Shown: in pieces, positions 1 through 64,000 of the stretch | How positions within the stretch are numbered: the stretch's first letter is position 1 | How the letters are laid out: every line of letters begins with the position of its first letter | Notes under the pieces: model-generated | Told to the model about the DNA's origin: nothing | What the model saw: only the letters and a program-made list of their open reading frames with translations | Databases searched by the model: none | Assembly: GCA_026932145.1 (NCBI GenBank) | Contig: JAIXKT010000021.1 | Location: forward strand, 1 to 64,000 | From: Bacteroidia bacterium | GTDB taxonomy: Bacteria > Bacteroidota > Bacteroidia > J057 > JAIXKT01 | DNA length: 64,000 bases | Direction of reading: 5' to 3' | Translations under genes and position numbers: made by a program

Positions 1-22
1 TATATAAATATCAAAATTAAAT

Positions 23-52
23 TTGCATATATAAATTAAATAACTATATTTG
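23..52 (+). promoter_or_regulatory. Bacteroidota-type promoter of the SBBP-repeat gene
   Basis: TTG at 23-25 and TATATTTG at 45-52 are separated by 19 nt. This fits the known Bacteroidota sigma consensus (TTG at -33, TAnnTTTG at -7). The start codon follows 21 nt later, so this mRNA should have a short leader. Confidence 0.7.
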
Positions 53-73
53 CAGAACTAATAATTCTTTATC

Positions 74-3000
74 ATGAGAGAGAAAGCAGTATTTTGTTTT
101 TATTTATTTGCTTGCATAAACGCAAGTGTTTTTGGTCAAATCGCCGGCTTAACTCAGGCTAATAGCGTGATTAAAAAAGCCGATAATCACCAGTATTTCA
201 TTGAAAATAAAGGTCAATGGCCGGCGGAAGTCTTGTATCTCAGCCGTATAGGCGGCTTAGATGCATGGATTACCCGACAAGGAGTGAACTATACCTTTTA
301 CAAGGTAGATTATCCAGAAGGCAGCAGTGCCAAAACAACGGTAAAGATTCCCGATAAGTTTGATAACGACCAGCAAGACGTTACCGTTCTGGGGCATCGG
401 GTGCTATTTGAACTGCAAAACGTAAATAGCAATCCTGCCAAAGAAGGCAAACGACCACAAACAGGGTACTATAACTACCTGATTGGTAATGACCCAAGTA
501 AGCACGCAAGTAATGTACAACGTTATGAAGAAGTTTGGGTGAAAAATATTTACGCCGGTGTGGACGTACGGTATTACTTTGAAAAAGGCAATTTGCGTTA
601 TGATTTTGTGGTTGCTCCAAATGCCGACCCGGCGCAGATTCAGTTTAAGTTTCAGGGAGAATACGATAGCTATCTGAAACCCAACGGAAGTCTTGCATTT
701 ACCACCCGTTTTGGGGAGGTAGCTATGGGCGATTTAACGACCTACCAAGACCATGGTGTGGTATCAAGCAAATTTCGTAAACAAGGCGATTCTTGGACTG
801 TTTCCGTAGGCGACTATGATCGCAGCAAACACTTGATTATAGACCCCTTAGTGTATTCTACCTACATTGGGGGAACTGCTAATGATTGGGGATTTTCTCT
901 TACTCTTGACAGCAATAACAATGTGTATGTTGCTGGCCAATCTAACTCAACGAACTACGATGTTACGGCCGGAGTATTTCAAACAACGCTTGGCGGGGGT
1001 TATGATGTTTTTGTAACGAAACTAAACAGCACGGGTACGGCATTAATTTATTCTACCTACATTGGGGGAAGTAGTGATGACAGAGGTTATTCTATAGCCC
1101 TTGACGGTAACGATAATGCGTATGTTACGGGTTTTACTAATTCGAATAATTATGATATTACTGCTGGAGCCTTTCAAACAACGCTTGGAGGAGGTAACGA
1201 TGTTTTTGTAACGAAACTAAACAGCACGGGTACGGCATTGATTTATTCTACCTACATTGGGGGAAGTGGTGATGACAGAGGTTATTCCATAGCCCTTGAT
1301 GGCAGCTATAATGCGTATGTTACGGGCTATACGACTTCGAACAATTATGATATTACTGCTGGCGTTTTTCAAACAACAAATGGCGGCGGGAGCTGGGATG
1401 TCTTTGTAACAAAGCTAAACAGTAGTGGTGCAGCCTTAATTTACTCTACCTATATCGGAGGAAGTGGTGATGACTGGGGTTCTTCCCTTGCCATTGATAA
1501 CAGCGGAAATGCGTATCTTACAGGCTATACTCAATCCTCTGATTATGACGTTACACCCGGAGCATTTCAGACAACATCTGGTGGAGTATGGGATATATTT
1601 GTAACGAAGCTAAATAGTAACGGCACTGCCTTGATTTATTCTACCTACATTGGAGGAAGTGGGCAGGAGGATAGCCATTCTCTTGCTCTTGACAATAACG
1701 GAAATGTGTACATTACAGGCTACACTTATTCAACCGATTACGATGTTACGTCTGGTGCGTTTCAAACAACGCGTAGTGGAGATCGAGATGTTATTGTAAC
1801 GAAGTTAAATAGTAGCGGCACTGCCTTGATTTATTCTACCTACATTGGAGGAGTTAATACGGATGAGGCTTATTCGATTGGTATTGATGCTGCCGGAAAT
1901 GCATATATTACAGGTGTTACTCGATCCTCTGATTACGATGTTACGGCAGGAGCTTTTCAAACAATAATAGAGGGAGTTTATGATGTTTTTGTAACAAAGC
2001 TAAACAGCAACGGCACAGCTTTGGTTTATTCTACCTATATCGGGGGAGCTAGTAATGATTATGGTTGTGATATAGCCATAGACAATAGTGAAAATGTGTA
2101 TATTACCGCTTATGCTCAATCCACTAATTACGATATTACTGCTGGGGCATTTCAAACAACTCATGGCGGTGGAGTTTATGATGTTGCTGTAACTAAACTC
2201 ATTATTCCGGTTCCTTATACCGTAAAAAACCTTTCTATGACAGTCTCAAATATTACCCACAATGGTGCACTTTTGAACTGGGAATACGATGGAAATACTC
2301 CTTGTGATTCTATTAAAGTGTATATCAAGAAGTCTATAGCTAATAGCTGGTATAGGGTTGAGACCCTATCCGGTGCACCTACAAGTTTTCAACGTCAGCA
2401 ATTGCAGGCAGGTATCCAGTATCTGTGGCAATGTGAGACCTACTATAACGGTGTTGGTACGATGAGTAACTCAGCTTTATTTACTACGCCTGCAAAATGC
2501 GCTATCTTTACCGGAACTAATGAAACTAATGTAGCTGACAGTGCTGCTACTCTAAACTGGTTCACATCAGGGACACCAGATAGCGTTAAAGTAGTATATC
2601 GTAGAGTGGGGGGTAACTGGTTTTCTGTAACCACTAGCAATATTTCTGTTACGCTTACTAATCTTTGGCAAGCAACTGATTATGAGTGGAAAGCTCAGGC
2701 ATACTGCAATGGTGTAGTTTCTGCTACCTCTGATTTAGATAGCTTTACTACATTAGCTACCTGTGGCGTACCAACTAATTTAGCAAGTGCTTATTATTCA
2801 CCTACTCAGCGGAATCTTTTTTGGGATATTATCATGGGTGCTTCGAGCTACAATATACAGTGGCGTTTACAGGGTAATCCTAATTGGACTTCTATTGTAA
2901 ATAATATAGGACCAACCCGTAATTTAGGTAGCTTATCTGAAAATAGCACCTATGAGTGGCGTGTACGTACCAATTGTAATGGCAGCTATGGTCCATGGTC

Positions 3001-3301
3001 ATCTATAGATACGTTTACCCATGTTTTACCGAAACAACTTAATGCTTCAGGGATTTCTGCTGTTGTATATCCCGTTCCTACAAAAAGCGGCTATATTTCA
3101 GTACGTTTTTCGGGAGAATCTGGCCAGACTTATAGCATTATGATTCAGGATGTTATGGGGCGTATTATAGCTACCCAACAAGGTAGCAGTGAAACAGAGA
3201 ATGATATTTTAGTAAATCTAAATAACTGTTCATTAGGTGTTTACAATTTGATTTTGCAAATGGGCGATAAATTTGGTAGCTATAAGGTAGTGGTTGAGTA
3301 A
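74..3301 (+). CDS. T9SS-secreted SBBP beta-propeller / Fn3 surface protein
   Basis: Predicted exported protein of 1,075 aa with unknown ligand or substrate. A signal peptide (residues 1-22, ending VFGQ) is followed by an N-terminal domain opening with FIENKGQWP, a motif usual in front of SBBP repeats in Bacteroidota. From about residue 259 there are seven repeats of about 64 aa, each starting L-I/V-YSTYIGG and containing VTKLN, which is enough for a seven-bladed propeller. Three Fn3-like domains follow (about 720-985), then a T9SS type A sorting domain (about 1000-1075, starting VYPVP). The protein is therefore probably moved through the outer membrane by T9SS and anchored or released there. 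The repeats are nearly identical at DNA level. The start is supported by the promoter at 23-52. Family assignment is firm; the function is unknown. Confidence 0.9.
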   Translation: MREKAVFCFYLFACINASVFGQIAGLTQANSVIKKADNHQYFIENKGQWPAEVLYLSRIGGLDAWITRQGVNYTFYKVDYPEGSSAKTTVKIPDKFDNDQQDVTVLGHRVLFELQNVNSNPAKEGKRPQTGYYNYLIGNDPSKHASNVQRYEEVWVKNIYAGVDVRYYFEKGNLRYDFVVAPNADPAQIQFKFQGEYDSYLKPNGSLAFTTRFGEVAMGDLTTYQDHGVVSSKFRKQGDSWTVSVGDYDRSKHLIIDPLVYSTYIGGTANDWGFSLTLDSNNNVYVAGQSNSTNYDVTAGVFQTTLGGGYDVFVTKLNSTGTALIYSTYIGGSSDDRGYSIALDGNDNAYVTGFTNSNNYDITAGAFQTTLGGGNDVFVTKLNSTGTALIYSTYIGGSGDDRGYSIALDGSYNAYVTGYTTSNNYDITAGVFQTTNGGGSWDVFVTKLNSSGAALIYSTYIGGSGDDWGSSLAIDNSGNAYLTGYTQSSDYDVTPGAFQTTSGGVWDIFVTKLNSNGTALIYSTYIGGSGQEDSHSLALDNNGNVYITGYTYSTDYDVTSGAFQTTRSGDRDVIVTKLNSSGTALIYSTYIGGVNTDEAYSIGIDAAGNAYITGVTRSSDYDVTAGAFQTIIEGVYDVFVTKLNSNGTALVYSTYIGGASNDYGCDIAIDNSENVYITAYAQSTNYDITAGAFQTTHGGGVYDVAVTKLIIPVPYTVKNLSMTVSNITHNGALLNWEYDGNTPCDSIKVYIKKSIANSWYRVETLSGAPTSFQRQQLQAGIQYLWQCETYYNGVGTMSNSALFTTPAKCAIFTGTNETNVADSAATLNWFTSGTPDSVKVVYRRVGGNWFSVTTSNISVTLTNLWQATDYEWKAQAYCNGVVSATSDLDSFTTLATCGVPTNLASAYYSPTQRNLFWDIIMGASSYNIQWRLQGNPNWTSIVNNIGPTRNLGSLSENSTYEWRVRTNCNGSYGPWSSIDTFTHVLPKQLNASGISAVVYPVPTKSGYISVRFSGESGQTYSIMIQDVMGRIIATQQGSSETENDILVNLNNCSLGVYNLILQMGDKFGSYKVVVE
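848..2200 (+). repeat. Seven in-frame SBBP repeats of about 193 bp
   Basis: Seven head-to-tail coding units each begin at the LIYSTYIGG codons. Long stretches (for example 1006-1074 and 1203-1271) are almost identical at nucleotide level. That points to recent duplication or gene conversion and makes the array a likely place for copy-number change and misassembly. Confidence 0.9.
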
Positions 3302-3323
3302 GCCGAAGAAACGATTATTCAGG

Positions 3324-3366
3324 CACTTGGGGCAGATTGCAAAATCTACCCCAAGTGTTTTTTTTT
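3324..3366 (+). terminator. Rho-independent terminator after the SBBP gene
   Basis: A stem CACTTGGGG/CCCCAAGTG continues through AGATT/AATCT around a GCAA loop, and a run of more than eight T follows. It lies about 20 nt after the stop codon. Confidence 0.85.
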
Positions 3367-3534
3367 ACAACCTTTCGTTATGCTTAGAGTGCTTTCCAGC
3401 ATAAACCAGAAGAAGTTAGTTTTCTATAAAACTATAAAAAGATAATTTTTGGGGCACTTCAACTAAAGATTTAGCTACAAAATTCATTTTCCTTAAAATA
3501 TTGCACAAATAAATGCTATGTACGTAAATAATTG

Positions 3535-3542
3535 TAAATTTG
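3535..3542 (+). promoter_or_regulatory. -7 box of the second T9SS gene
   Basis: TAAATTTG matches TAnnTTTG and sits 23 nt before the ATG at 3566. It overlaps the upstream in-frame ATG at 3518, which supports the downstream start. No clear -33 TTG was found at the usual distance. Confidence 0.5.
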
Positions 3543-3565
3543 TAGGATTAAAAACATATAGAAAT

Positions 3566-6500
3566 ATGCGTATTTTTCGTTTTACTATTGGTTTGTGGAT
3601 ATTAGTCTTTCTTTTGAGGCTGAATATCTTTTCCCAGACGGTATTAAGTCGGGGAGATATTTCCATAATCGGGTTTAATGGTACTGACCCTGATGGAATT
3701 TCTTTTGTTACGTGGACTACCATTACTTCCGGAACAAAGATTAAATTCACTGATAATGCCTTTTTAGCAGCGGTTTCAGCTAATGCAACCAACAATGCCA
3801 GGGGCGGAGAGGGCTTTGTAGTCTGGACTGCCAACGCAACTGTAAACCCCGGCTCGGTAGTAACAATTGATGCTCCAACTTGGGTATGCAACACAGGAAC
3901 AGCCGCTTCTTACGGAACCTTTAACTTATCTACTTCCGGAGACAATATCTTTGCGTACCAAGGTGCCGGTGCCGGCAATAGTGTAAATACCTGCGATTGG
4001 GGAAATAACACAAACCCATCAACTTTTACCGGAACTATTTTGTATGGCTTAGTCTATGCTTCCAACTGGTTAGTTACCGGAACAGCTACCGCAAACACCA
4101 CTTACCGCCCAACAGAACTCGCTACTGGCAATATCTCCATAGCAATTACAAATGGTGGTACTAAAAATGCCCAATACACAAACCCAAGAAATGACCAGCA
4201 AAACCTCGATGATTACAAACCCATTGTAGCTAATGCGGCTAACTGGACTGCTTATGCCGGAAGTACAGCCTTAGATGCTACTGATTTCACTGTTGCTGGC
4301 CCACCGCCAACACCTACCATCACAATAACAGGAACACTATCAACTTCTTATGCCTTTGACGGCTGTGTTTCATCAGTAAATTCTTACTCTGTTTCAGGTG
4401 CAGCTTTAACAGATGACATCACCCTAACCTCCCCAACCGGCTTTGAGATTTCTTTGAACAACAATGGCCCGTTTTCATCTACTTTGGTTTTATCACAGGC
4501 TGGCGGCGTAGTACTTTCCACAACGATATATGTACGCTTTCATGCAGCTTGTGTGTGCACAACAAACGGAACAATTACCCACAATAGCTTAGGTGCAACT
4601 CCCCAAAATCAATCCGTAACAGGAATCGGAACTGAACCAACTGTTGTGATTAATAAATATGGAATAGCCTCTGATGACGTAGAATTATTGGTTGTAAAAA
4701 ATGGAATCAGTTTGGCCGGAATGACTATCAAAGACTTTTCCTCTAATATGGTTAATGATAACGGCGGAAGCTACACTTTCAAAAACGTTGCCCCATGGAC
4801 TTCCTTACCGAAAGGAACAATAGTCATCTTACGTGGTGGAAGTGTGGCTGCACCAGACATAGACCCTTCGGACTTTTTGGTAGAAATAGGATTGGATAAT
4901 ACTACTTATTTTACTAAAAATTCAGGAACGTTTAATATCGCAACGACTGAAATGGTAATGTTAAAGGAATCAGGATCAGGTACTTCCGGTGTTAATGGCA
5001 ACATACACACGTTATCAGCCGGCGCACCTTCTTCATTGTATAATTCAATACTGGGTCCCAAAATGAATAATTCCACAACTCCGGGTTCCAATAGCTTTAT
5101 AGCCGCAACTTCAACAAATGGCAATAATTGTGATTTTGGAGGTGGTGATGTTAGTATTTTAGCTTCAGTAACTTTTGGGTCAGGAAATAATACGAATAAC
5201 CAAAATTACATCTGTGGCTTACGTGGCAATATGAGTGCGCCAACGATTACCGGCCCCGCAACTTTATGCAGTGGAAATACCCTAAGTCTTTCCACTAGTG
5301 TTAGCGGTGCAACAAGCTATTATTGGACCGGCCCCAATGGTTTTACTGCCACTACTGCCGCTATAACTATCAATAATGCAACAGCATCAGAATCAGGCGA
5401 CTATCATGTTTCTGCTATCTTTGGCGCAAGCTGCTCCACCGCAGTAGCTCAACATTCTGTTATCATCGCTCCTTGTTCCTGCCCAATGGCTACCGGCCTA
5501 TCTACAACACAAATCCAATATAACAATGCTACTTTTAATTGGACTATCCCAACCGGCCCATTTTTAGATCCCGCAGATAGCGTGAAACTCTACATCCGTA
5601 AGGCAGGAGCGAATTTCTGGTACAGAACACTAACGTTTGTAAACCAAAATACACACCGCCAATACCAACTACAGCCGGGAATTAACTATGAATGGAAAAT
5701 AGTAACTTACTGCTCCGGTGGAGGAACGAACGAAACTAACTTAGAAACATTTTCCACTATTGCCCACTGCGGAATGTTTTCTAACTTGACTGCAACACCG
5801 GATATTACCTATCCATATTCAACAGTAAATGTTTCTTGGGCATACTCACCCGGCCCTGCCGATAGCTTTGATGTCTTTTATCGCGTAGCAGGTACTCAAA
5901 CAGCCTATAAGGTTGTAAAAACGAATTCTAACTCCGCTATAATCAATAATTTGGATCAAAATACAACCTATGAATGGAAGGTTCGTGCCCATTGCAGTAG
6001 CTTAACCAACGGTTCTAATCTGGCTACTTTTACAACAGAACTTTTGTGCGCTATTCCATATAACTTATCTGCAACCAACATTCAGTTAGATAGAGCTACC
6101 CTTTCTTGGGATGCAGATTCCGGAATGTATTATCAAATTTCTTTCCGTCCGGTTGGAAACCCTACTTGGGTGTACCGAAATAACATCTCCGCCAAAAATA
6201 TAATTCAAGGTAATTTGTTAAACTCAACAACTTATGAATGGCGTGTTCGTGCCTATTGCATTGGATTCGGCTCATGGTCAGCGACACAAACCTTTACAAC
6301 AATCGGGGCTAAAACAGGAATGCAAAGTGCTGCCTCAGTAGGCGTTTATCCAAACCCAAGTAACGGAATCCTTTATCTAACCTTTGATGAGCCTAACAGT
6401 CAAGTGGTAAATATTCATGTATTAGATATTACCGGAAAAGTTGTTTTAGAGCAAAAATCATCTATAGAATCTGATTATCAACAAGTTGTGCTTGATATAA

Positions 6501-6580
6501 CACAACTACCTGCCGGGGTATATCAACTTCGTTTAGAGCATTCAGGTAATGTGTCTTATGCCAAAATTGTAAAAGAATAA
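3566..6580 (+). CDS. T9SS-secreted multidomain surface protein with Fn3 and Ig-like domains
   Basis: Predicted secreted protein of about 1,004 aa. I chose the ATG at 3566 because it begins a good signal peptide (MRIFRFTIG… to NIFSQ) and follows a -7 box; an in-frame ATG at 3518 would put a poor 16-residue extension in front. The N-terminal third (GDISIIGFNG… with many G/T/N) is a beta-rich domain I cannot name. An Ig-like domain starts near ITGPATLCSG, three Fn3-like domains follow, and a T9SS type A sorting domain starts at VYPNPSNG. The three Fn3 domains and tail resemble those of the preceding gene (shared WYR, YEWK and YEWRVR motifs), so the two proteins look like one C-terminal chassis with different heads. 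Substrate or ligand unknown. Confidence 0.85.
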   Translation: MRIFRFTIGLWILVFLLRLNIFSQTVLSRGDISIIGFNGTDPDGISFVTWTTITSGTKIKFTDNAFLAAVSANATNNARGGEGFVVWTANATVNPGSVVTIDAPTWVCNTGTAASYGTFNLSTSGDNIFAYQGAGAGNSVNTCDWGNNTNPSTFTGTILYGLVYASNWLVTGTATANTTYRPTELATGNISIAITNGGTKNAQYTNPRNDQQNLDDYKPIVANAANWTAYAGSTALDATDFTVAGPPPTPTITITGTLSTSYAFDGCVSSVNSYSVSGAALTDDITLTSPTGFEISLNNNGPFSSTLVLSQAGGVVLSTTIYVRFHAACVCTTNGTITHNSLGATPQNQSVTGIGTEPTVVINKYGIASDDVELLVVKNGISLAGMTIKDFSSNMVNDNGGSYTFKNVAPWTSLPKGTIVILRGGSVAAPDIDPSDFLVEIGLDNTTYFTKNSGTFNIATTEMVMLKESGSGTSGVNGNIHTLSAGAPSSLYNSILGPKMNNSTTPGSNSFIAATSTNGNNCDFGGGDVSILASVTFGSGNNTNNQNYICGLRGNMSAPTITGPATLCSGNTLSLSTSVSGATSYYWTGPNGFTATTAAITINNATASESGDYHVSAIFGASCSTAVAQHSVIIAPCSCPMATGLSTTQIQYNNATFNWTIPTGPFLDPADSVKLYIRKAGANFWYRTLTFVNQNTHRQYQLQPGINYEWKIVTYCSGGGTNETNLETFSTIAHCGMFSNLTATPDITYPYSTVNVSWAYSPGPADSFDVFYRVAGTQTAYKVVKTNSNSAIINNLDQNTTYEWKVRAHCSSLTNGSNLATFTTELLCAIPYNLSATNIQLDRATLSWDADSGMYYQISFRPVGNPTWVYRNNISAKNIIQGNLLNSTTYEWRVRAYCIGFGSWSATQTFTTIGAKTGMQSAASVGVYPNPSNGILYLTFDEPNSQVVNIHVLDITGKVVLEQKSSIESDYQQVVLDITQLPAGVYQLRLEHSGNVSYAKIVKE

Positions 6581-6598
6581 CTCCTAAAATTACTTTTA

Positions 6599-6636
6599 GA
6601 AAGAGGCTGTCCGAAAAGGATAGCCTCTTTCTTTTT
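6599..6636 (+). terminator. Rho-independent terminator
   Basis: A stem GAAAGAGGCT(g)TCC / GGA(t)AGCCTCTTTC has a short GAAAA loop and a T-run after it. It starts about 20 nt after the stop of the preceding T9SS gene. Confidence 0.85.
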
Positions 6637-6775
6637 GCTAACAACTGCCACTCTGGGTGCTGTTACAATACCTTACGGAACATTTTATACTACGCTTAGT
6701 CGTTTATGGCCGTAACTTTTCCGAAGAGATATACAAAGCATCCATAGTTTTTTACCTAAAATCTAAATTTTAGCC

Positions 6776-6783
6776 TAATTTTG
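6776..6783 (+). promoter_or_regulatory. -7 box of gldB; predicted leaderless start
   Basis: TAATTTTG ends only 5 nt before the ATG at 6789. With the usual distance from the -7 box, transcription should begin at or within a few nt of the start codon. Confidence 0.55.
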
Positions 6784-6788
6784 CTTTC

Positions 6789-7856
6789 ATGACAAACATT
6801 CACAATAGGTTTTTCATCTGTATAACTTTTGTAGTAGTTTTATTAAACTCTTGTAAACACTCTGGTAGCGATGTTCAGATGCCGGAGGTGGTGCAGGAAA
6901 AAGTTCCGGAAGCTCCTATTAATTTTAAAAGGGCTGATTTAGAGCTTCGTAAAGCTTATGTTTTGCATCAGCAACAGCCAAAGCTCTCTAATAGAGAAAT
7001 TTATAACCAAATATTTTTACCGGATAAATATTTTTATATTGACTGGTTGTATGGAGGGGATTCATTGCTGAGTGATAGCATTATTGCCCAAGACTTGGTT
7101 GGTTTTTCTTTAGATATACATACACAGCAGCTAATAGATTCTGTATTAAAGTTTTACCCTGAAAATCATGATTTTGTTTCGGGAATACAATCTGCAATGA
7201 ACCGTTTGCGCCAGCATATACCGGATGCAATTATCCCCCGTTTTAGAACCTATATTTCAGGCTATTCTATGCCGGGCACACAGACTATGGACCAACTGCA
7301 CCTGTCGGAGCAGTACGCCGGCATTGGATTACATTATTTTTTAGGAGATTCTTTTAAATTTTATCCTTCGGACATTCCGAAATTTGTACGGAAAAAATGC
7401 AAGCCGGAAATGATATTGCCAAACCTATTCTTTAGCTATATTGGATTTTATCAAAAAGAACTAAGCATGAAAAAATCCCCTTCGTTATTAGATGAAATGA
7501 TTTATTATGGAATAAAATACTACTTTTTGGATATTGTTTTGCCGGATGTTCCGGACTCTGTCAAAATAGGTTATACGGCGGAACAAATGGATTGGGCGCA
7601 GCATTTCCCCAAAGAAATCTATAATGATCTGATTCCGATGCTGTATAGCAAAGATTTTCTGAAATATGAAAAATACGTTCGGGAGCGGCCTTTTACCCCC
7701 AATGTGTCGCGTGATTCTCCGGGCAGGTTAGGGCACTATGTCGGCTGGCAAATAATACGAAGCTATATGAAAAACAACCCAAAAACAACCCTAACGGACT
7801 TACTAACCGCCCAAAATTACGAACAGTTATTCAAAAACTCAGGGTATAAACCTTAA
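6789..7856 (+). CDS. gldB: Gliding motility lipoprotein GldB
   Basis: Lipoprotein of 355 aa, close to the usual GldB length of about 320. In known gliding Bacteroidota GldB is needed for gliding and for T9SS-related functions; its biochemical role is not settled. Seen here: an N-terminal hydrophobic segment ending LLNSC with the lipobox Cys at 22, and the C-terminal GldB signature with IGYTAEQMDWA, then DSPGRLGHYVGWQIIRSYMK. The gene stands alone between T9SS cargo genes and a hydrolase, with its own -7 box and possibly no leader. It fits a T9SS-bearing cell envelope. Assignment rests on the C-terminal motif block and is fairly sure. Confidence 0.85.
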   Translation: MTNIHNRFFICITFVVVLLNSCKHSGSDVQMPEVVQEKVPEAPINFKRADLELRKAYVLHQQQPKLSNREIYNQIFLPDKYFYIDWLYGGDSLLSDSIIAQDLVGFSLDIHTQQLIDSVLKFYPENHDFVSGIQSAMNRLRQHIPDAIIPRFRTYISGYSMPGTQTMDQLHLSEQYAGIGLHYFLGDSFKFYPSDIPKFVRKKCKPEMILPNLFFSYIGFYQKELSMKKSPSLLDEMIYYGIKYYFLDIVLPDVPDSVKIGYTAEQMDWAQHFPKEIYNDLIPMLYSKDFLKYEKYVRERPFTPNVSRDSPGRLGHYVGWQIIRSYMKNNPKTTLTDLLTAQNYEQLFKNSGYKP

Positions 7857-7964
7857 TTGGGCTTACTTTCAAGTGATTATTAAAGCCTTTTCCCTTGAAA
7901 TAGAACCTTTGTAAGAATACGAAACAGAAACAAACTGAAAATTATGGAACAACAATAATTTTTG

Positions 7965-7972
7965 TAAGTTTG
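7965..7972 (+). promoter_or_regulatory. -7 box of the ceramidase-like gene; predicted leaderless start
   Basis: TAAGTTTG lies 7 nt before the ATG at 7980. No -33 TTG is evident. Confidence 0.5.
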
Positions 7973-7979
7973 CTGTTAT

Positions 7980-9686
7980 ATGAGTTCATATTGGATAGGT
8001 GCTGCTAAACAGGATATTACCGCAGAGGTAGCGGGAATCGGGATGATAGGCTGGGGGGTTTTTGGGAATACCGTTAAAGACGTTCAGTCTCGGTTATTTG
8101 CCAGAGCGTTTGTGATTAAAGACAGCCAAACGAGCCGAAAAGTAGCCCTTGTTACCTGCGATTTAGCTTTTATCACAACCGGAGTTCGCCAGTATGTTTT
8201 GAAAAAAATAGCAGCATATTCAGAGAAGTTAGGTATCACGGATCAAAATCTGCTCCTTATGGCAAATCACACTCATTCTGCTCCCGGCGGGTACTCACAC
8301 TATCCGCTTTACAACCTAACTGTTTCCGGATATTCTCCCGAAGTCTTTAACAAAATCGTAAACGGAATCTTTGACGCTATTGTTCAAGCTGATGCAAACC
8401 AAAAACCCGGGAAAATATACTTCGATACCGCCGAATTTTCCGCCAATGACCCAGTAGCCTTCAACCGTTCAATAGATGCCTATAACTTAAATCCCGATGT
8501 GATAAAATACGATTTTAACCACCGGCATTTAGCTACAGACCGAGAGATGCAGCTCTTACGCTTTGATACTGAGGATGATAAACCCATAGGCTGCCTCAAC
8601 TGGTTTGCTATTCACACCACTACGGTACATAATGACAAGCATTCGATTTCTTCAGACAACAAAGGTTGCGCCTCCGAATTATTTGAACAATGGCAAACCG
8701 GTGGCGAACAAGGCAGAAACGAAGGTTTTATCTCTGCATTCGCTAATGGAGCAGCCGGAGACGTAACGCCGAACTTCAAAAAACACTTTGGCGATAAACT
8801 TTGGCGGGGCGAATCTCGTGATGACTTTGAAAACCTGAAGCAGCATGGTAAACTACAGTTTGAAAAAGCTAAGCAAATTTGGCAATCGAGTAGCCAAAAA
8901 GCCCCTTTATCCGTTCGCGTAGATGCCTTACAGGCATACGTAGATTTTACCAACATAGAAGTAGATGCTGCTTACACAGATAAAACAGGCTGCAAAACCG
9001 GAACAGCCCATATAGGCTCAGAATTTACCGCAGGTACTAAAGAAGGACCCGGAACAAACAGATTGATAGTCAGCACTTTTGAAGTAATAGAAAAAATCCG
9101 CCAAAAAATAAGCCCAACACTTGACCGCAATATACAGGGGAATAAAATCTCGATTATAGACTGTGCCAATCATTCTTCTTTGGGTATTCAGAATTTTCAT
9201 AAGATACCGCTTCTTTCCAAAATAGACCCGTACATTCGTGCCTTAGCAAGATGTTCAGCTAATGATTCATTTGGTAGTCAGCCGCTTACACCGAATATTT
9301 TGCCCATTCAATTGGTTGTCTTAGGAGAAATAGCTATCATTGCTGCTCCAGCGGAATTTACTACTGTTGCCGGTAAAAGGCTGAAAAACACCGTACAAGG
9401 GATTTTATCCAATGAAAATATCCAAAAAGTAATTTTTGCCGGCTATGCAAATGCGTACGCCGGCTATGTTGCTACTTTTGAAGAATATCAACTACAACGG
9501 TATGAAGGAGCCAGCACCCATTTTGGCCAATATACCTTAGCTGCTTATCAAACAATGTTTGCGTGGCTGGCTACCGAAGCAATTTTAAACCGCTTTGAAC
9601 GTAGCCACTTTACCACAGTTAAGCCATACGAGTTTTCAGACGCAGAACTCGAAAAACGAATGTATGACCCTAAAAATCCTTATTAA
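7980..9686 (+). CDS. Neutral/alkaline ceramidase-family hydrolase (catalytic Ser replaced by Thr)
   Basis: Protein of 568 aa with the N-terminal domain of neutral ceramidases, Zn amidases that split the N-acyl bond of ceramide. Visible motifs: an early GAAKQDIT strand, the metal-binding NHTHSAPGG, a second His motif in FAIHTTTVHND, and the active-site segment GDVTPN. In characterised enzymes that segment is GDVSPN with Ser as nucleophile; here codon 263 is ACG (Thr). No signal peptide is apparent, so it may act in the cytoplasm, whereas classical bacterial ceramidases are secreted. It is also shorter than those (about 650 aa), and the C-terminal Ig-like domain looks reduced or absent. Substrate uncertain; Bacteroidota do make sphingolipids, so a lipid amide is plausible. 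A DUF6986 gene follows after 23 nt and may be co-transcribed. Confidence 0.8.
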   Translation: MSSYWIGAAKQDITAEVAGIGMIGWGVFGNTVKDVQSRLFARAFVIKDSQTSRKVALVTCDLAFITTGVRQYVLKKIAAYSEKLGITDQNLLLMANHTHSAPGGYSHYPLYNLTVSGYSPEVFNKIVNGIFDAIVQADANQKPGKIYFDTAEFSANDPVAFNRSIDAYNLNPDVIKYDFNHRHLATDREMQLLRFDTEDDKPIGCLNWFAIHTTTVHNDKHSISSDNKGCASELFEQWQTGGEQGRNEGFISAFANGAAGDVTPNFKKHFGDKLWRGESRDDFENLKQHGKLQFEKAKQIWQSSSQKAPLSVRVDALQAYVDFTNIEVDAAYTDKTGCKTGTAHIGSEFTAGTKEGPGTNRLIVSTFEVIEKIRQKISPTLDRNIQGNKISIIDCANHSSLGIQNFHKIPLLSKIDPYIRALARCSANDSFGSQPLTPNILPIQLVVLGEIAIIAAPAEFTTVAGKRLKNTVQGILSNENIQKVIFAGYANAYAGYVATFEEYQLQRYEGASTHFGQYTLAAYQTMFAWLATEAILNRFERSHFTTVKPYEFSDAELEKRMYDPKNPY

Positions 9687-9709
9687 CAATAACTTATATC
9701 GGATTTCAA

Positions 9710-10936
9710 ATGCTTCAAGATTCATGGAAAAAGCTACTTGGCCAGTATGAGCGGGAAATATTATCACGCCCAATAGAAAATGACTACAATCCGGAAAAGC
9801 TATTTTTCCCACACGTAGTTTATGGCGGTGCTCATCGCTTTTCAGAAACTACGATAACCAAATTAGAGCGTATAGCAGTAACTATTTGGCAACAATATAG
9901 CCAAAATAATCCCGAATTTGCCCAAGAAATACTCCCCAAGGAAATCCTGCCCGCAAATAACTCAGCACTCGAAACTTGGTATCAAAGCGTTAGTAATCAA
10001 TTAACTCAAAAATCAATTTTCGATTATAGAATTGATTTTGAGGATGGTTTTGGCTATAAACCTAAAGATATTTATCTGGCAGAAGCAACCAGAATCGGTA
10101 AATTGTTGGCTGAAATGCCTGCTATACAAACTCGCCTGGGAATCAGAATATTGTCATTTCAGCCGGAACGAGTTGAGCTAAGTGTAGAAATCTTATCCAC
10201 TTTTTTAGAAACATTTTATCAATTTTCACAAGGTAAATTACTTCCTAAAAACTTTGTGATAACGCTTCCCAAGATTAAAGAATTAGCAGAAATTCAACTA
10301 CTAACAAACTTGCTGGATGAGGCTGAAGAAACCTACAATCAGAGATTTGAGGTAGAACTGATGCTGGAAACGCCGGAGGTTTTGTCGGCAGAACTCAATA
10401 CTTGGTTGCGTACAACGGATAGTCGCTGTTCTGCGTTACACTTAGGTGTCTATGATTTACTGTCGGCATTAGGGATTCCATCTGATTATCAAGCAACTAA
10501 CCATGAAATTTGTCATCAAGTTTTGCTAAAAGCCTTGTCAGTAAGTAGCGGCAAGAATGTTCGTGTATCTACCGGTGCAGCACTTCAATTAGCTATTCCC
10601 CCACATTCAGATCCACAAAATGATATTCAACAGCATGAAAATAAGCAGTTTATCACTAATTCTTGGCGGAAATTGGCTGATTATCATTTGGATTCCTTAC
10701 GGATGGGGGTTTTTCAAGGATGGGATTTGCATCCCAATCAAATTCCGATACGGATTGCTGTATATCACGCATTTTTCCAAAAACATTTTTCTGGCATGAT
10801 GTTGCGCCTGCAAAACTTTGAGCTGCAAGGAAAAGAAGCTACCCGTAATGGCCAGCAATTTGATGATCAGGCAAGCGTTCAGGGATTATTAAACACCTTA
10901 GAAATAGGACGGTTATGTGGGGCAATTAAAAATTAA
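9710..10936 (+). CDS. DUF6986 family aldolase/lyase-like protein
   Basis: Protein of 408 aa resembling the DUF6986 group, TIM-barrel proteins related to HpcH/HpaI aldolases and citrate lyase beta subunits. Visible motifs: RIDFEDGFGYK (acidic metal-binding segment), ELMLETPEVL, and LHLGVYDLLSALGI followed by NVRVSTGAAL. Relatives are sometimes labelled phosphoenolpyruvate kinase, but I know of no solid biochemical proof. No signal peptide, so probably cytoplasmic. It begins 23 nt after the ceramidase-like gene. Its last three codons and stop lie inside a 7-bp tandem repeat array, so the exact C-terminus may vary between strains. Function unknown. Confidence 0.7.
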   Translation: MLQDSWKKLLGQYEREILSRPIENDYNPEKLFFPHVVYGGAHRFSETTITKLERIAVTIWQQYSQNNPEFAQEILPKEILPANNSALETWYQSVSNQLTQKSIFDYRIDFEDGFGYKPKDIYLAEATRIGKLLAEMPAIQTRLGIRILSFQPERVELSVEILSTFLETFYQFSQGKLLPKNFVITLPKIKELAEIQLLTNLLDEAEETYNQRFEVELMLETPEVLSAELNTWLRTTDSRCSALHLGVYDLLSALGIPSDYQATNHEICHQVLLKALSVSSGKNVRVSTGAALQLAIPPHSDPQNDIQQHENKQFITNSWRKLADYHLDSLRMGVFQGWDLHPNQIPIRIAVYHAFFQKHFSGMMLRLQNFELQGKEATRNGQQFDDQASVQGLLNTLEIGRLCGAIKN

Positions 10937-10956
10937 AAATTAAAAATTAAAAATTA
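10924..10956 (+). repeat. 7-bp tandem repeat (AATTAAA, 4.7 copies) across a stop codon
   Basis: Four full AATTAAA units and a partial fifth. The array contains the stop codon of the upstream gene (at 10936) and ends 11 nt before the next ATG. Every reading frame through the array soon meets TAA, so copy-number changes would alter only the last residues and the spacing. Confidence 0.9.
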
Positions 10957-10967
10957 GTTAGAGATTT

Positions 10968-12890
10968 ATGATTGTTGTTTTGGGATTATTGTTGGGAATA
11001 CTGCTTGCTTATTTGAGTTTGGCAGTTCAGAATACTTATCTTGCTTGGTATATCCGCCGGCAAATCTTGAAAAATCCTGAAAATACAGCTCGCTATCTGG
11101 AAAATTATTATAAAGATTGGGGAAAAAAAACAGTTTTTTGGGTGCTGATACCGCTATTTGTTATGATAGCTTTTGTCTTTATAACCAGATTTGGACTTGG
11201 AAGAATACTGATACCCGGAATATTATCCTGTGTGGTTGTTTTGGCCTTAATTATATACAATAAAAGTTTTAGAGATAAATCAAGGATAAAAACCTTTAGT
11301 TTTCTCCCCAAGTTATTTAAAAAAGTAGGTATTCCACTTGAGATAGTGCCGTTTTTTAAGAAGTTTTATATAGAAGCAAAACCTTTGAGGGGGATGTTGG
11401 TTCCATCTATGATGCTGCTACCTGAGAGTGAATTTTATGATTTGCTAAAACAAGGGGTACGTGATATTGACCCTAACACTCGGTTAGTTTCTTTAGATAT
11501 TCTTGTAAAACATTTTCCGAATAAAGCCGCTACTTTTTTACCTGATTTTTTGCGTGATACAAATCCTATTGTGAAATCAGAAGCATTGCAGCATATTTTA
11601 TTGTTAAAAGACAAACAACTAAGTAGCCGCTTAGTTAAAGAAACACAAGAAGATTCTAATCCGATGCTAAAAACTGCAGCACAGCAAGCTGAGGATAAAC
11701 TTTCGGGTTCAGAAGCCTTTAATGTGCTGAAAAACAAAATATTACAGGAAAATGTAGATATACAGAGCTGGCAAGAAATCGAAAAACTCTTTTTGTCAAA
11801 CGATTGGGAAACACTCCAGTTATTTTCACTTCTTTTTTCAGAAAAAAACAAGCCACTCATTAAGATATATTTTGTCTCTGCCTTGAAAAAACATTCACCG
11901 AAAGATGCTGCATTTGCGTTAGTGGATTTTGCTACGGAACTGAAAACACCCGAATCCGTAGAAAGTTTAATAGAATTTGCCAATACATCGCCAAAACTCT
12001 ATGAATATATCGTTCAGAAATTAGCCAAAATACCGTTTTCAACATACCAACCGCTACTTAATACCATATTGTTAGATAAAGAGGCCACTCATTTTTATCG
12101 AAAAACAACACTTTTGAACATAATCAGTCTCCATTATCCTTTAGAAACCAATGAAGATGTTAAATTATACATATCCAAAATGTTTTTGGCATATTTATCT
12201 GACTCTATTGAAGAGATTAAAAACATCACTTTCGCTTTTTTTAGAGATTGTGGAGATGAAACCCATGTTAACGCACTGCTATCGGTAATAAAAAAGACAA
12301 AAAACGATTCAGACTTAGATAGGTTGTTTAAGATTTTGGCGAAAAAAATGAAGATACATCAAACTGATGAAATGTTTTCAACCCTAAAAAAGAGAATTCA
12401 AGATTCAAGTGAAACGGAAAAAGACTTTAAACATCAAGTAATAGCTACTTTTATGGGGGTCAAAGACAATAATCCCGTTCAGCATAGTGAACCAAATGCG
12501 GTGTTTTGTACGCATTGCTTTACACGAGGCAAAAAAAAGAATGTATTTGAAAACAATTACTACATTGTTTGCAGAAAATGCAATCAATCCCAAAACTTAA
12601 TCTCTTATCCTAAGCCCATACTTGGCTTGATAAGCCAAGAAGGAAAAACAACTATTTCGGTAGAAAATATACAGATTCAACTTTGGGATAATCACAACAA
12701 AAAAGCCATTACAGCAGATATTGACGAAATAGAAATAGGATATTTTGAAAAAGATACTGACTTAGAATGGGCAGCTTCAGCCGTCATAACAGCAATTCAA
12801 AATGACGTTACTATACCCCAACAATTCAGCATCAAATGCCAACCCAATGTACAATTAACGGAAAATCTTAAACGAATGTTAGAAAAGTGA
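10968..12890 (+). CDS. Membrane-anchored HEAT-like repeat protein with C-terminal zinc ribbon
   Basis: Protein of 640 aa that I do not recognise as a named family. Seen: a hydrophobic N-terminal segment (1-22) and two more between about 55 and 100, then a basic stretch, then a long alpha-helical region (about 140-500) with HEAT-like units (for example LVSLDILVKHFPNKAATFLPDFLRD written here only as LVSLDILVK…FLPDFLRD). Near the C-terminus Cys514, Cys517, Cys535 and Cys538 form a CxxC…CxxC zinc ribbon, followed by a beta-rich tail of about 100 aa. This suggests an inner-membrane scaffold facing the cytoplasm. It follows the DUF6986 gene after a 7-bp repeat array and may share its transcript. 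Function unknown. Confidence 0.65.
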   Translation: MIVVLGLLLGILLAYLSLAVQNTYLAWYIRRQILKNPENTARYLENYYKDWGKKTVFWVLIPLFVMIAFVFITRFGLGRILIPGILSCVVVLALIIYNKSFRDKSRIKTFSFLPKLFKKVGIPLEIVPFFKKFYIEAKPLRGMLVPSMMLLPESEFYDLLKQGVRDIDPNTRLVSLDILVKHFPNKAATFLPDFLRDTNPIVKSEALQHILLLKDKQLSSRLVKETQEDSNPMLKTAAQQAEDKLSGSEAFNVLKNKILQENVDIQSWQEIEKLFLSNDWETLQLFSLLFSEKNKPLIKIYFVSALKKHSPKDAAFALVDFATELKTPESVESLIEFANTSPKLYEYIVQKLAKIPFSTYQPLLNTILLDKEATHFYRKTTLLNIISLHYPLETNEDVKLYISKMFLAYLSDSIEEIKNITFAFFRDCGDETHVNALLSVIKKTKNDSDLDRLFKILAKKMKIHQTDEMFSTLKKRIQDSSETEKDFKHQVIATFMGVKDNNPVQHSEPNAVFCTHCFTRGKKKNVFENNYYIVCRKCNQSQNLISYPKPILGLISQEGKTTISVENIQIQLWDNHNKKAITADIDEIEIGYFEKDTDLEWAASAVITAIQNDVTIPQQFSIKCQPNVQLTENLKRMLEK

Positions 12891-12998
12891 TTTCCGTATT
12901 GAAGGTATTTTGTAAATTTAAAATACTGAAAAACAGAAATATAGCTACTAAAAACTAAGAAGAACGACTAAAAATGAAAGTATATTTAGAAAAAACGA

Positions 12999-13006
12999 TA
13001 TATTTG
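12999..13006 (+). promoter_or_regulatory. -7 box of the lipoprotein gene
   Basis: TATATTTG, a full match to TAnnTTTG, lies 16 nt before the ATG at 13023. Confidence 0.55.
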
Positions 13007-13022
13007 CAAAAAAAAGTAGAAT

Positions 13023-13493
13023 ATGCGTGTTTTAAATTTCAAACTGCTCTATTTGCTAACTTTCGTGTTTGGTCTGGCAGCTTGCTCAGATGACGGTCAA
13101 AAACCATTGGTAACTCCCTCAAAAACAGACCTCTTATGTAATAAGAAATATCGTATTATATCTCTTACAATCAATCCTCCACTACAAATAACACCGGATT
13201 CTACGATTACCAGTCTATGGCAGAATTGTTGGGTAGATGACCGTATCGAATTTAAAGTAAATGGCAAAGTCGCTGTTGATGAAGGAACAAAATCATGCTC
13301 AAGTTCATTACCCGAAAAATACGAAGATAGCTGGGTATTCTCTGCTGATGAAAACTATTTGCTATACAAAGAGAAAAACAAAAAACGGGCTCAACTTAAA
13401 ATAGAAATCCTTGATGGACACATGCTTAAGGTTTCTAGTATAGATACCATAAATTCAAAACCATATAGATTTACCCAGACTTTGAGTAAGTAA
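13023..13493 (+). CDS. Small lipoprotein, lipocalin-like
   Basis: Protein of 156 aa with a lipoprotein signal: basic start MRVLNFK, a hydrophobic stretch, then GLAAC with the lipobox Cys near residue 21. The mature part is beta-rich, with a pattern (KYRIISLTINP at the start, IEFKVNG, WVFSADENYLLY, KVSSIDT) like the lipocalin-type domains common in Bacteroidota lipoproteins. No ligand can be inferred. It has its own -7 box and its own terminator, so it is probably a single-gene unit. Confidence 0.6.
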   Translation: MRVLNFKLLYLLTFVFGLAACSDDGQKPLVTPSKTDLLCNKKYRIISLTINPPLQITPDSTITSLWQNCWVDDRIEFKVNGKVAVDEGTKSCSSSLPEKYEDSWVFSADENYLLYKEKNKKRAQLKIEILDGHMLKVSSIDTINSKPYRFTQTLSK

Positions 13494-13512
13494 TTTCCAG
13501 AGAAATTATCAT

Positions 13513-13544
13513 AAGCCGCCTATTTTAGAGGTGGCTTTTTTTTT
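13513..13544 (+). terminator. Rho-independent terminator after the lipoprotein
   Basis: Stem AAGCCGCCT / AGGTGGCTT (one G-U pair) followed by a run of T, about 20 nt after the stop codon. Confidence 0.8.
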
Positions 13545-13573
13545 GAAGTTATGTTTGCTAAACACTAAAGATA

Positions 13574-14701
13574 ATGATTATCATAGAGATAATTCTGATT
13601 ATTAGTTTGGTGGTTTATACAACTTGGCTTTGGAAAAATTGGCTAATCCTAAAACATTCGTTACTTCAAATCCAGCCAGCCGAAGACAACAGTTTCCAGC
13701 CATCAATATCAGTCATTATACCGGCAAGGAACGAGGCAGTTTCAATTACAAAGTGTTTACAAAGTATTTTAAATCAGGATTATAGTAATTATGAGATTAT
13801 TGTAGTAGATGACCATTCTACAGATGCCACCCGCCAAATAGCTCAAGAAATTGCGTTTTGCAGTAAACACGTTTCTTTTCGGGTACTTTCGCTTTCAGAA
13901 GCAGAAATAGGGAAGAAAAAAGCATTACAAGCTGGAATCCAAGCAGCTCAGGGAGAATGGATTGTAACAACAGATGCCGATTGCTGGCATCAACCTGAGT
14001 GGTTATCCACATTAACCTTGTATATGCAGCCAAACGTAGCGGTAGTAGCAGGTCCGGTTCGGATTGAAGCGGGGAAGCATTTTTTTGAGCAGGCCCAAGC
14101 CTTAGAATCAGCCGCTTTAGTAGCCTTAGGCGGCACCTTGATTGAAAACCAAACTCCCATTTTTGCCAACGGAGCTAATTTCGCATTTAAAAAAACTGTA
14201 TTTCAGCAAGTTGATGGATATTCCGGCATAGACCAAATTGCCTCCGGCGATGACGAGCTTTTACTGCACCGGTTTCATAAAGCCGGCTTCCCAATCCGCT
14301 TTTGCTGGAATTCACAGGCAGCCGTAAGCACTTTACCCGAAAAAAGTATATCCCAATGGTGGCAACAGCGCAGACGTTGGGTATCCAAAAGCTTTTATTA
14401 TCAGAGAGTTGATATTTCATTAGCTCAAATTACAGCTTGGATAACACACATAGGAATTCTGGGGTTTCTTTTTTACGGGATATTTTATCCTAAGATATTT
14501 CCATTTGTCTTTTTAGCATGGATAATTATATTAATCCCGGATTATCTGATAGTTCGCTTGGCAACGCAGTTTTTGAAAAATAGTAACTTACTAAGCGCTT
14601 GGTTACCAGCTAAATTAATCTATCTACTATATGTTTCTATAATTGGAATTTGGGGAAATTTAGGCAAAAAATACCACTGGAAAGATAGATTAGTAAAGTA
14701 A
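13574..14701 (+). CDS. Family 2 glycosyltransferase, membrane-bound
   Basis: Protein of 375 aa with a GT-A fold of GT2 type. One N-terminal membrane segment (about 2-20) precedes the catalytic domain: ISVIIPARNEA (nucleotide-sugar binding start), VVDDHSTDAT, TTDADC (DxD-like metal motif), GDDEL (acceptor-side acidic motif) and QWWQQRRRW (Q/RxxRW-type motif of processive or lipid-linked enzymes). Two to three membrane helices follow at about 285-365. It most likely transfers sugar to a lipid or envelope glycan on the cytoplasmic face. Donor and acceptor cannot be read from the sequence. It lies upstream of nuoJ with a 155-bp gap, so no functional link is implied. Confidence 0.8.
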   Translation: MIIIEIILIISLVVYTTWLWKNWLILKHSLLQIQPAEDNSFQPSISVIIPARNEAVSITKCLQSILNQDYSNYEIIVVDDHSTDATRQIAQEIAFCSKHVSFRVLSLSEAEIGKKKALQAGIQAAQGEWIVTTDADCWHQPEWLSTLTLYMQPNVAVVAGPVRIEAGKHFFEQAQALESAALVALGGTLIENQTPIFANGANFAFKKTVFQQVDGYSGIDQIASGDDELLLHRFHKAGFPIRFCWNSQAAVSTLPEKSISQWWQQRRRWVSKSFYYQRVDISLAQITAWITHIGILGFLFYGIFYPKIFPFVFLAWIIILIPDYLIVRLATQFLKNSNLLSAWLPAKLIYLLYVSIIGIWGNLGKKYHWKDRLVK

Positions 14702-14856
14702 TTATTTTAAAAACAAAATAGTTAGTTTTTATTCTATAATACTGATAACCAGGATATAAAATAAAAGTTAAGGTAGAAATTATTGAATACTATTATTGAA
14801 GCAGTTGGAAGTTTCAGATTAAAGTTAGAATTTAGCGGCTCGTATTGACGGGAATT

Positions 14857-15351
14857 ATGGAAGTTCTCTTTTGGGTGTTATCATTATTTGGTTTAGCTGG
14901 TGGATTTGGCTTAATATTAAGCCGAAATCCTATGTATAGTGTACTTTTCTTAGTGCTGAATATGTTTTGCATAGCAGGGTTATATCTGCTACTTGAAGCT
15001 GAATTTTTAGCAATTATTCAGTTGATAGTTTATGCCGGAGCTATTATGGTACTATTTTTATTTGTGGTGATGTTATTAAACTTAGGCAAAGAAGACCCTA
15101 CGGAATCTAAATTTGACATTACTAAGGGGTTAGCATTTATTTTAGGGATAGCTTTTTTAGGTGAAATGCTCTATATTCTTACCGGTGTCAGTAAAAGTAT
15201 AAAGACAGACATTACTCCGTTTGAGTTTGGAAAGGTAGAATTGATTGGAAGATCATTGATGAGCAGCTATTTATTTCCCTTTGAGATGATTTCCGTTATT
15301 TTATTAGCGGCTCTTATGGGAGCTATTGTGATTGCTCGTAAACATAATTAA
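14857..15351 (+). CDS. nuoJ: NADH-quinone oxidoreductase subunit J
   Basis: Membrane subunit of respiratory complex I in the proton-translocating arm. 164 aa from the ATG at 14857; an in-frame TTG 12 nt upstream is less likely. Five hydrophobic helices are visible, with the family features [17 protein letters not shown] and [22 protein letters not shown] shortened here to [12 protein letters not shown]. It begins a nuoJ-nuoK-nuoL run on one strand with gaps of 4 and 23 nt, so the three are almost surely co-transcribed. No other complex I genes are near. Confidence 0.92.
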
Positions 15352-15355
15352 CAAC

Positions 15356-15667
15356 ATGGATTTAGCGACTTATTCGTATTATTTTTTAGCTGTTAGCGCA
15401 GCTATGTTCTGCATTGGAGTAGTGGGGGTGCTCACTAAACGAAATGCGATTATCGTGTTTATGTGTGTAGAGTTAATGCTCAATGCCGTAAATTTATCTA
15501 TGGTTACGTTTTCTCGAATACATAATAATGCAGCCGGAACAATGTTCGTCTTCTTTGTGATGTGTGTTGCAGCCGCTGAAGCAGTTGTGGGGCTTGCCAT
15601 CATTATTGCATTATTTCGGAATAAGCAGGATATAGACATTAACAACGTAAATTTATTTAAGTGGTAA
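15356..15667 (+). CDS. nuoK: NADH-quinone oxidoreductase subunit K
   Basis: Small three-helix antiporter-like subunit of complex I, 103 aa, the normal size. The ATG at 15356 is chosen because it lies 4 nt after the nuoJ stop and gives a standard N-terminus; an in-frame start at 15332 would overlap nuoJ. The conserved membrane glutamates are present in [14 protein letters not shown] and in [11 protein letters not shown]. It sits between nuoJ and nuoL. Confidence 0.93.
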
Positions 15668-15690
15668 TTATTTTTTAAGCAGTAAATTCA

Positions 15691-17628
15691 ATGGAAGCAC
15701 TTTTGCCACTCATCATATTATTGCCGTTTTTAGGCGCATCTGTAATAGGAATACTCGGTTTTATTTCTCCTAATTTTCGGAAACAAGAAAAATTAATTGG
15801 CGGCATAGCTACAGCTATGGTTGCGATACCCTTTTTGATTCTGGTCAGCACATTTTTGGGCTTTACGGGAGAGCCAATCAACTTCTCCCTCTTTTCTTGG
15901 ATGAAAACCAAGAATTTAGATATTTCCTTTTCATACAATTTAGACCAATTATCATTATTGATGGGCATGATTGTAACTGGAGTTGGTTCGTTAATTCATT
16001 TATATTCAATTGGTTATATGCATCACGATAGAGGATTTTACAAGTTTTTCTTGTATTTGAATCTATTCATCTTTGCTATGTTAAACTTAGTGCTTGGGGA
16101 TAATTTTGTAGTGCTATTTTTAGGTTGGGAAGGCGTTGGGGCGTGTTCTTATTTTCTAATTGGTTTTTGGTATGAAGATATGAATAAAGCTGCTGCTGCG
16201 CAGAAAGCCTTTGTAGCCAATAGGATAGGGGACTTTGCGCTTTTAGTTGCGATGTTTATCACCTTTCAAGTAGCCGGTTCTTTAAACTTTACCGCTTTAA
16301 ATACAGCTACGTTGAGCCATGATGTTGCGTTTTGGATTGCGTTATGTACCTTTATTGCCGCAACGGGCAAGTCAGCGCAGATTCCGTTATATGTTTGGCT
16401 TCCGGATGCGATGGCCGGCCCAACACCCGTTTCTGCCTTAATCCACGCCGCAACAATGGTTACCTCCGGAATCTACTTGATAGCCCGAATATCACCAGTA
16501 TTCCTGCAAGCACCGGAAGTAATGGTCTTAGTTGCCGTAGTAGGCGGCCTAACAGCTATATTAGCTGCCATGATTGCTATCGCCCAAAATGACATCAAGA
16601 AAGTATTGGCCTATTCTACGGTATCGCAACTTGGGTTTATGTTTATGGCCTTAGGAGCTGGAGCTTTTACCACAGCTATTTTCCACGTGATGACACACGC
16701 CTTCTTTAAAGCCTGTTTATTCTTAGGCTCAGGATCCGTTATCCATGCTATGGAACACGCCCACGCTGCAAAAGACCCACAAGATATACGAACCATGGGA
16801 CACCTTGGGCACTATATGCCAAGCACCTCAAAGACATTCTGGATTTCAACAATAGCTATTGCCGGAATACCCGGACTATCCGGCTTCTTCTCCAAAGATG
16901 AAATACTTGGAAAAGTCTTTGCCGCAGGGCACGAATCTACAATGTACTATTTCGTGTGGCTGATAGGAGCATTAACGGCCTTATTAACAGCATTTTACAT
17001 GACCAGAGTAACTTACCTAACCTTTAATGGAAAGGCTCGTTACGAGCAAAAAGATGCCCACCCACACGAATCTTCTCCGTTAATGACCATTCCATTATGG
17101 ATATTAGCAGGCTTAGCAATCGTAGGCGGGTATCTTGGCTTACCCGAAATTATTGGACACGGACACTATAACTGGATAACCCACCATTGGCTCTCCGGCG
17201 AAGAAGCAAAACTCATCATTAACAGAACCTTACACGCATCCCTTGGTGTAGAAATCTTCCTCATTACGGCATCAATCCTAATTGCGTTTTTTGGAATGTT
17301 TTTAGCCTACCGCCTATATAGTAAATACGATATATCCGGAGAAGAAAAAGTTAAATCCTTTTTTGGAAAGCTATATAAAGTCATGGAAAATAAATTTTAT
17401 GTAGATGAAATTTACAACTATTTAATAATACGCCCATTTGTTTATATTTCTGATAAAGGAGCATTCGCCTTTGACCAAAAAGTAGTGGATGGCTTAGTAA
17501 ATGGAACCGCATTTGTTACAACTATTGCAGGGAATATTTTCAGACGACTACAAACAGGTATAGTACAAAATTATGCCTTGATGATGTTTATCGGCCTGTT
17601 GCTAATGTTGGTATTTTTGATGACATAA
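15691..17628 (+). CDS. nuoL: NADH-quinone oxidoreductase subunit L
   Basis: Largest proton-pumping antiporter-like subunit of complex I, 645 aa, full length. Visible: FLGWEGVGACSYFLIGFW (conserved Glu in the pumping helix), GKSAQIPLYVWLPDAMAGPTP shortened as KSAQIPLYVWLPDAM, the key ALIHAATMV histidine motif, and a C-terminal tail long enough for the lateral helix. It is third in the nuoJKL run; nuoM and nuoN, which usually follow, are missing here, and the next gene is an unrelated T9SS protein. Compare dabB at 55159, a NuoL-like paralogue with a different job. Confidence 0.95.
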   Translation: MEALLPLIILLPFLGASVIGILGFISPNFRKQEKLIGGIATAMVAIPFLILVSTFLGFTGEPINFSLFSWMKTKNLDISFSYNLDQLSLLMGMIVTGVGSLIHLYSIGYMHHDRGFYKFFLYLNLFIFAMLNLVLGDNFVVLFLGWEGVGACSYFLIGFWYEDMNKAAAAQKAFVANRIGDFALLVAMFITFQVAGSLNFTALNTATLSHDVAFWIALCTFIAATGKSAQIPLYVWLPDAMAGPTPVSALIHAATMVTSGIYLIARISPVFLQAPEVMVLVAVVGGLTAILAAMIAIAQNDIKKVLAYSTVSQLGFMFMALGAGAFTTAIFHVMTHAFFKACLFLGSGSVIHAMEHAHAAKDPQDIRTMGHLGHYMPSTSKTFWISTIAIAGIPGLSGFFSKDEILGKVFAAGHESTMYYFVWLIGALTALLTAFYMTRVTYLTFNGKARYEQKDAHPHESSPLMTIPLWILAGLAIVGGYLGLPEIIGHGHYNWITHHWLSGEEAKLIINRTLHASLGVEIFLITASILIAFFGMFLAYRLYSKYDISGEEKVKSFFGKLYKVMENKFYVDEIYNYLIIRPFVYISDKGAFAFDQKVVDGLVNGTAFVTTIAGNIFRRLQTGIVQNYALMMFIGLLLMLVFLMT

Positions 17629-17694
17629 TATTTGTAACAAAATACTATTCAAGCAATTTAATCACTTTTAAATAGCTGAATTTAAGTATTTGAT

Positions 17695-17702
17695 TAAATT
17701 TG
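17695..17702 (+). promoter_or_regulatory. -7 box; predicted leaderless start
   Basis: TAAATTTG ends 4 nt before the ATG at 17707, so the transcript of the PKD-domain T9SS gene should begin at or next to its start codon. Confidence 0.55.
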
Positions 17703-17706
17703 CTGC

Positions 17707-19746
17707 ATGAGAAATAGGGCAAAACAGTTTGTAATAGTAGGATTATGCTTTTGGTCATCAGTATTATGGGTATGGGGGCAGTCTTTACCCATCCCAATGC
17801 CAATACAACTACCTACTAATAGTCCATATATTCAGGACTTTAACAATACCCCGGGAGATTCAGGGATATTATATCCAAGTGGTTGGATTGCATTTAATGG
17901 GAGGATTCCGAACCCTGTACTTTTACCTGGAACTTGGTTAACAATGCTTTCCGGAACATACAATTATGGAGGCAAAATCGGTATGCTTGGAGATAGTATC
18001 TCAAACAATCCGGGTTATTTTGTGTTGGCATTATGCAACACCGCAGAGTGTGCCGAAATGGCTATTTCTTATGACGTTGTAAAGCAATGGGAGGCCTTAT
18101 TTGCTAATTCCCGCTTGGTATTAGAATATAGCATTGACGGTCCAACTTCCGGATTTAAGTTAGTGCAGGGAACTACCTACGACTCTCGGTTTAGGCTTCC
18201 TAATTCAGTAAAGAAATATCTAAATATCTCTTTACCACGCGAGGTGCAGCGCCGCCGCCGTAATATTTGGCTGCGCTGGAAATATTCGGTAACATCAAAT
18301 GCGCTGTTTTCAAAAAATCATGACGGAATTGCTATTGATAACGTTAGAATAGACTGGATACCAGCCACTCCGCTGATTGACCTAGGCAATGATACAACCA
18401 TTTGCCCGGGGGGCTTCACCTACTTAGATGCCTCTGTGATACCGGGCGACCCTGACCCCATCTTCCCGGACCTTATTTGCGGACAACTACCTGAAATACA
18501 TGAAGTTTCCTACTTATGGTCAACAGGAGATACGATACCCAAAATTACCGTTAACGTACCTGGCACATATTGGGTTGCAGCTACTAACGTGAATGGTACT
18601 ACTTATGATACAATTCAGGTTATAGAGAAGCCGTTTATCGTTTCTCTCGGAAATGATACCACTGTTTGTGGCGGGATGATGTTAGATGCAGGTTCTCCCG
18701 GATCTGTCTATATCTGGAATACAAGTGAAGCTACCCAACGAGTGTGGGTTGATAAAACACATTGGTATCATGTGCGAGTGATTACCCCGGGCGGCTGTAT
18801 CAACGAAGATTCCGTATTTGTAACCGTGATGCCTCCTATAGAATTTGACTTAGGCTCCAATCATCAAGTCTGTCAAGGTGAACCGGTTCTGCTGGAAGCC
18901 CCATTCGATTCTGCGTATCATTATTTATGGAGCACCGGAGATACTACCAACACAATAGAGGTAACAGCACAAGGGCAATATTGGGTAGAAATTATAACCA
19001 ATACCTGTACGATAAGAGACTCAGTAAGTATTTCCTATGTTTCTTTGGAAATGAATTTAGGGGAAGATAGAGAATTATGTGTTAATGAGCCGTTGTTTGT
19101 GGGAGGAACATTCAGTCGTTATTTATGGTCAGACGGTTCATCTTTACCTTGGCTATATCCAAGTCAATCAGGGACTTACATCCTTACCGTAACCAATGAA
19201 TCTGGCTGTCAAATATCCGATACAATAGCAGTAACGATACACCACAACTCTCCAGTTGGCTTAATAGCTCCGGATACCGTTGTGGTTGGCCAAGAAGTGA
19301 TTTTTCGAGTAAATACAGCGTCTCGGGTAGAAAGTTGGTACTGGAATTTTGGGAACGGAACATTTACTGTTCTTCCCGATAGTGCTTCCACTACTTACAA
19401 CCAGCCCGGAGATTATTTACTTCAACTAATCTTGGATGACGGCGTTTGTAATGATACTATTACCAAAACTATCCATGTACAATCATCCGTGTTTAGATCC
19501 GGAGATGTTTCTTATCAATTTAAAATATATCCTAATCCTGTAACGGAAATATTAAATATCCAAATTTTCCCTTTACCGGAGAAAGCAATAGTTAAAATTT
19601 TAGACATAAATGGAAAAGTGTGGGTAACATCAAATCTTGTAAATTCCGGAAATATTGATGTAAGCAATTTACCATCAGGAATTTATGTGATAGAAACTGT
19701 ATCTGAAAATCATACTATTTTGGTTAGTAGATTTGTAAAATTATAG
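17707..19746 (+). CDS. T9SS-secreted protein with Ig-like and PKD domains
   Basis: Predicted exported protein of 679 aa. A signal peptide (1-25, ending VWGQ) is followed by an N-terminal jelly-roll-like region (about 35-220, with YIQDFNN and IDNVRIDW near its end). Four Ig-like modules follow, each opening with LGNDTTICPGG-type motifs (LGNDTTVCGG, LGSNHQVCQGE, LGEDRELCVNE), then a PKD domain (WYWNFGNG) and a T9SS type A sorting domain (YPNPVTEI to the end). The pattern is typical of large Bacteroidota adhesins or surface proteins. No enzyme motif is seen. The start codon lies just after a -7 box. Confidence 0.85.
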   Translation: MRNRAKQFVIVGLCFWSSVLWVWGQSLPIPMPIQLPTNSPYIQDFNNTPGDSGILYPSGWIAFNGRIPNPVLLPGTWLTMLSGTYNYGGKIGMLGDSISNNPGYFVLALCNTAECAEMAISYDVVKQWEALFANSRLVLEYSIDGPTSGFKLVQGTTYDSRFRLPNSVKKYLNISLPREVQRRRRNIWLRWKYSVTSNALFSKNHDGIAIDNVRIDWIPATPLIDLGNDTTICPGGFTYLDASVIPGDPDPIFPDLICGQLPEIHEVSYLWSTGDTIPKITVNVPGTYWVAATNVNGTTYDTIQVIEKPFIVSLGNDTTVCGGMMLDAGSPGSVYIWNTSEATQRVWVDKTHWYHVRVITPGGCINEDSVFVTVMPPIEFDLGSNHQVCQGEPVLLEAPFDSAYHYLWSTGDTTNTIEVTAQGQYWVEIITNTCTIRDSVSISYVSLEMNLGEDRELCVNEPLFVGGTFSRYLWSDGSSLPWLYPSQSGTYILTVTNESGCQISDTIAVTIHHNSPVGLIAPDTVVVGQEVIFRVNTASRVESWYWNFGNGTFTVLPDSASTTYNQPGDYLLQLILDDGVCNDTITKTIHVQSSVFRSGDVSYQFKIYPNPVTEILNIQIFPLPEKAIVKILDINGKVWVTSNLVNSGNIDVSNLPSGIYVIETVSENHTILVSRFVKL

Positions 19747-19765
19747 TAAATTTTTTGCTAAGGTT

Positions 19766-19803
19766 ATCGCTCAGGCACATAAAAAATGTGCCTGAACGAT
19801 TTA
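19766..19803 (+). terminator. Hairpin terminator
   Basis: Stem ATCG(ct)CAGGCACAT / ATGTGCCTG(aa)CGAT with an A-rich loop and a short T-run. It follows the stop of the PKD-domain gene by about 20 nt. Confidence 0.7.
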
Positions 19804-20018
19804 TAAATTAAACATAAATTCTAAAATATTCCTCAAAAAGTAGCAGCTAATATTTCTATTCATCACCTTTTTTTGACTAATTATGATACTAAAATGAAAC
19901 ATTTAGTCTTTAATTTCTGCGAAAACGAAAACACATAACTACAAAGTATGTATTTTCGCAACTTTAAGAAGTTTTGATGATGACAGCTAACTGGGAGTAT
20001 TTATGGTTAAAGCACAAG

Positions 20019-27947
<7,929 letters not shown>

Positions 27948-27961
27948 AACCTATTATGATG

Positions 27962-28008
27962 AAACGTTAAGAGGAGGTTATTACAAATAACCTCCTCTTA
28001 ACGTTTTT
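27962..28008 (+). terminator. Strong rho-independent terminator (21-bp perfect stem)
   Basis: Perfect inverted repeat 27962-27982 / 27986-28006 with a 3-nt loop (ACA), then T residues. It starts 14 nt after the stop of the giant gene and is the strongest terminator in the window. Confidence 0.92.
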
Positions 28009-28037
28009 CCTAAATCTATACTTGCTTAACAATACCA

Positions 28038-28076
28038 TTACTTGATATTCCTAAGCCTGAGTTGCTTGGGTAATAT
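28038..28076 (-). terminator. Hairpin downstream of the minus-strand glycosyltransferase
   Basis: Stem TTGATATT…AATATCAA continues through CCTAAGC/GCTTGGG with one bulged base. It lies 3' of the minus-strand gene ending at 28098. No clear T-run follows on the minus strand, so termination is only likely. Confidence 0.4.
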
Positions 28077-28097
28077 CAAAAATTGGTTTACTTTGAT

Positions 28098-29192
28098 TCA
28101 TTTGCTTAGCCATAAATCATAAAATATATTTTTATAACTTTTAATTGTATGCCATTTTTTAACCCATTCTATATTATCTTCTACAATATTATTGGTATAG
28201 CTTAGATTAATATTTTCTTTAATCACTGATTCCAAATTTACTGCATTTAAGTTAATTATAGGAGTATTTGGGAATAAGTATTTAATATTTGTGTCTTCTA
28301 TATAACAGAATACCACATTACCTAATATTAATGCTTCGATTGATTGAAGACCATACCATCCTATTGATAGTTGGTCAATTAAAAAATGAGATTTTTTCAT
28401 TTCATTTATCAATTCATATCTACTTAAAACATAATATTTATTACAATCATCAAAAGTTTTTTTGGGAATAACTACCTCTACTTGTATTCCATTCATCTCT
28501 TTGAGAGGCATTAGTTGGTCTATAATATAAGTGCTACCTTTAATTGATTTATTTGATGGTGAATGAAGGATTTTTAGTGGCAACTTTTTATCAAATTTAT
28601 AGTCAGCTATTTTTTGGAAATTTTCTATATCAATAAATACAGGAATGTATATTGCATCTGGGATTATTTGCAATAGATCGGGTGTTGAAACTATTATTTT
28701 GTCAGCATACTTTTTAGACAAATTAATCAATTTTAGCTGATTTTCATCAGACATCGGAAAAGGATTTATTTTTGTTTCTAAATATGTTTTTAAATTATCA
28801 TTTTTCCATTTTGAATATTTTACAGATCTAATATCAGCACCGACAAAATGCATAATAACCTTTTTACCTAGCAATTTGTATAAAAATAGTTCTAAATCTC
28901 TATATTTATAGGTTAAAATTAATTCTCCTGATAAAAAATGAAATATATCATATCGAATTAATGCTCTTAGAAAAAATAAAAATAAGTAAATGTAAACATA
29001 AAAGTTAGATTTTTTATAGATTTCGCATGTAAAAGTATATTTTGTTTCAAAATGATCTTTAGCTAAAACATATTTTGAAAATGATTCAACTTCTAATTTA
29101 TCGGAAAATTCTTCATGGATAAACTTTGTATAGTGCTCTATTCGGTAGCCAATATCTACAGCACCAAAAAGAAGTCTTTTCTTTTTCATCAA
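28098..29192 (-). CDS. Glycosyltransferase-like protein, AT-rich
   Basis: Protein of 364 aa, probably a GT-B fold transferase of the GT4/GT1 type. Seen: an N-terminal half with FHFLSGELILTYKYRDLEL and a membrane-like stretch (YVYIYLFLFFLRALI), then the C-terminal nucleotide-sugar half with LKILHSPSNKSIKGS (like the HSPSN…KGT motif of spore-coat or capsule transferases) and SIGWYGLQSIEALILGN (in place of the usual E-x7-E segment, with only one clear Glu). It is plainly more A+T-rich than the genes around it and lies next to IS DNA, so it was probably acquired by transfer. It may modify a surface polysaccharide. Donor and acceptor unknown. Confidence 0.6.
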   Translation of the reverse strand: MMKKKRLLFGAVDIGYRIEHYTKFIHEEFSDKLEVESFSKYVLAKDHFETKYTFTCEIYKKSNFYVYIYLFLFFLRALIRYDIFHFLSGELILTYKYRDLELFLYKLLGKKVIMHFVGADIRSVKYSKWKNDNLKTYLETKINPFPMSDENQLKLINLSKKYADKIIVSTPDLLQIIPDAIYIPVFIDIENFQKIADYKFDKKLPLKILHSPSNKSIKGSTYIIDQLMPLKEMNGIQVEVVIPKKTFDDCNKYYVLSRYELINEMKKSHFLIDQLSIGWYGLQSIEALILGNVVFCYIEDTNIKYLFPNTPIINLNAVNLESVIKENINLSYTNNIVEDNIEWVKKWHTIKSYKNIFYDLWLSK

Positions 29193-29211
29193 TGTTAATA
29201 AAAAGCTTGGT

Positions 29212-29345
29212 TGTGGTTCAGAAAACAGGATAAAATTCTTGGCAATAACTTTGTAGTTTATTTATAAAGCAAAATGAACGGTTACCTACTCTCATTGCCG
29301 AAGTGCAAAAATATCCAAAAACGAGATGAACAAGAACGGAACTTG
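29212..29345 (+). pseudogene. Degraded IS transposase 5' fragment, copy 1
   Basis: The DNA aligns by eye with copy 2 and with the minus-strand copy at 45679-45850: shared CTTGGCAATAA, AACGGTTAC, CTCATTGCCGAAG and the AAAAATATCCAAAAA block. Indels break the reading frame. Confidence 0.55.
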
Positions 29346-29412
29346 GAATTATTTGGTTGCGGCTTAGAAAGTATGATGAAGTTTTTGGCAATAAAGACTA
29401 ACCTTATCGTCT

Positions 29413-29487
29413 ATGCCAGAAGTCAAACAAACGGTTACTTGCCCTCATTGCCAAAGCACAAAAGCAGCTAAGAATAAATATAAATAA
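29413..29487 (+). pseudogene. Truncated transposase N-terminus with CPHC motif, copy 2
   Basis: A 24-codon frame starts MPEVKQTVTCPHCQSTKAAK and then stops. The CPHC plus following basic residues resembles the zinc-finger start of IS1-type transposases. The upstream DNA (29361-29412) also matches the other copies, so the unit is an IS end plus the first codons. Confidence 0.55.
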
Positions 29488-29582
29488 CTTATTATGAGTT
29501 AGAAGCAGAAGATTATATAGGAAAACTACTGTTAGGTTAGATATGTTATGACGCATATATTTCGTATCTTTACAAAAAAACA

Positions 29583-30041
29583 ATGATACGATACACGATT
29601 AAATTGACAAAGGAAGAAGTAGAGGAACTTCAGGCAATCATTAATAAAGGAAGCCATACTTCACAAACATTCCGTACTGCTTATATTCTGTTAAACTGCG
29701 ATGAAGGCGAATATTCTGACAAAGTAACCAATGAACAGATTAGTAAAGTACTGAAAGTAGGGATGCGAACCATAGACAGAGTTAAGAAAAAATTTATTGA
29801 AGAGGGTTTCGAGCAAGTGCTGGAACGCAGACAGACAAGCCGAAAATATGAAATAAAGATAGACGGCGAGGTGGAAGCTAAATTGGTTGCACTATGCTGT
29901 AGCGAGCCACCCAAAGGATTTGCAAAATGGTCTTTGCGATTGTTAGCAGATAAGATGGTAGAGCTGAATTACGTGGACAGCATATCTTATGTTTCGGTTG
30001 GGAATGTTTTAAAAAAAATGAACTTAAGCCTTGGAAAGTAA
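29583..30041 (+). CDS. IS630 transposase, ORF A (helix-turn-helix part)
   Basis: First frame of the transposase, 152 aa. It carries two helix-turn-helix DNA-binding segments: TNEQISKVLKVGMRTIDRVKK and the part containing FAKWSLRLLADKMVELNYV. The frame reaches a run of eight A (30011-30018) after VGNVL and stops 23 nt later. A -1 slip in this run would join it to ORF B and recreate the conserved KKNELKPWK stretch, so programmed frameshifting is likely rather than mutation. The family normally encodes one product of about 340-370 aa, which the fused protein would match. Confidence 0.8.
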   Translation: MIRYTIKLTKEEVEELQAIINKGSHTSQTFRTAYILLNCDEGEYSDKVTNEQISKVLKVGMRTIDRVKKKFIEEGFEQVLERRQTSRKYEIKIDGEVEAKLVALCCSEPPKGFAKWSLRLLADKMVELNYVDSISYVSVGNVLKKMNLSLGK

Positions 30042-30712
30042 AAGGTTGGGTAATTCCACCGGAAAAAAGTAGTGAGTTTGTAGCACATATGGAAAATGTA
30101 TTGGATGTTTATAAAAGACCTTACAATGAAGAAAACCCCGTTGTTTGCATGGATGAGTCACCAAAGCAATTGATAGAAAGCAAGAACAATTCTCCCATGA
30201 CTCCGGGTTATGAAAAGCGGGAAGATTATGAATACACCAGACATGGTGTTGTCAATATATTTATGGCAAACGAGCCATTGAAAAGCAAACGTTTGGTTGA
30301 AGTAACGCAGACAAAAACCAAAAAAGATTGGGCAATGTTTGTAAAAAGAATAGCTGATGAAATGTATCCGGAAGCGAAGAAGATAACTTTGGTAATGGAT
30401 AATTTTAAAACCCATTCCCCATCGGCATTATATGAAATGTTTGAACCGCAGGAAGCAAAACGAATTTGGGACAGGTTTGAATTTGTATATACTCCTAAAC
30501 ACGGAAGTTGGCTAAATATGGCAGAAATAGAATTACACGTTCTAAACCATCAATGTTTGAATAGGCATATCGCAAAAATAGAAAATATTGTCAGCGAAGT
30601 AGAGGCTTGGCAACAACACAGAAACAACAAAAATGGTAAAATCAATTGGCAATTTACAACAAACGATGCAAGGCAAAAACTCAGAAGACTTTATCCGTTA
30701 ATTTACGATTAA
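30017..30712 (+). CDS. IS630 transposase, ORF B (DDE catalytic part)
   Basis: Second frame, read after a -1 shift at the A8 run; a separate ATG at 30089 also exists. The DDE triad is visible: first Asp in VVCMDESPKQ, second Asp in LVMDNFKTHSPS, and Glu in HGSWLNMAEIELH. The C-terminal segment (VSEVEAWQQHRN…INWQFTTNDARQKL) is typical of IS630 transposases. No other break is seen, so the element could be active if the shift occurs. Confidence 0.85.
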   Translation, partial: NELKPWKVKGWVIPPEKSSEFVAHMENVLDVYKRPYNEENPVVCMDESPKQLIESKNNSPMTPGYEKREDYEYTRHGVVNIFMANEPLKSKRLVEVTQTKTKKDWAMFVKRIADEMYPEAKKITLVMDNFKTHSPSALYEMFEPQEAKRIWDRFEFVYTPKHGSWLNMAEIELHVLNHQCLNRHIAKIENIVSEVEAWQQHRNNKNGKINWQFTTNDARQKLRRLYPLIYD

Positions 30713-30738
30713 CATAACAGTATGTTTGTTTCCTAACT

Positions 30739-31049
30739 GGCGATAAGTTTTCGCGTCCAGTAAATACGAGGCAATTATAGTCTCTTTCTCTTGTTCTGTT
30801 TTTACTGCTTTTTTCTCTGTGGTTACACTTTTTTGTGTAAACCTATTTTAGGGCGAGACAGTTGGCGGAAATCCTTGTTTGGATGAAGGTAAGTGAACAA
30901 CTATTTCGTTTTTTATTATATCTTTGCTAAGTACTTTGTACATAAGGGGTGGTTCTGAAATAATTATGTTTTGTGACACAAATCTCAACAACCCTTTTCA
31001 ATTTTTTAAAATAAGTTTAAATTACTTCTACCTCAAATACTAAATAGAA
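30739..31049. other. Intergenic stretch between the IS and the YrdC gene
   Basis: About 310 bp without a gene. It contains a half-site (30838-30862, GTGTAAACC…GGGCGAGAC) similar to one arm of the palindrome at 45619-45672, and a -7-like TATCTTTG at 30919-30926 that could drive the downstream YrdC-murB pair with a leader of about 120 nt. Confidence 0.5.
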
Positions 31050-31676
31050 ATGCTTTTGCCGATACATCCTAAAAATCCACCGGAGAGGCTGCTCCAAAAA
31101 GTGGTGGATTGTTTACGTAAAGACGGAGTTATCATTTACCCTACCGATACCGTTTATGGGCTTGGCTGCGATATTTATTCCAAAAAAGGTATTGAGCGGA
31201 TTTGTAAAATCAAGAATATCTCGCCGGAAAAGTCCAACTTCTCTTGTATCTGCGAAAGCGTTTCTATCATTTCTGATTATGCTGTTCAGGTTTCTACGTC
31301 TATCTATAAAATGATGAAGCGTACCTTACCCGGCCCCTATACCTATGTTTTAAGAGCTTCTAAAAAAATCCCCCGCCATTTTCAGTCCGAACGAAAAACT
31401 GTCGGAATCCGCGTGGTCGATAATCATATTGTAACCGATTTAGTCCGGCTACTTGGTAACCCAATGCTAACCACATCTTTACGGGAAGATGATAATATTT
31501 TGGAATACCTTACCGACCCAGAATTGATTCACGAAAAATATAAATCCATAGTAGATATGGTGATTGACGGAGGCCAGGGAGGAATTATCCCTTCCACATT
31601 GGTAGATTGCAGTTTTGAAGATGACACTTTTGAGGTGATTCGTGAAGGCGCAGGCAGTTTAGAACTGTTATATTGA
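31050..31676 (+). CDS. YrdC/Sua5-family protein, YciO-like threonylcarbamoyl-AMP synthase
   Basis: Protein of 208 aa, the length of E. coli YciO, consisting of one YrdC domain. True TsaC/Sua5 makes threonylcarbamoyl-AMP for the t6A modification of ANN-decoding tRNAs; YciO-type members may have weaker or other activity. Visible: YPTDTVYGLGCD near residue 30, the KIKN…KSNFSCIC segment lining the nucleotide pocket, PGPYTYVLRASKKIP, and GIRVVDNHI. The C-terminal Sua5 domain is absent. murB follows after 6 nt, so the two are likely co-transcribed. Confidence 0.82.
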   Translation: MLLPIHPKNPPERLLQKVVDCLRKDGVIIYPTDTVYGLGCDIYSKKGIERICKIKNISPEKSNFSCICESVSIISDYAVQVSTSIYKMMKRTLPGPYTYVLRASKKIPRHFQSERKTVGIRVVDNHIVTDLVRLLGNPMLTTSLREDDNILEYLTDPELIHEKYKSIVDMVIDGGQGGIIPSTLVDCSFEDDTFEVIREGAGSLELLY

Positions 31677-31682
31677 AATAAA

Positions 31683-32681
31683 ATGCCCGTCTCTTTAAAA
31701 AATCTCACCACTTTTGGAATTGAAGCTACTTGCGCTGAACTATATGAAGTACATTCACCGGAACAAATACCATCCTATCATGGAATATTGTCAGAACCAC
31801 ATTTGATTTTAGGTGGTGGAAGTAATATTCTGATTACCAAAAATTTAGAAATTCCGGTTATTGCTATCCGGAACCAAGGAATCCACATAGAACAAGAAAA
31901 CCAGTCAAATATATGGGTGAAAGTTGGTGCTGGAGTAGTTTGGGACGAGTTGGTTCATTGGGCAGTATCAAATGGTTTTGGGGGCGTTGAAAATCTATCG
32001 CTAATACCCGGCCGCGTAGGAGCTGCACCCGTTCAAAATATTGGTGCTTACGGAGTTGAAATTGCAAACGCCTTAAAATCAGTAACTGCGTGGGATAAAT
32101 TTACCCAAAGATTCTGCCAAATTTCCGTACAGGATTGCCAATTAGGCTATCGAGACAGCTATTTTAAGCAAAAAGGTAAAGATAGATTTATAATCACAGA
32201 AGTAACACTTTGCCTACAGAAACCTCCTACCTACAAACCTATCTTAAGTTATGGTACTGTTTTAGAAGAGCTTAGGAAAAACTATCTTGAGCCATTTACG
32301 ATTCAACAAGTTCGGGATACGATAGTCGAAATTCGCCGTACGAAACTTCCTGACCCAAAAGTTACCGGAAATGCAGGCAGCTTTTTCAAAAACCCGATTA
32401 TCTCCTATGAACAATTTGTTGAACTGCAAAAAGATTTTCCAGCGATAGTTCATTATCGAGTTCATAATGAAATTAAATTAGCTGCGGGTTGGCTTATCGA
32501 ACAAATAGGCTGGAAAGGGTACCGGCAAGGTGATGTTGGTTGCCACCCCAAGCAAGCCTTAGTGCTGGTAAACTACGGAAAAGCCACCGGCACCGAAGTA
32601 TGGGAACTCGCCCAAAAAATTCAACAAAGTATTTTCCAGAAGTTCAACGTAAAGTTAGAACCGGAAGTAAATGTTTACTAA
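31683..32681 (+). CDS. murB: UDP-N-acetylenolpyruvoylglucosamine reductase
   Basis: Cytoplasmic FAD enzyme that reduces UDP-GlcNAc-enolpyruvate with NADPH to UDP-MurNAc, the second committed step of peptidoglycan precursor synthesis. 332 aa, the size of type I MurB. Visible: LILGGGSNILI (FAD pyrophosphate loop), SLIPGRVGAAPVQNIGAYGVE written here as IPGRVGAAPVQNIGAYG, YRDSYFKQ (Tyr loop of type I enzymes), GNAGSFFKNP with the catalytic Ser, and a final EPEVNVY with the acid-base Glu. The start lies 6 nt after the YrdC gene. Confidence 0.95.
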   Translation: MPVSLKNLTTFGIEATCAELYEVHSPEQIPSYHGILSEPHLILGGGSNILITKNLEIPVIAIRNQGIHIEQENQSNIWVKVGAGVVWDELVHWAVSNGFGGVENLSLIPGRVGAAPVQNIGAYGVEIANALKSVTAWDKFTQRFCQISVQDCQLGYRDSYFKQKGKDRFIITEVTLCLQKPPTYKPILSYGTVLEELRKNYLEPFTIQQVRDTIVEIRRTKLPDPKVTGNAGSFFKNPIISYEQFVELQKDFPAIVHYRVHNEIKLAAGWLIEQIGWKGYRQGDVGCHPKQALVLVNYGKATGTEVWELAQKIQQSIFQKFNVKLEPEVNVY

Positions 32682-32707
32682 TACGTTACGTTATTCATCA
32701 ACTCTAA

Positions 32708-34684
32708 TTATTCCATTTCTATCAGTTGTGTAGCGGCAGCCACAACAGCACCCGCCGCTACATAGATAGCCTTCACAACTCCATCTGTATGTGCCCGAAC
32801 TGTGTTTTCCATTTTCATAGATTCCATAATCAACAGTGCTTCTCCTGCCTGTACTCTTTGGCCGGCCTCCACTAATACCCGCAGTATTTTACCCGGCATC
32901 GGAGAATGATAGCTGTTTTCGTGCTCTATATTTACCGGTTCAATAAATCTCGGTACTATTATTAACTCATAGTTTCCTAAGCTAATATTCTGTAAACCAA
33001 TCTGTTTCTCGTAAATATAATAATCAAAGTGATACTGTCTATTCCCAAAAGTAAAGCGAATAGCTTCTTCTGAATAAGCCAATAGGTTGGAAGAAGCGAA
33101 TTGTCCGTCTAACTTAATACAGATTTGAGAATCTCCATTTAAATTATAACAAACTGATTCAGCGTATTCTACATTTTTATTTATCCAAGAAAAGCGGCGA
33201 GTAGTTTTATCAAAAGGATTATTTCGCCAGCCGGCGGGAATACCGGGTAAATTGACTTGCGCGTTTCGGTCATTTAAAATACAGCACCAAAGTGCAGCTA
33301 TCTGTACTTCAATGGGAAGGGTTGCCTGAATAGGAGAAAGGAGTTCAGTTCGATAATCTTGAACAAAACGGGTATTTAGGTTTCCGGATAAATACTGCGG
33401 GTGTTCTATTAGGTTTTTCAAAAAAGATAGATTTGTAGTTAAGCCAAGTATGATGGTTTCGGCTAATACCTTGGACATTAATCTGTTGGCATCTTGCCGG
33501 TTTTTTCCCCAAGTAATAACCTTAGCAATCATCGGGTCATAATAGATAGATATTTCATTTCCTTCGGTAACTCCTGAATCTATTCGTGCATACGGGGATG
33601 TTTTCCAACGATGGATTGTTCCTGTACAAGGAAGAAACTGATTGTCAGGTGATTCTGCATATAGTCGTACTTCAACAGCAGCACCATTTAGCGGTATTTC
33701 TGATTGTTTTAGGGGGATTTTTTCTCCTTCAGAAATCATAATTTGCCATTCTACTAAGTCTAAGCCGGTAATAGCTTCGGTTACGGGATGTTCTACCTGC
33801 AAACGGGTGTTTACTTCTAAAAAGTAAAATTTATCGTCTGGTGTCAAGATAAACTCTACTGTTCCGGCATTTGTATAGTTTGCTGCTTTTGCGATTCTGA
33901 TAGCTGCTTCGCCCATCGCTTGGCGAAGTTCCGGTTTCGTTAATAATGCCGGCGAAGGTGCTTCTTCTATGATTTTTTGATGCCGGCGTTGAATAGAGCA
34001 TTCTCTTTCATGGAGATACACTAAGTTACCGTGAGTATCTCCCATAATTTGTATTTCTATGTGCCTAACGGTTTCAAAATAACGTTCAAGCAGTAGCGTA
34101 TCATTGCCGAAAGCGGCTAAGGCTTCACGTTTGGCACTTTCTATTCCGTGCAAAAGTTCATTTTCATGCTGAACGACCCTCATTCCTTTTCCGCCGCCTC
34201 CGGCTGCTGCTTTAATTAATATGGGAAATCCGATTTTGAGAGCTTCTTCGGCTAATTTATCTGTGGCCTGTTCTTCTCCGTGATAGCCCGGCACTACCGG
34301 TACATTGTGAGCAATAGCTAAATCTTTAGCCTTTTTTTTAGAACCTATGCAAGTTATGGCTGCTGAAGTTGGACCGATAAATATAATCCCGGCTTGTTCA
34401 CAAGAGAGCGCAAAGTGTTCATTTTCAGAAAGAAATCCATATCCGGGGTGAATAGCATCTGCGCCTGATAACTTTGCTGCCTCGATAATGCGTGTTTGAT
34501 TCAAGTAAGAATCTATACTGGGGGCTGCGCCAATACAAACGGCTTCATCTGCTTGCTGAACATGGGGTGAATTTGTATCTGCTTCTGAATACACCGCAAC
34601 TGTTTGAATTCCCAAGCGAGCACAGGTATGTATAACTCTGCACGCAATCTCTCCACGATTAGCTATTAAAACCTTCCGAATCAT
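32708..34684 (-). CDS. Biotin-dependent acyl-CoA carboxylase alpha subunit
   Basis: Protein of 658 aa fusing biotin carboxylase and biotin carrier, the layout of methylcrotonyl-CoA or propionyl-CoA carboxylase alpha subunits. It uses ATP and bicarbonate to carboxylate biotin; a separate beta subunit, not in this window, would pass the carboxyl to the acyl-CoA. Visible: MIRKVLIANRGEIACRV, the ATP-grasp loop AAAGGGGKGMRVV, EVNTRLQVEHPVTE, and the C-terminal biotin site ESMKMENT (Lys biotinylated; Ser where most have Ala). Length and composition favour the methylcrotonyl type, but this is not decisive. The start follows a TAACTTTG box by 4 nt. It consumes bicarbonate, as the DAB cluster supplies, but the genes are 18 kb apart. 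Confidence 0.88.
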   Translation of the reverse strand: MIRKVLIANRGEIACRVIHTCARLGIQTVAVYSEADTNSPHVQQADEAVCIGAAPSIDSYLNQTRIIEAAKLSGADAIHPGYGFLSENEHFALSCEQAGIIFIGPTSAAITCIGSKKKAKDLAIAHNVPVVPGYHGEEQATDKLAEEALKIGFPILIKAAAGGGGKGMRVVQHENELLHGIESAKREALAAFGNDTLLLERYFETVRHIEIQIMGDTHGNLVYLHERECSIQRRHQKIIEEAPSPALLTKPELRQAMGEAAIRIAKAANYTNAGTVEFILTPDDKFYFLEVNTRLQVEHPVTEAITGLDLVEWQIMISEGEKIPLKQSEIPLNGAAVEVRLYAESPDNQFLPCTGTIHRWKTSPYARIDSGVTEGNEISIYYDPMIAKVITWGKNRQDANRLMSKVLAETIILGLTTNLSFLKNLIEHPQYLSGNLNTRFVQDYRTELLSPIQATLPIEVQIAALWCCILNDRNAQVNLPGIPAGWRNNPFDKTTRRFSWINKNVEYAESVCYNLNGDSQICIKLDGQFASSNLLAYSEEAIRFTFGNRQYHFDYYIYEKQIGLQNISLGNYELIIVPRFIEPVNIEHENSYHSPMPGKILRVLVEAGQRVQAGEALLIMESMKMENTVRAHTDGVVKAIYVAAGAVVAAATQLIEME

Positions 34685-34688
34685 AATA

Positions 34689-34696
34689 CAAAGTTA
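34689..34696 (-). promoter_or_regulatory. -7 box of the carboxylase gene; predicted leaderless start
   Basis: On the minus strand TAACTTTG ends 4 nt before the ATG whose A is at 34684. Confidence 0.55.
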
Positions 34697-34905
34697 AAAA
34701 CAAGCATTTCAAAACCATAGGTATATTTAAACTTATATGAAAATAAAAATAATTACAGTAGTTGTATCTTTCAAAGCTACTTTTTCCGAAGCTTTTTATT
34801 ACTGCAATTTTTCTAATATTATATGTCGAAAATTGATTCACTTTTCGAGCCATATAAAAATAGCTAAATATTATTACTAAAATTAGAGCGAAACAAAGCC
34901 GTTAA

Positions 34906-34940
34906 AATCTAAATAAGAAAGTCTATTTCTTATTTAGATT
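34906..34940 (-). terminator. Terminator hairpin of the SiaB-SiaC operon
   Basis: Perfect 15-bp inverted repeat 34906-34920 / 34926-34940 with a 5-nt loop. It begins 23 nt after the stop of the last minus-strand gene, and a short T-run follows on that strand. Confidence 0.65.
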
Positions 34941-34962
34941 ACTCGTTATATTGCTGTAAATA

Positions 34963-35400
34963 TTAGTGAGTACCGGGTTTTGCGTTAAAAATAACGTAAT
35001 ATACGATAAAAATCATGCAGATTACAACCAAAGCTCCCATAATAATCATGGTAAGCTGAAACTTGTTTACCTTAGTATCTAATTCTGCTTTTTCTTGAAC
35101 TATTTGGCGTTGTTTTTGAAGGATTTTTTCGTTTTTATTTTTAACCTCTTCGGCTTCAGCACTAATTTCTTGGTTAAAGGCTTGTAGTCTTTCGTTAGCG
35201 GTATTTAACTTAGACTCTAATTTATCACTAACCTTAGTTAGGAACTTTGTTTCATCAAGTAATTTTTCATACTCATCTGCGAGGCTACTGAAATGACCTT
35301 TCAGCTCTTCACGAGAAAGCTCGTCATTGGCAAGTGCTTCACGTGCTTTAGAGAGGCTAACTATCTCATTAGCAAACGCTTCTAATTTTCTTTTTTCCAT
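34963..35400 (-). CDS. Coiled-coil protein with C-terminal membrane anchor
   Basis: Protein of 145 aa with no recognised family. Residues 1 to about 110 are highly charged and heptad-like, predicting one long coiled coil; about 112-137 are a single membrane helix (LTMIIMGALVVICMIFIVYY) with a short tail. No signal peptide is seen, so it should be C-tail-anchored with the coil in the cytoplasm. It is the last gene in the same direction after two SiaB-SiaC pairs, 107 nt beyond the second SiaC, and the operon terminator follows it. Inference: it may be a membrane scaffold or output partner for the SiaC proteins; homology gives no support for this. Confidence 0.6.
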   Translation of the reverse strand: MEKRKLEAFANEIVSLSKAREALANDELSREELKGHFSSLADEYEKLLDETKFLTKVSDKLESKLNTANERLQAFNQEISAEAEEVKNKNEKILQKQRQIVQEKAELDTKVNKFQLTMIIMGALVVICMIFIVYYVIFNAKPGTH

Positions 35401-35507
35401 AGTTAAGTAGTATTACAATTTTATGGCTAAGGTAGTGATATAACTCAAACAGTATTTAAAGTAAAGTATTTAGTTTTCAACAAATTAGTTTAAGTTATAC
35501 ACAAAAC

Positions 35508-35882
35508 TCAGATTGTAACTAAGTCAAAAGGTACGTCTAAAAGAGCTTTGTAGTCTTCGCCGGTCTCTTCCATATCTTCATCGTCTGCGTCATAGCACCA
35601 AGTGATAACGATTTGACGACCATTTTTATGTAACCGTTCTAATCTTCTGAATACGTCTAAAATACACTTAGAGGAACTTGTGTTAAAGTATTCTAATTGA
35701 AATTTAAAATTTGTCTTTGGATTAGGGTTCTGGGCGTATTCATCGAGCCAGTCCAATATTTTTCGATAAAACCCGACTGAATCTTCAGGGATTGATCTGC
35801 CTGAGACTTCAAAGACATTAATGTCGGCGTTCAGTATGACCTTTGGGGTCTTTGGTGTGGGTTCAATAACAAGATTTCTCAC
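35508..35882 (-). CDS. SiaC-family regulatory phosphoprotein, copy 2
   Basis: Protein of 124 aa made of one SiaC (DUF1987) domain. In Pseudomonas aeruginosa SiaC binds and activates the diguanylate cyclase SiaD; phosphorylation of SiaC Thr68 by SiaB blocks this and the PP2C phosphatase SiaA reverses it. Visible: IEPTPKTPKVILNAD, GRSIPEDSVGFY, and LEYFNTSSSK, whose Thr is residue 68 here too. The gene starts 14 nt after SiaB copy 2, which favours that pair as kinase and substrate. No cyclase or phosphatase gene is in the window, so the output is unknown. It resembles SiaC copy 1 closely, pointing to duplication of the pair. Confidence 0.88.
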   Translation of the reverse strand: MRNLVIEPTPKTPKVILNADINVFEVSGRSIPEDSVGFYRKILDWLDEYAQNPNPKTNFKFQLEYFNTSSSKCILDVFRRLERLHKNGRQIVITWCYDADDEDMEETGEDYKALLDVPFDLVTI

Positions 35883-35896
35883 AATAGCAACTATTT

Positions 35897-36457
35897 TTAT
35901 TCTTGTACTCTTGAGATTTTAGCCTCTAAACTAAAAAAGGAATATTTTTCATTTACATAGTGAAAGTCGTAGCCTAATTTTTGGCCGGATTTTCTAGCGA
36001 TGTCAATCATTCCCAAACCGGCAGTACCCTTAGAAGACATCTGTTCGTTAGACAAAATGTCTTGATAAAGTGCCTTTAGCTCCTCTTTATTGGAGTTATT
36101 TACACGTTCAAGTTTTCCCTGAACGTCTTTTACACGGTCATTAAGAATATGGTTTCCGGTAATAACGTAGTAATCTTTATCTTCTTTTCCAATCATTAAG
36201 AGAGCTGTTCTATCATTGATTAATGAATCGTCTGTAATCTCTGCAACTTCAAGGGAGTCTAAGTGATGATATACATTTTGGAGGCATTCAACCATGACGT
36301 TAAATACTTTTCGTTTTACTTTTTTATCTTCATTATCCCCGTCAAGCTTGTTTTCCATCATTTGGAGTACAGAGGATACTAAGTCAGCGGTAACTTCTCC
36401 TTGATAAACAAAGATGATGTTATTCGCTTGCATATTTTTATAATAGCTATAGGTCAT
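35897..36457 (-). CDS. SiaB-family protein kinase, copy 2 (catalytic motifs intact)
   Basis: Protein of 186 aa of the SiaB/DUF6272 family, GHKL-fold kinases that phosphorylate SiaC. The N-box is present as VMVECLQNVYHH (Glu57, Asn61, His64/65) and the glycine loop as SSKGTAGLGMIDIARKS, so ATP binding and catalysis look preserved. The C-terminus SFFSLEAKI is the family ending. Start: ATG at 36457; an internal Met at residue 9 is an alternative. It lies between SiaC copy 1 (21 nt upstream) and SiaC copy 2 (14 nt downstream). Its paralogue upstream has lost both motifs. Confidence 0.85.
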   Translation of the reverse strand: MTYSYYKNMQANNIIFVYQGEVTADLVSSVLQMMENKLDGDNEDKKVKRKVFNVMVECLQNVYHHLDSLEVAEITDDSLINDRTALLMIGKEDKDYYVITGNHILNDRVKDVQGKLERVNNSNKEELKALYQDILSNEQMSSKGTAGLGMIDIARKSGQKLGYDFHYVNEKYSFFSLEAKISRVQE

Positions 36458-36478
36458 AGTCTTTATCTATCGGTAATG

Positions 36479-36862
36479 TTAATACACTTTCATCACAAGC
36501 TCAAACGGAACTGAAATAAGTACTTTATAGTCTTCGCCGGTTTCCTCCATATCTTCATCGTCTTCTTCATAGTACCAGATAATTTTAACGATATTAATAT
36601 CTGAGTGGATTTTTTCCAATCGTTTTAATATTTCCAAAATATTTTTGGAAGAACTTGTGTTGAAGTATTCTAATTCGAATTTGAATTCGGTGAGCGGGAG
36701 AGGTGAACCACCGTACTCATCAATCCAGTCAATAATTTTCTTATAAAATCCGACCGAATCCTCAGGGATTGAGCGGCCTCCTATTTCAAAAACACCTGAT
36801 TCAGCATTTAAATGCACGTGGGGTGTCTTATGGGTTGGTTCTATCTTTAAAGGCTTTATCAT
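36479..36862 (-). CDS. SiaC-family regulatory phosphoprotein, copy 1
   Basis: Protein of 127 aa, one SiaC domain. Motifs: IEPTHKTPHVHLNAE, GGRSIPEDSVGFYKK, and LEYFNTSSSK with the phospho-acceptor Thr at residue 69, one position off the P. aeruginosa numbering. It begins 12 nt after SiaB copy 1 and 21 nt before SiaB copy 2. Since copy 1 of SiaB appears inactive, this SiaC may be phosphorylated by SiaB copy 2, or may be held by the pseudokinase; that is inference. The acidic DEDMEETGEDYK segment near the C-terminus is shared with SiaC copy 2. Confidence 0.87.
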   Translation of the reverse strand: MIKPLKIEPTHKTPHVHLNAESGVFEIGGRSIPEDSVGFYKKIIDWIDEYGGSPLPLTEFKFELEYFNTSSSKNILEILKRLEKIHSDINIVKIIWYYEEDDEDMEETGEDYKVLISVPFELVMKVY

Positions 36863-36874
36863 AAATCGTGTTAT

Positions 36875-37465
36875 TTACAGCAAATTTGCAGAAATTTTAG
36901 CTTCCAAACTAAAAAAAGAATAAGTGTCATTTACGTTTTCAAAGTCATAAGCCAAGGTCTGGCGTGATTTACGGGCAATATCAATGATCCCTAACTTAGT
37001 CAAGTTTGCTGAACTATTTAGCTCACTAACTAATAGTTCTTTATAGTAGCTTTTTATACTAGCTGTATCCATAGCATTTATAGAGTCAATGAAACTGGAT
37101 ATTTCGTTACAAAGAGATGTCTCTATAAAGCGGCCAGTAGATACGTAATAAACAACTCCTAATTTTTTTACAAGTAATATTGCGGTTGGGTCAAATTTTG
37201 GGTCGTCTTTTTCAACTTCTTGATAAACACCCTGAAAACATTCAACCATAACGTTGAACACTTTCTTAGAAACCTTTCTGTCTGCTCCGTTATCTTCCAA
37301 CATATCTCCCATAATTTTAAGTACGCTCACAACTAAGTCGCTGGTTACGATACCGTTAAACTGAAAGATAATGTTGTTCTCAAACATCTCCCGGTAACAG
37401 GGATACAGAAACCCCATAGGGTTAGGTGTCTTGTATCGATTTATGGAGAGAATGTCAATATTCAT
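36875..37465 (-). CDS. SiaB-family protein, copy 1, probable pseudokinase
   Basis: Protein of about 196 aa related along its length to SiaB copy 2 (FNVMVEC, LGIIDIARKS, YSFFSLEAKI). I start it at 37465 because TATATTTG ends 4 nt before this ATG; the longer open frame from 37561 would run through the promoter. The N-box reads VMVECFQGVYQEV: the Mg-binding Asn is Gly (codon GGT) and the His residues are lost. The glycine loop KGTAGLG of copy 2 is ANLTKLG. Both ATP-site motifs are thus degenerate while the fold residues and frame are kept, which suggests a selected non-catalytic role rather than decay. It is the first gene of the operon. Close alternative: a kinase with altered chemistry. Confidence 0.78.
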   Translation of the reverse strand: MNIDILSINRYKTPNPMGFLYPCYREMFENNIIFQFNGIVTSDLVVSVLKIMGDMLEDNGADRKVSKKVFNVMVECFQGVYQEVEKDDPKFDPTAILLVKKLGVVYYVSTGRFIETSLCNEISSFIDSINAMDTASIKSYYKELLVSELNSSANLTKLGIIDIARKSRQTLAYDFENVNDTYSFFSLEAKISANLL

Positions 37466-37469
37466 GCCG

Positions 37470-37477
37470 CAAATATA
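37470..37477 (-). promoter_or_regulatory. -7 box of the SiaB-SiaC operon; predicted leaderless start
   Basis: TATATTTG on the minus strand ends 4 nt before the chosen ATG (A at 37465). It both locates the operon promoter and decides the start codon. Confidence 0.6.
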
Positions 37478-37818
37478 CAGATGTTTGGTGCGAATTTCCG
37501 TATTTCTTGAATTATTTTTTCTATACCAGTTACTTTTTTCCACATAGGTAACATACACCACTTTTGAATAAATACTTGATAAAGAAATTCAAACCAGATA
37601 ATTCTCGGTTTTGTAGATTTTATGAACTATTGCAGTGTGAATAATTTTTTCAATATCATTATCTGATTACCTAACTAAAAATACCCTAAAAGTTAAGAGT
37701 AGTATTCATTGTGATACTTAAATTTATTTCTAAGTGTTTTAGAGCATAAAGGTATTCTGTAATTCACTTTTTTAAAGAATAAAATTAAAAAACTATAAAA
37801 CGATTGGTTTATTTTATG

Positions 37819-37826
37819 TAATTTTG
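37819..37826 (+). promoter_or_regulatory. -7 box of the rpmG operon
   Basis: TAATTTTG lies 26 nt before the rpmG ATG at 37853. Confidence 0.5.
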
Positions 37827-37852
37827 CGCCCTGAATTTACTGCATACAAGAT

Positions 37853-38038
37853 ATGGCGAAAGCAAAAGGAAGTCGCATTCAGGTTATTTTAGAATGTACA
37901 GAGCACAAAAAGTCGGGTTTACCCGGAACCTCCCGATATATTACTACTAAAAACCGTAAAAATAAGCCGGAGCGCATAGAACTAAAAAAGTATAACCCAA
38001 TTCTTCGCCGCTATACGGTGCACCGTGAAATCAAGTAA
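37853..38038 (+). CDS. rpmG: 50S ribosomal protein L33
   Basis: Ribosomal protein of 61 aa, full length. Motifs: [19 protein letters not shown] at the start, [20 protein letters not shown] (split here as [10 protein letters not shown] and [10 protein letters not shown]) and [11 protein letters not shown] at the end. The CxxC zinc pairs of the zinc form are absent (only one Cys), so this is the zinc-independent form. In many Bacteroidota rpmB, rpmG, a DUF4295 gene and ftsY are adjacent; here only rpmG and DUF4295 remain together. Confidence 0.95.
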
Positions 38039-38076
38039 TTTTTTCTAACAAAAACAAACATTAATACCTTAATAAT

Positions 38077-38241
38077 ATGGCAAAGAAAGTAGTTGCAACG
38101 CTAAAGAAAGAAACCAGTATTAGCACAACAAAGGTTATCAAAGCTTTCAAAAAAGAGAAAAATGGCGCATTAACCTTCAAAGAGGTTATTCTTCCTTCTG
38201 ACCAAGTTCAAGATTACTTGAACGGCAAAATTAAACTCTAA
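38077..38241 (+). CDS. DUF4295 family small basic protein
   Basis: A 54-aa lysine-rich protein starting MAKKVVATLKKE and ending YLNGKIKL. It starts 38 nt after rpmG on the same strand. This matches the DUF4295 family, which occurs almost only in Bacteroidota next to rpmG; its constant link to L33 suggests a ribosome-related role, but this is not proven. Confidence 0.85.
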   Translation: MAKKVVATLKKETSISTTKVIKAFKKEKNGALTFKEVILPSDQVQDYLNGKIKL

Positions 38242-38266
38242 AAATACTCAAAACTATTCTGCATTG

Positions 38267-39094
38267 ATGTTTGAAACCGTTCCTGCTTGGGTTCGTGAAC
38301 TTCAAAGCCAATCTATAGCAGGCATACATTGGCTTTCGGGTACAGAGCAAGAGGAGTTTGCGGAAAAACTTCATCATTCTGCCGAAATGGCGTTTGAATT
38401 AGTGCCCACTAAAGAGCAAGATAAGGAAATTGCAATCGAAACACTACGGCAAGCAATACCTGTAGCCGTAGGCTCTACTTGCTCAAATGGAATGGGGATG
38501 TCTTGGACATCAAATATATTGTTTCATTCGGATTCCCCTGACCAACTTTTTTTGCAGTTGTTCCATGAGTATCCTTTCTTATTTTGGATACCATTGGGAA
38601 ATACTGCTTCAGAAATTGAAGAGACTTTATCAGCCTATTTTCCGCGAGTTATTCGGCCCAAAATAGAAAGTTTTACAAAAACTTATCGTTTCTTTTTATG
38701 CCAAGCAAATAGTGAGATTTCTCAATTAACTCAATTAGCACACTATTTTAGGGAAAATTTATTTTGCGATGAGGTTCAATGGGGAAATATCCAACAAACA
38801 GACCCATTTGTTGGAAGACTCCCTAATTATCAAGAAATTACTGAAACCAGAGAAGCCTATACTCTAAATAGTTCAAATCTTATTCCTACGCTTTCTTTCA
38901 GAACGCGCCATACAAACTCAATCATAAAGATAGAAGACCACCAAGCTGTATTTATGGCTGAAATTCGCTATAATCCAGTAAAACCCTCGCCACTAATATC
39001 TTACTATAATGAATCCTACGAAACCCATTTTTTAGAAGATATTCCCGTAGATATTGTTGCTACGTTATTAGGTTTCCCTGTGAGAAGATATTAA
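38267..39094 (+). CDS. Conserved-type hypothetical protein
   Basis: Protein of about 275 aa without a recognised domain. No signal peptide or membrane helix is visible, so it should be cytoplasmic. The composition is balanced and the codon use is like that of its neighbours, so it looks like a real gene. The start is the ATG at 38267; the TTG just before is less likely. It begins 25 nt after the DUF4295 gene and may be in the rpmG transcript. Notable segments: GSTCSNGMGMSWTSNILFHS, which is rich in small residues, and two C-terminal stretches that look beta-rich (LSFRTRHTNSIIKIEDHQ). Function unknown. Confidence 0.6.
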   Translation: MFETVPAWVRELQSQSIAGIHWLSGTEQEEFAEKLHHSAEMAFELVPTKEQDKEIAIETLRQAIPVAVGSTCSNGMGMSWTSNILFHSDSPDQLFLQLFHEYPFLFWIPLGNTASEIEETLSAYFPRVIRPKIESFTKTYRFFLCQANSEISQLTQLAHYFRENLFCDEVQWGNIQQTDPFVGRLPNYQEITETREAYTLNSSNLIPTLSFRTRHTNSIIKIEDHQAVFMAEIRYNPVKPSPLISYYNESYETHFLEDIPVDIVATLLGFPVRRY

Positions 39095-39252
39095 ATCCTC
39101 AAAACCAGATAGCACTGTTGTGAATATTTGCATTTATAGAATGTAAATGCGTTATTTGAATCAATTGATTATCATAATTGAATAGAAGAATAATTTCTGA
39201 ATCAGAATTTCCGGTTCTGGGAAAGCCGCATCATTTTATTAAAATAGAGAGA

Positions 39253-39822
39253 ATGATGCCGGACGAACACAAAAATGCTACTGAAAATCTTTCTGTTAAT
39301 TATAGTTTTGCTGAAAGTCCCTTTGGAAATCTAATTATAGCTTCAACATTGAAAGGTATTTGCTATATGGCTTTTGAGACTGGCAAAGAAAAGGCATTGA
39401 AGGGCCTTAAAATAAAGATTCCAAATGCAATATTTCAGCCAAAAGTAGATTCGATGCACCAATACGCGCTATCTGTTTTTCAAAATGATTGGAATAACCT
39501 GCCTGAAATCAAACTACATCTAAAGGGAACCGATTTTCAGCTAAAAGTTTGGGAAAGTTTGTTGCAGATTCCATTCGGACAACTTTATACTTATGGCGAC
39601 ATTGCTAAGCAAATCGGGAATCCTAACGCTTCAAGGGCAGTAGGTACAGCCATAGGAAGTAACCCGGTCGCTTTTCTTATCCCTTGCCACCGTGTGATAC
39701 AGGCATCCGGAAATATTGGAGGTTATATGTGGGGCAGTACCCGAAAATCAGCCATTATCGCTTGGGAAAAAACAATATTAAATCCCAAAACTAAAGGATT
39801 TTCAATAGATGTAATCTATTGA
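39253..39822 (+). CDS. Methylated-DNA-protein cysteine methyltransferase, remnant of an Ada-like fusion
   Basis: Repairs O6-methylguanine in a suicide reaction by taking the methyl onto a Cys. The active site PCHRVI is present, with the DNA-binding GQLYTYGDIAKQIGNPNASRAVGTAIGSNP shortened here to TYGDIAKQIGNP and RAVGTAIGSNP. The ATG at 39253 gives 189 aa. In-frame codons upstream to a TTG at 39178 resemble the end of an AraC helix-turn-helix domain, and MMPDEHKN…ENLSVNYSF fits the linker of AraC-MGMT fusions common in Bacteroidota. The rest of the AraC domain is missing, and the upstream gene ends at 39094. So this appears to be a fusion that lost its regulator half, leaving the repair domain intact. 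Confidence 0.85.
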   Translation: MMPDEHKNATENLSVNYSFAESPFGNLIIASTLKGICYMAFETGKEKALKGLKIKIPNAIFQPKVDSMHQYALSVFQNDWNNLPEIKLHLKGTDFQLKVWESLLQIPFGQLYTYGDIAKQIGNPNASRAVGTAIGSNPVAFLIPCHRVIQASGNIGGYMWGSTRKSAIIAWEKTILNPKTKGFSIDVIY

Positions 39823-40042
39823 AAATAAACCGTTTTCTATTTATTATTAGACTAGAAAATGAATAAAACCATTAATTATATGGTTTTAGAATGAACCTTA
39901 TTTACTACTGAGCATCTACTTTTTTCTCAAAATAGTTATTTTCTGGCGAGTAGTTTGCTTAACATACTTTAAATATAAAATATAGCTAAAGCTATGGCTC
40001 ATAAAATTGGTCGGTGATATACCGCCTTCTATGCCGCTGTCG

Positions 40043-40072
40043 TTTGTATTCAAGAGAGAAACTGTACCTTTG
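40043..40072 (+). promoter_or_regulatory. Promoter of the TonB receptor gene; predicted leaderless
   Basis: TTTG at 40043-40046 and TACCTTTG at 40065-40072 are 18 nt apart, a good match to the Bacteroidota consensus. The ATG at 40078 follows after 5 nt. Confidence 0.7.
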
Positions 40073-40077
40073 TGGTC

Positions 40078-42393
40078 ATGTTTGCCAAGAAAATAATATT
40101 TTTTTTCAGTTTTTGGGGGCTTTGTAGTTGGATATACGCCCAAACTGCTATTGTTCGTGGATCAGTTCAAGATGCTGCCGGAGACCCTATTATCGGGGCA
40201 ACAGTTTATTTTGAAAAACTTGGAATCGGTGCAAACACAAACTTACAAGGTTTATTTTCCATTTCTAAGGTGCCGGCAGGTAAACACGATCTCAGAATCA
40301 CCTACTTAGGCTATGATACGGTTCGGCAAAATGTGGAAGTAGCTGCCGGAAAGGCAATTACCTTGAATTTTAAAATGACAGAGAATCAAGGTAAAGAGTT
40401 AGAAACAGTAGAAATAGTTGCCGAAAAAAGTATCATTGACCCAACCAAAGTAAATACCGGCGTAGTCAAAATCTCCAGTAAAGATATTTCTCTTATACCA
40501 ACATTAGGGACGCCGGATTTAGCTCAATATCTGCAAGTGATTCCGGGCGTTATTTCTACCGGCGATTTAGGCGGGCAGATTTTTGTGCGAGGCGGCACTC
40601 CTATCCAAAATAAAGTTCTTTTAGACGGAGCCGTGATTTACAATCCCTTTCACTCAATTGGGTTATTTTCTGTTTTTGATACGGACTACATTCGTTCTAC
40701 CGATGTTTATACGGCGGGCTTTTCTGCCGAATACGGCGGGCGGGTTTCTTCTATAATGGACATAAAAACGAGAACCGGAAATTTAAGCCGTTTTAGTGCT
40801 AAAGCACACCTGAATCCATTTACTACCGGATTTTTAGCCGAAGGCCCCTTAGCTAAAGATGCTTCAAGTTTCTTAATATCAAGCCGTTATGGCTTAATTG
40901 ACCAAATTTCCAAATCTATGTATTCTTATGTAAACGATACTGCCGGAATGCCCTATCAATTGGTAGATATTTTTGGTAAAGTAACTTTTGGGGGGGAAGC
41001 TAATCGAGTCAATCTATTTGGATTTCACCAACAAGACAAAGTAACTTATGGTTTTCCGGCAAATATTCAGTGGAAGTCAAGTGGCGGAGGAGCTAATTTT
41101 ATGTTTTTGCCCAATAACACAAATGCAATTATATCCGGAAATTTTGCACTTAGCTCTTATCAAACCGGTTTAGTCAGTGCCAGTGAAGCTTTCCCCAGAA
41201 AAAGTTCTATCACCGGATTTAATGGTGGGCTAAACTTCGCCTATATCATCAACTCAGTGAATGAGCTTTCTTATGGAATAGAATTTTTAGGTTTCAGTAC
41301 AGACCTAAAATTTAGTAATTCCTTAGGGCTTATTACACAGGCAGCTAACAACAACACAGAAGCCGCAGGGTTTGTAAAGTTTAAAAAAGTATTCAAACAA
41401 ACCCAAACACTGAATGGTGAAAAAGTTGATTTTCACCGCTTTGTGTTAGAACCAAGCCTTCGGGCACATTATTACAACAACCAGTCCGTTGTTTCATTTG
41501 AGCCAAGAATTCGTGGAAAACTAAACTTTAAGCGGATTAGCTTTAATGCGGCTGCCGGAATGTATTCCCAAAACCTAATGTCTCCTACCTCTGACCGAGA
41601 TGTGGTAGCATTATTTCAAGGGTTTTTGTCAGCACCCGAAGATGAAACACCTAAAAACTTGGTTAAAAATAATTCTTTGCAATATGCAATACACTATTTA
41701 GCCGGAGTTGAAATTCGGCTATTCAATGCAGTTGATTTACTGGTAGAGGCTTGGCAGAAAAACTTTACCCAGCTCACCAATTCTAATCGCAATAAACTAT
41801 TTCCAACAGACCCTACGTTCATTACAGAAACAGGAATTGCTCGGGGAGTTGATATAAATTTAAAATTACAGACCAAAAAGTTATATCTCTCGGCTGTTTA
41901 TGGGCTATCAAAATCTGAACGGAATGACTTTATTACGACTTATTTTCCGGTTTTTGACCGCCGCCATAATGTTAATTTAGTGGCTAACTATAAGACCGGC
42001 GATATTGAGGGAAAATTTTCCCGCGAAGCCAAATGGGAATTCGGTTTACGTTGGTCATTGGGTTCAGGATTCCCTTTTACCCAAACCCAAGCACTGTTTG
42101 AAAAATTATACTTCTGGAATAACGGCTCACAAGCACCCGTTTTAAACCAAAATGGAAATTTAACTATCATGCTAAGTGATGCCTATAACGGATCTCGCCT
42201 ACCGTATTTTCACCGATTAGATATTACTGCTAAACGAAAATTCAGCATAAAAGATAAATTTTTATTAGAAATAAACATTAATACTTTTAATACCTATAAC
42301 CGAGAAAATGTTTTTTATTTTGATAGAATTAGAAATACACGTGTAAACCAACTACCATTAGTGCCAACAGCCGGAATATCATTCCTCTGGTAA
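40078..42393 (+). CDS. TonB-dependent outer-membrane receptor
   Basis: Outer-membrane transporter of 771 aa. The ATG at 40078 begins a signal peptide ending WIYAQ; the GTG at 40072 lies in the promoter. Domains: a carboxypeptidase-regulatory-like domain (about 24-110: VRGSVQDAAGDPIIGATV, LRITYLGYDT), the plug domain (about 135-240, with VIPGVISTGDLGGQIFVRGG and AEYGGRVSSIMDIKTR), then a beta barrel ending with an aromatic residue (GISFLW). No SusD partner is next to it, so it is not a standard SusCD pair. The substrate (siderophore, cobalamin, peptide or other) cannot be told. Confidence 0.88.
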   Translation: MFAKKIIFFFSFWGLCSWIYAQTAIVRGSVQDAAGDPIIGATVYFEKLGIGANTNLQGLFSISKVPAGKHDLRITYLGYDTVRQNVEVAAGKAITLNFKMTENQGKELETVEIVAEKSIIDPTKVNTGVVKISSKDISLIPTLGTPDLAQYLQVIPGVISTGDLGGQIFVRGGTPIQNKVLLDGAVIYNPFHSIGLFSVFDTDYIRSTDVYTAGFSAEYGGRVSSIMDIKTRTGNLSRFSAKAHLNPFTTGFLAEGPLAKDASSFLISSRYGLIDQISKSMYSYVNDTAGMPYQLVDIFGKVTFGGEANRVNLFGFHQQDKVTYGFPANIQWKSSGGGANFMFLPNNTNAIISGNFALSSYQTGLVSASEAFPRKSSITGFNGGLNFAYIINSVNELSYGIEFLGFSTDLKFSNSLGLITQAANNNTEAAGFVKFKKVFKQTQTLNGEKVDFHRFVLEPSLRAHYYNNQSVVSFEPRIRGKLNFKRISFNAAAGMYSQNLMSPTSDRDVVALFQGFLSAPEDETPKNLVKNNSLQYAIHYLAGVEIRLFNAVDLLVEAWQKNFTQLTNSNRNKLFPTDPTFITETGIARGVDINLKLQTKKLYLSAVYGLSKSERNDFITTYFPVFDRRHNVNLVANYKTGDIEGKFSREAKWEFGLRWSLGSGFPFTQTQALFEKLYFWNNGSQAPVLNQNGNLTIMLSDAYNGSRLPYFHRLDITAKRKFSIKDKFLLEININTFNTYNRENVFYFDRIRNTRVNQLPLVPTAGISFLW

Positions 42394-42576
42394 ATACAAT
42401 AACACTACAAGATAAATCATAATAGATTGATAATTAATCACTAAATTCTCTTAGTAATTAGAAGAATTATCATTAGAAAATAGCATTTCTAAAATACCAT
42501 AATAGGTTGTTGGATTGTTATTTAAAATATAAATTGTTTTAGAATAGCATTCAGTTATTTGTTCATTGAAAAGTCC

Positions 42577-42584
42577 GAACTTTG
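42577..42584 (+). promoter_or_regulatory. Imperfect -7 box of tpiA
   Basis: GAACTTTG (one mismatch to TAnnTTTG) ends 5 nt before the ATG at 42590. Confidence 0.35.
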
Positions 42585-42589
42585 CCCTG

Positions 42590-43375
42590 ATGATTGAAAG
42601 AAGAAGAAAGATAGTGGCTGGTAATTGGAAGATGTATTTAACCTTACCTGAGGCACGTGAACTTGCTTTGCAAATTGTTACAGGTGTAATGAACCAACCC
42701 TCACCGGTATCGGTTATTTTGGCACCCAGTTTTCCTTTTTTAAGTACTGTTCATTCTGTTATTGAAGGGCGAGATAACATTCTTTTAGCAGCTCAAAATC
42801 TACATGAAGCTAATTTGGGAGCGTTTACCGGAGAAGTTTCTGCTGCTATGCTACGGTCGGTTGGTTGTAAAGCGGTGATAATAGGTCATTCTGAACGTAG
42901 GCAGATTTTTGGAGAAACTGACGAAAGATTAGCTCGCAAGATGACCACTGCTTTATCTACTGGTTTTACACCTATTTTCTGCATAGGCGAAACACTCCAA
43001 GAACGCCAACAAAACCAAACTTTTTCCGTCATCGAACGTCAGTTATCTTTAGGCTTATTTGGCTTAGGAGAAACTGATTTTGAGAAAGTTATCATTGCCT
43101 ATGAGCCTGTTTGGGCTATTGGAACGGGGCAAGTAGCCTCAGACACGCAAGCCCAAGAAGTACATGGTTTTATCAGGGAAAAAATAGCACAGAATTATTC
43201 TCCGGAAATTTCTAACCAAACAACTATTTTATACGGCGGTAGCGTTAAACCCGAAAATGCTCTTGGGTTATTTTCCCAGCCGGATATAGACGGGGGGCTG
43301 ATTGGCGGGGCAAGTTTAAAAGCCAAAGACTTTCTATCTATCATAGAATCAGCCACAAAGGCTTATTCCGCATGA
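42590..43375 (+). CDS. tpiA: Triosephosphate isomerase
   Basis: Cytoplasmic glycolytic enzyme interconverting dihydroxyacetone phosphate and glyceraldehyde 3-phosphate. 261 aa from the ATG at 42590, giving MIERRRKIVAGNWKMY; the longer frame begins at a TTG. All catalytic parts are present: Lys in GNWKMY, His in GHSERRQIFGE, Glu in AYEPVWAIGTG, and the phosphate loop YGGSVKPENA. The stop overlaps the start of the flippase gene by 4 nt (ATGA), so the two are translationally coupled, an unusual pairing of glycolysis and export. Confidence 0.96.
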   Translation: MIERRRKIVAGNWKMYLTLPEARELALQIVTGVMNQPSPVSVILAPSFPFLSTVHSVIEGRDNILLAAQNLHEANLGAFTGEVSAAMLRSVGCKAVIIGHSERRQIFGETDERLARKMTTALSTGFTPIFCIGETLQERQQNQTFSVIERQLSLGLFGLGETDFEKVIIAYEPVWAIGTGQVASDTQAQEVHGFIREKIAQNYSPEISNQTTILYGGSVKPENALGLFSQPDIDGGLIGGASLKAKDFLSIIESATKAYSA

Positions 43376-44697
43376 TAAAACTCCTGATTATTCGCCTACG
43401 AAAGCAACCTAACTTACGGCTACTATTAGTAGATTTCGTTATCTCGTTCATTATCAAGGTTTTAGGAATGGGATTTGGGTTTGTCGTGCTTTGGTGGATA
43501 GCTAAAACTCAGGGCGATAAAGTATTAGGTGTTTATTCCTTATGTTTAGCGTTGTTGCAATTACTAATAATCCCGGCCAAGTTTGGGTTAGATATTTCTA
43601 TGGTACGTATTGGGGTGAACCAATGCGTAAAAGGAGAATTTGCCGCATTTAAACAGACGTTTTTTCGCGCAATTATTATTTTATTACTGACATCATCCGT
43701 TATAGCAATCGTTTTATGGTTAGCGCGTAGCCTTTTAGCCGAAAAAGTATATCATAAGCCCTATTTAGCGGAGTATTTTATGATTACAGCGGTTACGCTT
43801 GTTCCGTATGCACTCGGGTCTTTATTTACCGAAGGCTTACGTATTTTTCGGGTAATGCGTGGATTTGCCTTTATGAGCACTGCTGCGCAAAATATTTTTA
43901 CATTATTACTGCTGTTTGTTTCCGGGTTATTTATTCCCGATGAGCATCCTATAATTTGGAATTTCTGGGCATTATTACTCGTTTGCGTGGTTGCTATAAT
44001 CTGGTTTAGACAGGTAGCTAAGCTAGGGCAGGTTTCCCCTTCCGGAGGAATGAAGTATTCAGAAATAACCAAGCAGTCTTATCCGGTCATGTTAAGTGCT
44101 TTATTCACAACTATTACAGCGCAAGCAGGGCTATTGATATTAGGAATGTATAAACCAGAAGCAGAAATTGCGATTTACAATATTGTTATTCGACTATCAG
44201 TACTAACCACTCTATCTTTATTGGCTATCAATAATTTAACTGCGCCGCAATTTGCAGAGGCACATTCTAAACAAGATGTATGGGCACTTCAAGTCCATAT
44301 TCGGCGAGCTACACGGCTTATTTTTTGGACATCCTTACCGCTATTGCTGATATTTTTACTTTTTCCCTCTTATGTAATGGGGATTTTTGGTGAACAATAC
44401 CGTGTGGGAGCTTGGGCTTTGTTTATAATCTCTATTGGTAAGTTCTTTGGAGCAATTTCAGGAGCAGTAGGCCAACTTTTAATAATGGTTGGGGAACAAA
44501 AGATTTTGCAAAATGCTGCTATTATTACTGCTATAATTGTGATTTCACTAAACTTCTTATTAATTCCGACCTGGGGGATTATCGGTGCTGCTGCTGCAAA
44601 TTCACTTGGTGTGGTACTGCTGAATGGCATTTGTATTTGGCACATTAAGCGAAAACTCGGCTTCATTACGCTGTATATCCCCTTTATTTCCGACTAA
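43372..44697 (+). CDS. Polysaccharide flippase-like membrane protein (Wzx/MATE-like)
   Basis: Integral membrane protein of 441 aa with about 12 predicted helices spread over its length, in the MOP superfamily that flips lipid-linked oligosaccharides across the inner membrane. Features: a basic N-terminus, the first helix region DFVISFIIKVLGMGFGFVV (given as FIIKVLGMGFGF), a second half repeating the pattern from about residue 225 (MLSALFTTITAQAGLLIL), and a final pair of helices around AAAANSLGVVLLN. It overlaps tpiA by 4 nt and is 5 nt before an acyltransferase gene, suggesting a small operon for a surface glycan. Substrate unknown. Confidence 0.75.
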   Translation: MIKLLIIRLRKQPNLRLLLVDFVISFIIKVLGMGFGFVVLWWIAKTQGDKVLGVYSLCLALLQLLIIPAKFGLDISMVRIGVNQCVKGEFAAFKQTFFRAIIILLLTSSVIAIVLWLARSLLAEKVYHKPYLAEYFMITAVTLVPYALGSLFTEGLRIFRVMRGFAFMSTAAQNIFTLLLLFVSGLFIPDEHPIIWNFWALLLVCVVAIIWFRQVAKLGQVSPSGGMKYSEITKQSYPVMLSALFTTITAQAGLLILGMYKPEAEIAIYNIVIRLSVLTTLSLLAINNLTAPQFAEAHSKQDVWALQVHIRRATRLIFWTSLPLLLIFLLFPSYVMGIFGEQYRVGAWALFIISIGKFFGAISGAVGQLLIMVGEQKILQNAAIITAIIVISLNFLLIPTWGIIGAAAANSLGVVLLNGICIWHIKRKLGFITLYIPFISD

Positions 44698-44702
44698 GAT
44701 TT

Positions 44703-45311
44703 ATGATGCAAAAAATCCACTTTTGGAAAAGTTGGTATAAATATCAATACCGAATCAAAACCAAACTAATTACTAAGTGGTTTCGGTTAAAAAATTGGCC
44801 ATTGGTATCCATTCATCCAAAGGCATACGTAGAAACTAATGTTGTGTTAAGACCTTTTTGGTCAAAAGATTATCCTACCTTACTTCATATTGAGCTAAAA
44901 GCGTATGCACATATCAAGCACTCCGTTACAATACAAGGAAACGGAAAATTAATAATTGGAGAACATTCTTATATCGGCTCTTACTCGGTTATTGGCGTCA
45001 ATGAACAAATATCTATTGGTAAAAATGTGATGATAGCTGACGGGGCAACAATCAGGGATACCGACCACCAGATAGCGCGTACCGATATTCCCATGCAATA
45101 CCAAGGGATGACAAGCCAACCTGTTGTTATAGAGGACGATGTGTGGTTAGGGCATGGCGTCTCGGTACTTCGTGGGGTGAAAATCGGAAAAGGTTCTGTA
45201 ATTGCTGCCGGTGCTGTAGTTACACAAAATATCCCACCCGGAGTAATCGCAGGCGGAATACCCGCTAAAATTTTAAAATACAGAGATATAACAGAAGTGT
45301 TGAAAGTATAG
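44703..45311 (+). CDS. Hexapeptide-repeat acyltransferase (left-handed beta-helix)
   Basis: Protein of 202 aa of the WcaF/LacA acetyltransferase type, using acetyl-CoA to O-acetylate a sugar. Visible: hexapeptide repeats from about residue 75 (IIGEHSYIGSYSVIG, ISIGKNVMIADGATI), the loop RDTDHQ with the catalytic His, VVIEDDVWLGHGVSVLRGVKIG shortened as IEDDVWLGHGVSVL, and the end VTQNIPPGVIAGGIPAKI. It lies 5 nt after the flippase and is probably co-transcribed, so it likely modifies the glycan that the flippase moves. A strong terminator follows. Confidence 0.85.
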   Translation: MMQKIHFWKSWYKYQYRIKTKLITKWFRLKNWPLVSIHPKAYVETNVVLRPFWSKDYPTLLHIELKAYAHIKHSVTIQGNGKLIIGEHSYIGSYSVIGVNEQISIGKNVMIADGATIRDTDHQIARTDIPMQYQGMTSQPVVIEDDVWLGHGVSVLRGVKIGKGSVIAAGAVVTQNIPPGVIAGGIPAKILKYRDITEVLKV

Positions 45312-45349
45312 CTTTCATGTTTTCTGGTGCACAACCCATTTTTTTTTAC

Positions 45350-45389
45350 AAAAAAGTAACCCAAAAGCTAAAATTTTGGGTTACTTTTT
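45350..45389 (+). terminator. Rho-independent terminator of the tpiA-flippase-acyltransferase operon
   Basis: A 16-bp perfect stem AAAAAGTAACCCAAAA / TTTTGGGTTACTTTTT, whose 3' arm ends in T residues. The symmetric A/T ends allow it to work in both directions. Confidence 0.88.
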
Positions 45390-45407
45390 GCATAAATAAG
45401 CATCAAT

Positions 45408-45550
45408 ATTATGTGGAGGGGAAGTTTAGCAGAACTTTTCATCCACAGTAACCGCAGGCAGAGATGCGTGCTACCTGAGCAAATTTGTGATGCATAGTTG
45501 AGAGAGTAAGTGCCTCCATTTTCTATAAGGAAATGGGGCATTTGCTTTTT
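45408..45550 (+). ncRNA. Possible structured RNA with terminator-like 3' hairpin
   Basis: A hairpin GTGGAGGGGAAGTT / AACTTTTCATCCAC, smaller ones around CGCA…TGCG, and a final stem GTGCC(t)CCATTTTC / GGAAATGGGGCAT followed by a T-rich stretch. No protein frame is present. I do not recognise it as a known riboswitch, SRP or tmRNA, and no clear promoter was found; it may be part of mobile-element debris. Confidence 0.25.
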
Positions 45551-45618
45551 GTATAAGTACGTATTGTTGAATATTATGTTTCATTTTTTTTAAGAAAAAT
45601 TTTTGCTTGTGGTGTCTC

Positions 45619-45672
45619 GCCCTGAAATAGGGTTATAAAAATTAAAAAGTGTAAACATATTTCAGGGCGAGA
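45619..45672. repeat. Palindrome with GGGCGAGA arms
   Basis: Arms TCTCGCCCTGAAATA and TATTTCAGGGCGAGA are perfectly inverted over 15 bp, with imperfect pairing further in, separated by AT-rich DNA. A related half-site lies at 30838-30862. It may be paired terminal repeats of a deleted element. Confidence 0.6.
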
Positions 45673-45678
45673 AACAGA

Positions 45679-45798
45679 TTAAAAACTACTAAAGTATTGA
45701 CCTAAATAATTTTGAGCCTCGTTCTTGTTCCGCCCATTTTTGGATATTTTTGTGCTTCGACAATGAGGGCAGTAACCGTTAGCTTGGACTTCTGGCAT
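45679..45798 (-). pseudogene. Truncated IS transposase N-terminus with CPHC motif, copy 3
   Basis: A 39-codon frame begins MPEVQANGYCPHCRSTKISK and continues NGRNKNEAQ before ending in unrelated sequence. CPHC…SKNG is the zinc-finger start seen in IS1-type transposases. The DNA 5' of it (to about 45850) matches copies 1 and 2 at 29212-29487. All three copies end soon after this region. Confidence 0.6.
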
Positions 45799-45914
45799 AG
45801 ACGATAAAGTTAGTCTTTATTGCCAAAAACTTCATCATACTTTCTGAACCACAAGCAATAAATTAAACATAGCATCTCTGCCTATTTGAAAATGATGTAC
45901 CTGTAAAAACACAA

Positions 45915-47126
45915 TTAATTCAAGCGCATAGCTTGAATTATCTGAATCCTACTGACTAAAGTTACTGGTATAAGCATTGAAAATAAGCAGATTATTAGAG
46001 TTCCGAGATTAATAAGCCCAAACTCTACCCAACGCCAACTAACCGGAATTACTTCCACAAAATAAGAATCAGGGTCAACGGCTATAAAACCCGTTTCTTG
46101 CTGCACCCAAAGCAGCCCCAACCCAAGGGCATTCCCCAAAACTATACCAATACAAATCAACCAAAAAGCCTGACCCAAAAATAACTGATACAATTGAAAC
46201 AAAGACGCTCCCATAGCTTTTAGCAGACCAATAACTGATGTTCTCTCTAAAATCAACACCACTAAGGCTGCCGAAAGGTTAATCATGGCAATTAAAATCA
46301 TCAAAATTAATATAAACAGTACATTTTGGTGTTGCAGATTTAACCAGTCAAATATTTCTGGATACCGTTCATAAACAGATAATATTTGCTGGTCAAAAGC
46401 TATTTTAGAACTGATATTACTTAAAAAGAGGGGCAAATTTTCGGTTTTATGTAAAAAAATATCTAATCCTTCTACTTGGTTGGCTTCCCAGCCTAAAATT
46501 TGCTGTAGCATCGTAAGGCTGCCGATGGCAATTCGAGCATCAAATTCTGCTAATCCGGTTTCATAAATTCCGCTAACGATGATTGGCCGAGCACGAATAT
46601 TTTTCTCCAAAAAATATAAGCGAACTTTTTCCCCTACCTGAACGCCTAATTTTGTAGCTGATTTTTGGGAAAGAAGAACTTCAAAATACTTCTCCGATGA
46701 GAAATCGGGTAATCTACCGGCAACTAAGGTATTTTTAAAAAACAAGCTATCCCACTGGGCAGTTACGCCTTTTACCTGAATTCCCTCTAACCCATTTTTA
46801 GACTTTAAAATCCCGGTTTTGTAGATAAATGGCTGCAAACTACGAACATAACTCCCTTTGTATAGCTGTAGCAGAGAGTCGGATAGCGTAATTGGGATAA
46901 TGTTGTTATCTGCCTGTGGTAAATAGTTTGTCAGTTGTGCATGAGCTGTAAATCCAATTATTTTTTCTTTTATAGCGGATTCAAAGGCAAAGACAACAGA
47001 AATGGAGACCTCCATTACTGCAATGGCGAGCATTGCACTCCCGATAGCTAATGCTATGATAAGTCTGGTGTGTACACGACTTACCGAAAAAGTAAATTTT
47101 CGGGCGAGATACCATGCGAAGTTCAC
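45915..47126 (-). CDS. LolC/LolE-like ABC transporter permease
   Basis: Inner-membrane permease of 403 aa with the FtsX/MacB layout: one N-terminal helix (about 22-45), a large periplasmic domain (about 50-260), and three C-terminal helices (about 270-395). Such proteins in Bacteroidota are usually annotated as lipoprotein-releasing or MacB-type permeases. The start is a GTG at 47126 (NFAWYLARKF follows, a usual LolC/E beginning), 11 nt after the zinc-ribbon gene. No ATP-binding partner gene lies nearby. The coupling motif region SVIGLLKAMGASLFQLY matches the family. Confidence 0.8.
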   Translation of the reverse strand: MNFAWYLARKFTFSVSRVHTRLIIALAIGSAMLAIAVMEVSISVVFAFESAIKEKIIGFTAHAQLTNYLPQADNNIIPITLSDSLLQLYKGSYVRSLQPFIYKTGILKSKNGLEGIQVKGVTAQWDSLFFKNTLVAGRLPDFSSEKYFEVLLSQKSATKLGVQVGEKVRLYFLEKNIRARPIIVSGIYETGLAEFDARIAIGSLTMLQQILGWEANQVEGLDIFLHKTENLPLFLSNISSKIAFDQQILSVYERYPEIFDWLNLQHQNVLFILILMILIAMINLSAALVVLILERTSVIGLLKAMGASLFQLYQLFLGQAFWLICIGIVLGNALGLGLLWVQQETGFIAVDPDSYFVEVIPVSWRWVEFGLINLGTLIICLFSMLIPVTLVSRIQIIQAMRLN

Positions 47127-47137
47127 TCTTTGGAGCG

Positions 47138-47962
47138 TTACTCGGCTCCTGCATCCACTGTCTTAGCGGTGCTGGCGCGCCTGCGGGTTTTGGGAGCAGG
47201 TACTTCTTCTATCTTAGGAGCAGGTGGCACATAATCAGGGAAATAGCTCGCATCAACAAGTATTCTGCCGCAGTTTTCACAAACAATTATTCGTCTGCTG
47301 TGGCGTATCTCTGCTCTCCGTTGTGGTGGAATCACAGAAAAACAGCCTCCGCAGGCATCTCTATCCATAGAAACTACTGCTAAACCGTTGCGCATATTGT
47401 TGCGAACATTACTGTACGCCTTTAGCAATCTGGGTTCAATCTGCTTAGAAGCATCAACAGCTTCGGACTCTAACTTAGAGGCTTCGGCTTCGTTTTCAGC
47501 TACTAATCCGCTTAGTTCCAGCTTTTTAGCGTCAAGGTCGTGCAACCGTTCTTGGTATAAGTTTTTTTCAAATGATAGGGAGTTTGTACGCTCTTCCAAG
47601 TTCTCTGTGCTAAAACGGATTCTGCGTTCCGCAGTTTGGATTTCTAACTCTGCTAATTGAACTTCATGAGTCAAAGACTCAAATTCACGGTTATTGCGAA
47701 CCTCATTTAAGCGCTCTTGATAGCGTTTAATAAGGTCTTTTTGGGATAAAATATGCTGACGCTTATCGGCAATTTCTCGCTCTATCTGGTGAACTTCTTC
47801 GGTTATTTTTTGGGTGCGGATTCGACGGCCTTCTAAATCGTCTTCTAAGTCCCGTACCTCTTCAGGTAATCCGCCTAAAATCTGGTTAATACGATCTAAC
47901 TTACTGTGAATGTGCTGCAAACGTGTTAAGGAGCGAAGCTTCTCGTCAATTGAAATATCCAT
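47138..47962 (-). CDS. C4-type zinc-ribbon coiled-coil protein
   Basis: Protein of 274 aa. Residues about 1-180 form a long helical hairpin of charged heptads; then a zinc ribbon CGGC…CENC (about 203-236) as in the CdsZ/HP0958 family; then a Lys/Ala/Pro-rich tail. Family members bind RNA or flagellar and secretion partners in other phyla, but the role in Bacteroidota is unknown. The start overlaps the NIF3 stop (TAATG), so the genes are coupled, a pairing often seen in Bacteroidota and some Firmicutes. Confidence 0.82.
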   Translation of the reverse strand: MDISIDEKLRSLTRLQHIHSKLDRINQILGGLPEEVRDLEDDLEGRRIRTQKITEEVHQIEREIADKRQHILSQKDLIKRYQERLNEVRNNREFESLTHEVQLAELEIQTAERRIRFSTENLEERTNSLSFEKNLYQERLHDLDAKKLELSGLVAENEAEASKLESEAVDASKQIEPRLLKAYSNVRNNMRNGLAVVSMDRDACGGCFSVIPPQRRAEIRHSRRIIVCENCGRILVDASYFPDYVPPAPKIEEVPAPKTRRRASTAKTVDAGAE

Positions 47963-49062
47963 TATCGAAAATATCTGATTGGATTAGTGGAATGGGTGAA
48001 AATTGAAGCCGCAAAGTTAGAAAATTTTTCTTGAATATAGGCGTGTATTTGTTGAACAGCAAATTGTTCGGATTCATAATGTCCAATATCAACCAACAGC
48101 ATTTTTTTATCCGGCTCAAAAAACTTATGATAGGTTATGTCTGCTGTAACCAAGGCATCGGCTTTTTGTTTGAGTGATTCCGAAATTAAAAAACTGCCGG
48201 ATCCGCCGCAAACGGCTACTTTCTCAATATGTGTTTTATGAGTGTCAGCATATCGAATTCCCTCTGCCGAAAAAATAGCTTTTAGTGAGCCTAAAAATAT
48301 CTCCTTGGACACAGGTTCTGGTAAATATCCGATAATGCCGGCACCAATATCTGAATGGTAGTTTTCTGTTGTTATAATTTGAAAAGCCACTTCTTCGTAT
48401 GGGTGGGCTTGTTTCATAGCCCGAATTATTTCAACTTGGCGGGCTGCAGGGAAAACGACTTCTAATTTATCTTCTGTGGCGATTTCAATAACGTCTTTTT
48501 CACCTAAAAAAGGATTTGAACCGGATAGGGGGCGAAATGTCCCCGTTCCGGAGAAAAAGAAAGAACAGTTATCGTAATCACCGATTTTACCGGCTCCTGC
48601 TGCAAACAATGCTTCTTGAACAACTTGCCGGTGGGTAGTTGGCACATTGACGTATAATACCTGCAACTGTTTGGGCTTAGGCAGCAATATCTGGGTTCGT
48701 TGCAGCCCCATGAGAGCCGCAATAGATTTGGTTACACCAGTACGGATATTATCAAAATTTGTGTGAAAGGCATACAAAGCAATGTCTGACTTAATTGCAT
48801 CTATCAATAAATCGTTTACCCAAGTGCCGGATACTAAATTTTGTTTTGAGCCAAACCAAATCGGATGATGGCAGATTATCAGGTTTGCATTCAAGTGCTT
48901 AGCAAAAGCAATAACTTCTTGAGTTAAATCTAAGCTGATAACAATATGATTTACAACACTATTCTTGTTACCAACGATTAAGCGTGAGTTATCATAGCTT
49001 TCTGCTAAAGCTGGTGGTGCCCAAGTTTCTAAAATATCAATAATATCCTTAATTAAAAGCAT
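47962..49062 (-). CDS. NIF3-like dinuclear metal-centre protein
   Basis: Protein of about 366 aa of the NIF3/YbgI/YqfO family, toroidal hexamers with a two-metal site; some members have been linked to GTP cyclohydrolase type 1-2 annotation, but a general function is not agreed. I start it at the ATG at 49062; the longer frame starts at a TTG. Visible: a metal site LIICHHPIWFG, AFHTNFDNI, an inserted PII-like domain (about 135-235; VYVNVPTTHRQVVQEALFAAG shortened as HRQVVQEALFAAGAG), VAVCGGSGSFLI, and the C-terminal VDIGHYESEQ. It heads a coupled minus-strand set with the zinc-ribbon and permease genes. Confidence 0.9.
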   Translation of the reverse strand: MLLIKDIIDILETWAPPALAESYDNSRLIVGNKNSVVNHIVISLDLTQEVIAFAKHLNANLIICHHPIWFGSKQNLVSGTWVNDLLIDAIKSDIALYAFHTNFDNIRTGVTKSIAALMGLQRTQILLPKPKQLQVLYVNVPTTHRQVVQEALFAAGAGKIGDYDNCSFFFSGTGTFRPLSGSNPFLGEKDVIEIATEDKLEVVFPAARQVEIIRAMKQAHPYEEVAFQIITTENYHSDIGAGIIGYLPEPVSKEIFLGSLKAIFSAEGIRYADTHKTHIEKVAVCGGSGSFLISESLKQKADALVTADITYHKFFEPDKKMLLVDIGHYESEQFAVQQIHAYIQEKFSNFAASIFTHSTNPIRYFR

Positions 49063-49126
49063 ATTTTGCCACAAAGTAATTTATGGATAGGATACAAGCC
49101 TTACGCAAAGTTTTTTAGGTTGGTTT

Positions 49127-49459
49127 TCAGCCCAAATTTTCTTCTATTTTAGCTTCTGATGCGTTCTTTTTTACGGATTCTATTCCGTTGTTACATCCGT
49201 CTTCGCTAACATACATTTGGCTTGTTCCGATAACTTGGCCATTTGAGGATTTTAGGTTAAAGTAAAACTTTCCGTTACTGGCTGTTTTGTGTTCATAGCG
49301 TTTGTCTTCCGGTGCATTTTTACGTACAGATTCGATGCCGTTATCACATCCTTGGCGGGTTGTGTATCCTTCACTGGTTAGTATAACCTGACCGTTAGTT
49401 GCTTTTAAGTTAAATTGAAATTCGCCGTTGCTGCGTTTGCTAATTATAAACTTTCCCAT
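49127..49459 (-). CDS. YegP-family protein (two DUF1508 repeats)
   Basis: Protein of 110 aa made of two tandem repeats of about 50 aa. Each has a strand K-F-x-F-NLK, then NGQVI-x-TS and a helix GCxNGIESVKKNA. This is the DUF1508/YegP layout, found in many bacteria with no settled biochemical role. No signal peptide. It has its own intergenic region and ends 64 nt before the NIF3 start, so it may or may not share a transcript. Confidence 0.88.
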   Translation of the reverse strand: MGKFIISKRSNGEFQFNLKATNGQVILTSEGYTTRQGCDNGIESVRKNAPEDKRYEHKTASNGKFYFNLKSSNGQVIGTSQMYVSEDGCNNGIESVKKNASEAKIEENLG

Positions 49460-49578
49460 AATTAAAAAATAAAGGCGAAATTAGTAATTATTTTGGATTC
49501 GCAAATTAGTAGTAAAATAAATTTTAAGTGATAGCAGTAGGTAAAATTACGAGTAATTAAGTATAATTAATCTTGTGT

Positions 49579-50007
49579 TTAAGATAGCTTTACTTTAATT
49601 TTTCGTTCGATTACTTTTCCGTTTGACGGTGTGTAGATGATTACTGCGCTGGCTTGTAGTTTTTGCTTAGGGAGTGTTGTTTCCAAGTTCAGCTCACCTT
49701 CTTCGTTTGCATAGAATTTTTTTTGATCTACTCGAACGCCGGTTTTTTGTAGTTTTAGGATAACTACGGAGTTGGGTAGTAGTTGAGTAACGTCAATTTG
49801 GTATTTTTTGCCGGCTGTGATGTTTATTTCATCTGATAGGGCAAAGTCTTTTCCATTCAACTGAATACGAGCATTTTCATATTTGGGGCCTTTTACGGTA
49901 TGGGTTACCGGTTCATCATCTCCGATAATTTCATCTTGCTGCGCATAACTTACTTGGAATAAGGTAATTAAAAATAGAAAAGTTGTTAATTTGATGATGT
50001 GGTTCAT
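49579..50007 (-). CDS. Small exported protein of unknown function
   Basis: Protein of 142 aa with a clean signal peptide (MNHIIKLTTFLFLITLFQVSYAQ, cut after about 22; written here as residues 1-22). The mature part is beta-rich, with short strands (ARIQLNGKDFAL, YQIDVTQLLPNSVVILKL, KVIERKIKVKL), and resembles a single Ig-like or GldM-type domain only in general outline. It is probably periplasmic. It lies 3' of lepA on the same strand, with about 45 nt between. Function unknown. Confidence 0.65.
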   Translation of the reverse strand: MNHIIKLTTFLFLITLFQVSYAQQDEIIGDDEPVTHTVKGPKYENARIQLNGKDFALSDEINITAGKKYQIDVTQLLPNSVVILKLQKTGVRVDQKKFYANEEGELNLETTLPKQKLQASAVIIYTPSNGKVIERKIKVKLS

Positions 50008-50052
50008 GATTTCTGAGTATTTTAGGATATTTTATCAAAAAGAGTGCCAATG

Positions 50053-51840
50053 TTAATCTAATTTTAATACTGCCATGAAAGCGGATTGAGGTACTTCAAC
50101 GGTTCCTATTTGCCTCATACGTTTTTTTCCTTTCTTTTGTTTTTCGAGGAGTTTACGTTTTCGGGATATGTCTCCGCCGTAGCATTTAGCGGTAACGTCT
50201 TTTCGCAGTGCTTTGACGGTTTCACGGGAGATGATTTTGGCACCGATAGCTGCCTGAATAGCAATATCGAATTGCTGTCTGGGGATAAGTTCTTTGAGTT
50301 TTAGGCATAATCTTTTTCCCCAGTCGTAGGCTTTATCGCGGTGAATAATTGCGCTAAGGGCATCTACGGGGTCTCCGTTCAGCATAACGTCCATTTTTAC
50401 TAATGTGGATTCTTTGTAGCCAACGAGTTCATAATCTAAGGATGCGTAGCCTCTGGAAATGGTTTTTAGCCGGTCATAGAAGTCAAAGACTACTTCTGAT
50501 AAGGGCATTTCAAAGGTTAGCTCAACGCGCTCTGGGGTGAGGTATTGTTGGTTTTTGAAGATGCCGCGTTTTTCGATGCAGAGGGTCATGATTCCGCCGG
50601 TATATTCGGATTTGGTGATGATTTGTGCCTTGATGTAGGGTTCTTCTACCTTTTGGAGGCTTCCGGGGTCGGGCAAGTCGGTCGGGTTATGAACATCTAC
50701 AATTGTGCCGTTGGTTAAGGTGGCGATATACTGTACGTTTGGCACTGTGGTTATGACGGTCATGTCAAATTCTCGGTCTAACCGCTCTTGAACGATTTCC
50801 ATGTGCAGCATTCCCAGAAAACCGGTTCTAAAACCAAATCCTAATGCGGCTGAGGTCTCTGGCTCAAATACCAATGCAGCGTCATTGAGTTGCAGCTTTT
50901 CTAAAGAAGCTCTCAGCTCTTCAAATTCCTCTGTATCTACGGGGTAAATTCCGGCAAAAACCATAGGTTTCACGTCTTTAAATCCTTTTATAGCTTCTGT
51001 GGCGGGGTTACTCTGGGAAATAATGGTATCGCCTACCCGAACCTCCCGCACATCTTTGATGCCGGTTATTAAGTAACCAACGTCTCCGGCACAGATTTTT
51101 TCTCTGGGTTCTTTTTTAAGCCGTAGAATACCGATTTCATCCGCATAATAACTGGCTTTTGTGCTCATAAAGCGCAATAGTTCGCCCTTAGAAATAGAGC
51201 CGTCAAAAACACGAAAATAAGTAATAGTGCCTCTAAAAGAATTAAATATGGAGTCAAAAATCAACGCTTTGAGCGGTGCATCTGGGTTTCCTTTGGGGGC
51301 TGGTATCCGGTAAACGATAGCCTCTAAAATCGCTTGAATACCAGTACCTTCTTTGGCACTGGCTAAGATAATCTCCTCTTTATCACAACCTATCAAGGCC
51401 GTAATTTCATCACACATTTCCTCTACGCGAGCACCGGGTAAATCTATTTTATTGAGGACGGGGATGATTTCTAAGTCATTTTCAATCGCTAAGTAAAGGT
51501 TAGAAATAGTTTGTGCTTGGATTCCCTGGGCAGCGTCCACAACTAATAGGGCACCTTCACAGGCGGCTATTGAGCGAGATACTTCATACGAAAAATCAAC
51601 GTGGCCGGGTGTATCTATCAAATTAAAGGTGTATTTTTCTCCTTGAAATTGGTAGTCCATTTGTATTGCATGACTTTTGATGGTTATTCCCTTCTCGCGC
51701 TCTAAATCCATATCGTCTAACACCTGACTCATCATATCTCTGGCAGAAACGGTGTTTGTAAACTCTAACAGCCTATCAGCAAGGGTACTTTTCCCATGAT
51801 CTATATGTGCAATAATACAAAAGTTTCGGATTTTTTCCAT
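50053..51840 (-). CDS. lepA: Elongation factor 4 (LepA)
   Basis: Ribosome-associated translational GTPase, about 595 aa, full length. It acts in ribosome assembly or translation under stress. The start is the ATG at 51840 ([20 protein letters not shown]…); a longer open frame begins at a TTG at 51858 inside the promoter. Visible G motifs: AHIDHGKST (G1), DTPGHVDF (G3), NKID (G4), SAKEGTG (G5). The LepA-specific C-terminal domain ends with [18 protein letters not shown], shortened here to GKKRMRQIG and VPQSAF. TACCTTTG lies 7 nt before the ATG. Confidence 0.96.
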
Positions 51841-51847
51841 TATGCCA

Positions 51848-51855
51848 CAAAGGTA
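51848..51855 (-). promoter_or_regulatory. -7 box of lepA; very short or no leader
   Basis: On the minus strand TACCTTTG ends 7 nt before the ATG (A at 51840). It overlaps the longer open frame, which argues for the ATG start. Confidence 0.55.
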
Positions 51856-51998
51856 CAAAACAGAAATACAGCTTAAATAGGAAAAAAATACTTAAACCCA
51901 TTCTTGGGAAGTATTCTTGGGTGTTTTTTGAAAAGAATTTCTAAAGAAATAGATTTAGAAGATTTAAGACACAATATTTTTTTGAAAATAAATTGAAC

Positions 51999-52006
51999 TA
52001 ACTTTG
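51999..52006 (+). promoter_or_regulatory. -7 box upstream of the carbon-uptake cluster
   Basis: TAACTTTG, a full match to TAnnTTTG, lies 53 nt before the ATG at 52060. A TTTG at 51981-51984 is too close (14 nt) for a usual -33 box. Confidence 0.5.
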
Positions 52007-52059
52007 CAGCGAATTTGTAATCACCTCCAAGTTGTGGTAATCTTGTTTACAAAGCAAGT

Positions 52060-52458
52060 ATGCTCCTAAATTCTGAAAGAGTCGTTTTTAAAGCTACATT
52101 AGCTGTCGCTTTGCTCGGCGGTATCTTAGGCATCGTTTTTCAGATGTCTTTGCATCCGAAGAGGGTTGTGCATCAGATATGCAGCACGGCTCCTTTCTTC
52201 CAGAATTTTAATCTAAAGAAGACTAAAAGTATCACAGCCACTTTTTACTCCCTTGAAGAAAACAATCTTTGTAAAGACCAAGAGAATAAAAAAGAGGAAA
52301 ACCGAGTAGATAATGTACTCGAGGTAGCCCAGTATTCTGTACCTATCGTTATCAATGCATTGATAGGTTACGGTCATTTTTATGGCGTACACGCCCCTAT
52401 TTTGTGGGATATTCCGCTTTACGCACTGTTTCACGCGTGGAAGCATTTTCTTAATTAA
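52060..52458 (+). CDS. Small membrane protein upstream of dabA
   Basis: Protein of 132 aa, not recognised. A hydrophobic helix at about 8-29 (FKATLAVALLGGILGIVFQM), a polar and charged middle (about 35-80, with EENNLCKDQENKKEE) and a second, less hydrophobic helical stretch at about 85-128 rich in aromatic residues and His (GHFYGVHAPILWDIPLYALF). Both ends are probably in or on the membrane. It has a -7 box, has no terminator, and is on the same strand 199 nt before dabA, so it may belong to the carbon-uptake unit. Its role is unknown. Confidence 0.55.
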   Translation: MLLNSERVVFKATLAVALLGGILGIVFQMSLHPKRVVHQICSTAPFFQNFNLKKTKSITATFYSLEENNLCKDQENKKEENRVDNVLEVAQYSVPIVINALIGYGHFYGVHAPILWDIPLYALFHAWKHFLN

Positions 52459-52657
52459 TAACTTAGAGTTTAACACTGTTTTTAGCCATTGGCTATTTTA
52501 CCTAACTCATCCATAGAGTTTAGTAAGTTGTTTCTCTATTCCATACTTTTTTAGCTATGGAAAACCTGTTAGTATTTGAAATAATTTCAAATATAGTGGT
52601 ATATCTATTATTATTTAAGTAAAAAAAACACAATATTATTGTTTAAAAAACAAAAAA

Positions 52658-55156
52658 ATGAAATCCATTGACAATGCTGAGGATTCCTCGGTAGGGCAGA
52701 TTTTGAGCCAAATTCGGCACTATCTGCCAACACAAAACCCATTAAAGTACTTTATTCATCATAATACGCTACATGCGTTTCAAGATAAAAACTTTCACGA
52801 AGCACTTCGAGTTTCTGCTCAAAATTTTGGTTATCAGGTATATTTACCTTTAGAAGATTACCGAAAGATGTACCAAAAAGGCCAGATACAGGAAGCTGTG
52901 TTGGCTCGTTGCATCAAAGAGGCTAAGGGAGAGCAATCCCTGCAAGAATGGCAAGACAAACTACTGCATCATAAATATGACGAAACTCACCACCAATATG
53001 TGGGTAATCTCAGGGCGTATTGGAAAAAAGGCTGCAAGATTAATCTTGATAAATATGTGCATCCAACCTTATTTAAGGTTTTAGGAGCATTTTTAGATCA
53101 AGGTATTGCTAATCAGAAATTTCCGTACTATCAATTACCGTTTTTAGAGGCAATAAAAAAAATAGAGCAGCATAGCTATAGTAGCCTTTTCAAAACAAAA
53201 CGGGCTAAAAAACTTCTTCTTGAAGAGAAAGACTTATTGCAAGCACTTTTTGATTTAATCATCGGGGATGAAATGCTGGTAGAGCGTTATTTATTTGACC
53301 AGCAATTTGCTCATCCCGGTTGGTCTGGGATGTTCTGTGTTTTAGAGGAAAACCCTGATACCTTAGTGGATAAAAGAATTGTATCGCTACAAGATTTAAT
53401 AACCTTTGAACTGCTATTAGAATTAGACACCTTAGATGAGCGATACGGCGAAAAATGGAAGCCAATATCTGCTTACTTACCTGCTGATTTTAAGCGGGAT
53501 GCATTATCAGAGTTTTCATATAATGAACTTTTTGAAGTTTTTAGTCTTTGGCAAGAAGCATTTGAATGGAGCTATTACGACGGTGTGCTGAAAGGAATCA
53601 GTATTACTTACAAAAATAACATTCAGGAAGAGCAACATAGTTTTCAAGCTGTTTTTTGTATAGATGATAGAGAATGTTCATTTAGGCGGCATTTAGAAGC
53701 TACCGATAGCTTGTGTGAAACTTTTAGTACGGCGGGTTTTTTTAATGTTGCGTTTTATTTTCAGCCGGAAAATGGAAAGTTTCTCACAAAGTCATGCCCG
53801 GCGCCACAATCTACGCCCTATTTGATTCAGGAGCAGCAGGCTGAAAAACATCACCATAAAGACACTTTGATTCACAACCAAACGCATAGTTTTTGGGGTG
53901 GCTTATTGGCTTCACCCACTATAGGGTTTTGGTCTGCTATACGATTGGGAATCAATATTTTATTTCCTTCGGAAATACCGGAAGCGGTATCTTCATTTAA
54001 ACACATGTCTCAAAAAAGCCAGCTAACTATTGACTATACCGGCCAGAGACAACATGATTTACAAGTAGGTTTTTCGGTTCCTGAAATGGTTGAGCGGGTA
54101 ACGGGTTTTCTATTGGGAATCGGTTTAGTAGAAAATTTTGCACCAATAGTGTATATTGTTGGGCATGGAGCAAGTAGCATCAACAACACTCATTATGCAG
54201 GATACGATTGCGGTGCTTGTTCGGGCAGGGCAGGTTCTGTAAATGCTCGTGTGGTAGCTTATATGGCGAATAAGCCGGAAGTTCGTAAGCTACTTACCCA
54301 AAAAGGAATAGTTATTCCTGAAACCACTCAATTTATTGGAGCGCTACATGATACTACTCGGGACGAAGTTGCGTTTTTTGATGAGGAGATACTAACATCT
54401 GTTAATGAACGAAAACATCAGGAAAATCTACGGGTTTTTGAAAGCTCTTTGCAGGAAAATGCCAAAGAGCGTTCCCGTAGATTTTTATTAGTAGATTCCA
54501 AAAAGTCCGCTAAAAAAGTACATCAACAAGTGAAACAGCGTGCTTTTTCGTTATATGAGCCGCGCCCGGAATGGAATCACGCCACGAACGCCCTTTGTCT
54601 CATCGGAAAAAGAGAAAATAGTAAACAATTATTTTTGGATAGACGTGCTTTTCTAAATTCGTATGACTACCGAATTGACCCGGATGGCTCTATTTTGCTG
54701 GGAATACTGAATGCTGTAACGCCTGTTTGTGGAGGGATAAATTTAGAATATTACTTTTCAAGGGTTGATAACTACCGTTTGGGGGCAGGGACTAAACTTC
54801 CCCATAATGTGATGAGCTTGATAGGCGTGGCGAACGGCATAGACGGAGACCTGCGTACAGGATTACCGAGACAAATGGTTGATATTCACGACTCTTTGCG
54901 TCTTTTGGTAATAATAGAGCATTTTCCGGATGCTGCATTGCAGATTGTTAAAGCAAACCCGGCTACATACGAGTGGTATATTAATGACTGGATTCACTTG
55001 GCAGTGATTCATCCGGAAAATAAAAAGGTATTTGTGTTTAGGCAGGGAGAGTTCATTTTGCACGAACCTATACTCAATTCGATTCCGCAAGTTAATTCTC
55101 TAAGAGAAGTCTTTGAAACTGAGGCTGAAAATTTACCGGTTTATCAAATATATTAA
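52658..55156 (+). CDS. dabA: Inorganic carbon uptake protein DabA (DUF2309)
   Basis: Cytoplasmic, membrane-associated subunit of the DAB system, which converts CO2 to bicarbonate in one direction, driven by cation flow through DabB. 832 aa; the family is about 800-1000. The beta-carbonic-anhydrase-like zinc site is visible: Cys334 and Asp336 in VFCIDDRECSFRRHLE, His503 in IVGHGASS, and Cys518 in YDCGACSG. Cys-x-Asp and the 15-residue His-Cys spacing match those known for Halothiobacillus DabA. dabB follows after 2 nt, a SulP transporter next. In a heterotroph it would supply bicarbonate for carboxylases at low CO2. Confidence 0.93.
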   Translation: MKSIDNAEDSSVGQILSQIRHYLPTQNPLKYFIHHNTLHAFQDKNFHEALRVSAQNFGYQVYLPLEDYRKMYQKGQIQEAVLARCIKEAKGEQSLQEWQDKLLHHKYDETHHQYVGNLRAYWKKGCKINLDKYVHPTLFKVLGAFLDQGIANQKFPYYQLPFLEAIKKIEQHSYSSLFKTKRAKKLLLEEKDLLQALFDLIIGDEMLVERYLFDQQFAHPGWSGMFCVLEENPDTLVDKRIVSLQDLITFELLLELDTLDERYGEKWKPISAYLPADFKRDALSEFSYNELFEVFSLWQEAFEWSYYDGVLKGISITYKNNIQEEQHSFQAVFCIDDRECSFRRHLEATDSLCETFSTAGFFNVAFYFQPENGKFLTKSCPAPQSTPYLIQEQQAEKHHHKDTLIHNQTHSFWGGLLASPTIGFWSAIRLGINILFPSEIPEAVSSFKHMSQKSQLTIDYTGQRQHDLQVGFSVPEMVERVTGFLLGIGLVENFAPIVYIVGHGASSINNTHYAGYDCGACSGRAGSVNARVVAYMANKPEVRKLLTQKGIVIPETTQFIGALHDTTRDEVAFFDEEILTSVNERKHQENLRVFESSLQENAKERSRRFLLVDSKKSAKKVHQQVKQRAFSLYEPRPEWNHATNALCLIGKRENSKQLFLDRRAFLNSYDYRIDPDGSILLGILNAVTPVCGGINLEYYFSRVDNYRLGAGTKLPHNVMSLIGVANGIDGDLRTGLPRQMVDIHDSLRLLVIIEHFPDAALQIVKANPATYEWYINDWIHLAVIHPENKKVFVFRQGEFILHEPILNSIPQVNSLREVFETEAENLPVYQIY

Positions 55157-55158
55157 TT

Positions 55159-57024
55159 ATGAACATCAGTTTTGCTATAGTTAGCTTAGTTGCCGTACCG
55201 TTTTTAGGTTTTTGGCTGAGTGTGCTTTCTCCGTCAAAGCGAGAAACACTCATTTCTCGAATAGCTATGTTCACAACAGGATCCCAATTATTGCTCTTAT
55301 GTGCATTCATTGTGTATTGGTTGGTTCAGGATACCGGAGATATTAATCTGGAAGAGTTGGTATTATACCGGTCAAAAGGCTACTATTTTTTTATCAATTT
55401 TTATTTTGACAAGATAGCGGCGTGTTATTTGTTGGTAGGTTCTTTTATTACGTTTTTGATAGCTCGGTACAGCCACTACTATATGCACTTAGAGCCGGGC
55501 TATAAGCGGTTTTTCAATACGATTTTACTGTTCTTTTTTGGCTATAATTTAACCGTTCTTGCTGGGAATTTCGAGACTTTTTTTATTGGGTGGGAGGTTT
55601 TAGGTATTTCTTCTTTTTTGTTAATAGCGTTTTACCGAGATCGTTATTTGCCTGTCAAGAATGCTGTTAAGGTATTTTCAATCTATCGAATTGGTGATTT
55701 AGGGCTTTTAGCGGCTATGTGGGCAAGCCACCATTTTTGGCACGAAAGTATTACGTTTTTCAAGATGAGTAGCCACGTGTTGGTTCACAAGAATTTATCA
55801 GTAGATAGCGGAATAGGTATTTTTATTGGATTATCTTTGTTGGTTGCGGCGCTGGCAAAATCCGCCCAAGTGCCATTTTCTTCGTGGCTTCCTCGAGCTA
55901 TGGAAGGCCCTACGCCGTCCAGTGCCATTTTTTATGGCTCATTATCAGTTCATTTAGGGGTCTTTTTGTTGTTGAGGACTTATCCTTTTTGGGAGGGGCA
56001 GATTGCGGTTAGAGTTGCCATTGGTTTAATGGGCTTACTTACGGCTATTGTATCTTCTTTGATTGCGCGGGTTCAATCGTCCATAAAGCCTAAGATTGCC
56101 TATGCGTCTATCACCCAAATAGGTATCATGTTTATCGAAGTTGCACTCGGCTGGCATACCTTAGCGCTGCTACATTTTGCCGGAAATGCTTTTTTAAGGA
56201 CGTATCAACTATTGGTATCGCCTTCGGTTGTCAGTTATTTAATTCAGGAGCAAATCTATCATTTTGTTCCGGGTAGCGGCACTCAAACGGGAAAAATAAG
56301 AGACACACTTTATTTACTTTCTTTAAAGGAATGGAATATGGACTATTTCATGACCAATAGAGTATTCCGGTTCTTAAAAAGGCGAGGGAAGTTGCTTTCT
56401 TTTTTAACGCCTAAAAATGTACTATACTACTTTTTCCCGATATATGTTACTGGTTTTGGGTTGTATTTTTTTCAAGATATACTTTCTCCGTTAATATTGG
56501 AGTTTCTACCGCCTGTTTTTGCGTTGTTGGGGTTGGTTATGGTACTGCGGTCATTTGCAGAAAATGAGCATCCACGGTTAGCTTGGTTTCTGATTTTGTT
56601 TAATCACATTAGTTTGGCACTTGCTGTTTCTTTCAACAAACAGATAGACTTTCATGAAACCGTTATTTTTTTCAGTGGAGTTGTTCCGGCAGGGATAATC
56701 GGGCTTATTTGCTTAAATAAACTAAAAAAAGCAGAGCCGGAATCATTTGATTTAGAAGGGTATTCAGGGCATATTGTTAAGCATCAAACGTTAGCTTTTG
56801 TGTTTTTATTAGCGGCACTTGGCTTGATTGGCTTTCCCATAACACCAACCTTTATTGGTGAAGATTTACTGATTAGCCATATTTATGAACATCAATTTGT
56901 ATTGGGAATGTTGGTCGCACTCAGTTTTGTGGTCAGTGGCATCTCGCTTATCAGAATTTATGCGAGGCTGTTTTTAGGGCCGCAAATATCACCCAGCATC
57001 TCAAATCCGTTAAAATCAAGTTAA
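55159..57024 (+). CDS. dabB: DabB, NuoL-like cation-translocating subunit
   Basis: Membrane partner of DabA, 621 aa, about 14 helices of the antiporter-like family shared with NuoL and MrpA. It should couple ion flow to CO2 hydration by DabA. Visible: FFIGWEVLGISSFLLIAFYRD (pumping Glu; given as FIGWEVLGISSFLL), AKSAQVPFSSWLPRAMEGPTPSS shortened to SAQVPFSSWLPRAMEG, then AIFYGSLSVHLG, where NuoL has ALIHAATMV. This change marks DabB rather than complex I. It starts 2 nt after dabA, so they are translationally coupled. Often misannotated as NADH dehydrogenase. Confidence 0.9.
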   Translation: MNISFAIVSLVAVPFLGFWLSVLSPSKRETLISRIAMFTTGSQLLLLCAFIVYWLVQDTGDINLEELVLYRSKGYYFFINFYFDKIAACYLLVGSFITFLIARYSHYYMHLEPGYKRFFNTILLFFFGYNLTVLAGNFETFFIGWEVLGISSFLLIAFYRDRYLPVKNAVKVFSIYRIGDLGLLAAMWASHHFWHESITFFKMSSHVLVHKNLSVDSGIGIFIGLSLLVAALAKSAQVPFSSWLPRAMEGPTPSSAIFYGSLSVHLGVFLLLRTYPFWEGQIAVRVAIGLMGLLTAIVSSLIARVQSSIKPKIAYASITQIGIMFIEVALGWHTLALLHFAGNAFLRTYQLLVSPSVVSYLIQEQIYHFVPGSGTQTGKIRDTLYLLSLKEWNMDYFMTNRVFRFLKRRGKLLSFLTPKNVLYYFFPIYVTGFGLYFFQDILSPLILEFLPPVFALLGLVMVLRSFAENEHPRLAWFLILFNHISLALAVSFNKQIDFHETVIFFSGVVPAGIIGLICLNKLKKAEPESFDLEGYSGHIVKHQTLAFVFLLAALGLIGFPITPTFIGEDLLISHIYEHQFVLGMLVALSFVVSGISLIRIYARLFLGPQISPSISNPLKSS

Positions 57025-57029
57025 AAAAA

Positions 57030-57066
57030 CATTTTTCATTTTTCATTTTTCATTTTTCATTTTTCA
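57030..57066 (+). repeat. 7-bp tandem repeat (CATTTTT, 5.3 copies) before the SulP start codon
   Basis: Five CATTTTT units plus CA occupy nearly the whole 44-nt gap between dabB and the SulP gene, ending 2 nt before the ATG. On the minus strand the unit is AAAAATG, one base from the AAAAATT unit at 10924-10956. Confidence 0.92.
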
Positions 57067-57068
57067 AC

Positions 57069-58649
57069 ATGAATAATCAATCAGTATTATCGTTATCTAC
57101 ATTTAAAGATAGCAAACAAAGTTTAAAATCAGATATGGTTTCGGGCTTTCTGGTTTTTTTGATAGCACTGCCCTTAAGTCTTGGGATAGCCAAGGCGAGT
57201 GGTTTTCCGGCAGCTATGGGCGTGTTAGCGGCTATGGTAGGCGGCATTTTTACGACCTTTTTCAAGGTATGTGATTTATCTATCAAGGGGCCGGCTGCCG
57301 GCTTAATTACAATATGTTCCGGTGCCATCATGGAATTTGGCGGAGGTGAACAAGGCTGGAAGATGACCTGCGCAGTAATTGTGGTAATGGCAGCTATTCA
57401 GATTCTTTTTGCAGTATTAAAAGTTGGCTCATACGGAGACTTTTTCCCACACTCAGCAATACATGGAATGCTTGCCGCAATTGGGATTATCATTATTTCC
57501 AAACAAATACCGGTGCTTTTAGGCGACGAACCTTCTATGTATAAAGGAGAAAGCCCAATAGCATTACTCTTAGATATTCCCAGATTCATCGTTTTTGCCC
57601 ACTGGCATATTGCGGCCATCGGCTTGCTTAGTGCCTTAATCATGTTTGGCATCCCGTTTATAAAAAAGAACGTTATCCAAAAAATCCCTGCACCAATGAT
57701 AGCTTTAATACTAACAATTCCGTTGTCTATTTATTGGCACTTTAAGCAAACTGAACCAGATTATTCGCTCGTTTCAATAGGTGATTTCTGGGGAAGTATG
57801 GGGCTACACGTTGATTTCTCCGGAATTACTACATTAGTATTTTGGAAATATGTATTTATGTTTTTGTTTATCAATAGTTTAGAATCATTACTTACCGTAA
57901 AAGCAGTTGATCAATTAGATAAAACTTCCAGAAAATCAGACCCTAACGGAGATTTGATGGGTTTGGGTTTTGCGAACTTTTTATCCGGCTTACTTGGCGG
58001 GCTACCCATAATTTCAGAAGTCGTGAGAAGCTCTGCTAATATTGGCTTTGGTGCCAAAACAAAGTGGTCAAATTTCTTCCACGGAATATTTTTACTAATA
58101 GTGATGCTATTTTTAATACCGGTTATTGAGTTGATACCCAATGCTACCTTAGCCGCAATGTTAATTTATGCAGGATTTAGGCTTGCCTCACCCAAAGAAT
58201 TTGCGCATACTTATCAAATCGGAAAAGAACAACTATTGGTTTTTTTGATAACAATTATCGTAACCTTAGCGGAAGACTTATTGGTTGGTGTCTTAACCGG
58301 AATCTTAGTTGAAATGATAGTTTATTTCCTAAATGGTATATCTTATCGAAATGTATTTAAAGCACAATATCAAATTGATCAAAATACAGACGAAACGGTT
58401 ATCCATGTTCAAGGAGCAGCAATATTCTCAAACCTAATCAGCTTCAAAAAGATTTTGACAAAATTAACTGAAAAACAAAAGGTTATCTTTGATGTGAGCC
58501 AATCTACATTGATAGATCATTCCTTTATGAATTTTATTCGGTACTTTGAAACTGAATACAATAATGGTGGAGGCAATTTCTCAGTAGTTGGCTTAGAAAA
58601 CCTTCAAGGTTTCTCTAATCACAAATTATCCGGAAGGAGAAAAAAATAA
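57069..58649 (+). CDS. SulP/SLC26-family anion transporter, likely bicarbonate
   Basis: Inner-membrane transporter of 526 aa with the SulP core (about 10-400: KSDMVSGFLVFLIALPLSLGIA shortened to SGFLVFLIALPLSLG, then FFKVCDLSIKGPAAGLI) and a C-terminal STAS-like domain that seems short (about 440-520). SulP proteins carry sulfate, bicarbonate, chloride or other anions. Its place after dabAB suggests bicarbonate, perhaps Na+-linked as in BicA; the sequence alone does not prove this. The upstream gap is a heptamer array that replaces any ribosome-binding region, so its translation could depend on array length. Confidence 0.85.
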   Translation: MNNQSVLSLSTFKDSKQSLKSDMVSGFLVFLIALPLSLGIAKASGFPAAMGVLAAMVGGIFTTFFKVCDLSIKGPAAGLITICSGAIMEFGGGEQGWKMTCAVIVVMAAIQILFAVLKVGSYGDFFPHSAIHGMLAAIGIIIISKQIPVLLGDEPSMYKGESPIALLLDIPRFIVFAHWHIAAIGLLSALIMFGIPFIKKNVIQKIPAPMIALILTIPLSIYWHFKQTEPDYSLVSIGDFWGSMGLHVDFSGITTLVFWKYVFMFLFINSLESLLTVKAVDQLDKTSRKSDPNGDLMGLGFANFLSGLLGGLPIISEVVRSSANIGFGAKTKWSNFFHGIFLLIVMLFLIPVIELIPNATLAAMLIYAGFRLASPKEFAHTYQIGKEQLLVFLITIIVTLAEDLLVGVLTGILVEMIVYFLNGISYRNVFKAQYQIDQNTDETVIHVQGAAIFSNLISFKKILTKLTEKQKVIFDVSQSTLIDHSFMNFIRYFETEYNNGGGNFSVVGLENLQGFSNHKLSGRRKK

Positions 58650-58666
58650 CTATTTAACATATAAGA

Positions 58667-59452
58667 ATGAAATATGTCCATAGAATAATCGTTTTAATGA
58701 TTTTTGGGTTAGCTTTTAATCTTTCGTTTGCCCAAAAAAACATTGTAAACCAATGGAATGGCTGGTATATCTATACCGGTGACCATACGATAACTAAAAA
58801 AATTGGATTACATACTGAGTATCAGTGGATAAGGTCTAATATAATCACAGATTGGCAGCAAAGTTTGCCGTTACTTGGGCTTAACTACCGAACTACCGAC
58901 AACACATTGCTAACGCTGGGTTATGGCTACGTCATAACGTATCCATACGGAAAGCAGCCGCTTAACCACGCCGTTGGTGAGCACGATATATGGGAGCAGT
59001 TTATCCAAAGGCAACGTATCGGAAGATGTTATTTTAACCACCGCTATCGTTTAGAGCAACGTTGGATGCAAAACTTCACAAAAACTCCCGAAAATAAATA
59101 TGTTCTGGATAATTATATATTTAGAAACCGCGCTCGTTATCGTTTTATGGTCTCGATTCCCCTTAACCATAAAGAAATGACAAACAATACCTTGTTTTTA
59201 AGCTTGTATGACGAACTGTTTGTCAATATTGGGCACAACATCGGCCTAAATCTATTTGACCAAAACCGAATTTCGGCCACATTAGGCTGGCAATTTAACC
59301 CTGACTTGAACTTACAAGTTGGTTATATGAATCAATATATCCAAAAACCAAACGCTGTGGATATGGAAAACAACCATACTGTTCAACTCTGGCTTACCTA
59401 TAATATTGACTTCAGAAAACTATTTCCTGCAAAAATCGAGGAAAAACAGTAA
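58667..59452 (+). CDS. DUF2490 family outer-membrane beta-barrel protein
   Basis: Protein of 261 aa with a signal peptide (cut after LSFAQ, residue 22) and repeated amphipathic strands ending in aromatic residues (WNGWYIYTGDH, YRFMVSIPL, LQVGYMNQYIQ), typical of DUF2490 barrels. In Bacteroidota these often lie beside SulP-type or carbon-related transport genes; no function is proven. It starts 17 nt after the SulP gene and should be its co-transcribed last member, perhaps an outer-membrane pore for the same anion. Confidence 0.75.
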   Translation: MKYVHRIIVLMIFGLAFNLSFAQKNIVNQWNGWYIYTGDHTITKKIGLHTEYQWIRSNIITDWQQSLPLLGLNYRTTDNTLLTLGYGYVITYPYGKQPLNHAVGEHDIWEQFIQRQRIGRCYFNHRYRLEQRWMQNFTKTPENKYVLDNYIFRNRARYRFMVSIPLNHKEMTNNTLFLSLYDELFVNIGHNIGLNLFDQNRISATLGWQFNPDLNLQVGYMNQYIQKPNAVDMENNHTVQLWLTYNIDFRKLFPAKIEEKQ

Positions 59453-59523
59453 AATCATAAAAATCTTAGATTTAGTTTATGTGCCTTAGTTATTGGTATT
59501 TTGATGATTCTTAGTGCCTTAAG

Positions 59524-60504
59524 TTAGAAACTATATTGAAATAAAACCGTTATGATTCCATTTCTGGTAAGGCCGTCTGGGCGGCTTTTTCGTGCCAAAA
59601 TAGGTGCACCGGCCTGAGCTTCAATCCGAAAATGGCTGCCGGCAAGCCAAACCATCCCTAAGTTAATATTAGCAGTAAGCCCCTCAGAATTAAGATGTTC
59701 AAAACGTTTTCCGGTACTATCTAAGCTGGTGTCGTTTCCTAAGTGATATAAAGCTATCAATCCTGTTGATAGTTGGAATTTTTCGCCTAAATGGAAACGT
59801 CTATCTGCCCGAAGCATTACATCCGGTTTACGGATTAATTGCCGAGATTCAAAATATTTTTCCACAACTTTAACAGTATCCGAAGAATACATAAAGTTAT
59901 TTCTATTTACATGATACACAGGAAGTTGTGCAGCTAAGGCAAAATGCCACTTTTTTACTTGAAAGGTAGTTCCTAAAATCAGGTCTAAACTTCCCAGGCC
60001 TGGCTGGTAAGCCATTGGGTAAGTTATGGGCATTAATGAAGCACTATCTATGGTTTCTGTTTCAAAGTCGGTTCTGCCAAGCGGTGCTCGAACGCCGATA
60101 GTTCCGGTAATCAATATATTAGATTGAGTTGAGTCAGTTTGTTTTGGCCGATAAATAGTGGGCATTACAGTTAAAAAAGCATCACTTATTCCGGTTACTT
60201 TTCCCAATTTACCACTTGAATATTGGTAGGAAAGTTTTCCTTGCACAGCAAATTTAGAGCCAAAAGACTGATTCCACTCAATAGTGGGGATTGCTATGAT
60301 GATATTTTTTTCTCCCATACCAAAGCCCAAACCTGCCCCCAATATTCGTTGCTTAAAGCTATCGCTTTGGGTAATGTTTAGGGAGCGTAACGAGCCAACA
60401 GAGCAAAAGCCGGCATCTTCGCTACCCTGCCCCAAGGCCATAAACGGAAATATTGACCCTAAAAATACCCCTAAAACTAACCGATAAAAAATCTTACAAA
60501 CCAT
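59524..60504 (-). CDS. Predicted outer-membrane beta-barrel protein
   Basis: Protein of 326 aa with a signal peptide (1-25, ending MALGQ). The mature part alternates strands and turns and ends in an aromatic residue (VLFQYSF), as barrel proteins do. The pattern resembles the transporter-like or OmpP1-like barrels of Bacteroidota (GLGFGMGEKNIIIAIPTIEW, LQVQ-like strands), but no named family fits well. It is convergent with the DUF2490 gene and divergent from the M16 peptidase gene. The start codon follows a TATCTTTG box by 4 nt. Confidence 0.6.
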   Translation of the reverse strand: MVCKIFYRLVLGVFLGSIFPFMALGQGSEDAGFCSVGSLRSLNITQSDSFKQRILGAGLGFGMGEKNIIIAIPTIEWNQSFGSKFAVQGKLSYQYSSGKLGKVTGISDAFLTVMPTIYRPKQTDSTQSNILITGTIGVRAPLGRTDFETETIDSASLMPITYPMAYQPGLGSLDLILGTTFQVKKWHFALAAQLPVYHVNRNNFMYSSDTVKVVEKYFESRQLIRKPDVMLRADRRFHLGEKFQLSTGLIALYHLGNDTSLDSTGKRFEHLNSEGLTANINLGMVWLAGSHFRIEAQAGAPILARKSRPDGLTRNGIITVLFQYSF

Positions 60505-60508
60505 TACG

Positions 60509-60516
60509 CAAAGATA
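60509..60516 (-). promoter_or_regulatory. -7 box; predicted leaderless start
   Basis: TATCTTTG on the minus strand ends 4 nt before the ATG (A at 60504) of the barrel gene. Confidence 0.55.
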
Positions 60517-60703
60517 ATATTCTTTTCACCTTCTCAAAAAGTAAGATTTCAGAGTAAACCTCAGCTTGAAATATTTTTTGTTTTTTTCAAAACAAGTTAG
60601 TGTTAATTATCAAACAATTACTTGAAAACATTTTTGCAGCTTAAAACTATCATAGATAGTTATGTTTTTTGTTTTTCTATACTCATTTTAAGCCAAGACT
60701 TAG

Positions 60704-60711
60704 TAATTTTG
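60704..60711 (+). promoter_or_regulatory. -7 box of the M16 peptidase gene
   Basis: TAATTTTG lies 19 nt before the ATG at 60731. Confidence 0.5.
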
Positions 60712-60730
60712 TGATTTGAGAAAAATTTAG

Positions 60731-61969
60731 ATGCAAAAAATTGATTTCAAGCAATTTGAATTACAGAATGGTCTTCGGGTTATCGTTCATACAGATTTGA
60801 GCAGCCCTCGTGCGGCTATGTGTGTGCTATATCGGGTAGGTGCAAGAGATGAAGACCCAAGTAGAACTGGATTTGCTCACCTTTTTGAGCATCTGATGTT
60901 TGGGGGGTCTAAAAATATTCCTTCTTATGATACGCCGTTGCAAAAAGCAGGCGGAGAAAATAACGCCTACACTACAAACGATATTACCAACTATTACCTG
61001 AGTTTGCCTACAAGCCAGCTTGAAACGGGTTTTTGGTTAGAATCTGACCGGATGTTGGAGTTGGATTTTTCCCAAGACAGCTTAAACGTCCAAAAAAGTG
61101 TCGTTTGTGAAGAGTTTAAACAACGTTATCTAAATCAGCCTTATGGAGATGCACACCTTTTGCTTAGGCCGGTGCATTACCAAACACATCCCTATCGCTG
61201 GCCTACTATTGGAAAGGAACTATCTCATATTCAGGATGCTACCTTAGATGATGTAAGGGAGTTTTTTTATGGTTTTTATGCTCCCAATAATGCTACTTTG
61301 GTCGTTTGTGGAAACGTATCTCCAGAAACCGTGGAGCAGTTAGCCCAAAAATGGTTTGCCCCGATACCTAAACGTACCCTCAAAAAGAAACCGCTGCCCC
61401 AAGAACCACCCCAAAAATCCCCCCGTAAACTGACAGTCCAAAAAGACGTTCCTTTTGATGCAATTTACAAAGCATATCATATTCCCGCCAGAACAAACCC
61501 CGATTACTTTGCCGCCGATATTCTGACAGACCTACTTTCCAACGGTAAAAGTTCATTGCTATTTCAAGAAATGGTAAAAAAAGAAAAAGTGGCCAATAAC
61601 ATTGCCGCTTTCTCTTGGGGAGCATACGACCCCGGAATGATATCCATTGACGGGCAAGTAGCACAAGGAAAAAAAACCGAACTATATGAAGCTACTTTGC
61701 AAAAAACAATTGATAATCTGCAAGATATATCCGAAAAACAGCTAACCAAAATAAAAAACAAAATAGAATCCTACCTGATTTTTGAAAGAACCAGCATGCT
61801 TAACCTCGCCCAAGAATTAGCTATCTATGACTCCTTAGGAAATCCTAACCAAATAAACACCATCTTAGACATCTACCAATCAATTTCTTGTGATGACGTA
61901 AAACAGGCCGCCCAAAAGTACCTAAACCCAAACAACTGTTCCACTTTATATTACTTAAAACAACAATAA
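60731..61969 (+). CDS. M16 (pitrilysin/MPP-like) zinc peptidase
   Basis: Protein of 412 aa, about the size of a half-chain M16B peptidase. The inverted zinc motif HLFEH is present (His50, Glu53, His54) with the third ligand Glu at 127 or 128 in VVCEEFK, so it should be catalytic. No signal peptide is seen; M16B peptidases of this kind may be cytoplasmic or periplasmic. The usual partner chain (the R/Y-containing regulatory half) is not next to it. A hypothetical gene follows after 14 nt and may be co-transcribed. Confidence 0.9.
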   Translation: MQKIDFKQFELQNGLRVIVHTDLSSPRAAMCVLYRVGARDEDPSRTGFAHLFEHLMFGGSKNIPSYDTPLQKAGGENNAYTTNDITNYYLSLPTSQLETGFWLESDRMLELDFSQDSLNVQKSVVCEEFKQRYLNQPYGDAHLLLRPVHYQTHPYRWPTIGKELSHIQDATLDDVREFFYGFYAPNNATLVVCGNVSPETVEQLAQKWFAPIPKRTLKKKPLPQEPPQKSPRKLTVQKDVPFDAIYKAYHIPARTNPDYFAADILTDLLSNGKSSLLFQEMVKKEKVANNIAAFSWGAYDPGMISIDGQVAQGKKTELYEATLQKTIDNLQDISEKQLTKIKNKIESYLIFERTSMLNLAQELAIYDSLGNPNQINTILDIYQSISCDDVKQAAQKYLNPNNCSTLYYLKQQ

Positions 61970-61983
61970 TAATTTTTTCAAAA

Positions 61984-63132
61984 ATGGAACTACTAACCCT
62001 TACGGAAAAATCTGTTAATGAACTAATTGCCAGTTTAACCAAACAATGGATTACGGATTTTTTCAAAACAAAAAGTTTTATTACCGGCGATGAAATTGTA
62101 GCATTTGCTTCCCATAAGCAAGTTAATCATTTCATTTTATTTCAGATATATCAAGATTGGAATACCTTTCAGAGTAAATTACAGCATCCTTTTTTTGATT
62201 TTAAACATGAAGAAGTAAAAAAAGCGATGGTTGAGTTTCACAACGTTCTTTCCAGACACATTAAGGTTGAACGCAGCGAATTTCGTGGAATGGTTGAAAA
62301 AGCTATATATAACAACTTGAAACTCATCATCAATCCGGCAGAGTGCTTTGCTAATTTCTTTTTTCAATCCAAAGAATCAATTCCCATTACTTTGTTTGAA
62401 AAGTACGCCAATTATTTTGTGGACTTTGACTTTATTATTTCAAGTATTTTATCTTATCACAAAAAAAACAACCTACAAATAGTTGAGAAAAAAGTATTTT
62501 TAGAAAAGATAGACCGCGTTGTGCAACTCTATGAAGAAAAACAAGGTCAAAACTTTACGGTTTACCGTAAGGCTATTTTTGCCCAACTTACCGGCTATTT
62601 TTGGGAAGATTATATTAATAGCAACCAAGTAGTTGAAGCCCCCAAAATTACTATTCCCCAAAAAGAAAAAACAATATTGAAAGAAAATAAGCTAATTACC
62701 CAATTTGGAGAAATTGACACTGAACTTGAAATTCCGGTTATTCAAAATTCTAAAATAGAAGATCAAGTAAATCAAGAAGTTAGTAAAAAACATAATATCC
62801 TGAATTCGTTTATCCAGACAGAAAATAGCAGCAAGCCCCGCTTAATTGACCAATACAAACAATCACAACAGCCGAATAATCTAAGCCTCAACAAAAAAAA
62901 TGTTACAGTTGAGCAAATCCCGTTGTATAAGCGGTTTCAGTTTTCCCAAAAAATGTTTCAAGGAAATTCCGAAGCCCTCAAAACCTGCATTGAAGACTTA
63001 AATGACTGTGAAACTGTATCTGATTTAGAATATGTGCTGAATAAGAAGTATTTGCAACCCAATAACTTAACCTTAGAAGATGAACTTGCGCTTGAGTTTT
63101 ATCAACTATTTAAACGGCGTTTTGAAAACTGA
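61984..63132 (+). CDS. Hypothetical protein with low-complexity middle
   Basis: Protein of 382 aa of unknown family. Residues about 1-205 are mixed alpha, with no membrane segment or signal; about 215-310 are rich in Asn, Gln, Lys and Ser and probably disordered; the last 65 (VEQIPLYKRFQFSQKMFQGN…) are helical again and resemble the C-terminal segment of some Bacteroidota hypothetical proteins. It ends with TGATG, sharing one base with the next start. Likely cytoplasmic. Function unknown. Confidence 0.6.
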   Translation: MELLTLTEKSVNELIASLTKQWITDFFKTKSFITGDEIVAFASHKQVNHFILFQIYQDWNTFQSKLQHPFFDFKHEEVKKAMVEFHNVLSRHIKVERSEFRGMVEKAIYNNLKLIINPAECFANFFFQSKESIPITLFEKYANYFVDFDFIISSILSYHKKNNLQIVEKKVFLEKIDRVVQLYEEKQGQNFTVYRKAIFAQLTGYFWEDYINSNQVVEAPKITIPQKEKTILKENKLITQFGEIDTELEIPVIQNSKIEDQVNQEVSKKHNILNSFIQTENSSKPRLIDQYKQSQQPNNLSLNKKNVTVEQIPLYKRFQFSQKMFQGNSEALKTCIEDLNDCETVSDLEYVLNKKYLQPNNLTLEDELALEFYQLFKRRFEN

Positions 63133-64000
63133 TGCTTGAATATTCGGCTCTCTGTGCTGCCTTTAAGGATAAAGCACTTCCATTGGCCTTTGTAGATATG
63201 GCCGCTTTTGAAAATAATATCAAAGCTATCGCGCAAAGAGCTTCTTCCAAAAAAGTCAGAATTGCCACAAAATCAATTCGTTGTGTGCATTTGACAAAGT
63301 ATATTTTGCAGTTTAATCCTGCCGTTTTTCAGGGATTAATGTGCTATCATCCCCAAGAAGCTGTCTTTTTAGCCCAGCAAGGTTTTGATGATATGCTTAT
63401 TGCTTATCCGTTTACCCAAAAACAAGCGATTGAAGCCGTTGCCAATGAAATCATAAACGGAAAAAAAATCATTGTAATGGCTGATTTAAAGCAGCATATA
63501 GATAATTATCAGCAAGTTGCGCAAGAAAAAAACTGCATTTTGCCGATCTGTCTTGATTTAGATTTATCAGTAACTTTCCCCGGACTTCATTTTGGGGTAC
63601 TACGCTCGGCAATTAAAACTTCCGAAAATGCCGTAGAATTAGCAAAGTATATTCAACAAAAAAAACATCTAAAACTTGTTGGGCTAATGGGTTATGAAGC
63701 ACAAATAGCCGGCGTAGGAGATAAAATGAATAATAACTATCTGAAAAACAAGATAGTCCAACTCTTAAAATCTATTTCGCTACCGAAAATAAAACAGCGC
63801 AGAACCCAAACCATTGAAGCTATTAAACAGCTTGGGATTGAATTAGACTTTGTAAATGGCGGCGGAACAGGCAGCTTAGAAACAACTTGTCAGGAAGACC
63901 TTGTAACAGAGGTTACTGCCGGTTCAGGGTTTTATCAATCACATTTATTTGATTATTATCAGTCATTTAGGCATGAGCCGGCTGCCGGTTTTGCCTTAGA
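63132..64000 (+). CDS. PLP-dependent amino acid deaminase/aldolase, alanine racemase-like N-terminal domain (partial)
   Basis: Open frame of 289 codons running off the window end. It matches fold type III PLP enzymes of the D-threonine aldolase/amino acid deaminase group. Visible: PLAFVDMAAFENNI at the start, VRIATKSIR with the expected PLP Lys, GLMGYEAQIAGVGD, and VNGGGTGSLE (phosphate-binding glycines). The ATG overlaps the upstream stop (TGATG). The C-terminal domain with the metal site lies beyond 64000. The substrate (D-Thr, D-Ser or other) is not clear. Confidence 0.82.
   Translation, partial: MLEYSALCAAFKDKALPLAFVDMAAFENNIKAIAQRASSKKVRIATKSIRCVHLTKYILQFNPAVFQGLMCYHPQEAVFLAQQGFDDMLIAYPFTQKQAIEAVANEIINGKKIIVMADLKQHIDNYQQVAQEKNCILPICLDLDLSVTFPGLHFGVLRSAIKTSENAVELAKYIQQKKHLKLVGLMGYEAQIAGVGDKMNNNYLKNKIVQLLKSISLPKIKQRRTQTIEAIKQLGIELDFVNGGGTGSLETTCQEDLVTEVTAGSGFYQSHLFDYYQSFRHEPAAGFAL

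Follow-up and report, generated by a model that had tools for sequence, protein, structure and literature searches.

Results

The window, by which we mean the whole 64-kb stretch of DNA from an uncultured Bacteroidota bacterium analyzed here, carries an operon of five genes on the minus strand, in the order SiaB1, SiaC1, SiaB2, SiaC2, and CC. The two tandem SiaB-SiaC pairs put forward in the original prediction are present as open reading frames (ORFs) at positions 35508 to 37465 (minus strand), and their products score above the family cut-offs. SiaB1 (36875 to 37465, minus strand) encodes a degenerate SiaB-family kinase paralogue of 196 amino acids (SiaB_fam_kinase, 116.9 bits; DUF6272, 97.8 bits), for which an internal Met near residue 17 could also serve as the start. 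SiaB2 (35897 to 36457, minus strand) encodes a canonical SiaB kinase of 186 amino acids (SiaB_fam_kinase, 163.9 bits). Both lie above the cut-offs of Pfam DUF6272 and of NCBIfam SiaB_fam_kinase, which is 85 bits for the latter. The phospho-acceptor proteins SiaC1 (36479 to 36862, minus strand; 127 amino acids) and SiaC2 (35508 to 35882, minus strand; 124 amino acids, GTG start) reached 134.3 and 145.1 bits, respectively, against a Pfam SiaC cut-off of 24.5 bits. The two SiaB proteins are 45% identical to each other, and the two SiaC proteins are 64% identical. The NCBIfam equivalogs for the Pseudomonas aeruginosa proteins gave scores below their cut-offs, with 66.5 and 77.8 bits for the SiaB proteins of the window (cut-off, 225) and 86.3 and 90.2 bits for its SiaC proteins (cut-off, 150).

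The fifth gene, CC (34963 to 35400, minus strand), encodes a coiled-coil protein and predicted SiaC target with one C-terminal transmembrane helix at residues 119 to 137 (34990 to 35046, minus strand; Kyte-Doolittle mean of 2.92 over 19 residues). A third SiaB-SiaC-CC set lies at contig C7 of the same genome, which comprises 3.48 Mb in 66 contigs with a listed completeness of 100%. Neither this set nor the CC gene had been part of the original prediction, although CC lies within the very stretch it described. Upstream of SiaB1, TATATTTG (37470 to 37477, minus strand) matches a Bacteroidota -7 promoter box and may be a promoter element of the operon; boxes of this type match 98 times within the window on both strands, so the assignment carries low weight. 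Elsewhere in the window (29583 to 30712, plus strand), an ORF for a helix-turn-helix protein is followed by one for a DDE_3 endonuclease; both are transposase-like and possibly represent one split transposase gene.

We compared the ATP-site motifs of the SiaB proteins. SiaB2 has the residues first ascribed to it, namely E57, N61 (codon 36275 to 36277), H65, and the glycine loop KGTAGLG (36011 to 36031), and the N-box Glu and Asn, the TGN motif, and the glycine loop are retained in all seven SiaB2 copies from tandem genomes. The changes described for SiaB1 were likewise correct: Gly, encoded by GGT (37229 to 37231, minus strand), replaces the N-box Asn, and ANLTKLG (36989 to 37009, minus strand, as aligned with homologues) replaces the glycine loop. 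The N-box His and the TGN Asn of this copy are replaced as well, and the catalytic Glu is kept. We then set the seven SiaB1 proteins against 131 other SiaB domains, drawn from a survey of 60 genomes and from additional loci. The catalytic Glu57 was present in all 138 domains. The N-box Asn was kept in 129 of the 131 others and the third loop Gly (G147) in 126, so that the motif changes in SiaB1 of the window are far from chance. G147 was lost in 7/7 SiaB1 proteins compared to 5/131 others, and the TGN Asn (N102) in 4/7 compared to 1/131. Loop position 145 (T145 in SiaB2) was Leu in every SiaB1 protein and in none of the others, most of which have Gly or Thr. The N-box His (H65) was Asp or Glu in all seven SiaB1 proteins, a replacement found in 0/131 other domains, 122 of which keep the His.

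The original prediction had raised the question of whether the N-to-G and glycine-loop changes recur in first tandem copies. The loop change did so (7/7). The Asn-to-Gly change was confined to SiaB1 of the window, and the other six copies keep the Asn, which rules it out as a defining mark of the first copy. The recurrent marks of SiaB1 are instead a rebuilt glycine loop and the replacement of the N-box His by Asp or Glu. Only two of the remaining 131 domains (L079_5043 and L059_469) are without the N-box Asn; both come from outside the order, and both have also lost the loop Gly. The first of these belongs to an independent B-C-B-C tandem within the class (L079, 4062 to 6008, plus strand), in which the second SiaB is sister to the canonical first copy (100/98). 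In this second SiaB, the N-box Asn is replaced by Ala, TGN reads SGR, and the loop contains NADLA, a pattern similar to that of SiaB1.

AlphaFold2 models of SiaB1 (pLDDT, 84) and SiaB2 (pLDDT, 81) both had P. aeruginosa SiaB (6kko) as their best structural match, with E values of 1.7e-12 (TM, 0.72/0.82) and 1.6e-11, respectively. Taken with the motif changes, this suggests that SiaB1 is likely a pseudokinase that keeps the SiaB fold; as its catalytic Glu is conserved in 7/7 copies, this status is likely rather than proven. The main rival explanation is that SiaB1 has remained an active kinase, devoted to SiaC1 and with its ATP lid redesigned, so that the operon would encode two parallel and insulated kinase-substrate pairs. 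It earns this place because the Glu is always kept and the N-box Asn usually so (6/7), and in most relatives SiaB1 may thus have retained ATP binding or phosphorylation. Moreover, the new loop is itself conserved, with Leu at one position and Thr or Ser at another in all seven copies, and the helix that follows it is well kept. Against an active enzyme stand the uniform loss of the third loop Gly and of the N-box His, both of which nearly all other SiaB domains retain, and, in the copy of the window, the additional loss of the N-box Asn and the TGN Asn. On this balance, we regard an active SiaB1 as rather unlikely.

Both SiaC proteins contain the expected phospho-acceptor, Thr69 in SiaC1 (codon 36656 to 36658) and Thr68 in SiaC2 (codon 35679 to 35681), within a YFNTSS motif that was invariant in 14 SiaC proteins. 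SiaC1 and SiaC2 are separated by seven fixed differences, four of them at most 11 residues from the phospho-Thr, and the divergence includes the helix adjoining this residue. Fixed differences so close to the phospho-Thr fit different partners for the two proteins, and they count in favor of an active SiaB1 with a SiaC1 of its own. The divergence in this helix, together with the location of SiaB1 directly upstream of SiaC1 in 7/7 genomes, would also fit a SiaB1 that binds SiaC1 only, as a sink or chaperone, and does not pair with SiaB2. We consider this improbable, as dimers of SiaB have been reported (PMC7278518) and pairing between the sister paralogues is therefore expected a priori.

Among the relatives searched, six shared the SiaB-SiaC tandem, which was thus found, with the genome of the window, in seven genomes from five families of the order, and no SiaB was found in 13 genomes of one other family of the same order. 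A tree of 55 SiaB domains showed SiaB1 (100/99) and SiaB2 (99/92) each as a clade, the two clades as mutual sisters (99/97), and the third set of the genome apart from them. This topology indicates that a single SiaB duplication preceded these families; judged from the sequences, this is a genuine, ancient event that took place once, in an ancestor of several families of the order. The SiaC tree recovered a SiaC2 clade (93/98) and did not resolve a SiaC1 clade. SiaB1 has evolved faster than SiaB2, with a stem branch of 0.96 compared to 0.22 and with longer tip branches, and the identity to the copy of the window is 44 to 47% for other SiaB1 proteins and 77 to 82% for other SiaB2 proteins. The faster evolution of SiaB1 overall would fit relaxed constraint too. 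dS was saturated in most pairs, too much so for dN/dS to be used, and the three pairs for which SiaB1 could be computed gave dN/dS values of about 0.03 to 0.23. Between two congeneric species, in which SiaB1 is 90% identical, dN/dS was about 0.03 for SiaB1 and 0.01 for SiaB2, with dS near saturation. SiaB1 thus evolves faster than SiaB2 and is nevertheless under purifying selection, and we therefore take it to be a maintained, probably noncatalytic paralogue, preserved over a very long period. A loss of function by drift after the duplication, leaving SiaB1 without an important role, could draw on the longer branches and on the copy of the window being the most degenerate, but it is hard to credit for a gene that is in frame in 7/7 tandem genomes from five families, that shows high identity and low dN/dS between congeneric species, and whose replacement residues are conserved across its clade.

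Other arrangements of these families came to light in the survey. In a genome of the same order, SiaB and SiaC are naturally fused into one protein of 319 residues (L049, 3603 to 4562, minus strand). Two-domain SiaB-SiaB proteins are common outside the order (L061, L064, L072, L074, L080, L086, L102, L106, and L109), and both of their domains are mostly motif intact. In another lineage, a protein of 1,540 residues (L094, 3823 to 8445, minus strand) combines Reg_prop repeats, a Y_Y_Y domain, a SpoIIE/PP2C domain, and two SiaB domains and is followed by a SiaC gene, resembling a natural SiaA-SiaB-SiaB fusion.

In Pseudomonas, SiaB phosphorylates SiaC on Thr68 and thereby controls a diguanylate cyclase, in a switch known from biofilm control. 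The original prediction had stated that no cyclase or phosphatase is encoded nearby. This is literally right, since we found no PP2C match in the 64-kb window and no GGDEF match anywhere in the genome; when run on 14 control genomes, the same GGDEF search was positive in 8. An output through c-di-GMP, as the comparison with Pseudomonas would imply, is consequently unlikely here. Since the genome yielded no gene for the enzyme that is usually the target, a small membrane protein is probably what the switch acts on.

The protein in question is very probably CC, judging from its sequence. In its unphosphorylated form, SiaC of P. aeruginosa binds the SiaD cyclase at two motifs of its stalk, and S82, D83, and Q86 are among the contacts (PMC8457831). 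The proximal motif of SiaD reads RRLEKVARISDRYQQMMRDLN, and its counterpart in CC is KFLTKVSDKLESKLNTAN (35194 to 35247, minus strand). At five proteobacterial plasmid loci, SiaC-adjacent proteins, including a GGDEF protein and a histidine kinase, have the same motif layout. From these five proteins and the SiaD motif, we built a target profile that contained no CC sequence. The 15 CC proteins took the first 15 ranks among 1,667 ORFs, with an E value of 7.2e-8 for CC of the window and of 0.17 for the next ORF. CC did not stand out from the background in simpler searches, which used a two-sequence HMM and a plain BLOSUM scan with the two SiaD motifs, and we give little weight to regular expressions for the stalk motif, which were composed after both sides had been seen. 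A CC profile search of the genome returned only the two CC proteins above noise, and PDB sequence searches with CC or with a CC alignment yielded no relatives. CC lies downstream of SiaC2 in 5/7 tandem genomes; it was not found next to SiaC2 in G002 and G008 (L038 and L041), which retain both SiaB-SiaC pairs. At another locus (L209, 5414 to 6349, plus strand), the gene immediately downstream of SiaC encodes an Azospirillum histidine kinase in which the stalk motif is present (KVAKISDRLQTE), which suggests that a kinase, like a cyclase, can be a SiaC target.

Relatives also point to a candidate phosphatase for the switch. A protein of about 1,050 residues with GAF, PAS, and SpoIIE/PP2C domains is encoded immediately upstream of SiaB1 in both G010 and G001. 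The G010 genes run CheR, CheB, PP2C, SiaB1, SiaC1, SiaB2, SiaC2, and CC in a row; CheB was confirmed by Pfam, and CheR was assigned solely by its likeness to the G005 protein. CheR and CheB homologues also lie upstream of SiaB1 in G005 (Pfam confirmed) and G006 (read from sequence). In the genome of the window, a Pfam-confirmed CheR-CheB-PP2C cluster is located on contig C1, unlinked to the Sia operon, and its phosphatase is 41% identical to that of G010 over residues 16 to 1053, nearly the full length. Since the genome encodes about 15 PP2C proteins, the choice of this GAF-PAS-PP2C homologue as the one that would serve the switch follows from homology and from linkage in the relatives.

Discussion

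We propose that the operon encodes an old, duplicated Sia switch in which SiaB2 is the kinase, SiaB1 a noncatalytic binder, the PP2C protein the phosphatase, and CC the target; as a whole, we consider this account moderately probable. According to our model, SiaB2 would be the working kinase and would phosphorylate the SiaC proteins on Thr68/69. SiaB1, maintained and probably noncatalytic with its SiaB fold kept, would most likely act by binding. It may pair with SiaB2, hold SiaC1, or do both, so that the availability of SiaC would be set by two inputs; that SiaB1 tunes or sequesters SiaC, as originally suggested, may fairly be inferred. The phosphate would be removed by the GAF-PAS-PP2C phosphatase, encoded elsewhere in the genome beside the CheB and CheR homologues. 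Unphosphorylated SiaC would then bind CC at its stalk motif, and this coiled-coil protein, anchored in the membrane, would take the place of the cyclase. Tentatively, we extend this proposal to a Sia switch free of a cyclase. In such a switch, the kinase would act jointly with its pseudokinase sister, old and kept by selection, to control the access of two diverged SiaC proteins to a stalk anchored in the membrane, and the output would be a membrane or cell-envelope event and not c-di-GMP.

The proposed switch shares with the SiaABCD system of P. aeruginosa the SiaB-family kinase fold, the NTSS phospho-Thr motif of SiaC, a candidate PP2C phosphatase with sensory domains, and a predicted target with a SiaC-binding stalk motif. 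It differs from SiaABCD in that the SiaB-SiaC pair is doubled and one SiaB has altered ATP motifs, in that the candidate phosphatase is unlinked in this genome, and in that the predicted target is a small membrane protein in a genome with no GGDEF match. Kinase paralogues with divided roles, some of them without kinase activity, are known from the SigF partner switch of Mycobacterium smegmatis. Of its three RsbW paralogues, only RsbW2 phosphorylated RsfB; RsbW3 did not, and it interacts with RsbW1, a heterodimer being assumed by the authors (PMC7693655). In that system the paralogues are encoded at separate loci and the switch targets a sigma factor, whereas here a single operon and the SiaB family are involved. 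In other Bacteroidia, the same families occur as single SiaB-SiaC pairs and as tandems or fusions of two SiaB copies, and a doubling of SiaB is common among them, also as two domains of one protein and once fused to a PP2C protein; unlike SiaB1, nearly all of those copies keep the kinase motifs. In the literature searched, we found no description of a kinase-negative paralogue in the SiaB family.

If our interpretation is correct, the operon would offer a natural kinase-pseudokinase pair, with orthologues in seven genomes, for studying how pseudokinases of the SiaB/SpoIIAB fold act. It would also suggest that cyclases are not the only targets on which a Sia switch can run, and this would widen the range of processes that the many SiaB-SiaC operons of Bacteroidota may control.
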